DNA from: Taibaiella koreensis
Lineage (GTDB): Bacteria; Bacteroidota; Bacteroidia; Chitinophagales; Chitinophagaceae
Assembly: GCF_003545715.1 (NCBI RefSeq)
Contig: NZ_QVNU01000003.1
Coordinates: forward strand, 744,001-808,000
Length of the DNA stretch: 64,000 nt
Direction: 5' to 3'
Part shown: positions 1 to 64,000 of the stretch, piece by piece
How the letters are laid out: each line of letters starts with the position of its first letter
Position numbering within the stretch: position 1 is the stretch's first letter
The notes under the pieces: generated by a model
What the model was told of the DNA's origin: nothing
The model's input: the letters and a program-made list of their open reading frames with translations, nothing else
The model's database searches: none
Translations under genes and position numbers: made by a program

Positions 1-480
1 CTTGACCGCCTGAATGCGATTGCCGTATGTGCCGGACCTGGCTCTTATACCGGTATCCGGGTGGGCCTCAGCACCGCCAAGGGCCTGGCCTTCGCACTGG
101 AAAAGCCGTTGATGCTGTTCAACCACCTCGATCTCCTCGCTGCACAATATGGCGGGCAGGGAGCGCTTGTGATCGCGCTCAAGGCAAGGGCCGGGGAATA
201 TTTCTATGCCCGTTACCATGACGATGGCAGCATTGCCGAGCCGCCGGCACACCGGTTCGAAGAGGAGATAGGCGATCCCGGCGAGGAATGGTTGCTTACC
301 GATGAGCCGGCGCTCCTTCCCGGAGCCCGCCGGATACAGCCCGATACAGCAGCGGGTATCGATATGCCTTCCTGGGTCGCGCTGGCAGAAGAGCGGTTTG
401 CCAGGGCTGCCTTCGACGATCTGGCGTATTCCGAACCTTTTTACCTGAAGGCTGCTTACACTACCCAAAGCAAAAAATAA
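1..480 (+). CDS. tsaB: TsaB, tRNA threonylcarbamoyladenosine biosynthesis protein (5' partial)
   Basis: TsaB is the non-catalytic ASKHA-fold partner of TsaD in the complex that makes t6A37 on ANN-decoding tRNAs. The reading frame is open from base 1, so the N-terminus lies outside the window; 159 residues remain of a family usually about 220-240 long. The diagnostic segment AGPGSYTGIRVG is at local residues 11-22 and is followed by LSTAKGLA. The C-terminal half is divergent, as is normal in this family. A GC-rich hairpin with a T-run follows the stop, so the gene probably ends its transcript. Identity is secure from the motif; the true start cannot be seen. Confidence 0.93.
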   Translation, partial: LDRLNAIAVCAGPGSYTGIRVGLSTAKGLAFALEKPLMLFNHLDLLAAQYGGQGALVIALKARAGEYFYARYHDDGSIAEPPAHRFEEEIGDPGEEWLLTDEPALLPGARRIQPDTAAGIDMPSWVALAEERFARAAFDDLAYSEPFYLKAAYTTQSKK

Positions 481-490
481 CGCTTTACAC

Positions 491-516
491 TGCGGCGCAG
501 GCCGCTATTTTTTTAT
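491..516 (+). terminator. Rho-independent terminator after tsaB
   Basis: Stem GCGGC (492-496) pairs with GCCGC (501-505) around a GCAG loop and is followed by a T-rich run from 508. It sits 11 bases after the tsaB stop. Confidence 0.65.
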
Positions 517-536
517 CTTAATTTTTTTCACAAAAC

Positions 537-1052
537 ATGCTACAAACTGCAAAGCCCGCCCGGGAGTCCTTCACCATGATGAGCGAGCTGGTGCTTCCCG
601 GAGAGACCAATACCCTGGCCAATCTTATGGGGGGCAAGTTGATGTACTGGATGGACATTGCCGCCGGTATCGCCGCGCAGAAACACTGCAATACCGTTGC
701 GGTAACGGCTTCGGTCGATAATATATCCTTTGCCAATCCCATCAAGCTGGGCGATGTGGTGACCATCGAATCCAAGGTTACCCGTGCCTTCAACAGCTCC
801 ATGGAGATCTATATCAAGGTATGGGGCGAAGACCTCAAGGCAAGGCATAAGTATCTGTCCAACGAAGCTTACTTCACCTTCGTATCCCTGGGCGCCAACG
901 GCAGGCCTTATACCGTACCGGAGCTGATACCCGAAACGGAGGCTGAAAAAGAAATGTACAATGGGGCGCTGCGCCGCCGCCAGTTGCGCCTGATACTGGG
1001 TGGCAAAATGAAACCCGAAGAAGCGGGCGAATTGAAGGCTTTGTTCCTGTAG
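537..1052 (+). CDS. Acyl-CoA thioesterase, hotdog fold (YciA/BACH-like)
   Basis: A 171-residue single-hotdog protein resembling the YciA/acyl-CoA hydrolase family, which hydrolyses acyl-CoA thioesters in the cytosol. The segment PGETNTLANLMGGKLMYWMD (21-40) matches the family pattern P-x-x-T-N-x-x-x-x-x-GG-x-L-M-x-x-M-D, with D40 at the expected catalytic position. ANPIKLGDVV and the SMEIYIKVWGED strand follow as in YciA. The C-terminal 35 residues are charged and helical. The ATG at 537 is used; M14 and M15 are possible alternatives. The substrate range cannot be read from sequence. Confidence 0.88.
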   Translation: MLQTAKPARESFTMMSELVLPGETNTLANLMGGKLMYWMDIAAGIAAQKHCNTVAVTASVDNISFANPIKLGDVVTIESKVTRAFNSSMEIYIKVWGEDLKARHKYLSNEAYFTFVSLGANGRPYTVPELIPETEAEKEMYNGALRRRQLRLILGGKMKPEEAGELKALFL

Positions 1053-1058
1053 AAAGCA

Positions 1059-1090
1059 TTTGGGATATCCTGAGCTAAAAAGTAAATTTG
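1059..1090 (+). promoter_or_regulatory. Bacteroidota-type promoter for the PH-domain gene
   Basis: TTTG (1059-1062), a 20-base spacer, then TAAATTTG (1083-1090): the full -33/-7 consensus, 19 bases before the ATG at 1110. Confidence 0.7.
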
Positions 1091-1109
1091 GACATTCAAA
1101 ACAGATGCC

Positions 1110-1619
1110 ATGAGCCAGATCAGCCAGAATAGCCTCGACCTGCACAATGCCGGCGAGCAGATCGTATGGAAGGGAAAGTCTTCCCAGCTGCTCAATGCCA
1201 AACATTATGCCCTGGCCCTGCTGGTCGCGGCGGTCAGCATATGGGCTGCCCTGCATTTCGACAGCAACTATCTGTTGCTGGGCTGCCTCGCTGCTGTAGT
1301 GTACGCACTGTGCTACTTTATGATCCTGAATGCCGCGAGCTATACGCTCACCAACCAGCGTATCATCAGGCGGGCGGGCGTGCTCAACCGTACCACTTAC
1401 GAGATCGAACTGTACCGGGTCAAGGATGTGCATTTGTTTGAGCCGCTGCAATTGCGGCTCTTCGGACTAGGCAACATTTCGCTGATCTCCTCACAACGCA
1501 GCACGCAGTTGTTTGCGATCAAAGCCGTAAGCCAGGCTACGGCACTCCGGGAACAGCTCAGGCACTTAGTGGAAACGAGACGGAACGAGAAAGGAGTGGG
1601 GGAGTACGATACCAACTAA
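1110..1619 (+). CDS. Bacterial PH-domain (bPH2, YdbS-like) membrane protein
   Basis: A 169-residue protein with two adjacent membrane segments (about 32-50 and 54-73) followed by a bacterial PH-like domain. The PH region shows the typical YTLTNQRIIRRAGVL opening and the ELYRVKDVHLFEPLQLRLFG strand pair found in YdbS/YdbT-type proteins. The role of this family is not well defined; it is membrane-bound with the PH-like domain probably cytosolic. It has its own promoter and a strong terminator, so it looks monocistronic. Two other PH-like genes occur at 34.7-37.1 kb, but they are distant in sequence. Confidence 0.8.
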   Translation: MSQISQNSLDLHNAGEQIVWKGKSSQLLNAKHYALALLVAAVSIWAALHFDSNYLLLGCLAAVVYALCYFMILNAASYTLTNQRIIRRAGVLNRTTYEIELYRVKDVHLFEPLQLRLFGLGNISLISSQRSTQLFAIKAVSQATALREQLRHLVETRRNEKGVGEYDTN

Positions 1620-1621
1620 AA

Positions 1622-1660
1622 AAAGAGATTCAAGTTTACAAAAACTTGAATCTCTTTTTT
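1622..1660. terminator. Bidirectional terminator between the PH gene and guaA
   Basis: A perfect 16-base stem (1622-1637 with 1642-1657) with an ACAA loop; A-runs and T-runs flank it on both sides, so it can serve both convergent genes. Confidence 0.9.
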
Positions 1661-1674
1661 TTATTATTTTAACT

Positions 1675-3207
1675 TTATTCCCACTCGATAGTGGCCGGGG
1701 GCTTGCTGCTGATATCATATACCACGCGGTTGATACCCCTTACATTGTTGATGATGTCGCTAGATACTTTTGCCAGGAATTCATAAGGCAGGTGCGCCCA
1801 ATCGGCGGTCATACCATCGACCGAGGTCACCGCGCGCAGGGCTACCGTAAATTCATAAGTGCGTTCATCGCCCATAACACCTACGCTCTGTACCGGCAGC
1901 AATATGGCTCCGGCCTGCCATACGCGGTCGTATTCGCCGGTATCGCGTAGTAGTTGGGTGTATACGGCATCGGCCTCCTGCAACAAAGCAACCTTGTCGG
2001 CAGTAATAGCGCCGAGGATCCTGATGGCCAAGCCGGGGCCGGGAAAAGGATGGCGTTTGAGAAAAATATCATCGAGCTGCAGCTCTTTGCCCGCGCGGCG
2101 CACCTCATCCTTGAAAAGGAAGCGCAGCGGCTCGATCAGCTCCATCTTCATGATGTCGGGCAGGCCGCCTACATTATGATGCGATTTGATGGTTACCGAT
2201 GGACCGTTGACCGATACGGACTCGATCACATCGGGATAAATAGTGCCCTGTCCCAGGAACTTCACATCACTCAGCAAGGCCGCTTCTTCCTGGAAAATAT
2301 CGATGAACAGCTTGCCGATGATCTTGCGCTTGCGCTCAGGGTCGCTCACGCCATCCAGCTCACCATAAAAGCGATCTTTCGCATCTACGCCTTTTACATT
2401 CAGGCCAAGATGCCTGTAGCCTTCCATTACCTGCTCAAACTCGTTCTTGCGCAACAGGCCGTTGTCTACAAAAATACAGAAGAGCTTGTCGCCGATTGCT
2501 CTATGGATCAGCGTGGCCGCTACTGTGGAATCGACGCCACCGCTAAGGGCCATCACTACTTTTTCGGAGCCCACCTTTGCTTTGATGGCGGCTACAGATT
2601 CTTCCACGAAAGCGGCAGGTGTAAAGCTCTGATCGCAGCCACATACGTCGACAACAAAGTTCTTGATGATCTGGCGGCCTTCGGTGCTGTGCGTTACTTC
2701 GGGGTGGAACTGGATACCATAAACCGGGTTGGGATAGCCTTTGGCCTTGTAAGCCGCAACGGGAATACTTTCGGTGGTAGCGAGTAACTCGAAGTTTTCG
2801 GGTAGCTCTTTTACCGTATCGCTATGGCTCATCCATACCTGGGTGGCATCCGATACGGTTTCGAAAAGGGTTTCTTTAGCGGCAAAATGAAGATGCGCAC
2901 GGCCGTATTCCCGGCTGTTGGATTTAGCCACCACGCCGCCGTTCTGCTGCGCGATCAGCTGCGCGCCGTAGCAAACGCCTAGTACAGGCACTTCTTTGGC
3001 CAGCACAGCAATGTCGGGTTTGGGCGCATTGGGGTCGTTTACAGAAAACGGGCTCCCGGAAAGGATGATCCCTTTCACTTCCGGTGTAATGGCCACCGGC
3101 TTCAGGCAGGGTACGATCTCGCAATAGATATTCAGTTCCCGCACGCCGCGGGCGATCAGCTGGGTATACTGGGAACCGAAATCGAGAATGAGGATTTTTT
3201 CAGTCAT
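1675..3207 (-). CDS. guaA: GMP synthase (glutamine-hydrolysing)
   Basis: GuaA converts XMP to GMP using ATP and glutamine, the last step of de novo guanine nucleotide synthesis. The 510-residue length is normal. The class I glutamine amidotransferase domain has the nucleophile in GVCYG (C79) and the H168/E170 pair in FHPEV. The ATP-pyrophosphatase PP-loop SGGVDS is at 222-227. The C-terminal dimerisation domain ends in KPPATIEWE, the typical GuaA tail. It lies 45 bases downstream of the DUF3467 gene on the same strand and probably shares its promoter. Confidence 0.98.
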
Positions 3208-3252
3208 TATATGCTTGGTAATATCATTTACGGGATGTAAGCCGGTACGGCG

Positions 3253-3567
3253 TTACGCTTCGGCAGTAGGACCACCGAAGGTAAAGGGCAGGCTGGCTTG
3301 TTCCTGATCTTTGATCACGCCGTTCTGGGTCTCATAACGTTTAACGTTGTCAATAAGCGCGCGCATCAGCTTTTTGGCATGCTGCGGCGTCATAACCACT
3401 CTCGATTTGACTTTGGCCTTAGGAAGACCCGGCATTACGTTGACAAAATCGATCACAAATTCGGCGAAAGAGTGGGTGATGATGGCCAGGTTGGCATAGG
3501 TTCCGTCTGCAACTTCTTCTGTAAGCTCGATATTGATCTGCTGCTGATCAGGATTCTGATTTTCCAT
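3253..3567 (-). CDS. DUF3467 domain protein
   Basis: A 104-residue protein matching the DUF3467 family common in Bacteroidota: an acidic start, then a core with SFAEFVIDFVNVMPGLPKAKVKSRVVMTP written around residues 33-61, and QHAKKLMRALIDNVKRYE at 63-80. It has no signal peptide or membrane segment and should be cytosolic. Function is unknown. It is the first gene of a probable two-gene transcript with guaA. A TACCTTTG box lies 36 bases upstream of the start. Confidence 0.85.
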   Translation of the reverse strand: MENQNPDQQQINIELTEEVADGTYANLAIITHSFAEFVIDFVNVMPGLPKAKVKSRVVMTPQHAKKLMRALIDNVKRYETQNGVIKDQEQASLPFTFGGPTAEA

Positions 3568-3602
3568 TATTAAAATGTGTATTTTTTTGAGTTGAAGAGG
3601 TG

Positions 3603-3610
3603 CAAAGGTA
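3603..3610 (-). promoter_or_regulatory. -7 box for DUF3467-guaA
   Basis: CAAAGGTA on the plus strand is TACCTTTG on the minus strand, matching TAnnTTTG. The leader would be about 31 bases. No clear -33 TTTG is seen. Confidence 0.55.
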
Positions 3611-3849
3611 ATTTAATAATGCGGAGAAATAAAGCCTTGCTTTTTCAGAAAGGATGGTCCCCATTTTTTGCCTTCCTACCCCTCACTTATTTGTTTTTCC
3701 GCCGTCTTTTCTTTAGGGAAGGTTAACAAAGAATTGAATCCCGCATATTGATGTAGTTTCTTGTTTTGATGCGTTTTTTGAAGCAGAATTTCTTATTATA
3801 GCTTAAAGAAAATACAAATTTTTACCTCTTTAGATAAACCAAATAATAG

Positions 3850-6258
3850 ATGAAATCAAGATTACTTTTTGCTTCCTTGCTGGCCCTGTCCACCTATGCT
3901 GCGCAGGCAGCTTATGTGCCGCTGCCAATCACTACTGGGTTTACGGCAGACGTGGTGGCCAATGGTACCGGTACTGTAATGGCGACTACCTCTGCCGATG
4001 TGGATGGCGCCAATTTCAGCTTCATGGCTATTGGTTGGCAGCAAACGAGCACCAGCACTCCGGTTACTTTCGGTTTGCCGGCCAGCGGTGTGATCAGTAG
4101 CGCCGTTGCTGCCACACCCGGCCTTAACTTTAACATTGGTCCTTCTGGAACACCTTACACCGGCAACAACTCGTTGCGTATAGCGACCAACGGTACTTCA
4201 GGTACCCTGGTCTTTGCCAGCAATCCTACCGCCAGCAATTTGTTTATACTGGCTACTTCTGGTAGCGGCAATAGCTATTTTACCGGGCAGATCAACTTTA
4301 CTGATGCTACAAACCAGCCCATCAGCACCGCGATCGTTGTGCCGGATTGGTTCAGCTCCACGCTTCAGCCCGTGGCAGCGTCCGGCTTTGGCCGGGTAGG
4401 CTATCTTTCTAACCTTACGGAGAATCCTTCAGGCAACCCACGTTTGTATCAGATCACGATCCCGATCAATACGGCCAACCAGACTAAGCAAATTGCCAGC
4501 ATCCAGATTACCAAAGCCACCACGAGTGCTGCCGGATCTGTGCTCAACGTATTTGCGGCAAGTGTGGAAACTGTGGTAACCTGCGCGGCGCCGACCAGCC
4601 CCACTGCAACTTCTATTACACCTACTACGGCGGTGCTAGACTGGGCGCAGACCGGAACCCCAGGCCAGTGGCAGATCAAATATGGTCCTACCGGTTTCCC
4701 CGTGGCGACCGGCGGCACTTCTATTTTTACCAGCACCAAGCCTTATACCTTAAACCCGCCGCTGACTCCTTCAACCGGCTATTCCTACTATGTAAGGGCG
4801 GTATGCGGAGCCAACGATACAAGCCTTTGGACTCCTGTTACGAATTTTACTACCACCTGTAATGCACCGGCGATTGTGAGCAAGACGGACAGCTTCAATT
4901 GCGGTACCGGCGCGGTCACGCTTAAAGCCAGTACAGTAGCCGGCGCCAGCATCAAATGGTATGCGGCGCTTACCGGTGGTACGGCGCTTATTACAGGCAA
5001 TATCTATACAACCGGTTCCATTTCGGCCACCACGACTTATTACATCGCTGCTGCCAGCGGCACCTGCGAATCCAGTCCGCGGCAGGCGGTAGTGGCTACC
5101 ATACGTCCTATACCAACAGTGAATATAGGCAACGATACCACTATATGTCCTGGTATTACCTATACACTCAACGCGACCACGACCGGTGGCACCTATGCCT
5201 GGAATACCGGAGCTACTACGCCTACGATCACTGTAAACACAGCCGGTACCTATTCCGTGGCGGTAACCGTGAACAGCTGCAGCGGCTCCGACGCCCGCGT
5301 TATTACACCCGGCATCGTTCCGGTGAACGTACAGCCCGCCGTAACCGATCTCTGCTCGGGTAGCACCGCTACGCTCAATGCGGGCAATGCGGGCAGCACC
5401 TTTCTGTGGACGCCCGGAAGTAATACGACGCAGACCATCAATGTAACGGCCGGCGGTACTTATACGGCGCAGATCAAGAGTACCAACGGCTGCGTGATCA
5501 ACAGCAGCACCAATGTAATCATCCGTCCTTTGCCGGTGCCGGCCCTGGGCAATGATACCAGCATCTGCGACGGCGCACAGATCACGCTCGATGCCGGCAA
5601 TGCAGGTTATACTTTCCTCTGGAATACGGCGGCAACCACACAGACCATTGCTATAACGGACTCCGGTACCTATTCCGTAACGGTTACCACGCCCTATAGC
5701 TGCGTACAGACAGAAGACCGCCATATTGCCTATCTGCCCTCACCCCGTGCAGAAGGATTCAACTTTATACCCCTCTTTTACGAAGATCTCGGCAAAGTGA
5801 AATTCAGCCCGCTGAATCCTACCGACGTAGACTCCTACGAATGGGATTTTGGCGATGGCTCGCCTAAGAGTACGCAAATGACGCCGATGCATACCTATGC
5901 TGCTACCGGTTCATACGATGTTACCCTGAAGGTCTACAACAATTGCGCCGACTACAGCATCAGCCAACCGCTCAAGGTGGACCTGGTCACCGGCATCATC
6001 AAGCTGGGTAAAGACGAGGCGAATGTGCTGCTGTACCCCAATCCTTCCCGCGATCAGCTTTTCATCAGCAACAAGAGCGCGGTGAAAATGCAGGAAGTAA
6101 TGGTGTTCAATACCCTGGGCGCCCTGGTATACCGCCACAAAGCCGATAACGACAAGCAACACCAGTTGTCTGTATCAGGCATGGCCGCCGGTGTTTATTC
6201 GGTACGTATCCTTACCGACAAAGGGTTTGTGATCCGGAAATTTGAAGTGCTTCGCTAA
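3850..6258 (+). CDS. Secreted multidomain T9SS cargo (Fn3, Ig-like repeats, PKD, type A sorting domain)
   Basis: An 802-residue Thr/Ser/Gly-rich extracellular protein. A signal peptide (1-20, ending AQA) is followed by an N-terminal beta domain, a fibronectin type III-like domain (about 240-335), an Ig-like segment (about 338-415) and three related repeats built on LGNDTSIC, a TFLWNT-like strand and GTYSVTV (about 420-640). A PKD domain (YEWDFGDGSP, HTYAATGSYDVTLKVYN) lies near 650-715. The C-terminus (VLLYPNPSRDQLFI ... GVYSVRILTDKGFVIRKFEV) is a T9SS type A sorting domain. It is probably surface-attached or released, possibly adhesive; no catalytic domain is recognisable. Confidence 0.85.
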   Translation: MKSRLLFASLLALSTYAAQAAYVPLPITTGFTADVVANGTGTVMATTSADVDGANFSFMAIGWQQTSTSTPVTFGLPASGVISSAVAATPGLNFNIGPSGTPYTGNNSLRIATNGTSGTLVFASNPTASNLFILATSGSGNSYFTGQINFTDATNQPISTAIVVPDWFSSTLQPVAASGFGRVGYLSNLTENPSGNPRLYQITIPINTANQTKQIASIQITKATTSAAGSVLNVFAASVETVVTCAAPTSPTATSITPTTAVLDWAQTGTPGQWQIKYGPTGFPVATGGTSIFTSTKPYTLNPPLTPSTGYSYYVRAVCGANDTSLWTPVTNFTTTCNAPAIVSKTDSFNCGTGAVTLKASTVAGASIKWYAALTGGTALITGNIYTTGSISATTTYYIAAASGTCESSPRQAVVATIRPIPTVNIGNDTTICPGITYTLNATTTGGTYAWNTGATTPTITVNTAGTYSVAVTVNSCSGSDARVITPGIVPVNVQPAVTDLCSGSTATLNAGNAGSTFLWTPGSNTTQTINVTAGGTYTAQIKSTNGCVINSSTNVIIRPLPVPALGNDTSICDGAQITLDAGNAGYTFLWNTAATTQTIAITDSGTYSVTVTTPYSCVQTEDRHIAYLPSPRAEGFNFIPLFYEDLGKVKFSPLNPTDVDSYEWDFGDGSPKSTQMTPMHTYAATGSYDVTLKVYNNCADYSISQPLKVDLVTGIIKLGKDEANVLLYPNPSRDQLFISNKSAVKMQEVMVFNTLGALVYRHKADNDKQHQLSVSGMAAGVYSVRILTDKGFVIRKFEVLR

Positions 6259-6277
6259 CAAAAAGCAATATCCCCAC

Positions 6278-6310
6278 AAGGCTGCAGGTGACCCCTGCAG
6301 CCTTTTTTGT
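6278..6310 (+). terminator. Terminator after the 802-residue T9SS gene
   Basis: AAGGCTGCAGG (6278-6288) pairs with CCTGCAGCCTT (6294-6304) and is followed by TTTT. Confidence 0.85.
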
Positions 6311-6348
6311 TGATAAAGAATTCATATACCACTATTTGACGGGATCGA

Positions 6349-6356
6349 TAAATTTG
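6349..6356 (+). promoter_or_regulatory. -7 box for the AMP nucleosidase gene
   Basis: TAAATTTG matches TAnnTTTG, 40 bases before the ATG at 6397. No -33 element at the usual distance. Confidence 0.45.
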
Positions 6357-6396
6357 AAAATTGATTTACCTTAGATCAATTTAAAAGGAAATAAGT

Positions 6397-7167
6397 ATGA
6401 AAGAAAAAGGAGAGATCGTTGAGGATTGGCTGCCGCGGTATACCGGTCTGGAGCTCGGCCAATTCGGGAAGTACATCCTGCTCTGCAATTTCTACAAATA
6501 TGTAGAGCTGTTTGCTGAGATGCACGATGTGCCTATTGTGGGTCTGGATAAGCCCATGCCCTGCGCTACGGCCGACGGCATCACGATCATTAATTTTGGT
6601 ATGGGCAGTCCCGGGGCAGCTACCATTATGGACCTGCTGTCGGCCATCAGTCCCAATGCCGTGTTGTTTCTGGGTAAATGCGGCGGATTGAAAAAGAAAA
6701 ATAAAGTGGGCGACCTTATCTTACCTATCGCCGCCATAAGAGGAGAGGGGACCAGCAACGACTATTTCCCGGCCGAAGTGCCTGCCTTGCCTGCCTTTGC
6801 CCTGCAAAAGGCCATTTCCACAACCATACGGGATTATGCCCGCGACTACTGGACCGGCACCTGCTATACCACCAACAGAAGGGTATGGGAGCATGATGAA
6901 GAGTTTAAGCTTTACCTGAAGCGCATCAGGGCCATGGCGATAGACATGGAAACAGCGACCATCTTTATTACCGGCTTTGCCAATAAGATACCTACCGGTG
7001 CTTTATTGCTGGTATCGGATCAACCGATGATACCCGAAGGTGTAAAGACCTCAAAGGGGGATGCTAAAGTGACCAAGCTCTTTGCCGAGCTGCACCTGAA
7101 GATCGGTATCGATTCGCTGAAACAGCTGATCAACAACGGGCTCACGGTAAAGCACCTGCACTTTTAA
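6397..7167 (+). CDS. amn: AMP nucleosidase
   Basis: A 256-residue nucleoside phosphorylase/hydrolase-fold protein of the short bacterial AMP nucleosidase type, which cleaves AMP to adenine and ribose 5-phosphate. Family features: INFGMGSPGAATIMDLLS (about 65-82), FLGKCGGL (about 91-98), GEGTSNDYFP (about 111-120) and the purine-binding AIDMETATIF (about 181-190). There is no signal peptide. It is shorter than the E. coli enzyme (about 480), which has an extra N-terminal domain; the short form is usual in Bacteroidota. Its stop codon overlaps the stop of the convergent mqnD gene. Confidence 0.9.
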   Translation: MKEKGEIVEDWLPRYTGLELGQFGKYILLCNFYKYVELFAEMHDVPIVGLDKPMPCATADGITIINFGMGSPGAATIMDLLSAISPNAVLFLGKCGGLKKKNKVGDLILPIAAIRGEGTSNDYFPAEVPALPAFALQKAISTTIRDYARDYWTGTCYTTNRRVWEHDEEFKLYLKRIRAMAIDMETATIFITGFANKIPTGALLLVSDQPMIPEGVKTSKGDAKVTKLFAELHLKIGIDSLKQLINNGLTVKHLHF

Positions 7168-8033
7168 GCCAGGTAAATATTGTGAAGCGACGTACGGATG
7201 AGCCCGTTTTCCCGGGCTTTGGTGAACAGCGTATTTACCGCCTGGCGGCCTTCCGTTCCCAACGAATCGGAGTATTCGTTCACATAGAGGTTGATATGCT
7301 TACGCATTACCTCTTCCTCCATTTCCTGCGCGTGGCTGGTAACGAAACCGGAAAGCGCGGGATAGTTTTTCCAGCTGTATTGCAGGCTTTCCCTGATCAT
7401 TTGCTCTACCTGTAGCGCTGTTTCGACAGGGATATCCCTGCGGATGCAGATACCACCCAGCGGGATGGCCGAACCGCTGGCCTGTTCCCACCAGTCGCCC
7501 ATGTCGATTAGCTTTTCCAGTCCGCGTTGCTGATAAGTAAAGCGGCTCTCGTGAATGACCAGACCACAGTCAAATTCGCCTTTCAATACCCTTTCCTCGA
7601 TCTCGCTGAACAAAACTTCGGTTTTGTCGGTAGCCTTGGGAAAAGCAAGCGAGAACAGCAGGTTTGCAGTAGTATTGATGCCGGGAATTGCGATACGGGC
7701 GCCCGAAAGGAAATCGCCCAGATCCTGTACCGGCGCTGCACCGGCTTTACGGATAACAAGCGGCCCCACACCCCGTCCCAGTGCGCTGCCGCTATCGAGC
7801 AAGGCATAACGATCACTTACCTGCAGCAGGGTGCTGTAGCTAAGCTTGGTGATCGCCAGCTTACCTTCAAACGCCCATTGGTTCAGCGTTTCCACATCTT
7901 CAAGCACATAATCGAACTGTAACGGACCGGTATCCATTTTCCGGTTTACCATCGCATCGAAAATAAAGGTATCGTTGGGGCAGGGGCTGAAGCCTAAGGT
8001 CAGCGTTTGCAGTGCAGTCGGGCTCGTTGTCAT
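7164..8033 (-). CDS. mqnD: 1,4-dihydroxy-6-naphthoate synthase (MqnD)
   Basis: MqnD converts cyclic de-hypoxanthine futalosine to 1,4-dihydroxy-6-naphthoate in the futalosine menaquinone pathway. The 289-residue protein has the family start LTLGFSPCPNDTFIFDAMV, and KLSYSTLLQVSDRYALLDSGSALGRGVGPLVI in the substrate-binding core (about 63-94). The ATG at 8033 is preferred over an in-frame ATG at 8054, because a TAnnTTTG promoter box at 8059-8052 overlaps the longer start. The 3' end overlaps the amn stop by four bases (convergent). Its presence means menaquinone is probably made by the futalosine route, not by MenBCDEF. Confidence 0.93.
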   Translation of the reverse strand: MTTSPTALQTLTLGFSPCPNDTFIFDAMVNRKMDTGPLQFDYVLEDVETLNQWAFEGKLAITKLSYSTLLQVSDRYALLDSGSALGRGVGPLVIRKAGAAPVQDLGDFLSGARIAIPGINTTANLLFSLAFPKATDKTEVLFSEIEERVLKGEFDCGLVIHESRFTYQQRGLEKLIDMGDWWEQASGSAIPLGGICIRRDIPVETALQVEQMIRESLQYSWKNYPALSGFVTSHAQEMEEEVMRKHINLYVNEYSDSLGTEGRQAVNTLFTKARENGLIRTSLHNIYLA

Positions 8034-8051
8034 AACCAGGAAAAAGAGCTG

Positions 8052-8059
8052 CAAAGGTA
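8052..8059 (-). promoter_or_regulatory. -7 box for mqnD
   Basis: CAAAGGTA on plus is TACCTTTG on minus, giving a leader of about 14 bases to the ATG at 8033. It lies back to back with the cmk box at 8107. Confidence 0.6.
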
Positions 8060-8106
8060 GCCATTTCTAAAGCAGCGCGGGGCTTTAATATTCCGGTAAT
8101 AAAGGT

Positions 8107-8114
8107 TACTTTTG
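8107..8114 (+). promoter_or_regulatory. -7 box for cmk
   Basis: TACTTTTG matches TAnnTTTG, with a weak TTTA near 8084 at about the -33 distance. It is 68 bases before the cmk ATG. Confidence 0.5.
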
Positions 8115-8182
8115 CATAGGCAGAAGGAGCATGAGCCCCCTGACCGGCGATAAAGGCGGTGCCCGATACAAACCGGAGTATT

Positions 8183-8875
8183 ATGAAGATCATTATAGCG
8201 ATAGACGGTTATTCTTCCTGTGGGAAAAGCACGCTGGCCAAAGAGCTGGCAGAGCAGATGCATTACGCCTATATTGATACCGGCGCCATGTACCGGGCTA
8301 TTACGCTCTATTTCCTGCGCGAGAACGTTTCCCTGAAGAATAAGGAAGAGATCGATACCGCGCTCACGAACATCAGCCTGCATTTTGAGCTGAATGCGGA
8401 AACCCGCCGCTCCGAAATGTTCCTTAACGATGAGAATGTCGCCCGCAACATCCGGGATATGATCGTGGCCGATAAAGTAAGCGAAGTGGCCGCCATCAAG
8501 GAAGTACGGCATTTTGCTGTAGAACAGCAGCAAAAGATGGGCAAACATAAAGGGCTGGTAATGGACGGCCGCGATATCGGCACAGTGGTGTTTCCCGATG
8601 CCGAGTTGAAGATATTCATGACCGCCGACCCCGAGATCCGCGTCAAACGTCGCTTCCAAGAGCTGTATCCTACCAATCCCCTCATCACACTGGATGAGGT
8701 AAGACATAACCTCGAAATGAGAGATTACATCGACAGCAACCGGGAAGAGAGTCCCCTGCGTCGCGCCGATGATGCCCGCCTGCTCGACAACAGCGAGATG
8801 AGCCGCGAAGAGCAGCTGAAGCTGGCCCTGCAGTGGGTGGCCGAGGCCAAAGAAATGAAGCAGAGCATTGCCTGA
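8183..8875 (+). CDS. cmk: Cytidylate kinase
   Basis: Cmk phosphorylates CMP and dCMP with ATP. The 230-residue protein begins MKIIIAIDGYSSCGKST, placing the P-loop at about 9-17. DTGAMYRAIT (about 33-42) is the NMP-binding motif, and MDGRDIGTVVFPDAELKIFM (about 135-154) and the RRFQEL...RDYIDSNREESPL lid region follow. The ATG at 8183 starts the P-loop strand at the usual distance; an upstream in-frame ATG at 8159 would add eight poorly conserved residues. A strong terminator follows. Confidence 0.96.
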   Translation: MKIIIAIDGYSSCGKSTLAKELAEQMHYAYIDTGAMYRAITLYFLRENVSLKNKEEIDTALTNISLHFELNAETRRSEMFLNDENVARNIRDMIVADKVSEVAAIKEVRHFAVEQQQKMGKHKGLVMDGRDIGTVVFPDAELKIFMTADPEIRVKRRFQELYPTNPLITLDEVRHNLEMRDYIDSNREESPLRRADDARLLDNSEMSREEQLKLALQWVAEAKEMKQSIA

Positions 8876-8921
8876 AAGAAAAGAAAGGAATAAGAAAGTA
8901 TTTTTTATATACCCGGAAGAA

Positions 8922-8960
8922 ACGGAGCGACACCAATACAGGCGTCGCTCCGTTTTTTTA
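8922..8960 (+). terminator. Terminator after cmk
   Basis: ACGGAGCGAC (8922-8931) pairs with GTCGCTCCGT (8944-8953), followed by seven T. Confidence 0.9.
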
Positions 8961-9014
8961 ACCATAATCATTTCATCAATCTTGCTCAAAGAGAGGAATG
9001 ATAAAATAGATTGC

Positions 9015-9070
9015 CTCGCAGCGGCACAGCGACGCTGCGAGAAAGGCCAACTTTAGCGTCTTTGTGGAAA
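9015..9070. repeat. Degenerate Bacteroidota-type repeat with hairpin
   Basis: CTCGCAGCG (9015-9023) pairs with CGCTGCGAG (9033-9041), followed by the tract TAGCGTCTTTGTGG (9054-9067). Similar tracts occur at 55.2-55.4 kb. It fills part of the 358-base gene-free gap between cmk and the TolB-like gene. Confidence 0.5.
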
Positions 9071-9083
9071 AAAACTATCTGAG

Positions 9084-9205
9084 TATCCGGATATAGGAAA
9101 CAGAGCCGGTCCTTGAGCTTGTCGAAAGGACAAGATGGTGCTTCGACGAGCTCAGCAACCGTTATGTAGAAGCAAATTGTATCCTGTTTCCTATATCCGG
9201 ATAGT
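9084..9205. repeat. Nested inverted-repeat element, copy A
   Basis: The outer arms TATCCGGATATAGGAAACAG (9084-9103) and its exact complement (9184-9203) enclose about 80 bases. Inside, TGAGCTTGTCGAA (9115-9127) faces TTCGACGAGCTCA (9142-9154), complementary at 12 of 13 positions. A second copy is at 30077-30212. No ORF lies within it; it looks like a small non-coding mobile or REP-like element. It lies between two genes, 29 bases from the 3' end of the TolB-like gene. Confidence 0.75.
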
Positions 9206-9233
9206 CACTAAAAGCTATAAGAAATGAGATATT

Positions 9234-10319
9234 TTAATCGACCCAATCGCAAATAAACAGGTTCGTATCATGTGTGCCGCCATTGTTGCGGTTGGAGCTA
9301 AAGATCAATTTCTTTCCATCGGGTGAGAACATGGGGAAGGCGTCGAAGCCATTATCCCTGGATATCTTTTCCAGGTGTTTGCCCTCAAGGTCGACAATAT
9401 AGATATTAAAGGGAAAGCCGCGTTTATGCTCGTGGTTGGACGAGAAAATAATATGCTGACCATCAGGCGTAAAATTGGGTGCCCAGTTGGCCTGACCCAG
9501 TTGCGTGATCTGCCGGGCATTGCTGCCGTCGGCATTGGCCACAAATATTTCCATATTCGTTGGCATCACCATACCCTGTTGCAACAGGTCTTTATAATCT
9601 TTCACTTCTGCTTCCGTTTGGGGGCGTGAAGCGCGCCATACGATCTTGCTGCCATCGGGGCTGAACCATGCGCCGCCGTCGTAGCCGAGCGTATTGGTGA
9701 TCTGCTTTACATGACTGCCGTCCAGGTCCATTACATACAAGTCCAGGTCGCCGTTGCGCATAGAGGTAAAGATGATCTTGTTGCCTTTGGGCGATATCAC
9801 GGCCTCGCCGTCATAGCCCGGCTCTTTGGTCAATTGCCTCAATATCTTGCCATTCAGGTCGGCGACAAAGATGTCGTAGCTTTCGTAGATCGGCCAGATG
9901 TATTTTTTGATAACGCTGCGATCGGGTACCGGCGGGCAATTGGGGCTGCCGAGATGGGTCGACGCATACAACACCTCTTTGCCATTAGGCATGATATACG
10001 CGCAGGTGGTGCGGCCTTTACCGGTGCTCACCATTTTATAGCTGAAGGCCTCTTTAGCGTTCTTCGGTACTTTGGCGTAAAAAATCTGGTCGCAGGAAAT
10101 CCCATCTTTTGGAGCCGTACGCTGAAAGGAGATCGCTTTGCCATCAAGGCTGAAATAAGCCTCTGCATTATCGCCGCCGAAGGTGAGCTGGCGGATATTT
10201 TTGAAGTGCTTTTCCCCTTCAAAGCTAAGGGAATCTTTAGTTGCGGTTTTGTCCTGGGCCTGTAGCAGCGTGGCGCCGCAGCAGGTCATACAGAGGAGCA
10301 AGGCCTTAGTACATCTCAT
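9234..10319 (-). CDS. Secreted TolB-like WD40/PD40 beta-propeller protein
   Basis: A 361-residue exported protein: signal peptide 1-21 (LLLCMTCCGATLLQAQ), then repeated PD40 units such as AYFSLDGKAISFQR, AVISPKGNKIIFTSMRNGDLDLYVMD, AWFSPDGSKIVWRASRP and PMFSPDGKKLIFSSNRN. These fold as a TolB-type propeller that often binds peptides or proteins in the periplasm. There is no peptidase domain after the propeller, so it is not a prolyl oligopeptidase. A TACCTTTG box lies 17 bases upstream. The partner or ligand is unknown. Confidence 0.82.
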   Translation of the reverse strand: MRCTKALLLCMTCCGATLLQAQDKTATKDSLSFEGEKHFKNIRQLTFGGDNAEAYFSLDGKAISFQRTAPKDGISCDQIFYAKVPKNAKEAFSYKMVSTGKGRTTCAYIMPNGKEVLYASTHLGSPNCPPVPDRSVIKKYIWPIYESYDIFVADLNGKILRQLTKEPGYDGEAVISPKGNKIIFTSMRNGDLDLYVMDLDGSHVKQITNTLGYDGGAWFSPDGSKIVWRASRPQTEAEVKDYKDLLQQGMVMPTNMEIFVANADGSNARQITQLGQANWAPNFTPDGQHIIFSSNHEHKRGFPFNIYIVDLEGKHLEKISRDNGFDAFPMFSPDGKKLIFSSNRNNGGTHDTNLFICDWVD

Positions 10320-10335
10320 GCAAAGAAAATTTCCG

Positions 10336-10343
10336 CAAAGGTA
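10336..10343 (-). promoter_or_regulatory. -7 box for the TolB-like gene
   Basis: CAAAGGTA on plus is TACCTTTG on minus; the predicted leader is about 12 bases. Confidence 0.5.
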
Positions 10344-10379
10344 AGCTCCTGGCGTGACCTGTATGCTTTCTACCGGAAA

Positions 10380-10411
10380 AAAGAAAGCGATACCGGTTGG
10401 TATCGCTTTTT
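10380..10411 (-). terminator. Terminator after the L,D-transpeptidase gene
   Basis: AAAGCGATACC (10384-10394) pairs with GGTATCGCTTT (10399-10409). On the minus strand it is followed by a T-rich run. Confidence 0.8.
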
Positions 10412-10439
10412 CCTTGTTCCCGATCAGATGACGGGGTGA

Positions 10440-11219
10440 TCAAAAAATGTATTTACCCTCCTGGTTATACATCACGGGAAGTATGGTATGGTTCTTTTCA
10501 AAATAATCGTAGCCTGCCTTCAGGTTGATCCAGAAGCGTTGGCGTGCCATATCGTCGCCATATTCACGGCCGAGGAAGTTGAGGCCGGTCTTGTTGAAGC
10601 GTACTGGAAATACATGCACCGGTATATTGGTCTCCCCGTTGAACCGTGCCGCCAGGCAAAGGGTATAGATCTCCTGTATGCCTTCGTCTTTCATAGGCAT
10701 GCAGCCCACGGTCACGCAGCCGCCATGAATATAAATGTCGCCGCCGGGTGTGGCTTTGTTACCCAGTATGAGATCCGAATAATTGGGATAGTTCAGCATC
10801 AGCGACAGGTAAAAGTCGCTTTTGGGATTGAAATCGGAAATAAAATAAAAGCCTTCGGGCACCTGACGGTCGCCTTCCCATCGCTTGGGCCCCAGAGAGC
10901 CGGACAGGGCACAGATCTTATATTGCTTGAACATCGTGAACGTATCGGCATCGGGATTACGTACCCATACTTCCATTTCGTTGTGTGCCTTAAAAGCCCT
11001 GATGTACATTTCCTTAGGAGGATAGGCCAGGTTCTTCTGCTGGAACTCCTTTTTCAGTACTTCGTTATACTGTGCGTAAGCCTTGGCCACACGAGGCGCG
11101 CTCAGCTGATAACTTTTAAATGTATTGACATCGGTTTGGGCCCTGAGGCGGAAAGAAATACAGGCAGCAAAGAGAAACACAACAGCACAATATCCTGCTC
11201 TTTTAATGGAGAAACGCAT
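10440..11219 (-). CDS. L,D-transpeptidase family protein (YafK/YkuD type)
   Basis: A 259-residue secreted YkuD-fold enzyme. A signal/membrane segment is at 9-27. The core has SGSLGPKRWEGDRQVPEGFY (106-125) and IYIHGGCVTVGCMPM (162-176), where H165 and C173 match the catalytic His and Cys of the YafK/DpaA subfamily. Enzymes of this family cleave or form links involving diaminopimelate in peptidoglycan; E. coli YafK/DpaA detaches Braun lipoprotein. Whether this one is a transpeptidase or an amidase-like enzyme cannot be told from sequence. A terminator follows. Confidence 0.85.
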   Translation of the reverse strand: MRFSIKRAGYCAVVFLFAACISFRLRAQTDVNTFKSYQLSAPRVAKAYAQYNEVLKKEFQQKNLAYPPKEMYIRAFKAHNEMEVWVRNPDADTFTMFKQYKICALSGSLGPKRWEGDRQVPEGFYFISDFNPKSDFYLSLMLNYPNYSDLILGNKATPGGDIYIHGGCVTVGCMPMKDEGIQEIYTLCLAARFNGETNIPVHVFPVRFNKTGLNFLGREYGDDMARQRFWINLKAGYDYFEKNHTILPVMYNQEGKYIF

Positions 11220-11371
11220 TATGGAATGAAAACAATTTTTGGGGTTCTTGACGAAAGGTAAAGATAAGATTAAATGAAAGTGAATGTGATAAACAGGTTT
11301 CCTTTTAACAGCCGTTTTAAAATTTTATTGTGCTCCGGGCCGCTATGTGTTAAAAAAAGCAATTTTTTACG

Positions 11372-12601
11372 TTAATAAAGCAGCCGCAGCTTTATGGTTC
11401 CTTTTACATTACGGAGCAAGGTTATGGCCTGCTGCGACAACTGCCGGTTTACATCCAGGACTACATAGCCGATACGATCATTCGTCTTGAGGTACTGCCC
11501 TTCTATATTCACTCCGTTATCGGCCAGCAGGGTATTGATCTCGCTCAACACGCCGGGAACATTGTTGTGGATATGCAGGATGCGGTGTGTGCCGTCCATG
11601 GGGGGCAGGCTGATGGGCGGGACGGTGTGCGAGCCGTAGGAGACGCCTTTTTCCAGGTACTGGAATAGCTTTTGGCCTACATCTTCGCCAATGTTCACCT
11701 GGGCTTCTTCCGTAGAACCGCCGATATGTGGCGTCAGGATCACATTGGGAAGCCCCTGCAATGGTGTTTGAAAAGGATCGCCGTTTTTCTCAGGCTCCAG
11801 GGGAAATACATCGGCAGCGGCCCCGCCGAGATGCCCGGATGCCAATGCTGCAGCCAGCGCTTCCAGATCCACAACCTCGCCGCGTGAGCAATTGATGAGC
11901 ATAGTACCTTTTTTGAACTGCTGCAGGTTGCCGGCATGGATCAGGTTGCGGGTATGCGCCGTGCCCGGTACATGCAGGCTTACGATATCGCTTTCGCTTA
12001 GTACTGCTTCCATGGTTGCGCAGGCCCGGGCATTACCCAAGGGCAGTTTAGTCTCCTGGTCATAATAAAGCACCTTCATACCCAGTGCCTCCGCGATCAC
12101 ACTTACCTGCGATCCAATGTTGCCATAACCGATAAGCCCCATGGTCTTACCCCGCAACTCGTGGCTGCCGCGGGCATCCTTAAGCCATATACCCTTATGA
12201 GCTGCCGTATGCTTATCGATCACACGGCGTAGCAGCATTACCGATAGTCCCAGCACCAGCTCGGCCACGCTGCGGGTATTGCTGTAGGGCGCATTGAACA
12301 CTGATACACCATGCCGGGCTGCAGCCTCCAGGTCCACCTGGTTGACCCCGATGCAAAAGCAGCCGATCGCCTGGAGCCTGGGCGCTGCCTGTAGTACCCG
12401 CTCTGAAATATGGGTCTTGGAGCGTATGCCCAGTAAGTGTACGTGCTTGATCGCTTCAATCAATTCGGCTTCGCCCAATGCTCCTGCCAGCTGCTGTACC
12501 TGGGTATAGCCGTTGTCCCGGAACAGCTGTACGGCTATAGGGCTGATGTTTTCCAGGAACAAGATGTTGATCTTATCCTTTGGATAGCTGGTGGCGCTCA
12601 T
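11372..12601 (-). CDS. serA: D-3-phosphoglycerate dehydrogenase
   Basis: SerA oxidises 3-phosphoglycerate to 3-phosphohydroxypyruvate, the first step of serine synthesis. The 409-residue protein is of the E. coli type: a substrate-binding domain, the NAD-binding motif GLIGYGNIG (155-163), catalytic Arg in INCSRGEVVD and His in PHIGGSTEEAQ, then a C-terminal ACT domain (about 330-409: ILHIHNNVPGVLSEIN, EGQYLKTND, VVLDVN), which in the family binds serine for feedback inhibition. It is divergent from dapF. I see no strong promoter box or terminator nearby. Confidence 0.95.
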   Translation of the reverse strand: MSATSYPKDKINILFLENISPIAVQLFRDNGYTQVQQLAGALGEAELIEAIKHVHLLGIRSKTHISERVLQAAPRLQAIGCFCIGVNQVDLEAAARHGVSVFNAPYSNTRSVAELVLGLSVMLLRRVIDKHTAAHKGIWLKDARGSHELRGKTMGLIGYGNIGSQVSVIAEALGMKVLYYDQETKLPLGNARACATMEAVLSESDIVSLHVPGTAHTRNLIHAGNLQQFKKGTMLINCSRGEVVDLEALAAALASGHLGGAAADVFPLEPEKNGDPFQTPLQGLPNVILTPHIGGSTEEAQVNIGEDVGQKLFQYLEKGVSYGSHTVPPISLPPMDGTHRILHIHNNVPGVLSEINTLLADNGVNIEGQYLKTNDRIGYVVLDVNRQLSQQAITLLRNVKGTIKLRLLY

Positions 12602-12720
12602 AAAATAAGAATATGCACACGAAAATAAGTGATACCTCCGTGGAATACAAAATGATTATAACGGTATCCGTATCCTTGATCGGCCGGCATACCTATAGGT
12701 CGCTTTTGCTGCAAAGCTGT

Positions 12721-12728
12721 TATTTTTG
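12721..12728 (+). promoter_or_regulatory. -7 box directly before dapF (leaderless arrangement)
   Basis: TATTTTTG matches TAnnTTTG and is separated from the dapF ATG by exactly four bases (CAGT), so transcription would begin at or next to the start codon. Confidence 0.5.
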
Positions 12729-12732
12729 CAGT

Positions 12733-13518
12733 ATGGAGCTCTCCTTTTACAAGTACCAGGGCGCCGGGAACGACTTCATCCTGGCCGACAACCGTGAAGG
12801 GCAAATACGGCTGAATCCAAAGCAGATTGCCTGGCTGTGTCATCGCCGTTTTGGTATTGGCGCCGATGGTTTAATGCTGCTGCAATTGACGCCTGATGCC
12901 GACTTCGAGATGGTCTATTACAATTCCGATGGCAACGAAAGCACAATGTGCGGCAATGGCGGTCGCTGTATCGCCGCCTTTGCCCGGCAGCTGGGTGTTG
13001 CCGGCAATGTGATGCGCTTCAAAGCCATCGACGGGATACATGAGGCCAGGATAAGGGCCGACGAAACGGTAGCCTTGCAGATGCAGGATGTGACGAAGAT
13101 CGAAGATCATGGCGATCATGTGATCCTGGATACGGGTTCACCGCACTATATACAGTGGGTGGCAGATGTGAATGCGGTAAATGTATTTGGCGAAGGCCGC
13201 GCGATCCGCAACCGGGAAGCCTTTCAGCCCAAAGGAATCAATGTCAACTTTGTACAGCGTTCGGGTGAAGACCTCCTGATCCGCACCTATGAGCGGGGCG
13301 TAGAAGACGAGACACTGGCCTGCGGAACAGGGGTGACCGCCGCCGCCATTGCTGCCGTAGGTAAAGAAACCGGCAGGTTCCATGTGCCGGTACTGGCTGT
13401 GGGCGGCTTTTTGTCCGTATCCTTTGAAAAGAAGGATGCCGCTACTGCCGAAAATATCGTGCTGACCGGCGAAGCTGTTTTCGTGTTCAAAGGAAGCATT
13501 GGGGTACCGTCGTTTTAG
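12733..13518 (+). CDS. dapF: Diaminopimelate epimerase
   Basis: DapF interconverts LL- and meso-diaminopimelate for lysine and peptidoglycan synthesis. From the ATG at 12733 the protein has 261 residues and starts MELSFYKYQGAGNDFILAD, matching the family N-terminus; a longer in-frame start at 12613 would add 40 unrelated residues. The two catalytic cysteines are in MCGNGGRC (C73) and LACGTGVTAAA (C197). There is no other Met near the N-terminus, so this start is firm even though a promoter box lies four bases upstream. Confidence 0.95.
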   Translation: MELSFYKYQGAGNDFILADNREGQIRLNPKQIAWLCHRRFGIGADGLMLLQLTPDADFEMVYYNSDGNESTMCGNGGRCIAAFARQLGVAGNVMRFKAIDGIHEARIRADETVALQMQDVTKIEDHGDHVILDTGSPHYIQWVADVNAVNVFGEGRAIRNREAFQPKGINVNFVQRSGEDLLIRTYERGVEDETLACGTGVTAAAIAAVGKETGRFHVPVLAVGGFLSVSFEKKDAATAENIVLTGEAVFVFKGSIGVPSF

Positions 13519-13634
13519 GATTCAAGTATCAAGATTCAAATATCAGGTATTAAGTATCAAGTATTACGTACCTAATACCTAATACCTAATACATCTCATA
13601 TCTAAAGTCTAATATCTAACATCTCATATCTAAA
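13519..13634. repeat. Low-complexity TACCTAA / CATCTCATATCTAAA repeat tract
   Basis: The whole gap between dapF and the EVE gene is AT-rich repeat: degenerate AAGTAT units, then TACCTAA three times (13569-13589), then CATCTCATATCTAAA twice (13592-13606 and 13620-13634), the second copy touching the next ATG. The same TACCTAA unit occurs at 47315-47361. Confidence 0.8.
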
Positions 13635-14048
13635 ATGAACTATTGGCTGATCAAGTCTGAACCCTTTAAATATAGCTGGGACCAATTTGTAAAGGATGGC
13701 AAAACCTTTTGGGATGGTGTGCGTAACTATGCTGCCCGCAACAACCTGAGAGAAATGAAAAAGGGTGAGAAAGTGCTTTTCTATCACAGTAACGAAGGGC
13801 TGTGCGTGGTGGGTATTGCCGAAGTGCTGAAGGAGGCCTATCCCGATCCTACGATCAACGATGACACCTGGGTGGCCGTAGATTTCAAGCCGGTAAAGCC
13901 CCTGAAAACGCCTGTTACACTCGCCGAGATCAAGCAGACGGCGGGCCTGGAGCAAATGGAGCTCATCCGTCTGGGCCGGCTCTCGGTATCCCGTGTTTCC
14001 GATGCAGAATATAAGCTGATCCTGAAAATGGGCGGCCTGAAGGCATAA
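13635..14048 (+). CDS. EVE domain-containing protein
   Basis: A 137-residue protein made of a single EVE domain (PUA-like fold): MNYWLIKSEPFKYSWDQF at the start, WDGVRNYAARNNLREMKKGE (about 31-50), VLFYHSNEGLCVVGIAEV (about 52-69) and YPDPTINDDTWVAVDF. EVE domains bind modified bases in nucleic acids, and family members are found alone or fused to restriction and RNA-modification proteins; the ligand here is unknown. It is cytosolic. A repeat tract immediately precedes the ATG, so expression signals are unclear. Confidence 0.9.
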   Translation: MNYWLIKSEPFKYSWDQFVKDGKTFWDGVRNYAARNNLREMKKGEKVLFYHSNEGLCVVGIAEVLKEAYPDPTINDDTWVAVDFKPVKPLKTPVTLAEIKQTAGLEQMELIRLGRLSVSRVSDAEYKLILKMGGLKA

Positions 14049-14066
14049 GCCGGGGATGCTTTAACT

Positions 14067-14106
14067 GAAAAAGAAGTCAAGTTTTTTGAAACTTGACTTC
14101 TTTTTC
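14067..14106 (+). terminator. Terminator after the EVE gene
   Basis: An 18-base perfect stem (14067-14084 with 14089-14106) around TTTG, with T-runs. Confidence 0.9.
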
Positions 14107-14154
14107 AATGCCTGCCGGTAAGGTAAACTTAATGAATTGTTCATATTCAAGTCA

Positions 14155-14162
14155 TACCTTTG
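14155..14162 (+). promoter_or_regulatory. -7 box for the choice-of-anchor-L gene
   Basis: TACCTTTG, 58 bases before the ATG at 14220. Confidence 0.5.
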
Positions 14163-14219
14163 CGGCGAAAAGCGGGCCGTCGGCCAGATTGCCCGGCCAG
14201 CCTGCTTTTCCGGTTATAT

Positions 14220-16406
14220 ATGGCTTACTTTTTTCCTCGTATTTTCCACCTCGTCGCCCTGGCGCTCAGCCTTTGGCTCTTCACCGGCTATACCACAAAT
14301 GCACAGGTACAGATCACGGCCAACCAGGCGGCTGCGGTGTTGGCCCAGCGTCTTGCAGGCCAGGGAATCAACATTACCAATGCCTCACTCACCTGTGCCG
14401 ATGGCGCCAACGGCAGGTTTGTGGTACAAAGCAGTAACCTGGGCCTGGACAGTGGTATCGTATTGTCTACCGGACTGGTATTGAATATCAACCAGGCGGA
14501 GCCCGGGCCCACGAGCACATCCAACGGTACACCCGGCGATCCTGCGTTGCAAACACTTTCCGGCGCTTCCTCCACGAGAGATGCCTGCATCCTGGAGTTC
14601 GATATGGTACCTAAGGGCGATGAAGTGAAGTTTGATTATGTATTCGCTTCGGAAGAGTATATCAATTCGATATGCGGGCCTTATAATGATGCTTTCGCCT
14701 TCTTTATTTCGGGGCCGGGTATCGCCGGCACGGTCAATATGGCCAGGGTGCCGGGAACCAATATTCCCGTTACCGTAAATACGATCAACAACGGTATCCC
14801 GGGCTCACTTGCCGGTGGATTGGCCAACTGCACCAGCATGGGACCGGGCTCGCCTTTTACGGCTTATTATGTAGATAATGCCGGTGGCAGTACCATCGCC
14901 TACCGGGGCTTTACGCGTGTGCTCACGGCAGCCAATACCGTGATCCCTTGTCAGACTTATCACCTGAAACTTACGGTAGCCGATGCTCAGAACGCACTGT
15001 ACGACTCCGGCGTTTTTATTAAGGCCGGTAGTCTGCAATCGGCTTCCTTTACTGTCAAAGCGCAAGGACCCGGAGCGGCCAGCAATCCGCCTTTTGTGGC
15101 CCGGGGCTGCGCTCCCGGAAGCCTCATTTTCAGCCGGGCGCAGGCCAAGCCTACACCGCAGGTACTACAGCTACAGGTAAGTGGTAATGCCATCGCCGGT
15201 ACCGACTATACCGCCTTGCCGCCAACCGTTACCATCCCGGCCAATGCCACCAGCGTATCGATCCCCGTTACGGCGCTGGCATCGCCTACACCGCTTGGCC
15301 CCCGGATATTAAAGGTTGCTGTGCTCTCTCCCTACAATTGCAATGGACCGAACGGGCTCGACGACTCCACCCAGATCAATATCGTGGATCCGCCGCAGGC
15401 GACCATCCTTACACCCGATACAACCGTGTGTGCCGGAGTAGGGTTTGTGGTAAGGGTACAGGGTAATAGCAGCACATTGCAATATTCCTGGTCGCCCACT
15501 TCCGGCCTCAGCAGCGGAACCGCCAAAGAGCCGATGCTCACGCCGCAAGGCAATACAACCTATACCATGACGGCTGTATTGCCCAATAGCGGCTGTGCTT
15601 CCGTATCCGATGCCATTACAGTAAGTGTGATCCCTGCACCCCAGACAGTCGATGCGGGGGAGCAGATCGATCTCTGCATCAATACGCCGGTACAGTTTCA
15701 GCCCCAGGTGGATCCCGACAACGGTTCTTTCAATTATCAATGGTCAGGTCCCAAAGATTTCAGCTCTTCAAAGAAAAATGCTGAGATCGCCGCACCCCAG
15801 GTCGACAATTCGGGTTGGTACCTATTGGCCGTGAATGCGCAAGGGTGCCCGCCGGTAATTGATTCAGTTTACCTGAATGTGGTCGTAAGCCCGCCCTTGC
15901 CCATAGTCGTATCACCGGTAAAATACTGCATCGATGAACAAAAGCCTTTGCAGGCCTCAGGTAAGGATTTACGCTGGTACCAGGACGCTGAGGGAGGAAG
16001 CCCTTCCAGGCAGGCGCCGGTAGTCAATAGTCATAATGAAGGAAAGCAAACGTTTTATGTAACCCAATCCTATGGCGATTGTGAAAGTGAACGGGTACCT
16101 ATAGCGGTAACGGTAGAGCGCTGCTGCGGTGACGATCTTTTTGTGCCAAATGCCTTCTCACCCAATGGTGATGGGCTGAATGACGTCTTCGAGCTGAAGC
16201 TTGATCATGACAGCAAGATCCTGCAGATCGATATCTTTAACCGCTGGGGACAAAGGGTATTCCAACAATACAGCTTTAACCGACCCTGGGATGGAAATTT
16301 CAACGGGCAACCCTTACAGCCCGGCAGCTATTTTTATAGCATTACTGTCAGTTGCCGGGATGGCCGTACCGTCTATAAGAAGGGAGATGTGGTGCTGATC
16401 CGTTAG
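14220..16406 (+). CDS. Choice-of-anchor L domain T9SS type B cargo
   Basis: A 728-residue exported protein. The ATG at 14220 opens a normal signal peptide (FHLVALALSLWLFTGYTTNAQ); a longer start at 14160 would bury it. Residues about 40-270 form a choice-of-anchor L domain (NLGLDSGIVLSTG, FVFASEEY-like VFASEEYINSIC, AFAFFISGPGI). A Calx-beta-like strand region and Ig-like domains (TTYTMTAVLP, WYLLAVNAQGCPPV) follow. The C-terminus has LFVPNAFSPNGDGLNDVFEL, IFNRWGQRVFQ and PLQPGSYFYSITV, the gliding-motility-associated type B sorting domain of the T9SS. It is expected at the cell surface or secreted; its function is unknown. Confidence 0.88.
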   Translation: MAYFFPRIFHLVALALSLWLFTGYTTNAQVQITANQAAAVLAQRLAGQGINITNASLTCADGANGRFVVQSSNLGLDSGIVLSTGLVLNINQAEPGPTSTSNGTPGDPALQTLSGASSTRDACILEFDMVPKGDEVKFDYVFASEEYINSICGPYNDAFAFFISGPGIAGTVNMARVPGTNIPVTVNTINNGIPGSLAGGLANCTSMGPGSPFTAYYVDNAGGSTIAYRGFTRVLTAANTVIPCQTYHLKLTVADAQNALYDSGVFIKAGSLQSASFTVKAQGPGAASNPPFVARGCAPGSLIFSRAQAKPTPQVLQLQVSGNAIAGTDYTALPPTVTIPANATSVSIPVTALASPTPLGPRILKVAVLSPYNCNGPNGLDDSTQINIVDPPQATILTPDTTVCAGVGFVVRVQGNSSTLQYSWSPTSGLSSGTAKEPMLTPQGNTTYTMTAVLPNSGCASVSDAITVSVIPAPQTVDAGEQIDLCINTPVQFQPQVDPDNGSFNYQWSGPKDFSSSKKNAEIAAPQVDNSGWYLLAVNAQGCPPVIDSVYLNVVVSPPLPIVVSPVKYCIDEQKPLQASGKDLRWYQDAEGGSPSRQAPVVNSHNEGKQTFYVTQSYGDCESERVPIAVTVERCCGDDLFVPNAFSPNGDGLNDVFELKLDHDSKILQIDIFNRWGQRVFQQYSFNRPWDGNFNGQPLQPGSYFYSITVSCRDGRTVYKKGDVVLIR

Positions 16407-16413
16407 CGGAAGG

Positions 16414-16436
16414 GTTGCCGAGCCTGTCGAAGCAAC
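16414..16436. repeat. Solo arm of the TCGACAGGCTC-type repeat
   Basis: GTTGC (16414-16418) and GCAAC (16432-16436) flank GAGCCTGTCGAA, the same core seen inside the nested inverted-repeat elements at 9.1 and 30.1 kb. It lies between two convergent genes and could act as a weak terminator. Confidence 0.5.
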
Positions 16437-16515
16437 ATCTCGTTTGTTATCTCTTATCATGCTAAACAAAACCCAACGAGCGCAAGACCAGCAATCTTCA
16501 TCGGGAAAAATGTCA

Positions 16516-17403
16516 TCAGAGCGTAGCGAAGGTATAGCCCTGCTCTTTTAATGCCCCGATGAGCTTCGGCAATATCGTTTCTGTAATCGCACAACGGTCG
16601 TGCAGCAGAATAATATCGCCTGTTCTCACCTTACTCATGATCTTATGCAATAGTTGATCCTTGTCTTTCGCTACGGTATCCAGCGAACGCAGGCGCCAGC
16701 CCATGCTTCTCATACCGCTGTTCCGGATGGCTTTGGCCAGGTTGGGGTTCGTAACGCCATACGGCGGCCGGAACAGCTTTACCGGCGTGCCCGTCAGCGC
16801 TTCGATCGCTTCGTTGGTACGCCGGATCTCTTCTTCCATTTTAGCCGCACTTTGCCAGTCAAAATGGAACCCGTGGTCAAAGCTATGGTTGCCAATACTG
16901 TGACCTTCATGCTTCATCCGCAGCACGAGGGCCTCATTGCCTGCTATGTTTTTTCCGATCAGGAAAAAGGTAGCAGGAACATTTTCCCGCTTGAGGATAT
17001 CCAGGATAGCTGCCGTATGATTGGCTGGGCCATCGTCGAAGCTAAGTGCTACCCGCCTGCCTCTCTGTTGTACGGAAAGCTGTCCCCGGTCAAATTTTAC
17101 GTTGAGGATAGGCAGGGTGTTGACTGAATTCAGGTAAAAGTTCCATCGAATGAAAATGGCGCCCAGTGCCAGTATCGTAATTAAGGCCAGCACGCAAGCC
17201 GGTAGCCACCAGGCCGAATAGCCGTTGAAATAAACACCAGCGGCCACATGCAGCACCAGCAGGATAAAGAAAAGCAGGGTATAGTGAAATTTGGATTGCA
17301 GCGGTCGATAATTTAGGGATGAATAAGGTTTGTGCTTTTTCGTGTCAGCCTGCGCTTGATGGCCCGGTCGGCAAGCCACAGCAACAGGAAATATACGGGA
17401 CAC
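16516..17403 (-). CDS. Polysaccharide deacetylase (NodB domain) with N-terminal membrane anchor
   Basis: A carbohydrate esterase 4-like protein that should remove N-acetyl groups from a glycan. Motifs: LSFDDGPANHT (metal-binding Asp), HSIGNHSFDHGFH (H-x-x-x-H metal site), RPPYGVTNP, GWRLRSLDT and GDIILLHD. Two membrane segments lie just before the domain (LLFFILLVLHVAAGVYF, LPACVLALITILALGAIFI). The only upstream ATG (17403) gives 295 residues but overlaps the previous gene by 91 bases, and the first 26 residues look like read-through of that frame; the real start may be a non-ATG codon near 17310. It is the last gene of the paaB-paaC run. Confidence 0.82.
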   Translation of the reverse strand: MSRIFPVAVACRPGHQAQADTKKHKPYSSLNYRPLQSKFHYTLLFFILLVLHVAAGVYFNGYSAWWLPACVLALITILALGAIFIRWNFYLNSVNTLPILNVKFDRGQLSVQQRGRRVALSFDDGPANHTAAILDILKRENVPATFFLIGKNIAGNEALVLRMKHEGHSIGNHSFDHGFHFDWQSAAKMEEEIRRTNEAIEALTGTPVKLFRPPYGVTNPNLAKAIRNSGMRSMGWRLRSLDTVAKDKDQLLHKIMSKVRTGDIILLHDRCAITETILPKLIGALKEQGYTFATL

Positions 17404-18422
17404 AGTATAGGATAAAAGACAAAGACAAGGAACACATAGCCGTGGCGACCGGAAGCATGCGGTCCTAATAGTGTGTCAATCCAGGAGAAGGATAACATGT
17501 ATACTGCGAGCACCAGGAAGGGAACCACGATGCTCCCCAGGATGAGCACCGGGGAATATTTCTTATCCGGGCGCGCTTTGCGGAAGCGGTACATGCTATA
17601 CAGGTGCAGGAATACAAGAAGCGCTGCAGCAATTGCCATAAAGCCCTCGGGGCCTGAACGCATTAATGTGCCGGCCGTAGCGCTGATCTGTGGTCGCAGG
17701 GTAATGACGATATAGTCGGCCGGCAGCTTATCGAAGTGCCAGCGCTGCGGGCTGCCGGAACCAGGGGAAGCGCCAAGGTTGGTGCTAAGTTGCAGGTCAG
17801 GGGGAAGCACCGCTTCCAATACAATGTCCAGTCTGCCGAAAGAGCGCCAGTGCCGCGCGGGAGAAAGAGAATAGCGGTGGCTGTACGCCGTTAGCCAGCC
17901 GGATAGGTCCTGCCAGGCCCTGGCTTGATAGCTTACGCTGATCCGGTGTATACCTTTGCTTAGCGCAGCATCGAAATATTGCAGCTCATCGGGGCTGCAG
18001 ATCATGGTCTCGTACGCACCCCATTCGATCACAGCGGTATTGGGCAGATTGTCAAAAGGCTTCTGCATGCCTTCAAAGCCAGGAAATGATAAAGGGATGC
18101 TACCATTCCATTCTTTAGGAACAGCGCGCAAGGGTTGCGGCTGTCCGTCGATGCTCACCCGGAAATCGCGCTCAAGATCCTTTGCCAGGAACAATAAGGG
18201 TATGCGGATGCCCTGCGGCGATTGTACCAGGTATTCGACCTGGTACCGCGCCCGGGTGACATCATTGTCGATCGTTATCCTTATCGTCTCTTGCAGGATG
18301 GCAACATCTTTGCTGGAAAAAACATCGGCCTGGCGGGAGCCCGGCCGTACCGGCGAAGCCATATTGGCAAAGCCGTTGAGCGCTTGCAGTAGCAGAAAGA
18401 GTACGGCGGGCAGATGCTTCAT
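17313..18422 (-). CDS. Unrecognised exported protein with C-terminal membrane segments
   Basis: A 369-residue protein: signal peptide 1-19 (AVLFLLLQALNGFA), a large probably periplasmic beta-rich domain (about 30-245) with VTRARYQVEYLVQSPQGIRIPLLFLAK, then three membrane helices (about 258-278, 290-312, 328-352) and a basic tail (RAIKRRLTRKS). I do not recognise the family. It starts 15 bases after paaC on the same strand and overlaps the deacetylase frame, so it is probably co-transcribed with both. Any link to phenylacetate breakdown is unsupported. Confidence 0.75.
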   Translation of the reverse strand: MKHLPAVLFLLLQALNGFANMASPVRPGSRQADVFSSKDVAILQETIRITIDNDVTRARYQVEYLVQSPQGIRIPLLFLAKDLERDFRVSIDGQPQPLRAVPKEWNGSIPLSFPGFEGMQKPFDNLPNTAVIEWGAYETMICSPDELQYFDAALSKGIHRISVSYQARAWQDLSGWLTAYSHRYSLSPARHWRSFGRLDIVLEAVLPPDLQLSTNLGASPGSGSPQRWHFDKLPADYIVITLRPQISATAGTLMRSGPEGFMAIAAALLVFLHLYSMYRFRKARPDKKYSPVLILGSIVVPFLVLAVYMLSFSWIDTLLGPHASGRHGYVFLVFVFYPILCPVYFLLLWLADRAIKRRLTRKSTNLIHP

Positions 18423-18437
18423 CTTGCTGGTATTACG

Positions 18438-19256
18438 TTACCATTCCATGCCGGGATAGGCCCGTTGCATGTATTGCATTTCGGCCAGGATATACCCGAG
18501 GTGCTCCGAGTGCTTGCCGGCTTTGCCTCCGGTCTGCATCCAGGCGTCGGCGGAGGGCATTTCCAGGGTAGCTTCGCCAAGTACTTCCGCCACTTGTGTC
18601 AGCCATTGGCTCCTGATCCCGGCCAGATCGGCGCCGGTACCGGCTTCCAGCATCACTTTATCTGCATCGGATATTTCAAACAGCTCTCCGGTATATTCCC
18701 AGCGGGCTTGTATCGCCTCCTGCATGCGGTCTTTGCTTTCGCCGGTACCATCGCCCAGGCGTATTACCCACTCGCTGCTCCAGCGGCGGTGATACAATGC
18801 CTCTTTCAGCGATTTCTCGGCAACGGCTGCGATGGTTGCGTCTTTACTGTCCCTTAGCGCGGTATAGAGCAGCACCGAATAATTGTCGTAAAAGAAAGAA
18901 CGGGCTATGGTATAGGCCCAGTCGCCATTATCCTGCTCTACCAGCAGCACATTCCGGAAATCCCAGGCATCCCGCAAGTAGGCGAGCGTGTCTTCAGTAA
19001 CCGGCTGTTTATGGTTGAGAAAGGCGGGGCTTGAAAACACTTCTTCCTGTATTTCGGCGGGCAGCTGGTTGTACAGCTCTGCTGCATATTGATACAGGCT
19101 GCGCGCCTGTCCCAGGTGGTCCAGTGCGGTATTGGTAATGGCGATATCCTGCTCCAGGATAGGGCCATGGCCGGTCCATTCGCTGATGCGGTGCCCGAGT
19201 ATAAGCGCATTGTCTGCAAGCTGCAGCACATAGTTCAATTGATGGATAGACGTCAT
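18438..19256 (-). CDS. paaC: 1,2-phenylacetyl-CoA epoxidase subunit PaaC
   Basis: PaaC is the structural ferritin-like subunit that pairs with catalytic PaaA in the phenylacetyl-CoA epoxidase. The 272-residue length fits. Family segments: LADNALILGHRISEWTGHGP (13-32), EQDIAITNTALDHLGQARSLY (35-55), AYLRDAWDFRNVLLVEQDNGDWAYT (about 91-115), ALYHRRWSSEWVIRLGDGTGES and the C-terminal GGKAGKHSEHLGYILAEMQYMQRAYPG. It follows paaB by 39 bases. No paaA, paaD or paaE is next to it, which is unusual because these subunits are normally encoded together. Confidence 0.93.
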   Translation of the reverse strand: MTSIHQLNYVLQLADNALILGHRISEWTGHGPILEQDIAITNTALDHLGQARSLYQYAAELYNQLPAEIQEEVFSSPAFLNHKQPVTEDTLAYLRDAWDFRNVLLVEQDNGDWAYTIARSFFYDNYSVLLYTALRDSKDATIAAVAEKSLKEALYHRRWSSEWVIRLGDGTGESKDRMQEAIQARWEYTGELFEISDADKVMLEAGTGADLAGIRSQWLTQVAEVLGEATLEMPSADAWMQTGGKAGKHSEHLGYILAEMQYMQRAYPGMEW

Positions 19257-19295
19257 TGTCCTTGATTTCTGAATGATCGGCGTCCCGGCAGGGAA

Positions 19296-19580
19296 TTACA
19301 TGTGCTTCAGCTCGATCGGCAGTTCGTAAAAAGTAGGGTGGCGGTATACTTTGTCATTGGCGGGATCGTACAGCTCACCGGCATCGTCGGGATTGGAGGC
19401 ATGGATGTATTTGCTTTCCACGGCCCATATGCTTACACCTTCCATACGGCGGGTATACACGTCGCGTGCATTCTCGATAGCCATGGCAGCATCTACTGCA
19501 TGCAGGCTGCCCACATGCTTATGGTCAAGTCCCGTTTTGCTGCGGATAAATATCTCCCAAAGCGGCCATTCGTTGTTCAT
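19296..19580 (-). CDS. paaB: 1,2-phenylacetyl-CoA epoxidase subunit PaaB
   Basis: PaaB is the small subunit that bridges PaaAC heterodimers. The 94-residue protein matches the family: WPLWEIFIRSKTGLDHKHVG (5-24), SLHAVDAAMAIENARDVYTRR (25-45), VSIWAVESKYIHAS (about 49-62), and a tail with DKVYRHPTFYELPIELKHM. It is the first gene of its run; a consensus TATCTTTG box lies upstream, and the neighbour beyond is an unrelated DUF922 gene rather than paaA. Confidence 0.93.
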   Translation of the reverse strand: MNNEWPLWEIFIRSKTGLDHKHVGSLHAVDAAMAIENARDVYTRRMEGVSIWAVESKYIHASNPDDAGELYDPANDKVYRHPTFYELPIELKHM

Positions 19581-19627
19581 TGTCCTGAATTATAATGGTT
19601 GAAAAAACTGTCGTTAAAATAAGGAGC

Positions 19628-19635
19628 CAAAGATA
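19628..19635 (-). promoter_or_regulatory. -7 box for the paaBC run
   Basis: CCAAAGATA on plus contains TATCTTTG on minus, 47 bases before the paaB ATG. It indicates that paaBC is transcribed from here and not from an upstream paaA. Confidence 0.55.
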
Positions 19636-19660
19636 AAGAAATAAAGCCAGTCGGCATGCT

Positions 19661-20731
19661 TCAGCGGCCGGCAGCAGCCTCCCTGTCATTCAGGTCTGCC
19701 TTGATACGCCCTTCCCATAGCAATTGCCTGCTTTTCTGGGCGCCATGACCTGTATCTTCATCGTAGACCGACTGTAGCTGCTCCGTTTCCCGGCTATATT
19801 GTTTTTGCAGGCTGTCTACGGCCTCACGAAAAGCAGCTACGGTAACCTTCAGTTTTCGCAGCGCAGTTGCCAGCTCATAGGTTTTCATGGCTGCGATATC
19901 GAAATGCAATTGCTCGTGCTGCAGCACATAAGCATTCTTACCGTCGGCCTTCATCCAGGAGCGGTTTTTGTCGAAATAAGGCAGCAGCGTAATGTTGGCT
20001 GTTGTGCCCTTATAGTCGCTGGTGAGCTCGTACTGCAGGGAAAAGCCGCTGTAGGTTGCCGCAAGGGCTACACTCTGCTTATCGGGCTTCCCGTTGAAAT
20101 CTTCTATGTGCAATGGCCGGCCGGCGTCGTAGCCGATCTGTTCGGGATCATTGCTGTTGTTTTTTACCAATACGGTTACACTTACTTCCTGTTGGTTGGG
20201 GTCGCGGTACTGGTTATAGTTGATCGCCCACCAGCTGTCAAATTCCCTGAGCACCTGTTCCAGGCTTTGGCTCACCAGCTTGCCGATGTAAACGCTGGCA
20301 TCGGCGCTGGTACGGGCGGTATAACCACCACTGTAGTCCACCACCTTCTGGCCGTTCCGGTAAAAAGCATAGGCTGCGTCCAGTGCGGCTTCTTCCTGCA
20401 GGCCCTTCGTCGTTTCACCCACCTGTAGCTTCGTAATGTGTAAGGCAAACGTATCTGGTGCCTGTTGCGATACGTGTTCGCCGATATACCGGCGAATAGC
20501 AGTAGCTGCCCCCGCCTCGATATTGACCGGCACTTCTGTTCGCGTCGTACCGGTCCGCATGGTGCCGATGGTTGCCGTATCGGCGCGGTCGTCAGTCACA
20601 GCGGCGATGTATACGTTTTTTAAGCTGATCCCGCCAGCAGTGGGCTTCAGCTTGACGGTACGGCTAGTCTGCGCCGGAGTACCGCCACAGCATAGCAGTA
20701 CCGCCACAAGTAGCATCAGTATTTGTTTCAT
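19661..20731 (-). CDS. DUF922-type secreted putative zinc peptidase
   Basis: A 356-residue exported protein with signal peptide 1-21 (LLVAVLLCCGGTPAQ). The C-terminal part has YVLQHEQLHFDIAAMKTYEL (268-287), an H-E-x-x-H zinc motif (H272, E273, H276), and YDEDTGHGAQKSRQLLWEGRI (about 323-343), matching the D-x-x-T-x-H-G pattern of the DUF922 predicted Zn-dependent protease family. The N-terminal half (30-180) is a separate beta domain that I do not recognise. Activity is inferred only. Confidence 0.7.
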   Translation of the reverse strand: MKQILMLLVAVLLCCGGTPAQTSRTVKLKPTAGGISLKNVYIAAVTDDRADTATIGTMRTGTTRTEVPVNIEAGAATAIRRYIGEHVSQQAPDTFALHITKLQVGETTKGLQEEAALDAAYAFYRNGQKVVDYSGGYTARTSADASVYIGKLVSQSLEQVLREFDSWWAINYNQYRDPNQQEVSVTVLVKNNSNDPEQIGYDAGRPLHIEDFNGKPDKQSVALAATYSGFSLQYELTSDYKGTTANITLLPYFDKNRSWMKADGKNAYVLQHEQLHFDIAAMKTYELATALRKLKVTVAAFREAVDSLQKQYSRETEQLQSVYDEDTGHGAQKSRQLLWEGRIKADLNDREAAAGR

Positions 20732-20749
20732 CCCTGTTTCCTTTTACTG

Positions 20750-20789
20750 AAAAAGGAGCCGTTCCCGGATACGGGAATAGCTCCTTTTT
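20750..20789 (-). terminator. Terminator after lepA
   Basis: AAAAAGGAGC (20750-20759) pairs with GCTCCTTTTT (20780-20789); GTTCCCG and CGGGAAT extend the stem inside. Confidence 0.9.
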
Positions 20790-20821
20790 GATATTTTTAT
20801 CAAAAGACCTTTCGCGCATAC

Positions 20822-22618
20822 TTACTCGTCCAGCTTCAGTACGGCGAGGAAGGCTTCCTGAGGTACCTCTACGTTCCCGATCTGGCGCATGCGCTTCTTG
20901 CCCTCTTTCTGCTTTTCGAGCAGCTTACGCTTACGGGAAATGTCGCCTCCGTAACATTTTGCTGTTACATCCTTACGCATAGCAGAAATCGTTTCTCTCG
21001 CCACGATCTTGGCGCCCAGCGCGGCTTGTATCGCGATCATGAATTGCTGGCGGGGCAACAATTCTTTAAGTTTGCTACAGAGCTTGCGGCCGAAATCCTG
21101 GGCACGGCTGCGGTGGATCAGGGCGCTTAAGGCATCCACTTTGTCGCCGTTGAGCAGGATATCCATCTTGGCGATATCGCTTTCGCGGTAGTCCAGCGGC
21201 TGGTAGTCGAAAGAAGCATAGCCGCGGGTAGACGACTTCAGCTTATCGTAAAAATCGAATACGATCTCGGCCAGAGGCAATTCGAAGATCAGCTCCACGC
21301 GGGTAGCGGTCAGGTAGTTCTGGTTGATGAGAATGCCGCGCTTACCAAGGCACAGGGTCATGATATTGCCGATATAGTCGGGCAGGGTAATGATCTGTGC
21401 GCGGATAAAAGGCTCTTCAATACGATCGATGCGGCTGGGATCGGGCATCTCCGACGGATTGTTCACGATGATCCTTACATCTTTTTCCCTTGTGGTATAA
21501 GCGTGGAAACTTACGTTGGGTACCGTAGTGATCACCGTTTGGTTGAACTCGCGTTCCAGCCTTTCCTGGATGATCTCCATATGCAGCATACCCAGGAAGC
21601 CGCAACGGAAGCCGAAACCAAGGGCTTGCGACGTTTCCGGCTCGAAAGTAAGCGAGGCGTCGTTGAGCTGCAGCTTTTCCATGCAGTCGCGCAGCTCTTC
21701 GAATTCATCCGTATTCACAGGGAAGATGCCGGCAAATACCATGGGCTTTACGTCTTCGAAGCCTTTTACCACTTCTTGTGTAGGATTGCTTACCAGCGTA
21801 ATGGTATCGCCCACTTTCACTTCTTTGGCATTCTTGATGCCGGTAATAATATAGCCTACATCGCCTGCTTTTACCTCGTTCTTCGGTGTAAGCGCCAGCT
21901 TCAGGATACCTACTTCGTCAGCACCGTATTCCTTGCTTGTATGGACAAATTTTACTTTATCGTTCTTTTTGAGCGTTCCGTTGATGACGCGATAGTATAC
22001 AATGATCCCACGGAAGGAGTTGAACACCGAATCGAAGATGAGCGCCTGCAGGGGAGCCTCCTCGTTGCCTTTGGGAGCCGGTATGCGCTCGATAATGGCT
22101 TCCAGGATTGCATCGATGCCGATGCCGCTTTTGCCGCTGGCCAGGATAATGTCTTCCGGCTTGCAGCCGATCAGGTCTACGATCTGATCCGTCACTTCGG
22201 GTATCATAGCGCCATCCATATCGATCTTGTTGATCACCGGGATGATCTCCAGGTCGTTTTCGATGGCAAGGTATAGATTAGAAATAGTTTGCGCCTGTAT
22301 ACCCTGCGAGGCATCGACCAGTAGCAGCGCGCCTTCGCAGGCGGCCAGCGCACGGCTCACTTCGTACGAAAAGTCTACGTGACCTGGCGTGTCGATCAGG
22401 TTGAGGGTATATTTTTCGCCTTTGTGCACATGGTCGATCTGGATAGCATGACTTTTGATCGTAATGCCCTTCTCACGCTCCAGGTCCATGTCGTCGAGCA
22501 CCTGGGCTTGCATTTCGCGTTCCGAAATGGTTTTGGTATGCTCCAGCAGGCGGTCGGCCAGGGTGCTTTTCCCGTGATCAATGTGGGCAATGATGCAAAA
22601 ATTGCGGATATTCTTCAT
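20822..22618 (-). CDS. lepA: Elongation factor 4 (LepA)
   Basis: EF4/LepA is a ribosome-bound GTPase with roles in translation under stress and in 30S biogenesis. From the ATG at 22618 it has 598 residues, the usual length. G1 motif [10 protein letters not shown]3 DTPGHVDF, G4 NKID, EF-G-like domains II and III, and the LepA-specific C-terminal domain ([25 protein letters not shown] written across about 554-578). An in-frame TTG nine bases upstream is not needed. A strong terminator follows. No clear TAnnTTTG box is seen upstream. Confidence 0.97.
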
Positions 22619-22808
22619 ATTTCTCAAATGGTGCGCGAAGTTACTGAAAATTTAGGGTTTCCAGCGCTTTCGGTCCTGCAACCGCCCGTATCGCCCGTGA
22701 TCTTTACGTTACGGCCTATAGAAAAGACAACCGGCACGCCTTTCTCCCTAATTCCTCCCGTTTTTTGTTCCCGGAAGAAGGCATTTTTAAAAGAATGTTT
22801 TTATTTAT

Positions 22809-22829
22809 GTAGTTAACTACGTAAATTTG
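22809..22829 (+). promoter_or_regulatory. Palindromic candidate operator joined to a -7 box
   Basis: The 12-base perfect palindrome GTAGTTAACTAC (22809-22820) is followed at once by TAAATTTG (22822-22829), four bases before the GNAT ATG. It would sit between the -33 and -7 elements, a good place for repression by the MarR protein encoded by the second gene. Confidence 0.5.
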
Positions 22830-22833
22830 TACC

Positions 22834-23337
22834 ATGAAAAATAAATTCTCTATACGGCAATTGGATAACAATGATAGTCAGCAGGTGATCAACCTTATAC
22901 TGCCCATACAGCAACAGGAGTTCGGCGTGCCCATCAGCATAGAAGATCAGCCCGACCTTATCGATATCGATTCCTATTATTATAAACACGGAGGCAGTTT
23001 CTGGGGTGTTTTCGACGATCATATCCTGGTAGGTACTATTGCCCTGCTTGCCCTGGGTCATCATGCTGCTGCCATCAGGAAGATGTTTGTAAGGAAGGAA
23101 TACCGGGGCAAAGAAAAGGGCATTGCACAGGCCCTGTTCGACCACTTGATCGCTTATTGCAGAGAGCAAGGTATCCGGGATATTTATCTCGGGACGATAG
23201 ATCATATGCATGCAGCGCACCGGTTTTATGAGCGGAATGGATTTGAGGAAACAGGGGCTTCGGCTTTACCGTCCTATTTTCCGAGAATGGCTGTAGACAA
23301 TGTATTTTATCATTTAAACCTTGCTCCATCAATATGA
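22834..23337 (+). CDS. GNAT family N-acetyltransferase
   Basis: A 167-residue acetyl-CoA-dependent acyltransferase. The fold is recognised from the acetyl-CoA loop region ALGHHAAAIRKMFVRKEYRG (about 71-90), with KEKGIAQALFDHLIAYCREQG after it, and the C-terminal AAHRFYERNGFEETG (about 131-145). The acceptor is unknown. The gene overlaps the following MarR gene by four bases (ATGA), which implies translational coupling. The promoter box lies directly before the ATG, so the mRNA may be leaderless. Confidence 0.87.
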   Translation: MKNKFSIRQLDNNDSQQVINLILPIQQQEFGVPISIEDQPDLIDIDSYYYKHGGSFWGVFDDHILVGTIALLALGHHAAAIRKMFVRKEYRGKEKGIAQALFDHLIAYCREQGIRDIYLGTIDHMHAAHRFYERNGFEETGASALPSYFPRMAVDNVFYHLNLAPSI

Positions 23338-23837
23338 ATATTATAGACGAAGCAGGTCTGCTGGCCCTGGCCACCCGGCTACAGCGCCTCAGCGAACGTA
23401 TGCGCAAGGACGGTGAGGATATTTACAAAGCCATGGGCATCCATTTTCAGCCGAAATGGTTTCCCGTGATCTATGTGCTCCTCCATCGGAATACCCTTAG
23501 TGTTGTGGAGATCGCCGGCGAGATCGGCTATTCGCATCCATCCACGATCACTTTGCTAAAAGAACTGGAAAAAGAAAAACTGATCCGCTCAGGAAAGGAC
23601 AAGGCCGATGAGCGCAAACGGCTGCTGCAACTAAGCGCCAAAGGACGTAAGCTGGTAACACAAATGGAGCCGGTCTGGGATATCATTACGGCAGCTACCA
23701 TCGACCTGATCGATACACAGCACAATCTGATGCGCGCGATCGAAGAGGTGGAGGAACGATTCCGGCTGCAGAGTTTTTTGCAAAGAGCCTTGTCGCTCAT
23801 CAAGGCACATAAGGAAGATGATGCTACTGGTTCTTGA
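23334..23837 (+). CDS. MarR family transcriptional regulator
   Basis: A 167-residue winged-helix protein. Residues about 45-115 carry the DNA-binding part: NTLSVVEIAGEIGYSHPSTITLLKELEKEKLIRSG read across the helix-turn-helix, then a wing (KADERKRLLQLSAKGRKLV). N- and C-terminal helices fit the MarR dimer interface. Coupling to the GNAT gene and the palindrome in the shared promoter suggest autoregulation. Its 3' end overlaps the convergent paaY gene by 14 bases. PaaR-type control of paa genes is possible but unsupported. Confidence 0.87.
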   Translation: MNIIDEAGLLALATRLQRLSERMRKDGEDIYKAMGIHFQPKWFPVIYVLLHRNTLSVVEIAGEIGYSHPSTITLLKELEKEKLIRSGKDKADERKRLLQLSAKGRKLVTQMEPVWDIITAATIDLIDTQHNLMRAIEEVEERFRLQSFLQRALSLIKAHKEDDATGS

Positions 23838-24420
23838 TCTTGTTCCAGATCTCGTAGAGCTTCTCCTGCGAAGGCCTGTCGGCAGGCAGTTCGGGCAACG
23901 CGGTACATTCCTGCCAGTGATCCTGTATATCTTTTGGCAGGCTCTGATATAGTTGTGTACCCTTGGTCTTCCAGGCGATCATCTCGTCGCTCACTTGCTT
24001 AATCACCTTACCGGGGTTGCCCACCACCAGGGAGCGTGGCGGAATAATGGTATTGGCCGGGACAAAAGTCATCGCCCCGATAATGGATTCGTCGCCCACC
24101 TCCACTTCATCCATCACTACGGCATTCATGCCCACCATCACGTTGCGGCCGATATGTGCGCCGTGTATGATTGCGCCATGGCCTATGTGCGCGGCCTCTT
24201 CCAGCTTTACCGTTACGCCGGGGAACATATGGATGGTGCAGTTTTCCTGCACATTGCAGCCATCGGCGATCTCGATACCACCCCAGTCGCCGCGTAGCGC
24301 GCAGCCGGGGCCAATGTACACATCTTTACCAATGATCACATTGCCGGTAACGGTAGCCATGGGATGCACAAAGGAAGATGGATGCACTACCGGTATAAAA
24401 CCTTTGAAGGAATAGATCAT
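23824..24420 (-). CDS. paaY: PaaY-like hexapeptide-repeat protein (gamma-carbonic anhydrase fold)
   Basis: A 198-residue left-handed beta-helix protein. The N-terminus (SFKGFIPVVHPSSFVHPMAT), LRGDWGG, QENCTIHMFPGVTV, HIGHGAIIHG and VGMNAVVMDEVEVG follow E. coli PaaY closely, and EMIAWKTKGTQLYQ near the C-terminus is also a PaaY feature. PaaY is a thioesterase that relieves CoA sequestration during phenylacetate breakdown; the fold also occurs in gamma-carbonic anhydrases. The His residues of the metal site are present. It lies 4.2 kb from paaBC with unrelated genes between. Confidence 0.83.
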   Translation of the reverse strand: MIYSFKGFIPVVHPSSFVHPMATVTGNVIIGKDVYIGPGCALRGDWGGIEIADGCNVQENCTIHMFPGVTVKLEEAAHIGHGAIIHGAHIGRNVMVGMNAVVMDEVEVGDESIIGAMTFVPANTIIPPRSLVVGNPGKVIKQVSDEMIAWKTKGTQLYQSLPKDIQDHWQECTALPELPADRPSQEKLYEIWNKIKNQ

Positions 24421-24440
24421 AATGCGAAGATAAGAGCGGT

Positions 24441-26306
24441 TTACCGTTTGATCAGCTTGGCGGGCTGCGTCAGTCCGGCCGCCGTGTGGATATTGACAAA
24501 ATACATGCCTGGAGCCAGGCTGCTGATATCGATGTCGGTATCGGCTTTCAGGCTGCCGATCAGCAGGTTTTTTCCCTGTACGTCTGTCAACGTATAGGTT
24601 GCCATGGCAGTACCCAGCCGGGGGATATGGATATGCACGCGGTCGTTGGCTGGATTGGGGCTCAGGCTCCAGGCTATTGCCGGAGGCTCCGTTGCCTTAA
24701 TGCCGACCGGTAAGCGGGCGCCAAGCAGCGGCCGCAGCAAGAGCGCACCATCGAGCAGGGAAGGCTCCCAGTTGTTGCTCACTTTAAAGTAACGGTGGTT
24801 GGCGCCGGTGCGGTTGGCATCCAGCGCGATCTGCAGAGAGTCGCTTACGCCGCCCGCCGGTTGTACGATGCTGATATAAAAGGTCCCGGTATTCAGCAAT
24901 ACAGGCTGCTCGAAAGCGTATACCGAGAACTTGTTGACCGTATCGGGATAGTCGGGGAGTAAAAATTCCTCCTGGTACAGCAAGTCGTCGGTGCCGCCGT
25001 TGATGGCGATGTCGCGGTACACACCTATACTGAACTCTTTAAGTGTGGCCTTGGGTAATACCGGGGCAAAGCGGATGGCGATGCCTCTCAGCGTGTCTGG
25101 CTGGTATACGGCGTACTCTACAGCGGTAGCGCCGGGTGCGCCGGGTTGCAGGTTAAGGAAATAAGATTGCTCGGCGGTGCCGTCATCGTAAGCAAAATAA
25201 TTGTCGAAAACCTGCTGGGAGCGGATGGTATCATTGGCCCTGGACTCGCCGGGATAGCTGCCGGTGCAATAGAACAGGTTGTCGTAGACCACGCGGTCGT
25301 TGGGATTGCCCGGAGTAAACGTGCCGGCATTGTACATCGGGTAAAGCGCGTCGGTCTCCTGGCGACTAGGCAGACTTACATTGGCTGTGCCGGAGCCCAG
25401 GTTCGTAGCGCCGGTAGTGGCGCGGAAGCCCGTGGGAATATTAGGGGTCAGCGGGCCGTAGTTTTTCAGTGTGGACACCAGGTTGGCGGCAAGGAAGGAT
25501 GCGGGGTTCGTTTTGAAATGCCGGAAGGGCATGGCGCTGAAATCGTTTAGAATAGAAGCCGGCTCTTTGGTAAAAGCGACATCGCGAACAGTGGTATCGT
25601 ACAGGTTACGCCCCGCATCGACACGGATATAATCCAGGTTCCAATGGGAATTGCTGATACCTATCGTTGCTGTATTGATCCAGCGCATCCGGAAGTTGTC
25701 GTTGAAATACCCGGTATCGTTAAGCGGGATCATCACCTGTCGGAAAGGTAGCTGCGCAGTATCGCCGTTTACCGACCAGACCTTAACCCAGGTGCCATTC
25801 GATCGCAGAAAGAACAGCATCAGGGAATCGTAGGGTTTAGGCGAAAAGCCGTTGCCGCGGGGCTGGTAAAAGAAGCTGAGGTATACCGAGTCGACGGGAG
25901 CACGCCCGCTCAGGGCAAAGGGCAGCGAGGTAAGGCTGTCGGCGTAGATCGTAGTATAATTCGATACCGTATCGTAATAGGGATGCCCCAGCGCGTTGAG
26001 CGCGTCGAAGGTGGCGACGCCGCGGCTCACCATATCGCGGCCCATCGTATTATTGATGTAAACATAACGGTCGGTCCAGCGTTCGGCGCTGGGATAAGGG
26101 GCATTATCGGTAAAGTCTTCAAAGAAGGGAAGTGCTAATGCTGTAGGTTTACGTAGCGGACCATGCGGTGCAGCAGGCTGGTGTTGCAGCGCGGTATTCT
26201 CCATCAGCGGGCCAAGATGTTCCTGGGCGCCGGCCGTAAATGTAGTGGCAAGGAGCAACAGGAACAAAAATCTCTGGATTAAGCTCATAATACGGTAATT
26301 GTACAT
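24441..26306 (-). CDS. Secreted T9SS type A cargo, unknown function
   Basis: A 621-residue exported protein from the ATG at 26306 (an ATG at 26288 gives a shorter signal peptide, IQRFLFLLLLATTFTAGAQ; both lie after the promoter box at 26347-26340). An in-frame extension up to 26438 is excluded because it crosses that promoter. The body is rich in Tyr, Asp and Asn and has the look of a large beta-sandwich protein (FEDFTDNAPYP, LSFFYQPRGNG, YFAYDDGTAE), common in Bacteroidota cargo. The C-terminus (SLSPNPANDRVHIHI, LAPGMYFVNIHT, LIKR) is a type A sorting domain. No enzymatic motif is seen. Confidence 0.82.
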   Translation of the reverse strand: MYNYRIMSLIQRFLFLLLLATTFTAGAQEHLGPLMENTALQHQPAAPHGPLRKPTALALPFFEDFTDNAPYPSAERWTDRYVYINNTMGRDMVSRGVATFDALNALGHPYYDTVSNYTTIYADSLTSLPFALSGRAPVDSVYLSFFYQPRGNGFSPKPYDSLMLFFLRSNGTWVKVWSVNGDTAQLPFRQVMIPLNDTGYFNDNFRMRWINTATIGISNSHWNLDYIRVDAGRNLYDTTVRDVAFTKEPASILNDFSAMPFRHFKTNPASFLAANLVSTLKNYGPLTPNIPTGFRATTGATNLGSGTANVSLPSRQETDALYPMYNAGTFTPGNPNDRVVYDNLFYCTGSYPGESRANDTIRSQQVFDNYFAYDDGTAEQSYFLNLQPGAPGATAVEYAVYQPDTLRGIAIRFAPVLPKATLKEFSIGVYRDIAINGGTDDLLYQEEFLLPDYPDTVNKFSVYAFEQPVLLNTGTFYISIVQPAGGVSDSLQIALDANRTGANHRYFKVSNNWEPSLLDGALLLRPLLGARLPVGIKATEPPAIAWSLSPNPANDRVHIHIPRLGTAMATYTLTDVQGKNLLIGSLKADTDIDISSLAPGMYFVNIHTAAGLTQPAKLIKR

Positions 26307-26339
26307 CTTGTCAATGCGGTCGCCTGTGTCGGTTATCCG

Positions 26340-26347
26340 CAAATATA
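26340..26347 (-). promoter_or_regulatory. -7 box for the 621-residue T9SS gene
   Basis: CAAATATA on plus is TATATTTG on minus, 33 bases before the ATG at 26306. Confidence 0.5.
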
Positions 26348-26420
26348 GGGGTTTCCCTTCTGAAACGCCTTTAGGCCAAGCCTCGGTTTTAGTCCTATCG
26401 CAGCTCTCGGTTGTTCGCCT

Positions 26421-26428
26421 TACCTTTG
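26421..26428 (+). promoter_or_regulatory. -7 box directly before the ABC-F gene (leaderless arrangement)
   Basis: TACCTTTG, then CGCC, then the ATG at 26433: the same four-base gap as at dapF and the GNAT gene. Confidence 0.5.
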
Positions 26429-26432
26429 CGCC

Positions 26433-28331
26433 ATGCATTACCTTTCCGTTGAGAACCTGGGCAAATCTTATGTTGATAAGCCCCTTTTTGAAAATATATC
26501 ATTTCACGTCAATGAAGGCGACAAGATCGCGCTGGTAGCCCTCAATGGTTCCGGTAAATCCACCCTGCTCAAGATCCTTTGCGGTATCGAGGTACCCGAC
26601 GAGGGCAAACTATGGATTCATAAGGATGTCAACGTAGTATTGCTCGACCAGGATCCCGCTATTAATGATAAACGCAATATCCTCGAAAATATTTTTGACC
26701 ACGACCATCCGGTGCTGAATGCAATCAAACGTTACGAAGCGCTCACCGAAGGCGGGCAGGAACCAGATCCGGTGCTGCTGGCCGAAGCCATGCAGGAAAT
26801 GGACGAACGTAATGCCTGGCATTTTGATGCCAAAGTGAAAGAAATCCTGGGCAAGCTCAATATCCATCACCTGGAGCAGGAGGTGAGCACACTTTCCGGA
26901 GGACAAAAGAAAAGGATCGCCCTGGCCAAGGTCCTGATCGATATGGACTTTGAGCACCGGCATACCCTGCTCATTATGGATGAGCCTACCAACCACCTGG
27001 ATGTGCAGATGATCGAATGGCTGGAGCACTACCTAGGGCAGGAACATGTGACTCTGCTCCTGGTGACGCACGACCGCTATTTCCTCGATGCGATCTGCAA
27101 TGAGATCATCGAGATCGATAACCAGCAATTGTACATTACACGCGGCAATTACGAAAAATACATGGAGCAGAAGGCGGCCCGGCTTGAGAACGAGCAGGCT
27201 AGCCTGGAGAAGGCCCGAAACCGCTACCGTAAAGAGCTGGAATGGATGCGCAAGCAGCCCAAGGCCCGCTCCACCAAATCCAGGGCGCGGCAGGATGCTT
27301 TTTACGACTGGAAAGAAAAAGCCACGCAAAAGATCAAAGCGGCCGAGCTGGAGCTTCAGGTGAAGATGACCCGCCTGGGCGGCAAAATACTCGAGCTGAA
27401 AAAGGTATACAAATCTTATGGAGAAAAAATAATACTGAAAGGGTTTGATTACACCTTCAAGCGTGGCGAAAGGGTAGGCGTAGTGGGGAAGAACGGCGCG
27501 GGTAAATCGACCTTTATCAATATGCTGCTGGGCAAGGAGCCGGCCGATAGCGGCAAGATCAATGTAGGCGATACCATCATATTCGGTGATTTTTCCCAGG
27601 AAGGCCTGCAGTTCAAAGAGGATGTGCGGGTGATCGAATATGTAAAGAACATCGCAGAGTTTTTTCCCCTGGCCGACGGTACTAAGGTAAGCGCCGCCAT
27701 CTTTCTGCAGCGTTTCCTGTTTACACCCGAAAAGCAATATACTTATATCTCCAAGCTGAGTGGCGGTGAAAAGAAACGACTGCAGCTACTGTCTATCCTC
27801 TTCCGTAATCCCAACTTCCTGGTGCTGGATGAGCCTACCAACGACCTTGATCTGCCTACGCTGGATATCCTGGAAGAGTTCCTGATGGATTTTCAGGGCT
27901 GTCTGATCATCGTATCGCACGACCGTTATTTTATGGATAAATTGGTCGATCACCTGTTTGTATTTGAAGGCGAAGGCGTGGTGCGCGATTTCCCCGGCAA
28001 TTACTCGCAGTACCGTGAGATTGCCAGGGAAGAAGAACGCTTTAAGGTAGAGCGGGAGCGGGAAGCAGAGCTCCAAAAGATCGCAACAGTAGCAGCGGAA
28101 CTACCTGCCGCAAAGCAGGAAGCCCGTAAGTTGTCTTTTAAAGAAAAGAGAGAGCTTGAACTGCTGGAAAAGGAAATGCCCCGGCTGGAAGCAGAAAAGA
28201 AACGCCTCGAAGAGGAGATGAGCGCGGGCAACCTCAGCTTCGAAGCCCTGCAGCAGCATGGCGCAAGTATAGCTGCGCTCGTGGCCCAGCTGGAGGAAAA
28301 GGAAATGCGCTGGTTGGAATTGAGCGAGTAG
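26433..28331 (+). CDS. ABC-F family ATPase (Uup-like)
   Basis: A 632-residue soluble protein with two ABC domains and no membrane segment, as in ABC-F translation factors. Domain 1: Walker A GSGKST (39-44), signature LSGGQ (154-158), Walker B LLIMDEPTNHLD. Linker about 240-320, basic and helical. Domain 2: Walker A GKNGAGKST (352-360), signature LSGGE (442-446), Walker B LVLDEPTNDLD. A C-terminal charged coiled coil (about 530-632) is typical of the Uup branch. Members act at the ribosomal E site; antibiotic protection cannot be claimed here. It is followed by a strong terminator. Confidence 0.92.
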   Translation: MHYLSVENLGKSYVDKPLFENISFHVNEGDKIALVALNGSGKSTLLKILCGIEVPDEGKLWIHKDVNVVLLDQDPAINDKRNILENIFDHDHPVLNAIKRYEALTEGGQEPDPVLLAEAMQEMDERNAWHFDAKVKEILGKLNIHHLEQEVSTLSGGQKKRIALAKVLIDMDFEHRHTLLIMDEPTNHLDVQMIEWLEHYLGQEHVTLLLVTHDRYFLDAICNEIIEIDNQQLYITRGNYEKYMEQKAARLENEQASLEKARNRYRKELEWMRKQPKARSTKSRARQDAFYDWKEKATQKIKAAELELQVKMTRLGGKILELKKVYKSYGEKIILKGFDYTFKRGERVGVVGKNGAGKSTFINMLLGKEPADSGKINVGDTIIFGDFSQEGLQFKEDVRVIEYVKNIAEFFPLADGTKVSAAIFLQRFLFTPEKQYTYISKLSGGEKKRLQLLSILFRNPNFLVLDEPTNDLDLPTLDILEEFLMDFQGCLIIVSHDRYFMDKLVDHLFVFEGEGVVRDFPGNYSQYREIAREEERFKVEREREAELQKIATVAAELPAAKQEARKLSFKEKRELELLEKEMPRLEAEKKRLEEEMSAGNLSFEALQQHGASIAALVAQLEEKEMRWLELSE

Positions 28332-28349
28332 GTCGCATGATACATAGTC

Positions 28350-28390
28350 AAACGGGCCGTCCCTGCTAATGCTGGGATGGCCCGTTTTTT
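28350..28390. terminator. Bidirectional terminator after the ABC-F gene
   Basis: AAACGGGCC (28350-28358) pairs with GGCCCGTTT (28379-28387), with a further GTCCC/GGGAT pairing inside and a T-run after. The 28404 gene converges on it. Confidence 0.88.
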
Positions 28391-28403
28391 ATCGTGCAGC
28401 AGC

Positions 28404-28739
28404 TTAGTTGCCGGCAGAAATATCAAGGCCTTTCAGCGAGTTGATGGTAATCACACTATGCGTGTTGAGCACGGCATCGAAGGTGGGCATGGTGCCGGTG
28501 GCGATCACTTCCTGGCGGTCGGTGGACATAGACTGGGTGGTAGCGTCTTTCCACTGGAACACCAGGCCGTTCAGGTAAATATTGCTATTATCGCCGTAAG
28601 TCACAGTTTTGGTTTCGCCGGCATTCAGGGAGAAGGTTTGTTCCAGTGATGGTTTCTGGATATTGTCACCCTGGCGTATCAGCAGCGTTACGTTAACGTA
28701 CTGGTTGCTTTTGTTGACGAATGTTTTCTTGCCACTCAT
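28404..28739 (-). CDS. Small protein of unknown family
   Basis: A 111-residue protein starting MSGKKTFVNKSNQYVNVTLL. It is beta-rich and polar, with no signal peptide, cysteine or membrane segment (EQTFSLNAGETKTVTYGDN, NIYLNGLVFQWKDATTQSMS, HSVITINSLKG). The ATG at 28739 is chosen over an open frame reaching 29003 because a TATTTTTG box at 28810-28803 lies between. I do not recognise the family. Confidence 0.65.
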   Translation of the reverse strand: MSGKKTFVNKSNQYVNVTLLIRQGDNIQKPSLEQTFSLNAGETKTVTYGDNSNIYLNGLVFQWKDATTQSMSTDRQEVIATGTMPTFDAVLNTHSVITINSLKGLDISAGN

Positions 28740-28802
28740 GTTTTTGAAGTTTTGGTTTGATGAAATAAGATAGTGTTGCGGTGTCCTTTCCGGAAGACGG
28801 TA

Positions 28803-28810
28803 CAAAAATA
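28803..28810 (-). promoter_or_regulatory. -7 box for the 111-residue gene
   Basis: CAAAAATA on plus is TATTTTTG on minus, about 60 bases before the ATG. Confidence 0.45.
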
Positions 28811-29178
28811 GCTTGCCGGGCTGGCCCGCAAGCGCGTGGTTATACCCGTTTTTAAATTGAGGTGAAACTACCGGGGACAGCAGGCCCTCGGGTTTTTGCG
28901 TTGGAAACAAAAGCTTTAGGTGGTAGAAGCTCCGGGCCGGCGATAGCCATGCGTCGGATCTGTAGCCGGAAAGCCTGCCCTTTGCTGATGTACCCGTTCG
29001 CAATTTTTAACGCAGACTTGATCCGGTATTGTCGGTTAATCCCCTAACTTTATCTTTATAACGTACAAAGGCCGGTTGGCAGGCATCCAAGCATTAACGG
29101 AAGGATAATGGTGGTTTTTGGCACAAAATTTGCAATTAGCAGACTAACCTGATTTTTTTCATCCCTAAACTGAATCTT
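28811..29178. other. Gene-free stretch between divergent genes
   Basis: About 370 bases with no convincing coding frame, repeat or RNA structure; it should hold the promoter of the 29179 gene, but no exact TAnnTTTG is seen (TATCTTTA near 29050 is one mismatch away). Confidence 0.5.
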
Positions 29179-29718
29179 ATGCTTGAACAATTGATGCAAA
29201 TGATACAGCAGAGCGGCCAGTCCTCTGTGATCGACAATACCGATGTGCCCAATGAGCACAATGAAGCGATCCTCAACGAAGCCCAGCAAAGTATCACCAG
29301 CGGTTTGCAAGGCCTGGCCGATACCGGCGAGTTGAACACCGTAATGGAAGCAGCTCAGAATGGCCAGCCTGTAGAGCAGCTCCCGGCTGTACAGAATATC
29401 TCCAACAACTTTATGGGTAGCATCATGGATAAGTTCGGCCTCAACAAAGGTACAGCTGCCATGATCGCTTCTGCGGTGATCCCTATGGTGCTGAGCAAGG
29501 TGATGAACCGCGGCGGCCAGCAGGCTGGTGGTGGCGGCTTCGACCTGGGTGGCTTGCTGTCTTCGCTTACCGGCGGCGGTGCTCCGGCCCAGGGGCAAGC
29601 CCAGGCTTCAGGTGGTGGCCTTATGGACAGTCTTAGCAATATCGGCGCCAAGCTGGGTCTTGACAAAGACGGTGATGGCGATGTGGACCTCAATGACCTC
29701 TCCAAGCTGATCAAGTAA
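29179..29718 (+). CDS. DUF937/YidB-like protein with EF-hand-like C-terminus
   Basis: A 179-residue cytosolic protein. The N-terminal 115 residues are helical (MLEQLMQMIQQSG, EAQQSITSGLQGLADTGEL, NFMGSIMDKFGLNKGTAAMI, VIPMVLSKVM), resembling DUF937/YidB proteins, whose role is unknown. A Gly-rich linker (about 117-150: GGQQAGGGGFDLGGLL) leads to LGLDKDGDGDVDLNDLSKLI (159-178), with a D-x-D-x-D-G loop starting at D162 as in EF hands and dockerins. A very strong palindrome follows the stop. Confidence 0.72.
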   Translation: MLEQLMQMIQQSGQSSVIDNTDVPNEHNEAILNEAQQSITSGLQGLADTGELNTVMEAAQNGQPVEQLPAVQNISNNFMGSIMDKFGLNKGTAAMIASAVIPMVLSKVMNRGGQQAGGGGFDLGGLLSSLTGGGAPAQGQAQASGGGLMDSLSNIGAKLGLDKDGDGDVDLNDLSKLIK

Positions 29719-29737
29719 AATATCCTGATCGTTTAAT

Positions 29738-29773
29738 ACAATGGCGCTGCTTCCCGCGAAGCAGCGCCATTGT
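29738..29773. terminator. Long perfect hairpin between convergent genes
   Basis: A 16-base perfect stem (29738-29753 with 29758-29773) around CCGC. There is no long T-run directly after it, so it may be a terminator that stops both convergent transcripts or a repeat arm. Confidence 0.65.
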
Positions 29774-29791
29774 CCCTTTTAAGAAGGGGTA

Positions 29792-29953
29792 TCAGCAATC
29801 GTCGCAAATGCTGTTGGGTTTATGCGACAGGCAGGGAATATCGACTGTCAAGCCGCCACCTTTAACGTTTTGCTGCTGTGCCGCATCCAGGCAGCTCACT
29901 GTTTTCTTTTCCAGCCGGAGTTTCGGTGCAGGTATTAATTTTTTCTTTTTCAT
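29792..29953 (-). CDS. GG-leader RiPP precursor, class I lanthipeptide-like (precursor 1)
   Basis: A 53-residue peptide starting MKKKKLIPAPKLRLEKK. The leader has L12, L14, K16, V19 and L22 at the spacing of the LxLxK-type leaders of Bacteroidota lanthipeptide/RiPP precursors and ends in a double glycine at 32-33. The 20-residue core after GG is GLTVDIPCLSHKPNSICDDC, with three Cys (41, 50, 53) and Ser/Thr at 36, 43 and 48 as possible thioether partners. The ATG at 29953 is preferred over an in-frame start at 30028 because it gives the MKKKK start typical of these leaders. No LanB/LanC, radical SAM enzyme or transporter is in the window. A second precursor with an aligned leader is at 56514. 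Confidence 0.7.
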   Translation of the reverse strand: MKKKKLIPAPKLRLEKKTVSCLDAAQQQNVKGGGLTVDIPCLSHKPNSICDDC

Positions 29954-30076
29954 AAAATCCTGTGTATATAGGTAAACAATCGGGTACAATTTGGTGTATT
30001 CTGTTACTTGTCGAAAGTGATACTTCACAGGCTGGTCTTTTGGGTTGATAAGACAGCCTTTTTCAGGAAAAAAAGT

Positions 30077-30212
30077 GACTATTCCGATATAGGAAACAAA
30101 ATAATCTCCGGTCCTTGAGCATGTCGAAAGGGACAGCTACAAATGGTGCTTCGACGGGCTCAGCAACTGTATCAAGACGAATTTGGCTAATGTTTCCTAT
30201 ATCAGGATAGTC
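30077..30212. repeat. Nested inverted-repeat element, copy B
   Basis: Outer arms 30077-30098 and 30191-30212 are complementary at 20 of 22 positions. The inside holds the same blocks as copy A: CCTTGAGCATGTCGAAAGG (30113-30131) and GGTGCTTCGACGGGCTCAGC (30145-30164). It occupies the divergent gap between RiPP precursor 1 and the aldo/keto reductase. Confidence 0.75.
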
Positions 30213-30322
30213 GGTAAAAAAATCAACGAAAGATAACTGTTCCTTATCTGAGAAATAATAAAAATTGATACACCTTCGGTTCAATATGCCGGAACTTTGA
30301 CTTTTTAAATGTACCAACCATT

Positions 30323-31315
30323 ATGATAGAACAACACCAATTGGGTTCACAAGGGATCATGGCCTCGCGCCTGGGTCTGGGCTGTATGGGCATGAGCGAC
30401 TTCTACGGTGGCCGCGACGATGAGGAAAGCCTCCGTGTGCTGGATCGTGCCGTAGCGCTGGGTATTACCTTCTGGGATACTGCCGATATGTACGGGCCTT
30501 ACACCAATGAAGAGTTGGTAGGCCGGGCCCTGAGAACACACCGCAGTAAGATCACGCTGGCCACTAAATTCGGTATTATACGCGATCCCAACGATCCGCA
30601 GAAAAGAGGGGTCAACGGTAAACCCGAATACGTGAAATCTTCCGTTGAAGGCAGTCTCAAGCGACTGGGTACCGATGTGATCGATCTTTACTACCTCCAC
30701 CGCCGCGATCCTGGTACGCCTATTGAAGATACTGTAGGCGCCATGGCCGACCTGGTAAAGGAAGGTAAGATACGGGGCATTGGCCTCAGCGAAGTATCTG
30801 AAGAAACATTACGCAAGGCACATGCCGTGCATCCACTCACGGCCATTCAAAGCGAATATTCGCTGTGGACGCGCGATCCGGAACAAAATGGCGTGCTGCA
30901 GGCCTGTAAAGAGCTGGGGATTGCCTTCGTGCCTTACAGCCCGCTGGGCCGCGGCTTTCTCACCGGGCAGATCCGCAAGTTTGAAGACTTTGAAGCCGAC
31001 GACTACCGCCGCCATTCGCCGCGTTTCCAGGGCGATAATTTTCAGAAGAACCTGGACCTGGTGGCCGAGATCGAAGCGATGGCTAAGCGTAAAGAAGTGA
31101 CCGCATCGCAGTTGGCGCTGGCCTGGGTGATGGCACAGGGCGACAACATCTTCCCGATACCTGGCACCAAGCGGGTAAAATACCTGGAAGACAATGCCGG
31201 TGCTGTAAACGTAAGCCTGAGCAACGAAGAGATCACCACACTCAATAGCATTTTTATCGACGGTCCTTCCGGCGCCCGGTATCCCGAGCAGATGATGAAT
31301 ACGCTCAACGGCTAA
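30323..31315 (+). CDS. Aldo/keto reductase
   Basis: A 330-residue NADPH-dependent oxidoreductase with a TIM-barrel fold. The catalytic tetrad is visible: D52 in [10 protein letters not shown]57, K82 in LATKFG and H126 in YYLHRRDP. The cofactor-binding C-terminal part has [18 protein letters not shown]. It resembles the YajO/AKR13-type enzymes with the opening [14 protein letters not shown]. Substrate unknown. It is monocistronic: a good terminator follows and the repeat element lies upstream. Confidence 0.93.
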
Positions 31316-31335
31316 AAGTATTGTTGCGCTTTTCC

Positions 31336-31372
31336 AACCCGTACGGTCAACCTGATCGTACGGGTTTTATTT
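31336..31372 (+). terminator. Terminator after the aldo/keto reductase
   Basis: AACCCGTACG (31336-31345) pairs with CGTACGGGTT (31357-31366), followed by TTATTTTT. Confidence 0.85.
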
Positions 31373-31517
31373 TTGAAACGCGTTTTAGTAATAGCCGCTA
31401 CAAGCCAGCACGTAACATAACCTTCTGTATGCTTTATTTGAAATCTAACGGAATTTTCACCCTTTCATGTAGGGTATGCCGGCGCACTAAGGGTGTCTCT
31501 GTTGAAATGATACCCGA

Positions 31518-32798
31518 ATGATGCGTTCCTATTGCGGCAAAGCGCTTTCGCTGCTCTTGTTTTTCATTGCCGGCATGGCGCCGGTAATATCGAATGCCGC
31601 CCCTAAGAAAAAGGTGCTGTTCATAGGTAATAGCATTACCTACTTCAACGATATGCCCCAGGTTTTTCGCAATATCGCCAACCAGAAAGGCGATAGTGTA
31701 GACCTCACAATGTATGCGCCCGGCGGTACCGGCTTTCAGCACCATTATATCGATCCCAACGTTTTTAACCATTTCCGGGAAGGCGGCTGGGAGGTGATCG
31801 TGCTACAGCCCGGATCCAACGAATCGGTAGGTGTGCCGCCTACACAGCCGAGGCCCCTTACGTTGCAGCAGGCTCGTGTGCTCATCGATTCGGCCCGGTA
31901 TTACAATCCCTGTGCGCGTATCCTGTTTTACGAGATCGGCCATGGCGTGCATGGTACCACTGCTGCTCATGTAGCACAGTACAATACCTTCATGGATCAT
32001 ATCCGTACCACAAACGAATACCTGGCCGATTCTACCGGCTTGTCCTTTGCACCGGTAGGCGAAACTTTCCGCTATGTATGGAACCGTGATCCTTCGGTAT
32101 TGCTATGGCAGGCAGCCGGTGACATTCATCCCAATTATAAAGGCTCTTATATGGCCAGCTGTGTTTTCTATGCGTCGATCTTCCACAAACCCTCGGCCGG
32201 TAACACCATCTACAATGGCAATACCGCCGCCGATGCGCAGTACTACCAGCGGGTAGCCGATTCAATTGTGCTGCGTTACCCGGACCGCTGGCGTATCGAT
32301 ACCAGCTGGCACCAGGCACGCTTCAGCTATACAAACAACGGGCTTAGTCTCCAATTGCATAACCTGAGTGAAGGACATGACTCGCTAAAGTGGTTCCTGC
32401 CCGGCAGCGCACCGCAAACCACAGTTGATGTGAGCCATACCTTTACGCAGGCGGGCACCTACAGCATTCAGCTGGTAGCTTACTTCGGCAACTGCACCGA
32501 TACGCTGGTACAAAAGGTTACGCTCAACGGAGGGGGCACCGGTATCGATAAGGAGGAAAGCCGATCGCTGCAGGTACAGCTATACCCCAATCCTGTAAAT
32601 CACATCTTCCAAGTGCAGTTGCCTGTATCGGTACGTCAGTTTACGGTACAGTTGCGCGATGCCAGCGGACACTTACTACAAGAAGCAGGGAATACCAGCC
32701 GGTTTGATATGGGCAGACAAGCGCCTGGACTTTATTTTATCCGCATCACGGATCTGGAAAGCGGCCGGCAGTTTGAAGGCAAGGTGCTGAAACGGTAA
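31518..32798 (+). CDS. SGNH-hydrolase-like T9SS type A protein with PKD domain
   Basis: A 426-residue exported protein. Signal peptide 1-27 is followed by VLFIGNSITYFNDMP (33-47), block I of SGNH hydrolases with S39, and GDIHPNYKGSY (201-211) supplies D202 and H204 in block V. Residues 270-340 form a PKD-like domain (SHTFTQAGTYSIQLVAYFGNCTD). The C-terminus (VQLYPNPVNHIFQVQL, QAPGLYFIRITD, KVLKR) is a T9SS type A sorting domain. An esterase acting on glycan acetyl groups or lipids outside the cell is likely, but the substrate is unknown. Confidence 0.82.
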   Translation: MMRSYCGKALSLLLFFIAGMAPVISNAAPKKKVLFIGNSITYFNDMPQVFRNIANQKGDSVDLTMYAPGGTGFQHHYIDPNVFNHFREGGWEVIVLQPGSNESVGVPPTQPRPLTLQQARVLIDSARYYNPCARILFYEIGHGVHGTTAAHVAQYNTFMDHIRTTNEYLADSTGLSFAPVGETFRYVWNRDPSVLLWQAAGDIHPNYKGSYMASCVFYASIFHKPSAGNTIYNGNTAADAQYYQRVADSIVLRYPDRWRIDTSWHQARFSYTNNGLSLQLHNLSEGHDSLKWFLPGSAPQTTVDVSHTFTQAGTYSIQLVAYFGNCTDTLVQKVTLNGGGTGIDKEESRSLQVQLYPNPVNHIFQVQLPVSVRQFTVQLRDASGHLLQEAGNTSRFDMGRQAPGLYFIRITDLESGRQFEGKVLKR

Positions 32799-32826
32799 AT
32801 TAAGGCGCGTGCGCCAGCGGGGTATT

Positions 32827-33285
32827 TTACCTATGTTGCCAGCAACGCCCAGTAGTTCCAGATACCCTTCTTTTACACGGCGTACCATTTTGTGTTGGAG
32901 CACCGCAAAGATGAGATAAACTACCTGTGCCATTGGGGTCCGGACTACGATAAAAAATCTCATAGTTTGTGGCCGATAATGCTACATGTCCTATGCCTTT
33001 CACATCGCCAATGTATTTATCCTTATTGTCGTAGAGCGCTATCCTAATCTCGTCTCTATAGTTGTTTAGTATGTCTGTTTCTGCCTGAAGTGTCTTTGGC
33101 CATTTGACTTCAATTTCTTGCTTAAATTCTGTGCCATTAAAATCATAATAACTATCTCCTATTTTAATCCTTATACTTTCTATCGTTGGCTTTTGAAACA
33201 AGACGATATAATGTTCCGTTTTGCTGCTCTTGGTGCATGAAGTGAATATTAGTAGCATCAACAACAGTGAGTATATCTTTTGCAT
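32827..33285 (-). CDS. Lipoprotein with C-terminal zinc-knuckle-like tail
   Basis: A 152-residue protein. The signal ends in a lipobox, IFTSC (C17), so it should be a lipoprotein. The middle (25-115) is a beta-rich domain I do not recognise (IKIGDSYYDFNGTEFKQEIE, IRIALYDNKDKYIGDVKG). The tail has C127, C137, C148 and H151 in CGAPTQNGTPCKRRV and GRCWQHR, like the short C-x9-C-x10-C-x2-H knuckle (DUF5763-like) found at protein ends in Bacteroidota. A metal-binding knuckle on an exported lipoprotein is uncommon. Its base composition is more AT-rich than its neighbours. Confidence 0.68.
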   Translation of the reverse strand: MQKIYSLLLMLLIFTSCTKSSKTEHYIVLFQKPTIESIRIKIGDSYYDFNGTEFKQEIEVKWPKTLQAETDILNNYRDEIRIALYDNKDKYIGDVKGIGHVALSATNYEIFYRSPDPNGTGSLSHLCGAPTQNGTPCKRRVSGTTGRCWQHR

Positions 33286-33340
33286 ATTGTGTTTTATGTT
33301 TTTGCAGTTTTAATAAGATTTATACAAGTGCTTTTCTTCG

Positions 33341-34444
33341 TCAACTCAACACCTCCGCATCCCCAATACTCGTCTTTTTGCTATCATAAGCTTCTACACA
33401 TTTGATCAATGCTGCAGCGTGTAGAAAGATATCGTCAAGAGAGAAGAGCTCCACTTTGGTTTCTTTCTTGTTCTCGTCGAAGAGGCCGATGTATTTGCGC
33501 GTACCGTTGAAATGCAAACGGCAGATGGTTTTGCGGTTGTTGTCGTCGAGCAGGATGGCGAAGTAAGAGAGGGCATCGCGATACACCACCCGGCTAACAG
33601 GTATGGTCTGGCGCAATATTGTTTTCACGATCATAAAGCCTTCCAGCTCTTCTTCAGTCGTGACGATACCTGTAGGCTCTCCGGCAACAGGCTCTCCTTC
33701 GGGTAACGCATCCTGCTTCTGGGTCTCGGCTTCTTTGGTGAGCGCCGACTTGAGCCGCTCTGTAATAAGATCGTTGATGTATTGCTGAAACGATTTCTTT
33801 GTCAACTCCGAGAACTGGTCCAATATCTTCTGCGTGATCATGCCGGGATATACCTGGCGGGCAAAATGCCGCACGAAGTCGGGGCCCGGCGCCTGGAGCT
33901 CGTTGGCGATCAACTGCTTTAGTTCGTTGGTATACTTGAGCTCACTGGCGGTATTCACAATATTGCCGAAATCGAAATAGGCCTTGTGAAATTTCTTCAG
34001 CTCTTCTACCTGGGCATCCTTGATGTCGGTGATATCGAAGATGAAGAACGGCTTTTCATCCATCTTATTGGGCGTGTCGAGATCGGTATAGAAGCGGTAC
34101 TCGATGCCATTGGTAAGAATGGAGAACTTGGCATTGGTGGTATGGAAGTAGCGGAACAACTGTGAAGCATTATGCACGTTGAGCGGCGCCGTATGCGACT
34201 TACATTCGATAAGAATAACCGGCGCACCGTCTTTCATAATGGCATAGTCGATCTTCTCACCCACCTTAATACCAATGTCGGCTACAAACTCTGGTACTAC
34301 TTCCAGCGGATTAAATACATCGTAGCCCAGCTCTTTGATAAAGGGCATAATAAAGGCGTTCTTGGTGGCCTCTTCGGTAGTTACCTGGGCTTTGAGCTTG
34401 GTAACGCGTTCGCCCAGCTGGCGTATCAGGTCTTTAAAATCCAT
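33341..34444 (-). CDS. Orphan type I restriction (HsdR N-terminal) nuclease-domain protein
   Basis: A 367-residue protein from the ATG at 34444; a longer frame to 34567 adds unrelated residues that run into the repeat region. The N-terminal half matches the HsdR N-terminal nuclease domain: NAFIMPFIKELGYDVFNP (29-46), then D66 in KIDYAIMKDG and E80/K82 in VILIECKSHT, a PD-(D/E)xK site, and NASQLFRYFHTT. The C-terminal part (about 225-367) is a separate domain with TEEELEGFMIVKTIL. No helicase domain, methylase or specificity gene is adjacent, so classical restriction is unlikely; such stand-alone proteins are common in Bacteroidota and of unclear role. Confidence 0.8.
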   Translation of the reverse strand: MDFKDLIRQLGERVTKLKAQVTTEEATKNAFIMPFIKELGYDVFNPLEVVPEFVADIGIKVGEKIDYAIMKDGAPVILIECKSHTAPLNVHNASQLFRYFHTTNAKFSILTNGIEYRFYTDLDTPNKMDEKPFFIFDITDIKDAQVEELKKFHKAYFDFGNIVNTASELKYTNELKQLIANELQAPGPDFVRHFARQVYPGMITQKILDQFSELTKKSFQQYINDLITERLKSALTKEAETQKQDALPEGEPVAGEPTGIVTTEEELEGFMIVKTILRQTIPVSRVVYRDALSYFAILLDDNNRKTICRLHFNGTRKYIGLFDENKKETKVELFSLDDIFLHAAALIKCVEAYDSKKTSIGDAEVLS

Positions 34445-34509
34445 AGAATAGGTTTTAGTACTTGGCAGTGTATAGATTAGAGTACAAAAGTGCGACGACG
34501 CGAGGTTTG

Positions 34510-34604
34510 CTGCTATACCTAGCGCTCGGTATTTACAGGCATATACTCCTGCGGAGCAAGCAGGCATTACTTACGTTACAAGCATTTTGCTCCTACAGAG
34601 CGAT
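34510..34604. repeat. Palindromic repeats downstream of the bPH/TerB operon
   Basis: The stretch holds CTATACCTAGCGCTCGGTAT (34513-34532), CTCCTGCGGAG (34547-34557) and TTTTGCTCCTACAGAGCGAT (34585-34604). The last is a member of the family arrayed at 37523-37750, in the same orientation. Confidence 0.65.
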
Positions 34605-34656
34605 GCGTTGATTGTCTCGTTTGTCGTTGCGCCATTGTGCCGCTGCAAGCCTTCTA

Positions 34657-35736
34657 TTACCTCCCGCGCAGCAAGCGCTCCAGCGTAAGGCAGCAGATAT
34701 CGGCATGCTGCGGTAGTTGTATCACAATGTGCTTGCCCGTCTCTTTCTCTACACGCAGCCCATCGGCATAGGGCTGAAGGCCGGTTATCTTTTCAAACCG
34801 TACCTGCGCATTCTTGCCGGCTCCCGTAAAGAATACCCGTTTATCGGTAAGATATACACTACCTCTGTCAATGTGCTTCAACATTGCCGCACGGCTATGC
34901 ACCGCTTGTAGCCTTCCGGGCTGGAGGTAGACTTGCTGTATACTACTGAAGCTGCTATAGGAGGCACCCGTACGCTGCGCGCTGCGTTCTTCGTACCATG
35001 TGACGTTCGTTCCTTTGAAATAGCATTGCTCCCCTCTTTGCAAAGACGTGTCCGCTGAGATTACCGGAAGGTCCAGGTTTTCGAGTGCCCAGTATCGCTT
35101 CAGCTTATGTAATTGTTCCTGTGTCTGCGTATTGAACTGCAGCGATACACGCAGGCTGGTGGCTATGGCCTGCAGCTCCTGCTCTTCTTCGGGCGACAGA
35201 TGTTTATGCGTAAGGATACCGGCAACGTAATCCTGTACAAAGGCGGCGCGGGTCTCGGCCGATATCTTGTCGGCCAGTGCTTTGGGCAGGCGCAGCGTGC
35301 CTTCCAGCCTGGCCAGGAATTGTTCTTCTTCGCGGGTCAGCCGTCCGTCTGCAACGGCGTCTTTGAACGACTGCCGGTAAAGGGTTTCGCCCAGCCAGAT
35401 ATGCAGCTGCTCCACCTGCTTGTCGTTGAGGCCTAGTATATGCTGCAAATGACGGAGCGTGTCGAGCTCCTCGTTGTCCAGGTGCCTGTCGGCAAGGCAA
35501 TGGTTGAGATACACCGCGTAAAACTCTTCCAGGTTACGCGGATAGACCAGGTTGAGCCGCAGTTTGTAGCGGTGCTCAATGGATCTTATCTCCTGTGTCG
35601 AAATTTGTCTTATCGTTTTCGTGGCGAGGAGATTGTTGATCTCAATCACGGCGTTGTCTGCTATCACTTGTCCAAAGCAGCGTTGCAGCAGGCTGCTCGT
35701 CTGCAGCGCATGTACCCGGTATACATTTCCGTTCAT
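34657..35736 (-). CDS. TerB-like/bPH-domain protein, third gene of a coupled operon
   Basis: A 359-residue cytosolic protein starting MNGNVYRVHALQTSSLL. The central part (about 75-210) has two acidic helical repeats with LNHCLADRHLDNEELDTL and KDAVADGRLTREEEQFL, like TerB/tellurite-resistance-type helical domains. The C-terminal 75 residues form a bacterial PH-like domain (GSVYLTDKRVFFTGAG, VRFEKITGLQPYADGLRVEK). The ATG overlaps the stop of the upstream gene (TAATG), implying translational coupling; an open frame up to 35847 is rejected for that reason. Function unknown. Confidence 0.75.
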   Translation of the reverse strand: MNGNVYRVHALQTSSLLQRCFGQVIADNAVIEINNLLATKTIRQISTQEIRSIEHRYKLRLNLVYPRNLEEFYAVYLNHCLADRHLDNEELDTLRHLQHILGLNDKQVEQLHIWLGETLYRQSFKDAVADGRLTREEEQFLARLEGTLRLPKALADKISAETRAAFVQDYVAGILTHKHLSPEEEQELQAIATSLRVSLQFNTQTQEQLHKLKRYWALENLDLPVISADTSLQRGEQCYFKGTNVTWYEERSAQRTGASYSSFSSIQQVYLQPGRLQAVHSRAAMLKHIDRGSVYLTDKRVFFTGAGKNAQVRFEKITGLQPYADGLRVEKETGKHIVIQLPQHADICCLTLERLLRGR

Positions 35737-36671
35737 TACTCGTATTTTCTGTATTCTTCGTAAATAGGATGATTCCAGTCGCATACGCCGCCATGATGCG
35801 AGCAAGCACCGCGACCCCTTGCACCGGAGGTCGAGCCATCGCAGCAAAGGGTCTCGTAGCCTACAATCCTTTTGCGCAACGGGTTGATCTTGTCGTGTAG
35901 TTTTTCGGCATCTTTATTGCCGTCTTGCATCAATGCTCTCAGGTCCGATACGGCGTCGGCGATCCTGCCGGTCTTGCTATAGCAAAGCGCCCTATTGTAT
36001 CGAAGCTGAGGATCGGTACGTCGGCCCGCCAATGCGCTGTCGAGCAGCGGGAGGGCGGCTTTGTATTTGCCGGCTTTTACCAGTTCCTGGGAACGATTTA
36101 CTTGCAGCCCTGACGCAGCATCGCGGATCTTATTCTTTTCCTCGTCGTTCCTGGCATAGGTCAGCGCCCGTTGTAGCTGCTGTTTCGCAGCTTCCCATTG
36201 CCGGGATTGGCCCAGCTGACGGCCCTCCTGCAGGTAACTGGCCAGGGTGTCCTGACGCTGTGCATCCTGCCGCGCGATCACGGCCTGTTCTTTGGCGACC
36301 CTGTCGTCAATAAGCTGCTGGCGTTCGGCTGCCTGTTTATCCTTTTCAGCATAGTGCAATATTAAAGGGAACGAGCCGGTAAAAAGAAGCAGCAAGGTTA
36401 CCGCTTTGATAGCCGTTGTCAGCCGGAAGCGTAGCCGCCTTTCCAGGAAGCGGTGCCCGGGCGGGAAGGCGATGAAACCGCACAGGAGCCACAACAATGA
36501 TAGTAAAGGATGTATAAGGGACATAATGGCCAGCATGCCGAAGAATAGGCCCAGGGCCCATTGCAGGCCCTTGCTGATCTTCCCGCCGCCCGTTACCATC
36601 GTGGGCTGGGGTTTGAAGTAATGAGGTAGTACCCGGGCGTGTTCCGGGATTAATAAAGGTATATATTTCAT
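35736..36671 (-). CDS. Membrane protein with TPR-like repeats and a Cys/His-rich DUF3761-like tail
   Basis: A 311-residue protein from the ATG at 36671, which overlaps the stop of the upstream gene (ATGA). Two membrane segments (about 36-68 and 83-103) are followed by a Gln/Arg-rich coiled coil (EKDKQAAERQQLIDDRVAKE), TPR-like helices (about 145-265: AAKQQLQRALTYARNDEEK, ALPLLDSALAGRRTDPQLRY) and the tail CCDGSTSGARGRGACSHHGG. This tail resembles the CRDGx...TCSxHGGV motif of DUF3761 domains. It is the middle gene of a three-gene coupled operon. Confidence 0.75.
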   Translation of the reverse strand: MKYIPLLIPEHARVLPHYFKPQPTMVTGGGKISKGLQWALGLFFGMLAIMSLIHPLLSLLWLLCGFIAFPPGHRFLERRLRFRLTTAIKAVTLLLLFTGSFPLILHYAEKDKQAAERQQLIDDRVAKEQAVIARQDAQRQDTLASYLQEGRQLGQSRQWEAAKQQLQRALTYARNDEEKNKIRDAASGLQVNRSQELVKAGKYKAALPLLDSALAGRRTDPQLRYNRALCYSKTGRIADAVSDLRALMQDGNKDAEKLHDKINPLRKRIVGYETLCCDGSTSGARGRGACSHHGGVCDWNHPIYEEYRKYE

Positions 36672-37114
36672 AACCGGAACAGCTTGTTGATGCGCTGTGC
36701 TTTGGCCCATTGCAGCTTATGAAGGAAATTGTCTACCTGCAGATCGGCAACGCCATTCACTGCGAGCTCCAGTGGACGGCCACCATGCGGGTGTATGGAT
36801 ATGAGATGTTTCCGGGAGAGGCCCCACAGCACCAGGCTAGCGAGTCCAGCTAACAGCGCCGGCAAAAGTAAAACGTTGCTGCTATCGACTATGAAGATCG
36901 TAACCAAAGCGTATAGAAAACACAACGTAGCAATAACAATAAAGATCGTTTTGCTGGTATAGAACATTCTTACGGAGCTGATGTCTTCCAGGAAAAAAGT
37001 GATGTGATAGGCAAGTCCCCAGGATTGATCCGACAGGTGAATACGTTGGTTGGTAAGGATTACTTTGTTGCCGTTGGAACTAAGCAGTTCCTGCTCGTCA
37101 GGGAAAAAGGTCAT
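36668..37114 (-). CDS. Small bPH-like membrane protein, first gene of the coupled operon
   Basis: A 148-residue protein. The N-terminus has NKVILTNQRIHLSDQSWG, the opening strands of a bacterial PH-like domain, interrupted by two membrane helices (about 56-74 and 80-99), and continues with HLISIHPHGGRPLELAVNGV. A TACCTTTG box lies about 20 bases upstream. It is coupled to the next gene by an ATGA overlap. Function unknown. Confidence 0.72.
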   Translation of the reverse strand: MTFFPDEQELLSSNGNKVILTNQRIHLSDQSWGLAYHITFFLEDISSVRMFYTSKTIFIVIATLCFLYALVTIFIVDSSNVLLLPALLAGLASLVLWGLSRKHLISIHPHGGRPLELAVNGVADLQVDNFLHKLQWAKAQRINKLFRL

Positions 37115-37134
37115 AGCGTAATGTTTGGTAGGGG

Positions 37135-37142
37135 CAAAGGTA
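37135..37142 (-). promoter_or_regulatory. -7 box for the bPH/TPR/TerB operon
   Basis: CAAAGGTA on plus is TACCTTTG on minus, leader about 16 bases to the ATG at 37114. Confidence 0.55.
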
Positions 37143-37206
37143 AAATAGTGCGAGAGGGTGGGGAATACCTAAGGATCGGTATATCAAGAGAGCAGATGCC
37201 GGATCA

Positions 37207-37425
37207 TTATTTCATCCAGTGAAGAAGTGCCTCCGGTCCGCCGATCAGCAAGATAAGTGCAGCTACTATTAGTAAGATCACTACTGCTGCGCAACCGGAT
37301 TGGAAGTCATTTTGAGCGCGTTCTGCGGGGGTGAATTCATGATGATACCTGTATTGAAAATCCTGCCGCATTCTTTTGCGGCCATATTTGGTATTTGGAT
37401 TCGGGGGTGATTTCCGACGGGGCAT
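37207..37425 (-). CDS. Small basic single-pass membrane protein
   Basis: A 72-residue protein starting MPRRKSPPNPNTKYGRKRM, with a basic soluble N-terminus, FTPAERAQNDFQSG, and one C-terminal helix (AAVVILLIVAALILLIGG). An open frame up to 37476 adds 17 residues, but MPRRK is the better start. It lies 92 bases upstream of the bPH operon on the same strand; the promoter at 37142 separates them. No family recognised. Confidence 0.55.
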   Translation of the reverse strand: MPRRKSPPNPNTKYGRKRMRQDFQYRYHHEFTPAERAQNDFQSGCAAVVILLIVAALILLIGGPEALLHWMK

Positions 37426-37475
37426 AAATGGGAATGAATAGAGCACAAAATTGTGGTTTACGCCCGGAGGGGACA

Positions 37476-37750
37476 ATACCTATCGTTAGGTATATCCGAT
37501 AGCCCAGTGCGCCATGGGGCTGTTTTGCTCCTACGGAGCAATTTCAAGGTTGTTTATTTGTCTACAGACATTTTGCTCCTACGGAGCAATGCGGATGTTA
37601 TGTTTGTTTGTGCTACAGACATTTTGTTCCTACAGAGCAATGTGGATGGTATGTTTGTTTATGCTACAGACATTTTGCTCCTACGGAGCAATCTCAAGGT
37701 TGTTTATTTATTTGTCTACAGACATTTGCTCCTACAGAATAGTTCGTAGA
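37476..37750. repeat. Array of TTGCTCCTACGGAGCAA palindromes
   Basis: After a short hairpin (ATACCTA 37476-37482 with TAGGTAT 37487-37493) there are four copies of the 17-base palindrome starting at 37525, 37573, 37624 (two changes) and 37675, and a truncated fifth at 37736. The starts are 48, 51, 51 and 61 bases apart. Spacers fall into two kinds: TCAAGGTTGTTTATTT (after copies 1 and 4) and GGATGkTATGTTTGTTT (after copies 2 and 3), each ending CTACAGACAT. This fills most of a 520-base gene-free stretch. Confidence 0.85.
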
Positions 37751-37898
37751 TATGCCTTATGCCTATCTACAGCGTCAGCCGCGAGCGCCTTCATACTTTT
37801 CGGCACCTTTACATCTTGGCGATTGTTTTTTTAGAACGTTGCGTTATAAAAAGCAATACCTTGGGTATCGCGAGCGGCAAGGCCAAAAGACACGGCAT

Positions 37899-37930
37899 AA
37901 AAAAGCCCCGCGGTGTCGCGGGGCTTTTTT
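37899..37930 (-). terminator. Terminator after secDF
   Basis: AAAAAAGCCCCGCG (37899-37912) pairs with CGCGGGGCTTTTTT (37917-37930) around GTGT. Confidence 0.93.
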
Positions 37931-37945
37931 ATAGGGAAAGTTTGA

Positions 37946-40900
37946 TTAAGCTTGCTCTTTCAGTTGACGGATACGCTCGTCTTTGTCTTCTTCTATACGC
38001 AGGCTATCGCTCTTATCCATGTCGACCAGGATAGGGGCAGCCACGAAGATGGAAGAATAAGTACCGGCCAGTACACCGATCGACATTGCGAAGGCAAAAC
38101 CACGCAGCACTTCACCGCCGAAAATGAACAGGATCACTGCTGTGAGGAATACGGTAAGCGATGTCATGATAGTACGGCTAAGGGTATCGTTGATAGCGCG
38201 GTTTACCACTTCTTCTTTCTTACCATTAGGCGTTTTGCGGAAGTACTCACGGATACGGTCAAACACGATCACGGTATCGTTCATGGAGAAGCCGATAACC
38301 GTCAGCAGAGCTGCGATAAAGTGCTGGTCGATCTCCAGGGCAAAAGGCACAATGTTCTTAAAAAAGGAGAATACAGCCAGGGTAACCGCCACGTCATGTA
38401 CGATCGCCACGATGGTACCAAGAGAATACTGCCATTTGCGGAACCGTACAAAGATATAGATGAAGATGGCCAGCACGGCAACGATGGTCGCATAGATGGC
38501 ACCTTGCTTCAGGTCTTTGGAAATGGTCGGCAAAACCGTTTGGCGGCTCTGTACATACTTGGCGGCAAAGGTAGCCTGGTCCACATCGGCAGGGATCAGC
38601 TTCTCGTTCTTCAGGCCTTCAAACAGCTTGGCTTCTACTTCGGCTTGCACCTCGCGACCGGGCTTGCTGATCAGGTAATCGGTAGTGATGTTGAGCTGGT
38701 CGCCAGAGGCGCCGATGGTTTTCACTACTGGGTGATTGCCCAGGTATTTGTAAAGATGCTCACGTACTTCGCTCACCTTATGCGGCTGATCAAATTTGAT
38801 GGTATAGCTGCGACCTCCGTCGAACTCAACGCCATAGTTAAAGCCATTGAAGAAAGACGCAATGCCGGCCAGGATCAGGATCGAAGAGAAAACATAAGCG
38901 ATCTTGCGTTTCTGGATGAATTTGAAATGCGCTTTCTGGAAAATGGATTTAGACAGTTTGGTAAAGTAGTTGAAGTGACGGCCGCGCCTCATATACGTAT
39001 CGGTAATCAGGCGGGATACCAGGATACCGGTAAACAGTGACAGCAGCAGGGCAAGGATCTGGGTAGTGGCAAAGCCCTTAATAGGACCAAGACCGAAGGC
39101 ATACAGGATAACTGCCGTGATCAAGCTGGTAATGTGACCATCAAGAACGGGTGCATAAGAGCGCTTATAACCTTTGGAAACGGCTTCCTGGTAAGTATCG
39201 CCCAGGGCAAGCTCTTCCTTGATCCTTTCAAAGATAATTACGTTGGTATCTACTGCCATACCGATACCCAATACGATACCGGCAATACCGGCCATCGTAA
39301 GCGTAGCACCCAGGTTGGCCAGGATACCGAAAGTGAACAGCATGTTGAGGATAAGGGCAATGTTAGCCACAATACCGCCGGTGCTGTAATAAATGATCAT
39401 AAGTACAAAGATCACCAGGAAGGCAACACCAAAGGAGGTCATACCGCCATCGATAGATTCCTGGCCCAGGGTAGGACCTACCACCTGCTCCTGTACGATA
39501 GTCGCCGGTGCATCGAGCTTACCGGTCTGCAGGATATTGGCCAGGTCGGTACCTTCGGCAGCACTGAAGTCGCCGGTGATGGAAGAACGGCCGCCGGAGA
39601 TCTTCTCATTTACGTTAGGAGCAGAGTAAACATAATCGTCAAGCGTGATGGCAATAGGTTTGCCTACGTTAGCGCCGGTGAGCCTTGCCCACAGCGCAGT
39701 ACCTTGCTGATCCATTTCCAGGCTGATCTCCGCCTTGCCATTCTGGTAGTCGAAGCGAGCCGTTTTTACACGATCGCCTTCCAGCTTGGCCTTGTCGCTG
39801 CCGTTAACCGTCTTAATAGCGTAAATAGCATAAGGAGGCTCTTTGTCGCCGGTTTTGCGGCCGGGCAGATCGCCTTTCAGGAATTTGATATTGGGAGGGA
39901 ACTGATTTTTGACAATATCCATGTTCAGATAGCCCAACAGCTTGTCAGCATCTTTACGAGCTACCATACCGATATAAGAAGCGCCGTAAGGCTGGCCCTG
40001 CTGGTTTACTGCCGGAGCCATGATGGAGAACAGGCTTTCTTCGCCTTTGCCGTTAATGCTGCTGGTAGTGCCTTTGTTGCCGGCGCTGTCGCCTTTGGCT
40101 ACGAGGCTGGCCAGGCTACCGGTGTCGGTAGTAGCGTTGGTAGCAGCCACTTTGGTTGTATCCTTTTTCGTAGCGGAATCGTTAGTAGCTACGGCAGCTG
40201 TAGTGGTTTTACCATTCTTCAGGTAGTTGGTCAGCACCTCGTTGGCATGGCCAAGGGAGGTACTGATCTCCTCGATCGTAGCCACTTCCCAGAACTGCAG
40301 CTTAGCTGTAGCCTGCAATACTTTACGAACCGATTCCGGATCTTTTACACCTGCGAGCTCTACTGTAATAATACCTTTATTATCATCCAGGTTGATGGTA
40401 GGCTGGGATACGCCAAACTTATCAATACGCTTGGTCAGGACGTTGTATGTGCTGTGCACCGCTTCTTTGGCAGCGGCGCTGATCACTTTCAATACCTGCT
40501 CGTTGGTTGAGCTCTGGGTGATCTTGGCCTGGCTGGCTTTGGTAAAGAGCTGTGCGAGATGGCCACCGGGCACTACCTGCTGGTAAGCTTCGCCGAAGAG
40601 CTTTACAAAATCGGCGTCGCTGTTAGCCTTTTTCTGGTTGGCGAGGGCAATGGCTTTAGTGAGGTTAACATCCTTGGGGTTGTTACTCATGGAGGCCACC
40701 AGCTCATCCACACCTACTTCAAGCGTCACGCTCATACCGCCCTGCAGGTCCAGACCCAGCTGCAATTCTTTTTCCTTAACCTGCTTGTAGGTATACTTCA
40801 GTCCCAGGAAATTGAATACCGTTTCGTCGCGCAGGCTATCGGTGATGTGCTGCAGCGCTTTGTCGATCAGGAGATCGCGTTCGGATCCTTTTACTTCAGG

Positions 40901-41041
40901 TGCGCTGGCAGATACCATCTTCTCGGCCTTAGCCTTATTTTTGACATCTGCACTGTGCGCGATAAAAGTGAACGAAAGGCGCCATAACGAGAATAGGATC
41001 AGGGCCGCGGTAAAGAACTTTACCATTCCTTTAAGCTGCAT
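37946..41041 (-). CDS. secDF: SecDF fused protein translocase subunit
   Basis: SecD and SecF are fused in one 1031-residue polypeptide, as is usual in Bacteroidota. They use the proton gradient to pull secreted proteins out of SecYEG. One N-terminal helix (7-27), the SecD motif ELQLGLDLQGGMSVTLEV (92-109), the periplasmic P1 region, the first six-helix block (VGPTLGQESIDGG, GIVLGIGMAVDTNVIIFERI), then SecF with YGVEFDGGRSYTIKF and the second helix block (GFSMNDTVIVFDRIREY). A Thr/Ala/Lys/Asp-rich insert at about 276-332 (nucleotides 40216-40046) lies within P1. A TATCTTTG box lies upstream and a strong terminator follows. Confidence 0.96.
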   Translation of the reverse strand: MQLKGMVKFFTAALILFSLWRLSFTFIAHSADVKNKAKAEKMVSASAPEVKGSERDLLIDKALQHITDSLRDETVFNFLGLKYTYKQVKEKELQLGLDLQGGMSVTLEVGVDELVASMSNNPKDVNLTKAIALANQKKANSDADFVKLFGEAYQQVVPGGHLAQLFTKASQAKITQSSTNEQVLKVISAAAKEAVHSTYNVLTKRIDKFGVSQPTINLDDNKGIITVELAGVKDPESVRKVLQATAKLQFWEVATIEEISTSLGHANEVLTNYLKNGKTTTAAVATNDSATKKDTTKVAATNATTDTGSLASLVAKGDSAGNKGTTSSINGKGEESLFSIMAPAVNQQGQPYGASYIGMVARKDADKLLGYLNMDIVKNQFPPNIKFLKGDLPGRKTGDKEPPYAIYAIKTVNGSDKAKLEGDRVKTARFDYQNGKAEISLEMDQQGTALWARLTGANVGKPIAITLDDYVYSAPNVNEKISGGRSSITGDFSAAEGTDLANILQTGKLDAPATIVQEQVVGPTLGQESIDGGMTSFGVAFLVIFVLMIIYYSTGGIVANIALILNMLFTFGILANLGATLTMAGIAGIVLGIGMAVDTNVIIFERIKEELALGDTYQEAVSKGYKRSYAPVLDGHITSLITAVILYAFGLGPIKGFATTQILALLLSLFTGILVSRLITDTYMRRGRHFNYFTKLSKSIFQKAHFKFIQKRKIAYVFSSILILAGIASFFNGFNYGVEFDGGRSYTIKFDQPHKVSEVREHLYKYLGNHPVVKTIGASGDQLNITTDYLISKPGREVQAEVEAKLFEGLKNEKLIPADVDQATFAAKYVQSRQTVLPTISKDLKQGAIYATIVAVLAIFIYIFVRFRKWQYSLGTIVAIVHDVAVTLAVFSFFKNIVPFALEIDQHFIAALLTVIGFSMNDTVIVFDRIREYFRKTPNGKKEEVVNRAINDTLSRTIMTSLTVFLTAVILFIFGGEVLRGFAFAMSIGVLAGTYSSIFVAAPILVDMDKSDSLRIEEDKDERIRQLKEQA

Positions 41042-41084
41042 AGGTAATCTGTTAGAATCTTAGTAAAAATTTTTTATAAGTGGG

Positions 41085-41092
41085 CAAAGATA
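41085..41092 (-). promoter_or_regulatory. -7 box for secDF
   Basis: CAAAGATA on plus is TATCTTTG on minus, leader about 38 bases. Confidence 0.55.
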
Positions 41093-41291
41093 GTATTTAA
41101 TTATAAAAAAATTAGGAATGGCTGTTGGATGCGTGGATAACTTTTTTTATGCAAAAAGAAAAAGGAGAACTTTTATTTATATAATTTTCAAAATCAAAGC
41201 CTAGAATGCAAAACCATGGCCTAAAAACAGCACGTTTCAGCAACATAAAGTCCTTGTTAAGTCTGAAATTCGTGTTTTATGCACCACATGT

Positions 41292-41666
41292 ATGAAAATC
41301 GATCGTAATGGCCTGCAAATAAGGTACTTTCTGGGACTGTTGCTCCTGCTGGCATCCTGCACACCCAAAGTGGCCGAAAAGGGGAAGGCATCGTTCTATG
41401 CCGATTTCTTTAAAGGCCGTAAAACCTCTAACGGGGAAACCTTCCGGCAAAGGAAGCTGACTGCTGCGCATCGTACGCTTCCTTTCGGCACCAGAGTAAA
41501 AGTGACCAACCTGAAAAATGGTAAGACGGTCAAGGTAAGGATCAATGACCGTGGGCCTTTTGTGGACGGGCGCATTATCGACCTTAGCAAAAAGGCAGCC
41601 CGAAGACTGGATATGGTTGGCGACGGTGTAGTCCCGGTGGAGATCAAATACAAAAAGATCAGGTAA
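41292..41666 (+). CDS. RlpA-like double-psi beta-barrel lipoprotein
   Basis: A 124-residue exported protein. The signal ends in a lipobox, LLASC (C23). The rest is one double-psi beta-barrel: [59 protein letters not shown] and [18 protein letters not shown]. RlpA proteins bind or cleave denuded peptidoglycan glycans at septa. There is no C-terminal SPOR domain, so septal targeting is uncertain. Ten bases separate it from the VOC gene. Confidence 0.87.
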
Positions 41667-41676
41667 ACCTACAACA

Positions 41677-42048
41677 ATGAACATGAAAGCCATTCGTCCT
41701 ATGTTGTGGACGGGACAAGTAAGAGAAACGATCAACTTCTATGAGCAGCTGGGCTTTACCTGTGCGGCCTATAGCGAATCGTGGCATTGGGCTGCGCTCC
41801 AAAGAGATGAAGTTGAGATCATGGTTTGTTTGCCCCCGGATAGCGAGGCGATGAAGCAACCGGCGTTTACGGGATCGCTCTATATCCTGCTGGATGAAGG
41901 TGTGGACCAGCTCTGGGAGGTGTTAAAGACGAAAGCGAACATCTGCTATGCGCCGGAGACATTTGCCTACGGCATGCGTGAATTTGCCTTGTACGACAAC
42001 AATGGCTACCTGCTGCAATTCGGCCAGGAAGTGATTGCGGTGGATTGA
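41677..42048 (+). CDS. VOC (glyoxalase/bleomycin-resistance) family protein
   Basis: A 123-residue vicinal-oxygen-chelate fold protein: IRPMLWTGQVRETINFYEQL (6-25), WHWAALQRDEVEIMV (36-50), LYILLDEGVDQLWEVLK and the closing EFALYDNNGYLLQFGQ. Such proteins act as small dimeric lyases, dioxygenases or drug-binding proteins; nothing here fixes the substrate. It probably shares a transcript with the RlpA-like gene. Confidence 0.8.
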   Translation: MNMKAIRPMLWTGQVRETINFYEQLGFTCAAYSESWHWAALQRDEVEIMVCLPPDSEAMKQPAFTGSLYILLDEGVDQLWEVLKTKANICYAPETFAYGMREFALYDNNGYLLQFGQEVIAVD

Positions 42049-42117
42049 CTGTTGGTACTGCTTTCGTTTTCGTTTGTCCTGATAAGAAGTTTTTTTAATA
42101 TCTGAATATGCTCACCC

Positions 42118-42135
42118 GGCCGGTTGTAACCGGCC
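42118..42135. promoter_or_regulatory. Perfect hairpin before the carboxypeptidase gene
   Basis: GGCCGGTT (42118-42125) pairs with AACCGGCC (42128-42135), 16 bases before the ATG at 42152. There is no T-run; it may end the VOC transcript or structure the leader of the next gene. Confidence 0.5.
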
Positions 42136-42151
42136 TCTGTAAATCAAAAAA

Positions 42152-44533
42152 ATGATGAAACACCGAATACTCCTCGCCATGGGCCTGCTGCTGGCAGCGC
42201 CCGCTTTCAGCCAGCAGGCCGAAAAATATCACCGGGTAAAAGTAACTACGGGCGCCGACGGCCTGGCCCGTCTCGCGCGGGCCGGTATCGCCGTTGATCA
42301 CGGCGCTTATAAAAAAGGCTTTTATTTCGTAAGCGACCTTTCCGATACCGAGTTGCAGAAAGTGCAGGCGGAAGGCCTGCAATATGCCGTGCTGATCGAT
42401 GACGTAAGCACCTACTACCGCGACCGCAACAAAAGCCGGGACGAAGCCAAGCCGACGGATGCCGGCTGTACCGACTGCCTGGACTATGCTACACCGTCCA
42501 ATTTCCGGCTGGGCAGCATGGGCGGTTTCTTTACCTATCCCGAAATGCTGGCTATGCTCGATAGCATGAGGAGCAAATATCCCCAGCTGGTAACGGTGAA
42601 GCAAACCCTGGGTACTACCACTACCTTACAGGGCAGGCCATTGTACTATGTGAAGATCAGCGATAACGCCGATACCGACGAGCCGGAACCCGAAGTGCTA
42701 TATACAGCCCTGCACCATGCCCGCGAGCCCGAATCTCTTTCACAGCTGCTTTTCTACATGTGGTACCTGCTTGAAAACTACAATACCGATGCTGAGATCA
42801 AATACCTGGTCGATCATACTGAGCTATACTTCGTACCCTGCGTGAATCCCGACGGTTATGTGTACAACTATACGACCAACCCCAATGGCGGCGGTATGTG
42901 GCGCAAGAACCGGCGCGATAACGGCGGTTCCTTTGGCGTGGATATCAACCGTAACTACGGCGCCTACTGGGGCTATGACAATATAGGCTCGTCCCCCAGC
43001 GGCAGCAGCGATATTTATCGCGGACCTTCGGGTTTTTCGGAGCCCGAAACCCAGGCCATCCGCGACTTCTGCAATGCGCACGCATTCCATATCGCGCTCA
43101 ATGCGCATACCTTTAGCAACCTGCTGATCTACCCTTATGGTCATATCCCTTCGTACCAGACGCCCGATTCGCTTACCTTTCAGAGCTTCGCCGCCGATAT
43201 GACGGAGTGCAGTGGCTTCACTGCCGGTACCGGCGACCAGACGGTCGGTTATGTGACCAATGGCGATAGCGACAGCTGGATGTATGATGAGCAAACGACC
43301 AAGGGCAAGATCTTCTCCATGACGCCCGAAGCGGGCGACCAATCCGATGGTTTCTGGCCGCAATCGTCCCGTATTATTCCCATTGCGAAGCAGACCATGG
43401 ATCAGAACCTGGATGCCGCACGGCTGGCAACTGCTTATGCCGAAGTGCAGCAGTTGAGCACGCCTTTCGTTTCAGCCGTGAACAGCCACGTGCCTTTCCG
43501 CTTCCGGAGAACAGGTCTGGAAGATGGTACGTTCACCGTATCGGTGATACCACTCTCGGCCAATATTACAGCCGCAGGCGCAGCCCGTACCTTTACCAAC
43601 CCTGCGCAGTTGGCTTCGTTCACCGATTCTATATCGCTTACACTGAGCAGCAGCATTGCAGAAGGCAATCTGGTACAGTATGCACTGCAGTGGCAGAACA
43701 ACACCGGATATACAGTAACCGATACCATCAGCCGCGTCTTCGGTACCGACATACAGGTATTCCACGCCGATGGCAGCACGCTCGATCCTTTCGCCACCAC
43801 CACATGGGGTATCAGCACCAGCCAGTTCACCTCGCCCGGCGGCAGCATTACCGATAGTCCCAACGGGGATTACAGCGGTAACAGTAACAGCGTTATTGCT
43901 ACAAAGGATTTTGTCGACCTTACCGATGCTAAAGCTGCTTATCTCTCGTTCGACGCCCGCTGGGACATTGAGAAGGGATTTGATTACGTAACGATCGAGG
44001 CCTCGGAGAACGGAACGGCTTATAGCCCTCTTTGTGGTTTGTATACGCACAAGGGAAATCAAAACCAGGATGAGGTTGCCACTATGTACGATGGCAGGCA
44101 GGAAAGCTGGGTAGCAGAGGTCATTAACCTTGCAGATTATACCGGTAAAAAGATAAAGCTCCGTTTTGCGTTGCACAGTGATGCCGGACTCGAAAAAGAC
44201 GGGTTTTATTTCGACGAAATGACCGTACACAAGATAGGCGGAGTACCCATAGGCATACATGGCCGGGCTACAGAAGAATTGTACCTTACTGCTGCGCCGA
44301 ATCCCGTTACCGGAAAGACTACCGTATCGTTCAGGCTACCCGATGGCGTAAAAGCCGGTAACCTGCAGCTGACCGACCTGGCCGGCAGGCTGGTGCAGCA
44401 AATTACGCTGAGCGCGGGACAGCAGCGGCAACAACTCGACCTCGGGCGCCTGCAAGCCGGTGTGTATTGCTGCCGTCTCGTAGCGGCCGGTAGCAATGCT
44501 TCGGCCGTGATCCGTATCGCGGTACACCATTAG
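42152..44533 (+). CDS. Secreted M14 zinc carboxypeptidase with T9SS sorting domain
   Basis: A 793-residue exported enzyme. Signal peptide 1-20. The M14 domain (about 125-430) has the zinc ligands H189 and E192 in HHAREPES and H319 in LNAHTFSN, the substrate-binding MWRKNRRDN and VDINRNYG, and the catalytic Glu E393 in MTPEAGD. Middle and C-terminal beta domains (about 435-700) include a MAM/immune-inhibitor-A-like segment (AAYLSFDARWDIEKGFDYVTIE, LRFALHSDAGLEKDGFYFDEM). The C-terminus (YLTAAPNPVTGKTTVSFRL, LQAGVYCCRLV) is a type A sorting domain. It should digest peptides outside the cell. Confidence 0.92.
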   Translation: MMKHRILLAMGLLLAAPAFSQQAEKYHRVKVTTGADGLARLARAGIAVDHGAYKKGFYFVSDLSDTELQKVQAEGLQYAVLIDDVSTYYRDRNKSRDEAKPTDAGCTDCLDYATPSNFRLGSMGGFFTYPEMLAMLDSMRSKYPQLVTVKQTLGTTTTLQGRPLYYVKISDNADTDEPEPEVLYTALHHAREPESLSQLLFYMWYLLENYNTDAEIKYLVDHTELYFVPCVNPDGYVYNYTTNPNGGGMWRKNRRDNGGSFGVDINRNYGAYWGYDNIGSSPSGSSDIYRGPSGFSEPETQAIRDFCNAHAFHIALNAHTFSNLLIYPYGHIPSYQTPDSLTFQSFAADMTECSGFTAGTGDQTVGYVTNGDSDSWMYDEQTTKGKIFSMTPEAGDQSDGFWPQSSRIIPIAKQTMDQNLDAARLATAYAEVQQLSTPFVSAVNSHVPFRFRRTGLEDGTFTVSVIPLSANITAAGAARTFTNPAQLASFTDSISLTLSSSIAEGNLVQYALQWQNNTGYTVTDTISRVFGTDIQVFHADGSTLDPFATTTWGISTSQFTSPGGSITDSPNGDYSGNSNSVIATKDFVDLTDAKAAYLSFDARWDIEKGFDYVTIEASENGTAYSPLCGLYTHKGNQNQDEVATMYDGRQESWVAEVINLADYTGKKIKLRFALHSDAGLEKDGFYFDEMTVHKIGGVPIGIHGRATEELYLTAAPNPVTGKTTVSFRLPDGVKAGNLQLTDLAGRLVQQITLSAGQQRQQLDLGRLQAGVYCCRLVAAGSNASAVIRIAVHH

Positions 44534-44559
44534 GCAATGCAGCATTTCACGATAATAAA

Positions 44560-44592
44560 AAAGCGCTGTTCCGGTAGGAACAGCGCTTTCGC
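44560..44592. terminator. Terminator between the carboxypeptidase and rpmE2
   Basis: AAAGCGCTGTTCC (44560-44572) pairs with GGAACAGCGCTTT (44577-44589) around GGTA; it serves both convergent genes. Confidence 0.85.
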
Positions 44593-44609
44593 TATCAAAA
44601 AGAATCGGA

Positions 44610-44858
44610 TTAAGCTTTTTTCGCGTAACGTTTTTTGAACTTCTCAATACGGCCTGCTGTATCGATAAACATAGATTTACCGGTATAGAAAGGGTGTGAG
44701 GTATTGGAGATTTCGACTTTGATCAGGGGATACTCCACGCCGTCAAGCGTGATGGTTTCCCGGCTGGGCGCTGTAGAGCGGGTAATGAACGTTTCCTCGT
44801 TAGACATGTCTTTAAAGACAACGAGCCTGTAATTTTCGGGGTGAATGCCTTTTCTCAT
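44610..44858 (-). CDS. rpmE2: 50S ribosomal protein L31, type B
   Basis: An 82-residue L31 of the type B (zinc-free) form: [20 protein letters not shown], then [20 protein letters not shown] and [16 protein letters not shown]. The Cys residues of the zinc-binding type A form are absent. In many bacteria type B replaces type A under zinc limitation; in Bacteroidota it is often the only L31. It has a full consensus promoter and its own terminator. Confidence 0.95.
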
Positions 44859-44906
44859 TATTATATCGTTTGTGCATGGTTTCTAATCATGCGTGAAATA
44901 AGGGCG

Positions 44907-44938
44907 CAAAGGTAAAACTTTTTTCAAATGCGAACAAA
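44907..44938 (-). promoter_or_regulatory. Full consensus promoter for rpmE2
   Basis: On the minus strand TTTG (44938-44935), 20 bases, then TACCTTTG (44914-44907). No Zur-like palindrome is obvious. Confidence 0.7.
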
Positions 44939-45046
44939 AAAAAGCGAAAACGCTGTTTTCGTAGAGAAACGGGCCAAAAATAGCGTAAAAAATACCGGCA
45001 TTGTCAAATAATAATAAGATACCTCATGAGTTTTCTATATCTTGAT

Positions 45047-45054
45047 TATCTTTG
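45047..45054 (+). promoter_or_regulatory. -7 box for the 45080 operon
   Basis: TATCTTTG, 25 bases before the ATG at 45080. Confidence 0.5.
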
Positions 45055-45079
45055 AAAGCTCAATCTCAAACCCGCCAAC

Positions 45080-45457
45080 ATGCAGCACAAATTTGTGATC
45101 ACGGTAATTGTTGTATGCCTTATTCTATCAGGGCTTATCTATTACCTGCATGAGCAGAATCCTGCATATGATATTGCTTCTCTTACCATAGGCAACGTCA
45201 CCCTGGCGATGGTATCCCTGCTGTCGTTTAATATCATCAAGCGGGGTATCAGGGCCGATAATCCTAATTCCTTTGTGCGGGCCAAGATGACGGGCACGAT
45301 GCTTAAATTCTTTATTTGCATTGCGATCCTGCTCATTTATATTTTTGTTAAGGACCGTGTGGTTCACAAGCCTTCCTTATTTTTGTTTTTAGGCATGTAT
45401 GTTGTGTATTCGGCGATAGAGGCGGTGCCGCTTTCCCAACTGGCAAAGAAAAAATGA
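45080..45457 (+). CDS. Small four-helix membrane protein, unknown
   Basis: A 125-residue integral membrane protein with four predicted helices (about 5-23, 35-52, 70-90, 99-117), the first being FVITVIVVCLILSGLIYYL. Short basic loops (IIKRGIRADNP) lie between. The size and topology resemble small hypothetical proteins near ATP synthase genes in Bacteroidota, but no atp gene is present and I cannot name a family. Nine bases separate it from the SprT-like gene, so they are probably co-transcribed. Confidence 0.7.
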   Translation: MQHKFVITVIVVCLILSGLIYYLHEQNPAYDIASLTIGNVTLAMVSLLSFNIIKRGIRADNPNSFVRAKMTGTMLKFFICIAILLIYIFVKDRVVHKPSLFLFLGMYVVYSAIEAVPLSQLAKKK

Positions 45458-45466
45458 CGGATTTGT

Positions 45467-46099
45467 ATGAGCAAGCAGGAAGCTCCTTTTCACGTATTGG
45501 AGCAGTTTTTACCGGAAGGCACCTATCGTAAGGTCGCACCCTTTTTCAGAGATTACGATATCCATTTAACGATTGCGCACGACCGGGTAACGATTCTGGG
45601 TAATTATCGTTCTCCCTCCCGCGAATACCCTTCCCACCGTATCAGCATCAACGGTTCGCTCAATCCCTATAGTTTTCTTATTACGCTGCTGCACGAGCTG
45701 GCGCATATGCTCGCTTATATCCAGTACCGGCGTGCTATATTGCCACACGGGCAGGAATGGCAGGCGATCTTCGGGGAGTTGTTGAGCAAGTATACGGGCA
45801 AAGGTATCTTTCCCGATAATGTAGAAGAAGCGCTGGCCAAATACCAGGATAACGGCAAAAAGATAAAGGCATCTACCTGCAGCGACCCCGAACTGTATCG
45901 CGCCCTGAAGAAGCACGACCGGCGCAAAAAGCATATGCGCCTGGTGGAGGAAGTACCCCTTAACGAGCACTTTGAGACCCACGACGGGCGCGTCTTTCAG
46001 AAGATCGAAAAGCTACGTACGCGATTCCGCTGTAAAGAGGTGGGCACCGGCTATGTTTATCTTTTCCCGGCTCTTTCGGAAGTCAAGCTGATCGGGTAG
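45467..46099 (+). CDS. SprT-like zinc metallopeptidase domain protein
   Basis: A 210-residue protein of the SprT/Spartan-like group. LLHELAHMLAY (74-84) contains the HExxH zinc site, with GQEWQAIFGELLSKY after it supplying the usual H-G-x-x-W-like region (PHGQEWQAIF). The C-terminal part is basic (ALKKHDRRKKHMRLVEE) and ends in a small beta domain without the four-Cys zinc ribbon of some SprT proteins. Eukaryotic relatives cut DNA-protein crosslinks; the bacterial role is not established. Cytosolic. Confidence 0.83.
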   Translation: MSKQEAPFHVLEQFLPEGTYRKVAPFFRDYDIHLTIAHDRVTILGNYRSPSREYPSHRISINGSLNPYSFLITLLHELAHMLAYIQYRRAILPHGQEWQAIFGELLSKYTGKGIFPDNVEEALAKYQDNGKKIKASTCSDPELYRALKKHDRRKKHMRLVEEVPLNEHFETHDGRVFQKIEKLRTRFRCKEVGTGYVYLFPALSEVKLIG

Positions 46100-46166
46100 T
46101 CCGTAAAAACGTTATTTTTACATTTCCCCCGCTTATCTGTTTCCTGGTTTAACCATATCATTCATC

Positions 46167-47201
46167 ATGCGTCTGTTATCCCTTTTATGCCTGCTGCTGG
46201 CAGCAAGCTGTGTTGTGCCCGCGCAGGAAGCCGGCTACGCCCATGCTATTGACTCACTGGTCGCCGCTTCGTCCAATCCTCGCCCCTTCAGCGGCGTGAT
46301 CCTCATCCGTCAAAAAGGAAAGACGGTTTTGAGCAGGGCCTACGGTATGGCGGATAGCAGCACAGGCACTGTCCTCAAGCCGGAAGACCAGTTCGCCATT
46401 TTATCCAATACCAAGCAGATGACTGCAGTGCTCGTGCTACAGGAGGTGGAGAAAGGGCATATTGATCTGCACACACCCATACGTAAGTACCTTCCCGGCC
46501 TGGAACAAGGCTGGGCCGATACGGTGACCGTCGATCAGCTGCTGAACCATACCGGAGGTGTTGTAATGCCCGATCGGCCCCTTGCTTTCCGGCCGGGAAC
46601 ACAATTTCAATATTCCAATGCGGGGTATGCCTTGCTGGCGCAGATCACCGAACGTACCAGCGGACGATCTTACGCAACACAGATCAGGACCTTGTTTAAA
46701 AAATACGGTCTGAAGCATAGTCTTTTCCCCGACAGCAGCAACCAGCAAAACCTGGTAAGAGGCTACCGGCATCGTACCGACGGCAGTGTGACGCCGGTAA
46801 AGGGTATCGTGTTCAGCAGAGAACAAGTGCCCTTCGGCGGCATGATCGCCACTGCCGGCGACCTCGCCTTGTGGAATGAGCTGTTGCACAACGGAAAACT
46901 ACTACGTCCGGAAACCTATACGCAGATGGTACATTACCACATCAAAAACCGGCATCCGGTATTCGGCGAGCGTGAAATAGGCTATGGCTACGGGTTGCGG
47001 ATCAACGACGAAGGAGCGGTAAAGGAGTACGGCCATACCGGCTATGCGGCAGAGCAGGGCTTCACCGCGGTAAATCTTTATTACCCGGCGAGTGGTACCA
47101 GTGTCGTGATCCTGGAAAATCAGGCCTATGATAATTTCGACATTGCTTATTACTATGAGGCGGCCATAAGGCATATTGTTTTGGCGTCGCTGGGGTATTG
47201 A
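46167..47201 (+). CDS. Serine hydrolase, beta-lactamase/class C penicillin-binding family
   Basis: A 344-residue exported protein with signal peptide 1-20 (LLCLLLAASCVVPAQ). The three active-site motifs of the family are present: S-x-x-K in LSNTKQ (S80, K83), Y-x-N in QYSNAGY (Y148, N150) and H-T-G in GHTGYA (289-291). Relatives include D,D-peptidases, esterases and beta-lactamase-like proteins; resistance cannot be inferred. It starts 67 bases after the SprT-like gene. Confidence 0.9.
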   Translation: MRLLSLLCLLLAASCVVPAQEAGYAHAIDSLVAASSNPRPFSGVILIRQKGKTVLSRAYGMADSSTGTVLKPEDQFAILSNTKQMTAVLVLQEVEKGHIDLHTPIRKYLPGLEQGWADTVTVDQLLNHTGGVVMPDRPLAFRPGTQFQYSNAGYALLAQITERTSGRSYATQIRTLFKKYGLKHSLFPDSSNQQNLVRGYRHRTDGSVTPVKGIVFSREQVPFGGMIATAGDLALWNELLHNGKLLRPETYTQMVHYHIKNRHPVFGEREIGYGYGLRINDEGAVKEYGHTGYAAEQGFTAVNLYYPASGTSVVILENQAYDNFDIAYYYEAAIRHIVLASLGY

Positions 47202-47203
47202 GT

Positions 47204-47361
47204 ATCTAGTATTATGTATTAAGTACTATGTATTAAGTATTTATTTTTTGTAATTTGAATTTTGAAATTGCCCACGGCTCATTGCCTGCCAGCTCATTGG
47301 AACTTGACACTTGATACCTAATACCTAATACCTAATACCTAATACCTAATACCTAATACCT
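47204..47361. repeat. Low-complexity AAGTATT / TACCTAA repeat tract
   Basis: A degenerate tract with TATGTATTAAGTA twice (47213-47241) leads to six tandem TACCTAA units (47315-47356) and a partial seventh. It is the same repeat as at 13519-13634. It fills the first half of the 328-base gap before rpsF. Confidence 0.8.
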
Positions 47362-47400
47362 GACTCTTGTTTCCAGGTTCCTGCCCAGACAAATTTTAAA

Positions 47401-47432
47401 TTTGGTTTATTTATCAGGTAAGCTTACCTTTG
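47401..47432 (+). promoter_or_regulatory. Full consensus promoter for rpsF-rpsR-rplI
   Basis: TTTG (47401-47404), 20 bases, TACCTTTG (47425-47432). The start site would be near 47437, giving a leader of about 93 bases. Confidence 0.75.
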
Positions 47433-47447
47433 CCGTCCGAAAATTAT

Positions 47448-47482
47448 GCCGACCACTTCGGGTTTTTCCGGGTGACCACGTG
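47448..47482 (+). promoter_or_regulatory. Candidate S6:S18 ribosomal leader RNA
   Basis: In the rpsF leader, GCCGACCACTTCGGG (47448-47462) and CCGGGTGACCACG (47468-47480) can fold into a stem with an internal bulge exposing CCG, the feature that the S6:S18 complex recognises in known rpsF leaders. In those cases the complex represses its own operon. The position and operon content fit; the fold was drawn by eye only. Confidence 0.6.
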
Positions 47483-47529
47483 TTGCAGTTGGCGTAAACA
47501 ACGGATTCATTTTTAAAAACTATTTAGTA

Positions 47530-47907
47530 ATGGCAACAACCAACATTCAGAGTTATGAGATGATGTTGATTTTCACGCCGGTTCTGGCCGACGATGAATT
47601 CAAAGCAGCTCATAAGAAGTTCGTTTCCTTCCTTAAGGAAAATGGCGGTGAGATCGTTCATGAGAACGTTTGGGGATTGAAATCCCTGGCTTATCCGATC
47701 CAGAAAAAAACAACAGGTCTGTACATCGTATTGGAGTACAAGGCGCCTACCGATTTGAACGCGAAATTGGAAATTCAGCTGAACCGCGACGAAAGCGTAA
47801 TGCGTCACATGATCACGCACCTGGACAAGTACGCGGTAGCATACAACGAGCGTAAGCGTAATGCTCCGGCGAAAGCGGAAATAAAGGCTGAAGAAACCGT
47901 TTCTTAA
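47530..47907 (+). CDS. rpsF: 30S ribosomal protein S6
   Basis: S6 binds S18 and the central domain of 16S rRNA. The 125-residue protein has the family strands YEMMLIFTPVLADDEFKAA (9-27), LKSLAYPIQKKTTGLYIVLE (about 50-69) and LNRDESVMRHMITHLDK. A lysine/alanine/glutamate-rich tail (RKRNAPAKAEIKAEETVS) is normal. It is first in the rpsF-rpsR-rplI operon, 21 bases before rpsR. Confidence 0.97.
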   Translation: MATTNIQSYEMMLIFTPVLADDEFKAAHKKFVSFLKENGGEIVHENVWGLKSLAYPIQKKTTGLYIVLEYKAPTDLNAKLEIQLNRDESVMRHMITHLDKYAVAYNERKRNAPAKAEIKAEETVS

Positions 47908-47928
47908 TCTCAATTAATCTTTTCGACA

Positions 47929-48195
47929 ATGGCTAGACCTAACGATATAAAATACCTGACCACCACCAGGGTGGAAAAACGTCAGAAAAAATACTGCCGT
48001 TTCAAGAAACTGGGCATCAAGTACATCGACTATAAAGATGCCGAGTTCCTGAAAAAATTCCTGAACGAGCAAGGCAAAATGCTGCCCCGCCGTATTACAG
48101 GTACTTCTCTGAAATACCAGCGCAAACTGGGACATGCTGTAAAGAAGGCGCGCCAGATGGCTATCCTGCCTTATGTTACTGACCTTTTAAAGTAA
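47929..48195 (+). CDS. rpsR: 30S ribosomal protein S18
   Basis: An 88-residue S18: [20 protein letters not shown] (20-39), [20 protein letters not shown] and [20 protein letters not shown] are the usual family blocks. The protein is basic and forms a heterodimer with S6. It lies nine bases before rplI. Confidence 0.97.
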
Positions 48196-48203
48196 AATAA
48201 ACA

Positions 48204-48650
48204 ATGGAAGTTATATTAATAAAAGACGTAGATAACTTAGGCGCAGCTCACGAACTGGTAGAAGTGCGTCCTGGCTATGCCCGTAACTATCTGATCCCTC
48301 AGAAGTACGCCATCGAAGCAAGCGCTTCCAATAAAAAAATACTGGAAGAGCGCCGCAAACAACTGCAGAAGCGCGAAGATAAACTGATGGCTGAGATTGC
48401 CAAGGTTTCTGAAGTGCTGAAAGCCGCTCCCGTAAAGCTGGGCGCTAAGATCGGCGTTTCCGGCAAGATCTTCGGTTCTGTTACCGCTATCCAGCTGGCA
48501 CGCGCCATCCGCGAGCAAAAAGGCTACGAGATCGATCGTCGCCGTATCAGCATCATCGACGAGGTGAAGGAAGCCGGTACTTACAAAGCACAAATCGACT
48601 TCGGTAAAGAGAACATCGTAGAGCTGGAATTTGAAGTTGTAGGCGAATAA
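48204..48650 (+). CDS. rplI: 50S ribosomal protein L9
   Basis: A 148-residue L9 with the N-terminal domain (MEVILIKDVDNLGAAHELVE, VRPGYARNYLIPQKYA), a long connecting helix (about 42-75) and the C-terminal RNA-binding domain (GKIFGSVTAIQLARAIREQ, EIDRRRISIIDEVKEAGTY). It is the last gene of the operon and is followed by a terminator. Confidence 0.97.
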   Translation: MEVILIKDVDNLGAAHELVEVRPGYARNYLIPQKYAIEASASNKKILEERRKQLQKREDKLMAEIAKVSEVLKAAPVKLGAKIGVSGKIFGSVTAIQLARAIREQKGYEIDRRRISIIDEVKEAGTYKAQIDFGKENIVELEFEVVGE

Positions 48651-48671
48651 GCTTATCAAAATAATGATTGC

Positions 48672-48702
48672 AAAAACGCTTCCTTAGGGAAGCGTTTTTT
48701 TT
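48672..48702 (+). terminator. Terminator after rplI
   Basis: AACGCTTCC (48675-48683) pairs with GGAAGCGTT (48688-48696), followed by a T-run to 48702. Confidence 0.9.
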
Positions 48703-48801
48703 GTGGCCGGCGATCAGCCGCAACAGGCTAAAATTTTCTTAATGAGCCGCTATTTGCGAAAAGATAAACTTAAATTAGCTTAAACCAACTAACGCACGTT
48801 T

Positions 48802-49065
48802 ATGGAAAAGAGAATTGAAGTACCCGAATTCCGGGTACGGTTGCCGGATCATGCCATTGCGCAGCTGCTTGGTATTTCCCTGTCCGACTACCAGGTGTTA
48901 AGCCATCGCCCTATCGAGGCCTACCGGGACGTGAATGGCGAGATCGTTGAGTTTTATATTCACGTCAGCTCCAACAATAGTCCCCGCTTGCTCGACCAGC
49001 TCAACATGGACCATAGCAATTTTGTACGCTTTACACCCAAACAGGTATACGCACATTATGTGTGA
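48802..49065 (+). CDS. Small protein of unknown family
   Basis: An 87-residue, mildly acidic cytosolic protein starting MEKRIEVPEFRVRLPDHAIA, with LLGISLSDYQVLSHRPIEAY, a strand NGEIVEFYIHVSS and a C-terminal NFVRFTPKQVYAHYV. There are no cysteines and no membrane segment. It is an independent unit between the rplI terminator and a hairpin repeat. I do not recognise it. Confidence 0.65.
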   Translation: MEKRIEVPEFRVRLPDHAIAQLLGISLSDYQVLSHRPIEAYRDVNGEIVEFYIHVSSNNSPRLLDQLNMDHSNFVRFTPKQVYAHYV

Positions 49066-49068
49066 TGC

Positions 49069-49137
49069 CAAAACCAGTAGAGACGTTGCACACAACGTCT
49101 CTACTGGTTTTATGAATGCAACGTCTCTACTGGTTTT
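49069..49137. repeat. AGTAGAGACGTTG hairpin with an extra direct copy
   Basis: CAAAACCAGTAGAGACGTTG (49069-49088) faces CAACGTCTCTACTGGTTTT (49093-49111) across CACA; the second arm is repeated exactly at 49119-49137. It lies between two convergent genes and may double as a terminator. Palindromes of the GTAGAGACGT type are widespread in Bacteroidota and cyanobacteria. Confidence 0.8.
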
Positions 49138-49151
49138 GGGTGCAAAAATAA

Positions 49152-50564
49152 TCAACCCAGATCGCCCAGCCCTATGGATTGGTGCTGCGCGGGGATCTCC
49201 ACATCCCGGAAACCTTTGCGTTGCAGGCGCTGGCTGAATTTCTGCTGCACATCATATTCACCATGCACGAGGAATAGTTTACGTACCTGTTGCGGATCCT
49301 GGCAAGCCAGCCATTGGCTCATATCCTCATAATCACCGTGCGCGCTCAGGCTCTCTATCACCACTACGTCGGCCAGCACCCGGTATTCCTGTCCGAAAAT
49401 GCTCACCTCTTTCGCCCCGGCCCTCAGCCGGCCACCCAGCGATTCCGGCTCGCAGTAGCCCACGATCAATATGGTGTTGTTGGGATTTTCAATGTTGTTG
49501 GCAATATGGTGCTTTACCCTTCCCGCCTCCGCCATACCCGAGGCCGAAATGATGACGCATGGCTCTTTTTTAAAGTTCAGCGCCTTCGATATCTCCACAT
49601 CTTCTATCATCGTGAGGCCATTGAACATAAACGGATCCTCGTCCTTTTTCAGCACCTCCTGGACCTTGCTGTTGAACAGCTCGGGGAATTTTTTTACCAC
49701 CTCTGTCGTCGCCACCGACATAGGGCTGTCTACAAAGTAGTCCAGCCGGGGCAGCCGGTTCTCAAGCTCCAGCTGATTGAGCGCATACAGCAGCTCCTGC
49801 GTACGGCCTACACTGAAGGCAGGGATAATGAGCTTGCCCTTTTTATGCAGGCAGGTCTCCTCGATCTGGGTCAGCAGGTGATCGGCAGCCGGTTTGGACA
49901 AGGGGTGCAAGCGGTCGCCATAGGTCGATTCCATAATGATATAGTCGGCCTGGGGAAAAGGGGCCGGCGATTTCAGAATGTCGTCGCCATAGCGGCCGAT
50001 ATCGCCGCTGAAAGTAAGGCGTACCGTTTTCCCGTTTTCCTTAAGCTTGAGGTGTACACAGGCGCTACCGATAATGTGGCCGGCGTCGGTATACAGCAGT
50101 TCTACCTGGTCGTCGATATGGATCCACTCATCCATAGGCAGTATCTCCAGTAACGGAAATACCTTTATGGCATCCTCGGTGGTGTACAACGGCTCTTCAG
50201 GTGGTTTTCCCTTTCCGGCTTTCACTTTATTGGCAAACTTGATATCCATCTCCTGTATATGGGCGCTGTCGCGCAGCAATACATCGGCAAGGGCAGCCGT
50301 AGCCTTGGTACAATAGATCTTTCCCTGGTATCCCTCTTTCACCAGCTTGGGCAGCAAGCCTATGTGATCGATATGGGCATGGGAAATGATCACGATATCG
50401 ATGTCTTTGGGATCAAAACCAAACTCCTGGTTCAGCCTGAGGGTATCCTTACCCATACCCTGGAACATACCGCAGTCGAGCAATACCTGTTTACCTGGAT
50501 TAAGATGGACAATATGCTTAGAGCCGGTAACCGTACGCGCGGCTCCATGAAAGGATATTTTCAT
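49152..50564 (-). CDS. MBL-fold beta-CASP ribonuclease-like protein
   Basis: A 470-residue metallo-beta-lactamase/beta-CASP protein of the RNA-processing type. The start MKISFHGAARTVTGSKHIVH and SHAHIDHIG (61-69, motif 2) are typical. The beta-CASP region has GRTQELLYALNQLE and SPMSVATTEVVKKFP, and the C-terminal part has VIISASGMAEAGRVKHHIAN, SAHGDYEDM and LFLVHGEYDVQQKFSQRL. Relatives cleave RNA with zinc (CPSF73/YsgC-like). No KH domain or J-type tail is present. The substrate is unknown. Confidence 0.9.
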   Translation of the reverse strand: MKISFHGAARTVTGSKHIVHLNPGKQVLLDCGMFQGMGKDTLRLNQEFGFDPKDIDIVIISHAHIDHIGLLPKLVKEGYQGKIYCTKATAALADVLLRDSAHIQEMDIKFANKVKAGKGKPPEEPLYTTEDAIKVFPLLEILPMDEWIHIDDQVELLYTDAGHIIGSACVHLKLKENGKTVRLTFSGDIGRYGDDILKSPAPFPQADYIIMESTYGDRLHPLSKPAADHLLTQIEETCLHKKGKLIIPAFSVGRTQELLYALNQLELENRLPRLDYFVDSPMSVATTEVVKKFPELFNSKVQEVLKKDEDPFMFNGLTMIEDVEISKALNFKKEPCVIISASGMAEAGRVKHHIANNIENPNNTILIVGYCEPESLGGRLRAGAKEVSIFGQEYRVLADVVVIESLSAHGDYEDMSQWLACQDPQQVRKLFLVHGEYDVQQKFSQRLQRKGFRDVEIPAQHQSIGLGDLG

Positions 50565-50771
50565 AAAAGAAGTGCAATTTTAAACCCTAAAGTAAACAAT
50601 TAATTGCCCCGGATTCCTAAGCGGCTGGTAATAAAGCTATTTTAACACTTTTCCTTTATTGCCTTGTACCTCGCTGTAAATGGATGTAAGCGAAGCCGGC
50701 AACCGGTCTTTTAAGGTGAGTGCCGACACACCCTAAAGTGTTAATTCTTTACGGCGTATGTTATTTTGTAT

Positions 50772-50779
50772 TAATTTTG
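50772..50779 (+). promoter_or_regulatory. -7 box for pckA
   Basis: TAATTTTG matches TAnnTTTG, with TTTA at 50748-50751 about 20 bases upstream. The leader to the ATG at 50806 would be about 22 bases. Confidence 0.55.
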
Positions 50780-50805
50780 CAGCCAGTTTTCAAAATAAAA
50801 TAAAC

Positions 50806-52425
50806 ATGCAAGAATACGGCCTCAAAAATGCCTCGGCAAACCTCACTGCCGCAGGTTTAGATGTTGCAACCGCGCACTGGAACCTATCTCCGGAGGCGCT
50901 CACCCAAAAAACGATTGAACTGGGTCAGGGTGTATTGAACGATACCGGCGCATTGTGCGTCAGCACCGGAAAATTCACGGGCCGTTCCCCCAAAGACAAA
51001 TTTACTGTGAAGGATGCCATCACTGAACATTCAGTAGATTGGGGTGATGTCAATATTCCGATTGCTCCTGAGACCTTTGATAAGCTGTACGATAAAGTGT
51101 GCGCTTACTTATCCGGAAAAGAAGTATGGGTGCGCGACGCTTATGCCTGCGCCGATCCCAAATACCGGCTGAATATTCGTGTGGTAAATGAAACGCCCTG
51201 GGCCAACCTGTTCTGCAACGACCTGTTCCTGCGTCCTACCGAAGAGGAGATCAAATCACAGAATCCTGACTGGCTCATTCTTCAGGCGCCCGGCTTCCAC
51301 GCCGACCCTGCTATTGATGGCACCCGTCAGGGTAATTTCACTATCGTGAACTTCACCCGTAAAGTGATCCTGATCGGCGGCAGCGCCTATACCGGCGAAA
51401 TGAAAAAAGGCATCTTCGGCGTGCTGAACTTCGTACTGCCCCACGATCATAAAGTGCTGTCCATGCACTGCTCTGCCAACGAAGGTAAAGATGGCGATGT
51501 AGCACTGTTCTTCGGTCTCAGCGGTACCGGTAAAACAACCCTGAGCGCCGATCCCAACCGCGCCCTCATCGGTGACGACGAGCATGGCTGGGCCGATGGT
51601 TCCGTATTTAACTTTGAAGGCGGCTGCTACGCCAAATGTATCGATCTGAGCGCCGAGAAAGAGCCCCAGATCTACAACGCGATCAAACCCGGCGCCCTGC
51701 TGGAAAATATCAAGTTCAAAGAAGGCACCAATGCGGTCGATTATCAGGATGGCAGCATCACGGAAAATACCCGTGCCGCTTATCCGATCGATCATATAGC
51801 CAATGCCAAAGAACCTTCTTTCGGCGGCGATCCCAAAAATATTTTCTTCCTTACCTGCGATGCCTTCGGTATCCTGCCGCCTATTTCAAAGCTCACAAAA
51901 GGTCAGGCAATGTACCACTTCATCAGCGGCTATACAGCAAAAGTAGCCGGTACTGAAGTAGGTGTAACCGAGCCGCAGACCACTTTCTCTGCCTGTTTCG
52001 GCCGCGTATTCCTGCCCCTGCATCCGACCAAATATGCCGAGCTGCTGGGTAAGAAGCTGGAAGAGCATCCCGATGCGAACGTATGGCTGGTGAATACCGG
52101 CTGGAGCGGTGGCGCTTATGGCACTGGTAGCCGTATGAGCCTGAAATATACCCGCGCAATCATTACGGCTGCTATGAACGGTGGGCTGGACAATGTGGAA
52201 TATACACCGCACAATGTATTTGGCGTGCTGGTGCCCCAGGCAGTTAATGGCGTACCTTCCGAGATATTGAATCCCCGCGATACCTGGAGCGACAAAGAAG
52301 CTTATGATAAAAAGGCAAGCGAACTGGCTGGCCTGTTCATAAAGAACTTTGAGAAATATGCCGACCAGGCCAACGAAGAGATCCTGGCTGCTGCCCCCAA
52401 AGTAAATGCAGAAGTAACAAACTAA
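50806..52425 (+). CDS. pckA: Phosphoenolpyruvate carboxykinase (ATP)
   Basis: PckA converts oxaloacetate to phosphoenolpyruvate, the entry to gluconeogenesis. From the ATG at 50806 it has 539 residues, the usual length; an upstream in-frame ATG at 50758 is rejected because the promoter box lies between. The kinase-1a P-loop GLSGTGKTT is at 237-245, followed by LSADPNRALIGDDEHGW, which carries the metal-binding Asp residues. FTGRSPKDKF (57-66) and NTGWSGGAYGTGSRMSL near the C-terminus are also diagnostic. A strong terminator follows. Confidence 0.97.
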   Translation: MQEYGLKNASANLTAAGLDVATAHWNLSPEALTQKTIELGQGVLNDTGALCVSTGKFTGRSPKDKFTVKDAITEHSVDWGDVNIPIAPETFDKLYDKVCAYLSGKEVWVRDAYACADPKYRLNIRVVNETPWANLFCNDLFLRPTEEEIKSQNPDWLILQAPGFHADPAIDGTRQGNFTIVNFTRKVILIGGSAYTGEMKKGIFGVLNFVLPHDHKVLSMHCSANEGKDGDVALFFGLSGTGKTTLSADPNRALIGDDEHGWADGSVFNFEGGCYAKCIDLSAEKEPQIYNAIKPGALLENIKFKEGTNAVDYQDGSITENTRAAYPIDHIANAKEPSFGGDPKNIFFLTCDAFGILPPISKLTKGQAMYHFISGYTAKVAGTEVGVTEPQTTFSACFGRVFLPLHPTKYAELLGKKLEEHPDANVWLVNTGWSGGAYGTGSRMSLKYTRAIITAAMNGGLDNVEYTPHNVFGVLVPQAVNGVPSEILNPRDTWSDKEAYDKKASELAGLFIKNFEKYADQANEEILAAAPKVNAEVTN

Positions 52426-52440
52426 GTGATCACAATAAAA

Positions 52441-52479
52441 AAAGCGCAGGGGCCGGTGAATTCCGGCCCCTGTCGCTTT
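52441..52479 (+). terminator. Terminator after pckA
   Basis: CAGGGGCCGG (52447-52456) pairs with CCGGCCCCTG (52463-52472); AAAGCG and CGCTTT extend the stem. Confidence 0.88.
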
Positions 52480-52480
52480 A

Positions 52481-52507
52481 TAGAGACGCCCGGTCTCACA
52501 TCTCTGT
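52481..52507. repeat. Degraded GAGACG-type repeat
   Basis: TAGAGACGCC (52481-52490) and GGTCTCACATCTCT (52492-52505) look like a decayed copy of the GTAGAGACG palindrome at 49.1 kb. Confidence 0.35.
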
Positions 52508-52532
52508 ATTGCGTTAAAAGGAAATGATGGGC

Positions 52533-52688
52533 CTATTCCGTTTCCTTATGCCGTTCGGGCCTTGTGTCCGGCTCATTCAGCTTGTGTTCCAGCTTTTTTC
52601 GCTCCTTTTTGTTCCTGATCACGACAAAGAGTACAAGGCATAAGACAAGCACGACAACAATGCCGATCACCATTTTATCGATACCCAT
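52533..52688 (-). CDS. Small single-pass membrane protein (51 residues)
   Basis: An ORF with start MGIDKMVIGIVVVLVLCLVL: a short N-terminus, one membrane helix (about 6-24), then a charged tail RNKKERKKLEHKLNEPDTRP ending HKETE. The positive residues just after the helix suggest the tail is cytosolic. It lies alone between the pckA terminator and the ECF sigma gene, which is on the other strand. The composition (Val/Leu helix, Lys/Glu tail) is typical of real small membrane proteins; no family is recognised. Confidence 0.6.
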   Translation of the reverse strand: MGIDKMVIGIVVVLVLCLVLFVVIRNKKERKKLEHKLNEPDTRPERHKETE

Positions 52689-52867
52689 AAGATAGATTTT
52701 GTGCCGGCCATTGGGAACTTTTTGCTATTATAACAATACAGGACAACAGGAGTTGCGGAAGCACATAAAGATAACATAGCACCGCATGTACCCTTGCGAT
52801 ACCTGGCTTTCTGGAAAATATTCCGTTCCTTGTAACATTTCTGCTGTGCCGCCGATCCATATACAAA

Positions 52868-53353
52868 ATGACAACCTCCGAATACAATCAATGCGTACGC
52901 GAGCTGGCAGACGGCCTGTATCGTTTTGCATGGAAAAGTATTGGAGAAGCCGAAGAGGCTAAGGACATGGTACAGCAGGCATTTACCGTGCTTTGGGAAA
53001 AAAGGGAGGAAGTGCCGCCGGACAAGGGAAAAAGCTTCTTGTTCACAGTAACCTACCGGAAATGTATGGATGTGCACCGGGCCAGGGGACGAACGACCGC
53101 TACGGGGCAGCTGCACGAAAATGCACTGACGGAAATGCCCCGGACAAATGAACTCAAAAAAATATTGCAGCAAGCCCTGGCCACGCTGGACCAGCAATCC
53201 CGGAACCTTGTTTTATTAAAAGACTATGAAGGATACAGTTACGAAGAAATAGCGAAGATCACAACGCTCAATACCACCCAGGTCAAGGTTTACCTGCACC
53301 GGGCGAGAAAATCGCTGAAAAATTATCTTGTGAGTAAGGAACATGTAATCTGA
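52868..53353 (+). CDS. ECF RNA polymerase sigma factor
   Basis: A 161-residue sigma-70 family ECF factor. Region 2: LYRFAWKSIGEAEEAKDMVQ (about 17-36), QAFTVLWEKREEVPPDKGKS, FLFTVTYRKCMDVHR. Region 4: LATLDQQSRNLVLLKDYEGY (about 99-118), SYEEIAKITTLNTTQVKVYL, HRARKSLK, a helix-turn-helix. There is no extra C-terminal domain. It is followed after six bases by a membrane protein that is probably its anti-sigma partner. Its regulon is unknown. Confidence 0.92.
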   Translation: MTTSEYNQCVRELADGLYRFAWKSIGEAEEAKDMVQQAFTVLWEKREEVPPDKGKSFLFTVTYRKCMDVHRARGRTTATGQLHENALTEMPRTNELKKILQQALATLDQQSRNLVLLKDYEGYSYEEIAKITTLNTTQVKVYLHRARKSLKNYLVSKEHVI

Positions 53354-53359
53354 TACCTG

Positions 53360-54181
53360 ATGAAGCTGACTAAAGACAATATTGAAGAGTACCTGCTGCT
53401 GCTGGTAGATGAGGAGCTGGATCCTGCTGCTATGGCAGAAGTTGAGCGCTTCCTTTCACAGCACGGGGAGTACCGTCCGGTGCTGGAAGCGTACCGGGCT
53501 ACAAAGCTGGATAGTGAAGAAATGTGCTTTTTCCCTGGTAAGGAAAGCCTGTTGCGCCCTGAACCCGCGGCGGTACCCTTAAAGGCTGGTAAGTCCTTCC
53601 GTTTGTGGCGGCAGGCAGCCGCCCTGGCATTGCTACTGGGGTTGGGACTGGCATTCGCCTTGCTTGTGCGGCGCAGCGGTGATACCGGGCTGCCCTCTCC
53701 GGTACAAAAAGTTGCTGTTGCTGATCCCGATAAAGATCCCGGCTTACCAAAGGACACAACGGAGCGGAAGATAGCCCCACAGCCATCCCAGGCCATCGCG
53801 CAGCAACCTTCTGTAACACGGCAGCCCGCCGTCAGGGTCATACCGCAGCGGCATAGCTACCAGATCCCGGATCGGGCACAAAGCAGGAAACAGGAAGCTA
53901 TTGCATCGCTTGCTACCGCAACCTCGCCGGCTATGCTCCCGGAAGCGCCACTACAGGTAGGACAGGCCATAAACCGGGAATGGGCTTCAACCCCACTTGA
54001 GGAAAAGAAGGCATTACCCGGTTGGCTACCGGTAAAGGAAGAGAGTGTGGAGGGTGTGGGTGAACTAGTAGCCCAGGCGCAGGAGCTGCGCGACAACATT
54101 GCTGAAAAAGCAAAAATGTTGAAGAAGGCCAGCTTTGTGATCCGTATCGGCGACAAGGATGTGATCGCGCTGGGACGCTGA
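53360..54181 (+). CDS. Putative anti-sigma factor, single-pass membrane protein
   Basis: A 273-residue protein. The N-terminus (KLTKDNIEEYLLLLVDEELD, AAMAEVERFLSQHGEYRPVL) resembles the helical N-terminal region of zinc-free anti-sigma factors. One membrane helix (86-103, AAALALLLGLGLAFALLV) is followed by a Pro/Gln/Ala/Arg-rich periplasmic linker (about 110-190) and a helical end (VGELVAQAQELRDNIAEKAK). No FecR or Sushi-type domain is seen. Its position directly after the ECF gene supports the assignment. Confidence 0.7.
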   Translation: MKLTKDNIEEYLLLLVDEELDPAAMAEVERFLSQHGEYRPVLEAYRATKLDSEEMCFFPGKESLLRPEPAAVPLKAGKSFRLWRQAAALALLLGLGLAFALLVRRSGDTGLPSPVQKVAVADPDKDPGLPKDTTERKIAPQPSQAIAQQPSVTRQPAVRVIPQRHSYQIPDRAQSRKQEAIASLATATSPAMLPEAPLQVGQAINREWASTPLEEKKALPGWLPVKEESVEGVGELVAQAQELRDNIAEKAKMLKKASFVIRIGDKDVIALGR

Positions 54182-54225
54182 TCCGGGGAAGCCCGCTTTT
54201 ATAAAAAAAACATGAATTGCGATAT

Positions 54226-55089
54226 ATGAAACGTTTTACGATCATCAGCACTGTTTTGTGCTGCATGGGCCTGAGTGCTGCGGCACAGGAAAAAAAAGAC
54301 ATTCCTGAACAGAATGTTGACAGGATGCTTCACTTGGGAAAAGAAGATTCAGCGAAAGATAAAACCTATATTTCGCTGGGTACCGAAGGCATCAGGGTAA
54401 GCTCCAAAAAGCTGGATAGTCTTAACCGCGGCCGTAAGGTAAAGCTACATTTCCTGATGCTTGACCTGGGCATCAATGCCCTCAACGACCGTACCGACTA
54501 TGGCTCACCTGCGGCGCAACAATACTTGCAGGTGCCCGGCGATAAGAAGAACAGCAGCCTTTTTTCGCTGCGTCAGGGTAAGTCGATCAATGTGAATATC
54601 TGGCCGGTATTAATGGATATACGCCTGTTGAAGACCCGTAACCAGAAAATATCGTTGTATACCGGCGCCGGATTGCAGCTGTACAATTTCAAGTTCAATA
54701 AGGATATATCGTACCTCAACAATACCTCACCCATGCTGATCGAAGATAGTATACAGTTCAGCAAGAACAAGCTGGCCTTCGCCTACGTCAGCATACCGTT
54801 GATGGTCAATTTCAAGACCCGTATGGGCGGCAATTTCTGGGTCACTTATGGTCTGGGCGTTATTGGTGGCTATTGCTTTGATTCCTGGACCAAGCAGATC
54901 TCCGACGAAAGGGGCAAGCAAAAGAACCATGACCAGTTCAATTTTCAGAAATTCAATCTTAACCTCAGCGGCGAGATCGGCATCAATGGCTACATCCGCT
55001 TCTACGGAACATACCAGGTAACGAATATGTACCAGAACAGCCTGGTGCAAAATCCGTACTGCATCGGTATCCGCTTTTTCGGCATCTAA
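54226..55089 (+). CDS. Outer-membrane beta-barrel protein
   Basis: A 287-residue exported protein with signal peptide 1-20 (FTIISTVLCCMGLSAAAQ). After an acidic segment, the body alternates polar and hydrophobic residues as in porin-like barrels (KISLYTGAGLQLYNFKFNKD, FAYVSIPLMVNFKTRMGGNF, WVTYGLGVIGGYCFDSW) and ends in IRFFGI, with a C-terminal aromatic region. It is the third gene of the sigma operon. The ATG at 54226 is used; an in-frame TTG at 54217 is unnecessary. It may be the target or sensor part of the system. Confidence 0.75.
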   Translation: MKRFTIISTVLCCMGLSAAAQEKKDIPEQNVDRMLHLGKEDSAKDKTYISLGTEGIRVSSKKLDSLNRGRKVKLHFLMLDLGINALNDRTDYGSPAAQQYLQVPGDKKNSSLFSLRQGKSINVNIWPVLMDIRLLKTRNQKISLYTGAGLQLYNFKFNKDISYLNNTSPMLIEDSIQFSKNKLAFAYVSIPLMVNFKTRMGGNFWVTYGLGVIGGYCFDSWTKQISDERGKQKNHDQFNFQKFNLNLSGEIGINGYIRFYGTYQVTNMYQNSLVQNPYCIGIRFFGI

Positions 55090-55119
55090 CCTTTCTTCAT
55101 ACACACGGATATTTATCCG

Positions 55120-55150
55120 AAAAGGCTGTCCTGTCGAGGATGGCCTTTTT
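55120..55150 (+). terminator. Terminator after the outer-membrane protein gene
   Basis: AAAAGGC and TCCT (55120-55132) pair with AGGA and GCCTTTT (55137-55150) with two G-T pairs; a T-run follows. Confidence 0.75.
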
Positions 55151-55586
55151 TATTGCTATCCCGTAGTGCAAGAAGCCGTGTATTTCTTTCTCAGCGGAAA
55201 GGTATTTTAATTGCTCGCGGCGTCGCCACGTTGGCTTGTGTGCTTCGTTCCGGAGCCGGGTTCTATTTGAGATGGCCACAGAGATGCAAAGGCACGAAGC
55301 GTATTTTAAGGTTTCTGGGGTGCTATCATAGTCGGATTATTTTCCTGCAATGGGCCGATGTGTATCTTTCCGGGAAGGGTGTTTTACTCGCTCGCAGCGC
55401 CGCCGCGCTTTTTGAATTGCGGTGAATATGTCAATGGTTTAAGAGCCAGGGCCGACACAATAAGAGTATCTCTTTTCCGGACTAAGGTGCTTTAATGACT
55501 TGCCACCCGGCCTCCGCTGTGATAGACTGCGTGATTCATTTATTTCATTAAAATGTCTGCAACACGAACAATATATTATCCCTGCT
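55151..55586. other. Gene-free stretch with decayed repeats
   Basis: No convincing gene. It contains GCCACAGAGATGCAAAGGCA (55274-55293), of the AGAGACGCAAAGGCGC type, and two GCTCGCRGCG-like tracts (about 55212 and 55390), related to the repeat at 9015-9070. Open frames here are short and of odd composition. Confidence 0.55.
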
Positions 55587-55615
55587 ATTGCTCCGTAGGA
55601 GCAAAATGTCTGTAG
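55587..55615 (-). repeat. Solo copy of the GCTCCTACGGAGC repeat unit
   Basis: On the minus strand it reads CTACAGACATTTTGCTCC then TACGGAGCAAT, a full 29-base match to the unit of the 37.5 kb array, in inverted orientation. Confidence 0.8.
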
Positions 55616-55669
55616 GAAACAAAACCCAATTCATCTTTACCCGCTGCACATTTTTGTTTAAATTGCAGC

Positions 55670-56461
55670 ATGCCTTCATTGACGATAAGCCTTATCCAGC
55701 GCTCGCTTCACTGGGAAGATAAGGACCGGAACCTGCAGCAATTCAGCGAAGTAATAGCGACACTGCCGCCGGCTGCCCAGGTGGCTGTACTGCCCGAAAT
55801 GTTCAGCACCGGCTTTAGTATGAAACCGGAAGTACTGGCCGAGACCATGGACGGCCCCACAGTATCCTGGATGCGGGCAACCGCCAGGCAATGCCGTAAG
55901 ATCCTTACCGGCAGTGTTATTATAGAAGAAGACGGCCATTACTACAACCGTTTGATCTGGATGTTGCCCAATGGCGCGCATTACCACTACGACAAACGGC
56001 ATCTCTTTGGCTATGCCGGTGAAGACAAACACTACGCCGCTGGCGATAAACGGTTGATCGTGCAGGTCAATGGCTGGAAGCTCTGCCTGCAGGTATGCTA
56101 CGATCTGCGTTTCCCGGTATGGGCACGGCAACAGCAAGCCACGGCGGGTATAGCAGAATATGATATCCTGGTATATGTGGCCAATTGGCCCCAACGTCGC
56201 AGTCATGCCTGGAAGACCTTATTGCAGGCCCGGGCGATAGAGAACCAATGCTATGTAATAGGCGTGAACCGTATAGGCGAAGACGGTAACGGGATCTACC
56301 ACAGCGGCGACAGCATGCTGGTCGATCCGCTGGGCAATGCGCTGTGGCAGCAAGCCGATGAGCCGGCCGTGTACACACACACCTTCGAGCCTGAAGCGCT
56401 GGCCGGAGCGCGGGATCATTTCCCTTTCCTTCACGATGCCGATCCCTTTCTGATCCGGTAA
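55670..56461 (+). CDS. Nitrilase-family amidase (omega-amidase/YafV-like)
   Basis: A 263-residue carbon-nitrogen hydrolase. The catalytic Glu-Lys-Cys triad is visible in LPEMFSTGF (about 41-49), YDKRHLFGYAGE (about 107-118) and LQVCYDLRFPVWAR (about 143-156). The YDKRHLF form and the start SLIQRSLHWEDKDRNLQQF fit the omega-amidase/YafV group, which hydrolyses 2-oxoglutaramate (methionine salvage repair). Cytosolic. A terminator follows. Confidence 0.9.
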   Translation: MPSLTISLIQRSLHWEDKDRNLQQFSEVIATLPPAAQVAVLPEMFSTGFSMKPEVLAETMDGPTVSWMRATARQCRKILTGSVIIEEDGHYYNRLIWMLPNGAHYHYDKRHLFGYAGEDKHYAAGDKRLIVQVNGWKLCLQVCYDLRFPVWARQQQATAGIAEYDILVYVANWPQRRSHAWKTLLQARAIENQCYVIGVNRIGEDGNGIYHSGDSMLVDPLGNALWQQADEPAVYTHTFEPEALAGARDHFPFLHDADPFLIR

Positions 56462-56465
56462 TAAA

Positions 56466-56498
56466 TTTTCCCGGGGCAAACTTTGCTCCCCGGGAAAA
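56466..56498. terminator. Terminator between the amidase and RiPP precursor 2
   Basis: TTTTCCCGGGG (56466-56476) pairs with CCCCGGGAAAA (56488-56498); it serves convergent transcripts. Confidence 0.85.
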
Positions 56499-56513
56499 CA
56501 TTTTTCATTCAGC

Positions 56514-56726
56514 TTAAGGACAGGTGAATATCGTCGGACATTGGATCTGTACGGTTGCGGCGCAGGACATACAACCGGCGGGATTCCCGGGCGGGACCAG
56601 TTGCGTCTGTCCCACGATCGTACGCCATTCGCCGCCTACAATCCGGGAAGCTTCCTTGCCGGCCAAGGCCAGGACGATGTCTTTGCTCAGCGACAGCCTT
56701 TGCAGGCCTACTCTTGTCTTTTTCAT
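56514..56726 (-). CDS. GG-leader RiPP precursor, class I lanthipeptide-like (precursor 2)
   Basis: A 70-residue peptide starting MKKTRVGLQRLSLSKDIVLA. The leader has L11, L13, K15, V18 and L21 and ends in GG at 31-32, matching precursor 1 position by position over 23 residues. The 38-residue core has four Cys (52, 55, 63, 69) and Thr/Ser at 36, 41, 54, 58, 65 and 68; its last part reads GCMSCAATVQIQCPTIFTCP. It lies between the amidase terminator and comEC. No modification or export gene is nearby. An overlapping frame (56509-56751) lacks these features and is rejected. Confidence 0.72.
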   Translation of the reverse strand: MKKTRVGLQRLSLSKDIVLALAGKEASRIVGGEWRTIVGQTQLVPPGNPAGCMSCAATVQIQCPTIFTCP

Positions 56727-56795
56727 AAAATTGATGTTTGGTGAAGCCCAAAGCTAAGCCCGCCTACTGAAAATAAATTGCAGCGGCGGCAATGC

Positions 56796-58868
56796 TCAGG
56801 GAAGTGGCGGATAGCTCCAGGCTCCATCTTCCTGTACCCAATGTACAGGCGCGCCTGCCGCGCTGAGCTTTGCTTTCCATTGCAAGGCCTTCCAGCGGGG
56901 CAAGCTCCCGTCGATAATGATCATGCGGGGATGAAAAGTATAATACCAGGCCTCCGGGTCAAAAGCGCAGTGTGACGATACCACGAGAAAATCGACGGGA
57001 AAACTGCTGCCTGGCACAATACCAGCGCAATGATCCAGGAACAGGATGCGTTTGCCACTGATATAACAGGTTTGCCCTTGTGTAGCTGCAACGGCCGTTG
57101 CTCTGAAGGCAAGGCGGGCAGGTAGCAGCGTGTATTGATCTGTCTTCCGGTCTGGTAAAGTATCGGGGAACACCGGCCGCACCTGTTTGCCAGTAAACAC
57201 ATCGGCCGCCGAGACCCGGGCTACGTTGTAGACAACCACCCGTTTTTGCTGCAGGGCTGCCTGGTCTTTGATCACAAGATCTGCTAAAAAAAGCAGGCTA
57301 CCGAGACCGCTTGCGAACAGATAAAGGCTGCGTTTGTACCATAGAAAAAGAATAAATCCGGTAACGGCAAGCATCAGTAGCCAATATTCAAATACATCGA
57401 TGTACAGCGCTTGCATGCGGCCAGGTGTGTGGGCAGCCAGAAAGCGGACTAGTGTATTGAAGCCGCTTGTGAGTGCGGTGAGTACGTCGCCCAGCCAGAT
57501 GCAGGGCAGGCCGGCGGCATACAGCAGGAAAAGAAGAGAGGAACCATAGAGCAACAGCATGCTGTATAATGCTGCGGGTAAATTGGCGATCAGGCCCATT
57601 AAGGGAAACTGGTGAAAGTAGTAGATCACCAGCGGCGCCACAAGCACCTGGGCTGCAATACTTATCGCCACAGCATCCCAGAGCCAGGCATCGATGCGGC
57701 GCCGGGGCCTGTACCAGCGCCGCACCGGAGCATAGAACAGCAATATGGAGAGCACAGCCAGAAAGGAGAGCTGGACACCAACATCATAAAGCCAGAAAGG
57801 ATTGTAGCAAAGCAGCAAAAAGCCTGTCGCAGCCCATATGTTTACCGGGGTACTGTTCCGGTGAAGCAGCAGGCCCGCCGTGCTGAGGCTGAACATGACC
57901 GCTGCGCGCACCGCGGATGGGGGAAATCCGGTAAGCGCCACATATAGCCATACGGCCAGTATGGCCAGCAGGTATTTGATGGTGTTGAGCCGGCGAAAGG
58001 GCAGGCAGCGGAACAAGAGCAGGATAAGGGCTCCGAGCAAAACAATATGCATGCCGGATATTGCAATAATATGTACGATGCCGGTTATGGAATAGGCTTG
58101 CCATAGCTGCTCGTCGAGTGCTGCCCGTTCATTGAGCACGGTGGCGGCGATGAGCGAGCGGGTAACGCTGTCTTTTACAGCCACGTCCAGGCAATGTTGC
58201 ATCGCCTGGCGTAAAGAAGCGAGGGCTGTCATGTTGCCTCTGGTATCCTGCAATAAGTGCATTTGCTCCACAGATAAGAATGCCTGATGAAACAAGCCCT
58301 GACGGGCCGCGTAATGGGCGTAATCAAAAGCGTTGGGATTGCCCGAGGCCTTTATCCGGTTGAGCTTTGCCGGGATCAGCCACACTTGCCCCGGCCGGTA
58401 AAAAGGCATGCCCTCCTTCTTGTAAATATAAAGCTGCAGCTGCCCTTCGGTCGAAAGCCAACGTCCCCGCTGCCTGATGTTGCTGACCGTAACCGGAAGG
58501 AATACGCTACGGGCTTTGGGCTTAGGAAAATCGTTGATGGTTACTACAAGCGCATCGGCGTCTTTCAGATAATGACCATACCAGCATTTGCTGCTCCTGA
58601 CATCCTGCAGGCTGCTCAGCGCAGCACCCAGGAATAGAAAAGCCATGGCGAGGCCGGTCAGCCGGAACAACGATGTATAGCGTTTCGTATTGTGTACAAG
58701 ATGCACGGCCAGCGAAAAGCTTCCGGAGAGCAGGGATAATAATAACCATAGTGCAGAAGGGACCCGGGGAAAGCAGGACCATAGCAGAATGCCGGCACAG
58801 AGGGTGGACAGCAGCCAGAGGAAAGGATAAGCCGGCAACAGTGCGGGGCGTCTTGAAATGCGTGTCAT
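56796..58868 (-). CDS. comEC: ComEC/Rec2 family DNA-uptake channel protein
   Basis: A 690-residue polytopic membrane protein. The N-terminal part (about 1-190) has three helices and a DUF4131-like OB region (GRWLSTEGQLQLYIYKKEGM, YRPGQVWLIPAKL, NPNAFDYAHYAARQGLFHQA). The competence domain (about 215-510) has VLNERAALDEQLWQAYSITG, IVHIIAISGMHIVLLGALIL and VALTGFPPSAVRAAVMFSLS. The C-terminal 150 residues resemble a metallo-beta-lactamase domain that has lost its HxHxDH metal site. In naturally competent bacteria ComEC moves single-stranded DNA across the inner membrane; whether this strain takes up DNA is unknown. Confidence 0.9.
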   Translation of the reverse strand: MTRISRRPALLPAYPFLWLLSTLCAGILLWSCFPRVPSALWLLLSLLSGSFSLAVHLVHNTKRYTSLFRLTGLAMAFLFLGAALSSLQDVRSSKCWYGHYLKDADALVVTINDFPKPKARSVFLPVTVSNIRQRGRWLSTEGQLQLYIYKKEGMPFYRPGQVWLIPAKLNRIKASGNPNAFDYAHYAARQGLFHQAFLSVEQMHLLQDTRGNMTALASLRQAMQHCLDVAVKDSVTRSLIAATVLNERAALDEQLWQAYSITGIVHIIAISGMHIVLLGALILLLFRCLPFRRLNTIKYLLAILAVWLYVALTGFPPSAVRAAVMFSLSTAGLLLHRNSTPVNIWAATGFLLLCYNPFWLYDVGVQLSFLAVLSILLFYAPVRRWYRPRRRIDAWLWDAVAISIAAQVLVAPLVIYYFHQFPLMGLIANLPAALYSMLLLYGSSLLFLLYAAGLPCIWLGDVLTALTSGFNTLVRFLAAHTPGRMQALYIDVFEYWLLMLAVTGFILFLWYKRSLYLFASGLGSLLFLADLVIKDQAALQQKRVVVYNVARVSAADVFTGKQVRPVFPDTLPDRKTDQYTLLPARLAFRATAVAATQGQTCYISGKRILFLDHCAGIVPGSSFPVDFLVVSSHCAFDPEAWYYTFHPRMIIIDGSLPRWKALQWKAKLSAAGAPVHWVQEDGAWSYPPLP

Positions 58869-58987
58869 AAAAGATAAGAAGGTGCACTTATCTCTTATAG
58901 AATGATGGTAGCAGTTTTGGTATCCTGAAGATACACATTTACCATTATTGACACACCTGTCCCGGAGGATATTTTTCGCTGCCGGGC

Positions 58988-60919
58988 CTATACCTTTCCG
59001 GAAGGCAGATAGGGAATATCCATGATCACCAGGATACCTTTGCCCTTCCCTTCCGTCGTTTTGTCGATAATGCGGAGATCGGCTTTTTTACCGGTATTCT
59101 TGCTAAGCAGCTCCAGTCGCTCCCTGGTAATATATGTGGAAAGAGACTGCTTGCCCGAACTGGCCGTTTTGGGTTGCATGCCGTTGCCATTGTCTTCGAT
59201 GGTGCAGCGCAATGTGCCATCGATGCGATCAATGGTAACATCGATGTGCCCTTTGTCAGACAGGTTTTGAATGCCATGCTGTATCGCATTTTCCACAAAG
59301 GGCTGGATCAGCATAGGCGGGATAAGGATATCGTCCTCGTCATAGCCTTCATAAAGGCCGATGTGATAGTCGAATAGGTTTTCGAAACGCATGTATTGCA
59401 GGCTCAGGTAGTTTTTTAGGCCATCTACTTCTTTTTGCAGCGACACAAAGGATTCTCTTGAGTTTTCAAGGCTTACGCGTAGCAGACGGGCAAACTGATT
59501 GAGGTACCGGATCGACTTGTCTTTTTCATCATTGCGTATAAAGCCCTGCAGGGAAGACAGTGTATTAAAGATGAAATGCGGGTCCATCTGGCTGCGCAGC
59601 AGGCGTTGCTCCAGCTCCATGCTCTCATTGGCGGCCTGCAATTTTCGCTGCCGGATAAAGGCATAGGCAAGCAGTACAGATACGATGAGGGAAAATCCGA
59701 AAGCAAAGATCAGGATCCGTTGCTGTTTGAGAATGGTGGCCTGCGATTCATTTTTAAGTGTCAGCTCCTGTGCGCGGTGCTGTTGCTGTTTCAGGGAATA
59801 GTTGAGATCGAGCGCAGCCAGCTCTTCCCGCTTCTGCATCGCCGATAATTGTTCGCTGGAATTAAAGGTCATGATCAGGTAGGTAAAAGCCGAATCGTAG
59901 TCCTGCAGCGCACGGTGTATTTTGGCCAGCTCTTCATACGTACGGAATTTGGCTTCTTCATCGTTCTTTTGCTCTGCGATCGCCTGTGCTTCCCGGGCAT
60001 ATTTTAGCGCGCCGGCATAGTCCCTTTCGTCGAAGCGGGAATAGGACATGTTGAGGTATTCCTGCGGCAGGTCGGCCGTCTGGAGTTTCTTCTTCAGCTC
60101 AAAAGCCTGGTTCTGTAAGGCATATCCTTTTTCCCGGTTGCCCATGCGGATGTACAGCACGCCCTGGGCTGCTATGCTTATGGCCATCATCTGCTGGTCG
60201 CCGGCTTTTTTTGCCAGGGCATAAGCACTGTCCTCATAAAGTAAGGCTTTCCTGAAATCCTTTTGTGCGCCGGCAATGCGCGACTGTTGCGACATAAACT
60301 GCCCACGGACGCTATAGTCGCCTGTATCGGCAAAGGTCTGTTGGGAAATCTCGAGGAACTGTTCGGCCCGGTTGGGATCGTCGGCGCGGAACGATACTTC
60401 AGCAGCCAGGTTATAGGTCCACCAGCGGTAACGGGACTGATACCCCGGCCTTTCGTTAAGCTGCATAATAGGGACCAGCAAGGCAAAAGTGCCTGCACCT
60501 ACGCTGCTGTCCATCTGTAGCCGTACGAGCGCCGATTGCTTCAGGGTGATCAGGTCGTAGTCCCGTGCCGTATCCACGCGGGCATAATGCAGCATGCGGT
60601 TGAACAGCTGTGCGGCGGCCGCTTTCTTCCCTTTTTTATAAGCCTTGTACCCTTGCAGGAATTGCCGGTAGCCGATGATACGGTAGTCGTCCCGGAACCG
60701 GGCGGGCATCGTGCTGTCGAGCCGGTCGAGGAAGGCAGCGCTGTTATGGGAAAGGGCCGAATCTACATAAGCACGGTACAATTGCTCTTCCTCCGACACG
60801 GAAAGATCGGGAAGCTTATGAGTATCGTCTTTTTCCCCCGTGCAGGCTGGTAACAGGAATAAGCTGAAAAGCAGTAAAATCCCGGAAGCGCAATAGGATG
60901 GGAAAGGTTTTTTCTTCAT
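58988..60919 (-). CDS. Sensor histidine kinase, LytS/YehU type, with TPR sensor
   Basis: A 643-residue kinase. The N-terminus has a lipobox-like end (FLLPAC, C26), then TPR-like helical repeats (about 40-370) that should face the periplasm, one membrane helix (401-423) and a cytosolic His_kinase domain: QMDPHFIFNTL with H448, and the ATPase N-box PPMLIQPFVENAIQHG, then EDNGNGM. This architecture is typical of Bacteroidota LytTR systems. It starts 12 bases after the response regulator gene. Confidence 0.92.
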   Translation of the reverse strand: MKKKPFPSYCASGILLLFSLFLLPACTGEKDDTHKLPDLSVSEEEQLYRAYVDSALSHNSAAFLDRLDSTMPARFRDDYRIIGYRQFLQGYKAYKKGKKAAAAQLFNRMLHYARVDTARDYDLITLKQSALVRLQMDSSVGAGTFALLVPIMQLNERPGYQSRYRWWTYNLAAEVSFRADDPNRAEQFLEISQQTFADTGDYSVRGQFMSQQSRIAGAQKDFRKALLYEDSAYALAKKAGDQQMMAISIAAQGVLYIRMGNREKGYALQNQAFELKKKLQTADLPQEYLNMSYSRFDERDYAGALKYAREAQAIAEQKNDEEAKFRTYEELAKIHRALQDYDSAFTYLIMTFNSSEQLSAMQKREELAALDLNYSLKQQQHRAQELTLKNESQATILKQQRILIFAFGFSLIVSVLLAYAFIRQRKLQAANESMELEQRLLRSQMDPHFIFNTLSSLQGFIRNDEKDKSIRYLNQFARLLRVSLENSRESFVSLQKEVDGLKNYLSLQYMRFENLFDYHIGLYEGYDEDDILIPPMLIQPFVENAIQHGIQNLSDKGHIDVTIDRIDGTLRCTIEDNGNGMQPKTASSGKQSLSTYITRERLELLSKNTGKKADLRIIDKTTEGKGKGILVIMDIPYLPSGKV

Positions 60920-60931
60920 GACAGCGTAAAT

Positions 60932-61681
60932 TTAGCTACCAGTCAGGAAAGAAATAACATGCTCTTTCTTCCGGGTGGAAACCGGTATCTCCTGGCCGCC
61001 CTTCAGGATCAGGTAGCCTTCTTTATGAAAACGGTCGATGAAGCTGACATTGACAAGGTAAGATTGATGCGGACGCAGGAACAGCTGCCGCGGCAACAGT
61101 TCGTCGTACTCCTTGATCGACTTGCTGACGACGATCTTACGTTTGTCGATCAGGTGGAAATGGGTATAGCCGCCATCATTCTGACAATAAACGATCTCAT
61201 CAAAGGCGACTACCTGCAGAAAATACTGGGAACGCAAAACGATGCGGCTTCGGTTAGCCATGTTCTCGCTATTGCCCAGGTGTGCGCGCGCCACTTCGAG
61301 GCTTTCCTTTACGTCACGGGCTTCCTGCCGGCTGGCTTTCACCTTTTCCAGCGCTTCTTTAAGCTCGGGCTCATCAATTGGCTTGAGCAGGTAGTCCAGG
61401 GCGCCGTACTTGATGGCTTTGATCGCGTATTCGTTGAAGGCCGTAATGAATACCGTATGAAAGCTGATCTTTTCAAGCGACTGCAACAGGTCGAAGCCGG
61501 TGCCATCGCTCAGTTGGATATCCAGGAGCAGCAGGTCGGGCTGGGTTGCATTGATCAGTATTTTGGCCTCGACTACCGAGCCGCAGGTCCCCACCACGAT
61601 GAAGTCCGTGTATGGTTTCAGCAACGATTCCAGGTCTTTCCTGATGATCGGCTCGTCGTCTACAATCAATACACGCAGCAT
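60932..61681 (-). CDS. LytTR-family response regulator
   Basis: A 249-residue regulator with an N-terminal receiver domain (LIVDDEPIIRKDLESLLKPY; phospho-acceptor D54 in LLLLDIQLSDG; T/K residues in VFITAFNEYAIKAIKYGALD, YLLKPIDEPEL) and a C-terminal LytTR DNA-binding domain (about 145-249: IVLRSQYFLQVVAFDEIVYC, FLRPHQSYLVNVSFIDRFHK). It is the first gene of the two-component operon, with a TATATTTG box about 22 bases upstream. Confidence 0.95.
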   Translation of the reverse strand: MLRVLIVDDEPIIRKDLESLLKPYTDFIVVGTCGSVVEAKILINATQPDLLLLDIQLSDGTGFDLLQSLEKISFHTVFITAFNEYAIKAIKYGALDYLLKPIDEPELKEALEKVKASRQEARDVKESLEVARAHLGNSENMANRSRIVLRSQYFLQVVAFDEIVYCQNDGGYTHFHLIDKRKIVVSKSIKEYDELLPRQLFLRPHQSYLVNVSFIDRFHKEGYLILKGGQEIPVSTRKKEHVISFLTGS

Positions 61682-61702
61682 ATATTCCCTGGTTTAAAAG
61701 AA

Positions 61703-61710
61703 CAAATATA
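61703..61710 (-). promoter_or_regulatory. -7 box for the LytTR two-component operon
   Basis: CAAATATA on plus is TATATTTG on minus; leader about 17 bases. Confidence 0.5.
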
Positions 61711-61902
61711 GAAGCAAAGCCCCATGCTTTATTTCCGTTGGGAATTATTTCACTTTTTCTAAACGATTTACAAGCCTGATATACAAGCGGATTGCACTCC
61801 TTCTTTCGCGGATTTACATTTTGCACCGGCAAATTTGTATGTTGGGTAAAATATTGGTGCCGGTATCCTATTCTCCCAACCCTTTTATCTAAAAAAGTAA
61901 AC

Positions 61903-62526
61903 ATGAAAGCAACAGGTCAATATGCGCCGGTCATTTTGCTGCTCTGCCTTGGGCTGGCGCTTGGTGCGTGCCGTAGCGACAAGGGCGTCGACCTTTCCGA
62001 CAAAAGGCAGCTGGCTACACTGCCGGCGAAGATCGGTAAGTACATCGGTCCTGGTATCCTGGTCGCAGATATTCAATTCCTGCCTGCTGACGCCCGGTAT
62101 TATTCCAATATAGCGGGATCGGTGCAGCTTACTTATGTGGATCCGGCCAGCCCGGAACATTTTAAACGAATGAGGATCGATCTGAACAGTGGTTCTGCGT
62201 CGGAAGAAGCAGCGTCATTCCGGAATAACCTGGAGCAGCGGGCAGCACTTGAACGCGCGGCCCCGATCAGCGGTCTGGATTATAGCGTGATCGGGGCGTA
62301 CTTCGCTTACGTGGCCCGGCAGGCGGCCGCATTACATAAGAGCCCTGCCGGCATGAGGAGCTATTCCATACAAATGGCCAGGGATCCCCGGCAGATCATC
62401 CATACTTTAGCCCTGATCGTAAAGTCAGGCGACCAGGCGGCAGCTTCGCCGGGAAGGGAGCGATATGGTGAATTAGTCTTTACCGGCAAGGCGGGGGATA
62501 CTACGAGGGCGGTACCCGGACACTAG
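61903..62526 (+). CDS. Lipoprotein of unknown function
   Basis: A 207-residue protein from the ATG at 61903; a longer frame from 61792 lacks a plausible start. The signal ends LALGAC, so C22 should be lipidated. The rest is soluble (ILVADIQFLPADARYYSNIA, GSVQLTYVDPASPEHFKRMR, AYFAYVARQAAALHKSPAGM) and ends in a low-complexity tail. I do not recognise the family. It is divergent from the LytTR operon. The 260 bases downstream show no gene. Confidence 0.68.
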   Translation: MKATGQYAPVILLLCLGLALGACRSDKGVDLSDKRQLATLPAKIGKYIGPGILVADIQFLPADARYYSNIAGSVQLTYVDPASPEHFKRMRIDLNSGSASEEAASFRNNLEQRAALERAAPISGLDYSVIGAYFAYVARQAAALHKSPAGMRSYSIQMARDPRQIIHTLALIVKSGDQAAASPGRERYGELVFTGKAGDTTRAVPGH

Positions 62527-62784
62527 ATCACATGGCTTCATTGTGTCGGCGGATTTTGAAAAAGGAATAGCGCTTAGGGGCCGGCGCCTTGCGGATCTGC
62601 ATTTCCCTTTCGCAAAGGAACGATGCCGGCTTATGTTTGTCGTGGTTATGGACTGGTTATCCATCCCGGCCCCAGGGCCGCAGGGTGATTTTATCAGGGG
62701 TTCTGCCTCCCGCTGTTCAGCGAGGTCCTGGCGGAGCGGTTATTGTCCGTGATAGAATCATGAAAGTTGATCAACCATGCAAAA

Positions 62785-62817
62785 CAAAAAAGAGCCAGGC
62801 TTTTCGCCTGGCTTCTT
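62785..62817 (-). terminator. Terminator after apaG
   Basis: GCCAGGC (62794-62800) pairs with GCCTGGC (62806-62812); on the minus strand it is followed by CTCTTTTTTG. Confidence 0.85.
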
Positions 62818-62825
62818 CTATCTGC

Positions 62826-63212
62826 TTAGTTCATTTTAAAGGGAGCGACCAGCTCAAACTCGGGGATCGCTACCGTAAAAAGCTTTTTGTTGTACAGGTT
62901 CTCCATCTGGTAGCTGCCATACATCTTGCCCATATCGCTGCGCAGGCTGGAAGCCGACACATATTGGTACGATGCTCCGGGCTCCAGAATGGGCTGCGTG
63001 CCCACCACGCCTTCTCCTTCTACCTGCCTGTGATTGCCGTTGGAATCCAGTATATGCCAGTGACGTCGCAACAGCTTTACCGGAACGGACGAGAAGTTCT
63101 CAATGGTGATCCTGTAAGCAAACAGGTAATCGGAATTGAAAGGGTTGCTTTGCTCCGGCTGATAAAACGTCTCTACTGTTATACTCACCCCTTCTGTTAC
63201 TTGCTGTATCAT
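62826..63212 (-). CDS. apaG: ApaG protein
   Basis: A 128-residue ApaG: VTEGVSITVETFYQPEQSNP (5-24), YLFAYRITIENFSSVPVKLL (30-49), RRHWHILDSNGNHRQVEGEG (50-69) and VVGTQPILEPGASYQYVSAS. It is an immunoglobulin-like all-beta fold found alone in bacteria and in F-box proteins; the bacterial role is linked genetically to Co/Mg homeostasis but is not settled. It has its own terminator. Confidence 0.95.
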   Translation of the reverse strand: MIQQVTEGVSITVETFYQPEQSNPFNSDYLFAYRITIENFSSVPVKLLRRHWHILDSNGNHRQVEGEGVVGTQPILEPGASYQYVSASSLRSDMGKMYGSYQMENLYNKKLFTVAIPEFELVAPFKMN

Positions 63213-63307
63213 ATCTATAAACCTTTGCGGGCTTCATTTTGTATACGCTATGTAAAAGTATCGAATTTCCGGTATCAGCGCTGCGCTATTTATGCACTTT
63301 TTGTGTG

Positions 63308-63754
63308 TCAGCGCTCCTGCAATACCCCTGAGACCAGATCCGCCTCATAGCCCTTTTGTAATAAATAACGAAGTACTTTCTGTTTTCGTATCCAGGGCAT
63401 TTTTTCGCTTTTCAGCTCCTGCCACTTCTTATCGGCCAACTGCTGCAGGGTGTGGTAGTAATCGCCGGGATCAATTTCCTGCAATCCCTTCCGGATACAA
63501 TACGCCGACACCTGTTTTTGTTTAAGGGCCTGTTCGATCTTACGCCGGCCCCACTGCCTTACCCTGAATTTTCCACCACTATAAGACCGTGCAAACCGTT
63601 CTTCGTTTAAAAAATCGTCGGCGATCAGCGCGGCCATGGCTTCCTCCAACGTTGCGCCGCGGAACCCCAGTTCCAGCAATTTGTGCCGTACTTCGCTGTG
63701 GCAACGTTCCTGGTAGGCGCAATAGTGGCGAATAGCGCTCAGGTCAAGGTTCAT
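63308..63754 (-). CDS. recX: RecX-family regulatory protein
   Basis: A 148-residue RecX: YCAYQERCHSEVRHKLLELG (11-30), ALIADDFLNEERFARSYSGG (42-61), KFRVRQWGRRKIEQALKQKQ (62-81) and LQEIDPGDYYHTLQQLADKK, then KVLRYLLQKGYEADLVSGVL. RecX proteins bind RecA filaments and usually inhibit RecA. recA is not in the window. It lies between apaG and the DUF4293 gene on the same strand, with larger gaps. Confidence 0.92.
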   Translation of the reverse strand: MNLDLSAIRHYCAYQERCHSEVRHKLLELGFRGATLEEAMAALIADDFLNEERFARSYSGGKFRVRQWGRRKIEQALKQKQVSAYCIRKGLQEIDPGDYYHTLQQLADKKWQELKSEKMPWIRKQKVLRYLLQKGYEADLVSGVLQER

Positions 63755-63802
63755 AGAAGAATAAAATGTCGTTTGGTTTAAAGATAAGATTAAAAAGGAA
63801 GA

Positions 63803-63818
63803 GCAGCGCCGGCGCTGC
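63803..63818. other. 16-base perfect palindrome after the DUF4293 gene
   Basis: GCAGCGCCGGCGCTGC lies between the DUF4293 stop and the recX start (minus strand); GAGCAG and CTGCTC flank it. It may be part of a weak terminator. Confidence 0.4.
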
Positions 63819-63871
63819 GGCCCTGCACTGCTCTATAGCTTTATTGCGATTATCAATGCCCACCGTCAGGC

Positions 63872-64000
63872 TTAGCGCAGGCGATCCAACGATTTGACCA
63901 GCTTTTCATCCTTCCTGATACCCGCCCTGGCCATGAACAGAAGCAGCAGGGTTACGAGGGGCAGGAAAGTGCCTACCCAGTAGTGTCCCGGCAAAGCGGC
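63872..64000 (-). CDS. DUF4293 membrane protein (5' end outside the window)
   Basis: The last 42 codons of a leftward gene are visible. They encode a membrane helix (FLPLVTLLLLFMA) and the tail GIRKDEKLVKSLDRLR, the typical end of Bacteroidota DUF4293 proteins, small polytopic membrane proteins of unknown role. The start is beyond the right edge. Confidence 0.75.
   Translation of the reverse strand, partial: AALPGHYWVGTFLPLVTLLLLFMARAGIRKDEKLVKSLDRLR

Follow-up and report, generated by a model that had tools for sequence, protein, structure and literature searches.

A short Taibaiella koreensis gene as a probable member of a genome-wide set of dispersed class I lanthipeptide precursors

Two short open reading frames (ORFs) of Taibaiella koreensis, both within the 64,000-nucleotide stretch of contig C17 analysed here (the window), encode peptides that begin alike and end differently. 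Each has a leader that closes with GG, followed by a core with several Cys. Are these scattered precursors of one maturation system acting in trans, as a sequence-only reading of the window had proposed? Or is the second of them, precursor 2, a chance likeness at an unremarkable site? From its leader, its upstream region and its place among the other peptides of the genome, precursor 2 is very probably one of about 140 dispersed, single-gene class I lanthipeptide precursors of Taibaiella that share enzymes encoded elsewhere.

Scattered lanthipeptide precursors have been described in marine picocyanobacteria. According to the available portions of PMC10783134 and PMC7268733, prochlorosin precursors are spread over the genome, have similar leaders with a GG end and dissimilar cores, and are modified by one promiscuous synthetase. 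The number given is 29 in the accessible part of PMC12328550, and up to 79 SyncA precursors in one strain in that of PMC9872173. For the Bacteroidetes, the available text of PMC7268733 describes class I LanA precursors with LxLxKx5L and GG in the leader, often with a C39 protease in the cluster, in a survey that searched within seven genes of a LanC protein. The same portion lists the pinensins as class I lanthipeptides of Bacteroidetes and their LanB as split.

Table 1. Features at the two window precursors and at related loci (positions refer to the window unless another stretch is named)
Feature	Position	Strand	Remarks
Precursor 2 ORF, 70 aa, ATG start	56514-56726	-	Class I lanthipeptide-type; stop codon 56514-56516
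Leader of precursor 2, residues 1-32	56631-56726	-	LxLxKx5L, GG end; sequence reading and profile match
Core of precursor 2, 38 aa	56517-56630	-	4 Cys, Ser/Thr; sequence reading
21-bp palindromic operator	56765-56785	-	CGCTGCAATTTATTTTCAGTA on coding strand; 59 to 39 nt before precursor 2 ATG
-7 box-like element TAGCTTTG	56749-56756	-	Fits TAnnTTTG; 8 nt after operator
Hairpin, 12 pairs	56465-56499	strandless	A and T runs at flanks; fold
Carbon-nitrogen hydrolase gene, flank of precursor 2	55670-56461	+	PF00795; same neighbour in relatives
ComEC-type competence protein gene, flank of precursor 2	56796-58868	-	PF03772
Precursor 1, 53 aa	29792-29953	-	ATG inside longer GTG-started ORF; T. helva ortholog at same site
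Leader of precursor 1, residues 1-33	29855-29953	-	NF038153, 37.4 bits (cut-off 22)
Second 5' element, examples	~1707-1768 of stretch L064; also L205, L207, L209		
Operator and microviridin-type precursor	2032-2050 and 2093-2305 of own C10:268231 stretch		

The likeness between the two leaders is as first described: residues 10-32 of precursor 2 align without a gap to residues 11-33 of precursor 1, with 7 identities in 23 positions (L, L, K, V, L, G, G), and the cores measure 38 residues with four Cys against 20 with three. Taken alone, this pairwise match is only modest. Seven identities to the precursor 1 leader are reached anywhere by two of the 221 other window ORFs (ATG ORFs of 40-120 aa), precursor 2 and one other, and near the N-terminus by precursor 2 only. 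The N-terminal arrangement of LxLxKx5L followed by GG occurs in just the two precursors among 222 window ORFs.

A profile made from the leaders of the same genome says more about precursor 2 than precursor 1 does. It was built from 114 of 128 leaders; precursor 2 was excluded, as were 13 further leaders that were mostly short, without a clear GG or of odd spacing. Precursor 2 scores 31.5 bits against it (genome-wide E 2.1e-6) with all 33 positions matched, and in a test in which the real peptide scores 30.8 bits, the best of its residue-shuffled versions scores 7.0 (5000 made, 3618 reported). Its combination of leader and Ser/Thr- and Cys-containing core is that of a class I precursor. Precursor 1 belongs to the curated family NF038153 (model L1a). 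Precursor 2 is unlisted there at E up to 10 (cut-off 22 bits), and its 15.9 bits (E 0.011) against NF038158 (model L1b, cut-off 27 bits) place it outside that family also, which counts against its assignment. No Nif11 family is listed for either window precursor in the libraries searched, which we take to include the Nif11 models.

How many such peptides does the genome encode? The suggestion that more scattered precursors might exist was borne out, with 140 precursor ORFs catalogued, one of them truncated. At E up to 10, L1a marks 129 places genome-wide, of which 93 exceed its cut-off, and L1b marks 20. Inspection of 131 places gave 128 short ORFs (50-109 aa), one ORF shortened by a stop and two places inside larger, unrelated ORFs. 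The 114-leader profile has 141 matches at E up to 10, and its new places bring the catalogue to 140 including the truncated ORF; the first look with this profile scored 150 of 176 candidates, and the family size may be a lower bound. Members share one build, an MKK start, an LxLxK leader, GG and a core rich in Cys, Thr and Ser. The strict LxLxKx5L motif is present in 107 of 128 leaders and a relaxed form in all 128. Median core values for these ORFs are 46 aa, 6 Cys and 9 Ser+Thr; Cys makes up 13.6% of core residues and Thr 12.2%. Isolated precursors, with no other within 2 kb, number 73 of 129, and the remainder stand in groups of two to five precursors. Throughout the set the leaders belong to a single family, the cores abound in Cys, Ser and Thr, and the enzymes are encoded elsewhere.

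The truncated member (contig C16, 155127-155225) has a stop codon within its leader, the sole such case among the 140. Spread as a mobile cassette with shared ends was considered and rejected: the dispersed paralog pairs compared show no shared flanking repeat. DNA similarity within such pairs covers the ORF or part of it, extends once to about 150 nt upstream, or is undetected.

The region 5' of precursor 2 contains a palindrome of the form cACTGCA-N7-TGCAGTg, the sole site of at least 13 bits in the window. With a matrix trained on the same upstream regions, an operator of at least 16 bits stands before 36 of the 140 precursors, precursor 2 included, and begins 55-67 nt before the ATG in 32 of the 36. 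Markov-shuffled upstream regions yield 0 to 2 on average over the several thresholds used, and downstream regions yield 4 of 128, some of which may reach the promoter of the next precursor. Within 518,344 bases of the genome, sampled as stretches around precursors and Lan genes, there are 45 sites of at least 13 bits. Of these, 37 are no more than 200 nt upstream from the start of a precursor, a further one (26.3 bits) precedes the LanC gene on contig C19, and seven occur elsewhere at no more than 15.9 bits. The T. helva ortholog of this LanC (91.7% identical) has the operator too, at 21.9 bits.

In two species taken together, 47 of 53 operator sites have TTTG or TTTA 12 nt after the palindrome. 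This fits a Bacteroidetes -7 box, for which we take the consensus to be TAnnTTTG and on which the element at precursor 2 was assigned, with the palindrome over the -33 region. Given the fixed spacing between palindrome and box, the bound factor would be an activator. A scan for sigma-70 consensus promoters found nothing at precursor 2. A sensor kinase and a LytTR response regulator are encoded at 58988-61681 of the window, on the same strand as and upstream of comEC and precursor 2. In our reading, similar regulators seem to occur near some Lan genes, and for that reason a regulator of this type is a candidate for the operator-binding factor.

The operator marks part of the set. It is missing before 104 of the 140 precursors, precursor 1 included, before both LanB genes and three of the four LanC genes (400 nt scanned), and before all T. 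chishuiensis precursors sampled (0 of 21), and these absences count against our reading. The T. helva count is 17 of 55 precursors, a rate inflated by 11 loci picked with the operator listing; without the operator-guided loci it is 6 of 43. Among ortholog pairs between the two species, 12 have the operator in both members, 25 in neither and 6 in one (Fisher p 8e-6); without the operator-guided loci the counts are 5, 25 and 4 (p 4.5e-4). A degenerate version of the pattern occurs 47 times in the own genome, 41 in T. helva, 20 in T. chishuiensis and 14 in a genome of the genus that has no precursors, as against 1, 1, 0 and 0 for the reversed pattern; the 14 sites in the precursor-free genome reveal a real background. 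For 14 listed of the 47 own sites, eight are before precursors, one is before a microviridin-type precursor and five are elsewhere. Six T. helva pattern stretches picked by eye comprised five with lanthipeptide precursors and a sixth with the ortholog of the microviridin-type gene.

Microviridins and marinostatins are a class of RiPPs other than lanthipeptides and depend on ATP-grasp chemistry. An orphan member of this family shares the lanthipeptide operator in two species (own C10:268231 and T. helva C27:521444), with 48 and 47.6 bits against NF033738 (cut-off 26). Beside the C10 gene we recognise an esterase-like ORF and a UvrD-like helicase ORF, and no ATP-grasp gene was recognised within 2 kb.

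A different 5' element stands before 22 precursors (9 own, 7 T. helva, 6 T. chishuiensis), neither window precursor among them. It reads CGCTGAA..CCCC..GGCG..AAGACAGGGG, with GAA and AGACA constant, and ends some 20-30 nt before the ATG. Its CGC/GGCG and CCCC/GGGG pairings cross in the manner of an H-type pseudoknot. Across 18 distinct sequences, stem 2 shows covariation, keeping 105 of 126 pairs where shuffles keep 90.0 on average (p 2e-4), and the nearly invariant stem 1 keeps 45 of 50 against 43.0 (p 0.13). No Rfam family was found over its gathering score at 14 loci, 11 of them bearing the element; two weak Rfam matches on one element look like chance and were set aside. This element is possibly an undescribed regulatory RNA.

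Where, then, are the enzymes? The window's contig has no LanB or LanC match, and precursor 2 therefore lacks the clustering with enzyme genes expected of class I. Two LanB proteins (PF04738) are encoded in the genome, on C16 (1074 aa) and C20 (922 aa), and both also have a C-terminal PF14028, so that the glutamylation and elimination domains of class I are present. The C16 protein is full length (PF04738 463 bits, PF14028 209 bits). Next to it are genes for a 731-aa C39 peptidase-ABC exporter, with C39, membrane and ATPase domains, and for an HlyD-type protein. Four LanC proteins (PF05147; 402-444 aa, below LanM size) are encoded on C18, C10, C19 and C2, contigs other than those of the LanB genes. 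All four contain WCYG and CHG, which we take to be the LanC zinc-ligand motifs, as in class I enzymes. In T. chishuiensis a LanC lies between LanB and the exporter, and the separation of LanB from LanC in the own genome may thus be secondary. The C20 LanB (9203-11971 of its stretch) is diverged, with 36% identity to one T. chishuiensis protein. It adjoins what we read as a sensor and response regulator pair; its contig has no LanC match, and the 20-kb stretch around it contains no catalogued precursor.

The proposal of a single trans-acting maturation system with scattered precursors is supported by the 140 precursors, by enzymes on other contigs and by the co-occurrence of LanB and leaders described below. 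Since two LanB and four LanC are present, one shared machine is not proven. Could each LanC, and the C20 LanB, instead serve a distinct subset of precursors? The divergence of the four LanC and of the two LanB within one genome speaks for such separate systems, as do the presence of at least one precursor close to each LanC and the two different regulatory elements on different precursors. The C16 LanB is 89% identical to one T. helva LanB and 56% to one T. chishuiensis LanB; the other T. helva LanB is 30% identical to it. Thus only one LanB is a close T. helva ortholog, yet 43 precursors are common to the two species, which argues against separate systems. This division of labour is a live possibility that we nevertheless find somewhat doubtful. 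We favour one LanB for the whole set, on the grounds that the leaders form a shared family and that the C16 LanB alone has a close ortholog in T. helva.

The 43 common precursors also bear on the function of the cores. They are those of the 55 catalogued T. helva precursors with a reciprocal best core in the own genome; the T. helva catalogue, ORFs from chosen loci as against 73 profile matches, leans to high leader scores. A flanking ORF is conserved in 40 of the 43 pairs. Cores have a median identity of 0.79 and leaders one of 0.71, and the core is the more similar part in 28 of 43 pairs (Wilcoxon p 0.048), in a comparison biased towards cores because the pairs were chosen by core similarity. 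Pooled dN/dS for the 39 pairs with core identity of at least 0.5 is 0.079 in cores and 0.145 in leaders, rough ratios since dS is near saturation. Even so, conservation of this kind marks the genes as translated and their cores as maintained. A large part of the repertoire, together with some of its promoter signals, is conserved in this second species. Precursor 1 has a T. helva partner with 90% core and 58% leader identity; precursor 2 has none. We reject chance ORFs as the source of the set on the strength of the leader profile, the dN/dS ratios and the operator.

Prochlorosins have been viewed as a rapidly diversifying library in which single peptides have no fixed role. The Taibaiella set could be seen likewise: its leaders are alike throughout, while cores within the genome are clearly alike in about a dozen paralog pairs. 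Against this stand the orthologous cores, conserved beyond their leaders and with the low dN/dS given above, even if the choice of pairs by core favours that result. We consider a library of this kind unlikely.

The four Taibaiella genomes compared have 138, 73, 73 and 0 leader profile matches at E up to 0.01, and 2, 2, 3 and 0 LanB proteins. The fourth, with neither profile match (E up to 0.01) nor LanB match, is a natural negative control. Its lack of both also hints that the whole system has been gained or lost as a unit. In 195 genomes of the family, with at most 38 candidates scored per genome, L1a matches 15 at E up to 0.01 and passes its cut-off in 11; outside the genus there are at most seven matches per genome among those listed. 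Co-occurrence with the enzymes, which the sequence-only reading had proposed as a check, holds in this sample: LanB is present in 10 of the 11 genomes with a leader over the cut-off and in 14 of the 184 others. At least nine of 395 genomes of the phylum match (at most 19 candidates scored per genome). Among the matches listed for the richest of these other genomes (19 of 55 candidates scored), all fall in one 3.3-kb stretch, and scatter like that of the own genome is not seen.

These counts weigh on a further alternative, that the peptides are exported with GG leaders and remain unmodified or disulfide-bonded while LanB and LanC serve a few. The cores are unusually rich in Cys, a C39 exporter alone could process GG leaders, and few precursors are close to LanB or LanC. 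However, one profile matches the leaders of scattered and Lan-adjacent precursors alike, LanB presence tracks leader presence in the family sample, and the operator of the precursors is also found before a LanC. In addition, LxLxKx5L is the motif of Bacteroidetes class I LanA in the available text of PMC7268733. We judge this alternative quite improbable.

What, finally, of the site of precursor 2 itself? The sequence-only reading named, as a finding that would refute it, relatives that keep the flanking genes and lack the ORFs. Taken literally, this is the case for precursor 2: the ComEC match is present in 4/4 Taibaiella genomes and the junction with the hydrolase is kept in all four, but the ORF is absent there in 3/3 relatives, which counts against our reading. 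It is not so for precursor 1. The gap between the hydrolase and ComEC genes is 334 bp in the own genome versus 29, 6 and 123 bp in the three relatives. Because no close core relative of precursor 2 was found among the catalogued peptides and its site is empty in three relatives, there is no comparison that could show selection on its core. Neither the profile match nor the operator is affected by this absence, and we accordingly read the latter as the gain or loss of a single gene; precursor 2 looks like a species-specific addition to the set. The hairpin past its stop codon folds at -20.1 kcal/mol (z -2.05, equalled by 8 of 200 shuffles) and is a probable two-way terminator by folding, although a terminator consensus scan found nothing at precursor 2. 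We consider it very unlikely that precursor 2 is a defunct remnant or an ORF whose start resembles a leader by chance. Its empty site in relatives, its scores below the curated cut-offs and its solitary core might suggest this, but it has an intact ORF with a full-length profile match, an operator where one is normally found and at the normal distance from the -7 box, and that hairpin.

LanB proteins that recognise a leader, LanC proteins that close rings and C39 peptidases that cut at GG are established biology of class I lanthipeptides and C39 exporters. On this model, the C16 LanB would read the common leader in trans and dehydrate Ser and Thr of the core, one of the four LanC would close the thioether rings, and the C39 exporter would cut after GG during export. 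A dedicated transcription factor may bind the palindrome beside the -7 box and so switch on about a quarter of the precursors, precursor 2 among them, together with one LanC. A wider reading is offered tentatively, with confidence a little short of even: a genome-wide RiPP regulon in which a single class I LanB, the C39 exporter and a few LanC would mature more than 130 dispersed lanthipeptides with cores under strong purifying selection, an activator-type operator would join precursors, a LanC and the microviridin-type precursor, and a subset would be under an undescribed 5' UTR pseudoknot.

We read the whole as a class I system with a prochlorosin-like layout, with lanthionine predicted in its products. 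It resembles the prochlorosins and SyncA in scattered precursors, similar leaders, GG and dissimilar cores. Unlike prochlorosins, which have class II LanM enzymes and Nif11 leaders, Taibaiella has class I LanB, separate LanC and LxLxKx5L leaders, about 140 precursors, and cores conserved between two species. Leader motif, GG and C39 protease are shared with the Bacteroidetes class I LanA of NF038153 and NF038158 as far as the available survey text describes them, whereas most Taibaiella precursors are far from Lan genes and that survey stayed within seven genes of LanC. The pinensins are likewise class I lanthipeptides of Bacteroidetes; the available text gives their LanB as split, and the Taibaiella LanB is full length. 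They come from Chitinophaga, and their precursors are clustered whereas those of Taibaiella are scattered. Searches for Taibaiella with lanthipeptide found no literature, and those on class I lanthipeptides with Bacteroidetes, Chitinophagaceae and Pedobacter turned up no description of such a set in titles and abstract openings. In our reading the set is larger than the published sets in the literature searched, and the published scattered sets, as far as the available texts go, are all class II.

The system would be to class I what the prochlorosins are to class II and, within the literature searched, the largest lanthipeptide precursor set in one genome. Genome mining based on clusters would overlook the greater part of it, because most precursors are far from LanB and LanC. 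Since individual cores are conserved from one species to another, a new organism is at hand in which to test why a cell keeps dozens of different lanthipeptides. If one LanB does accept more than a hundred natural cores, it would be a useful tool for peptide engineering.
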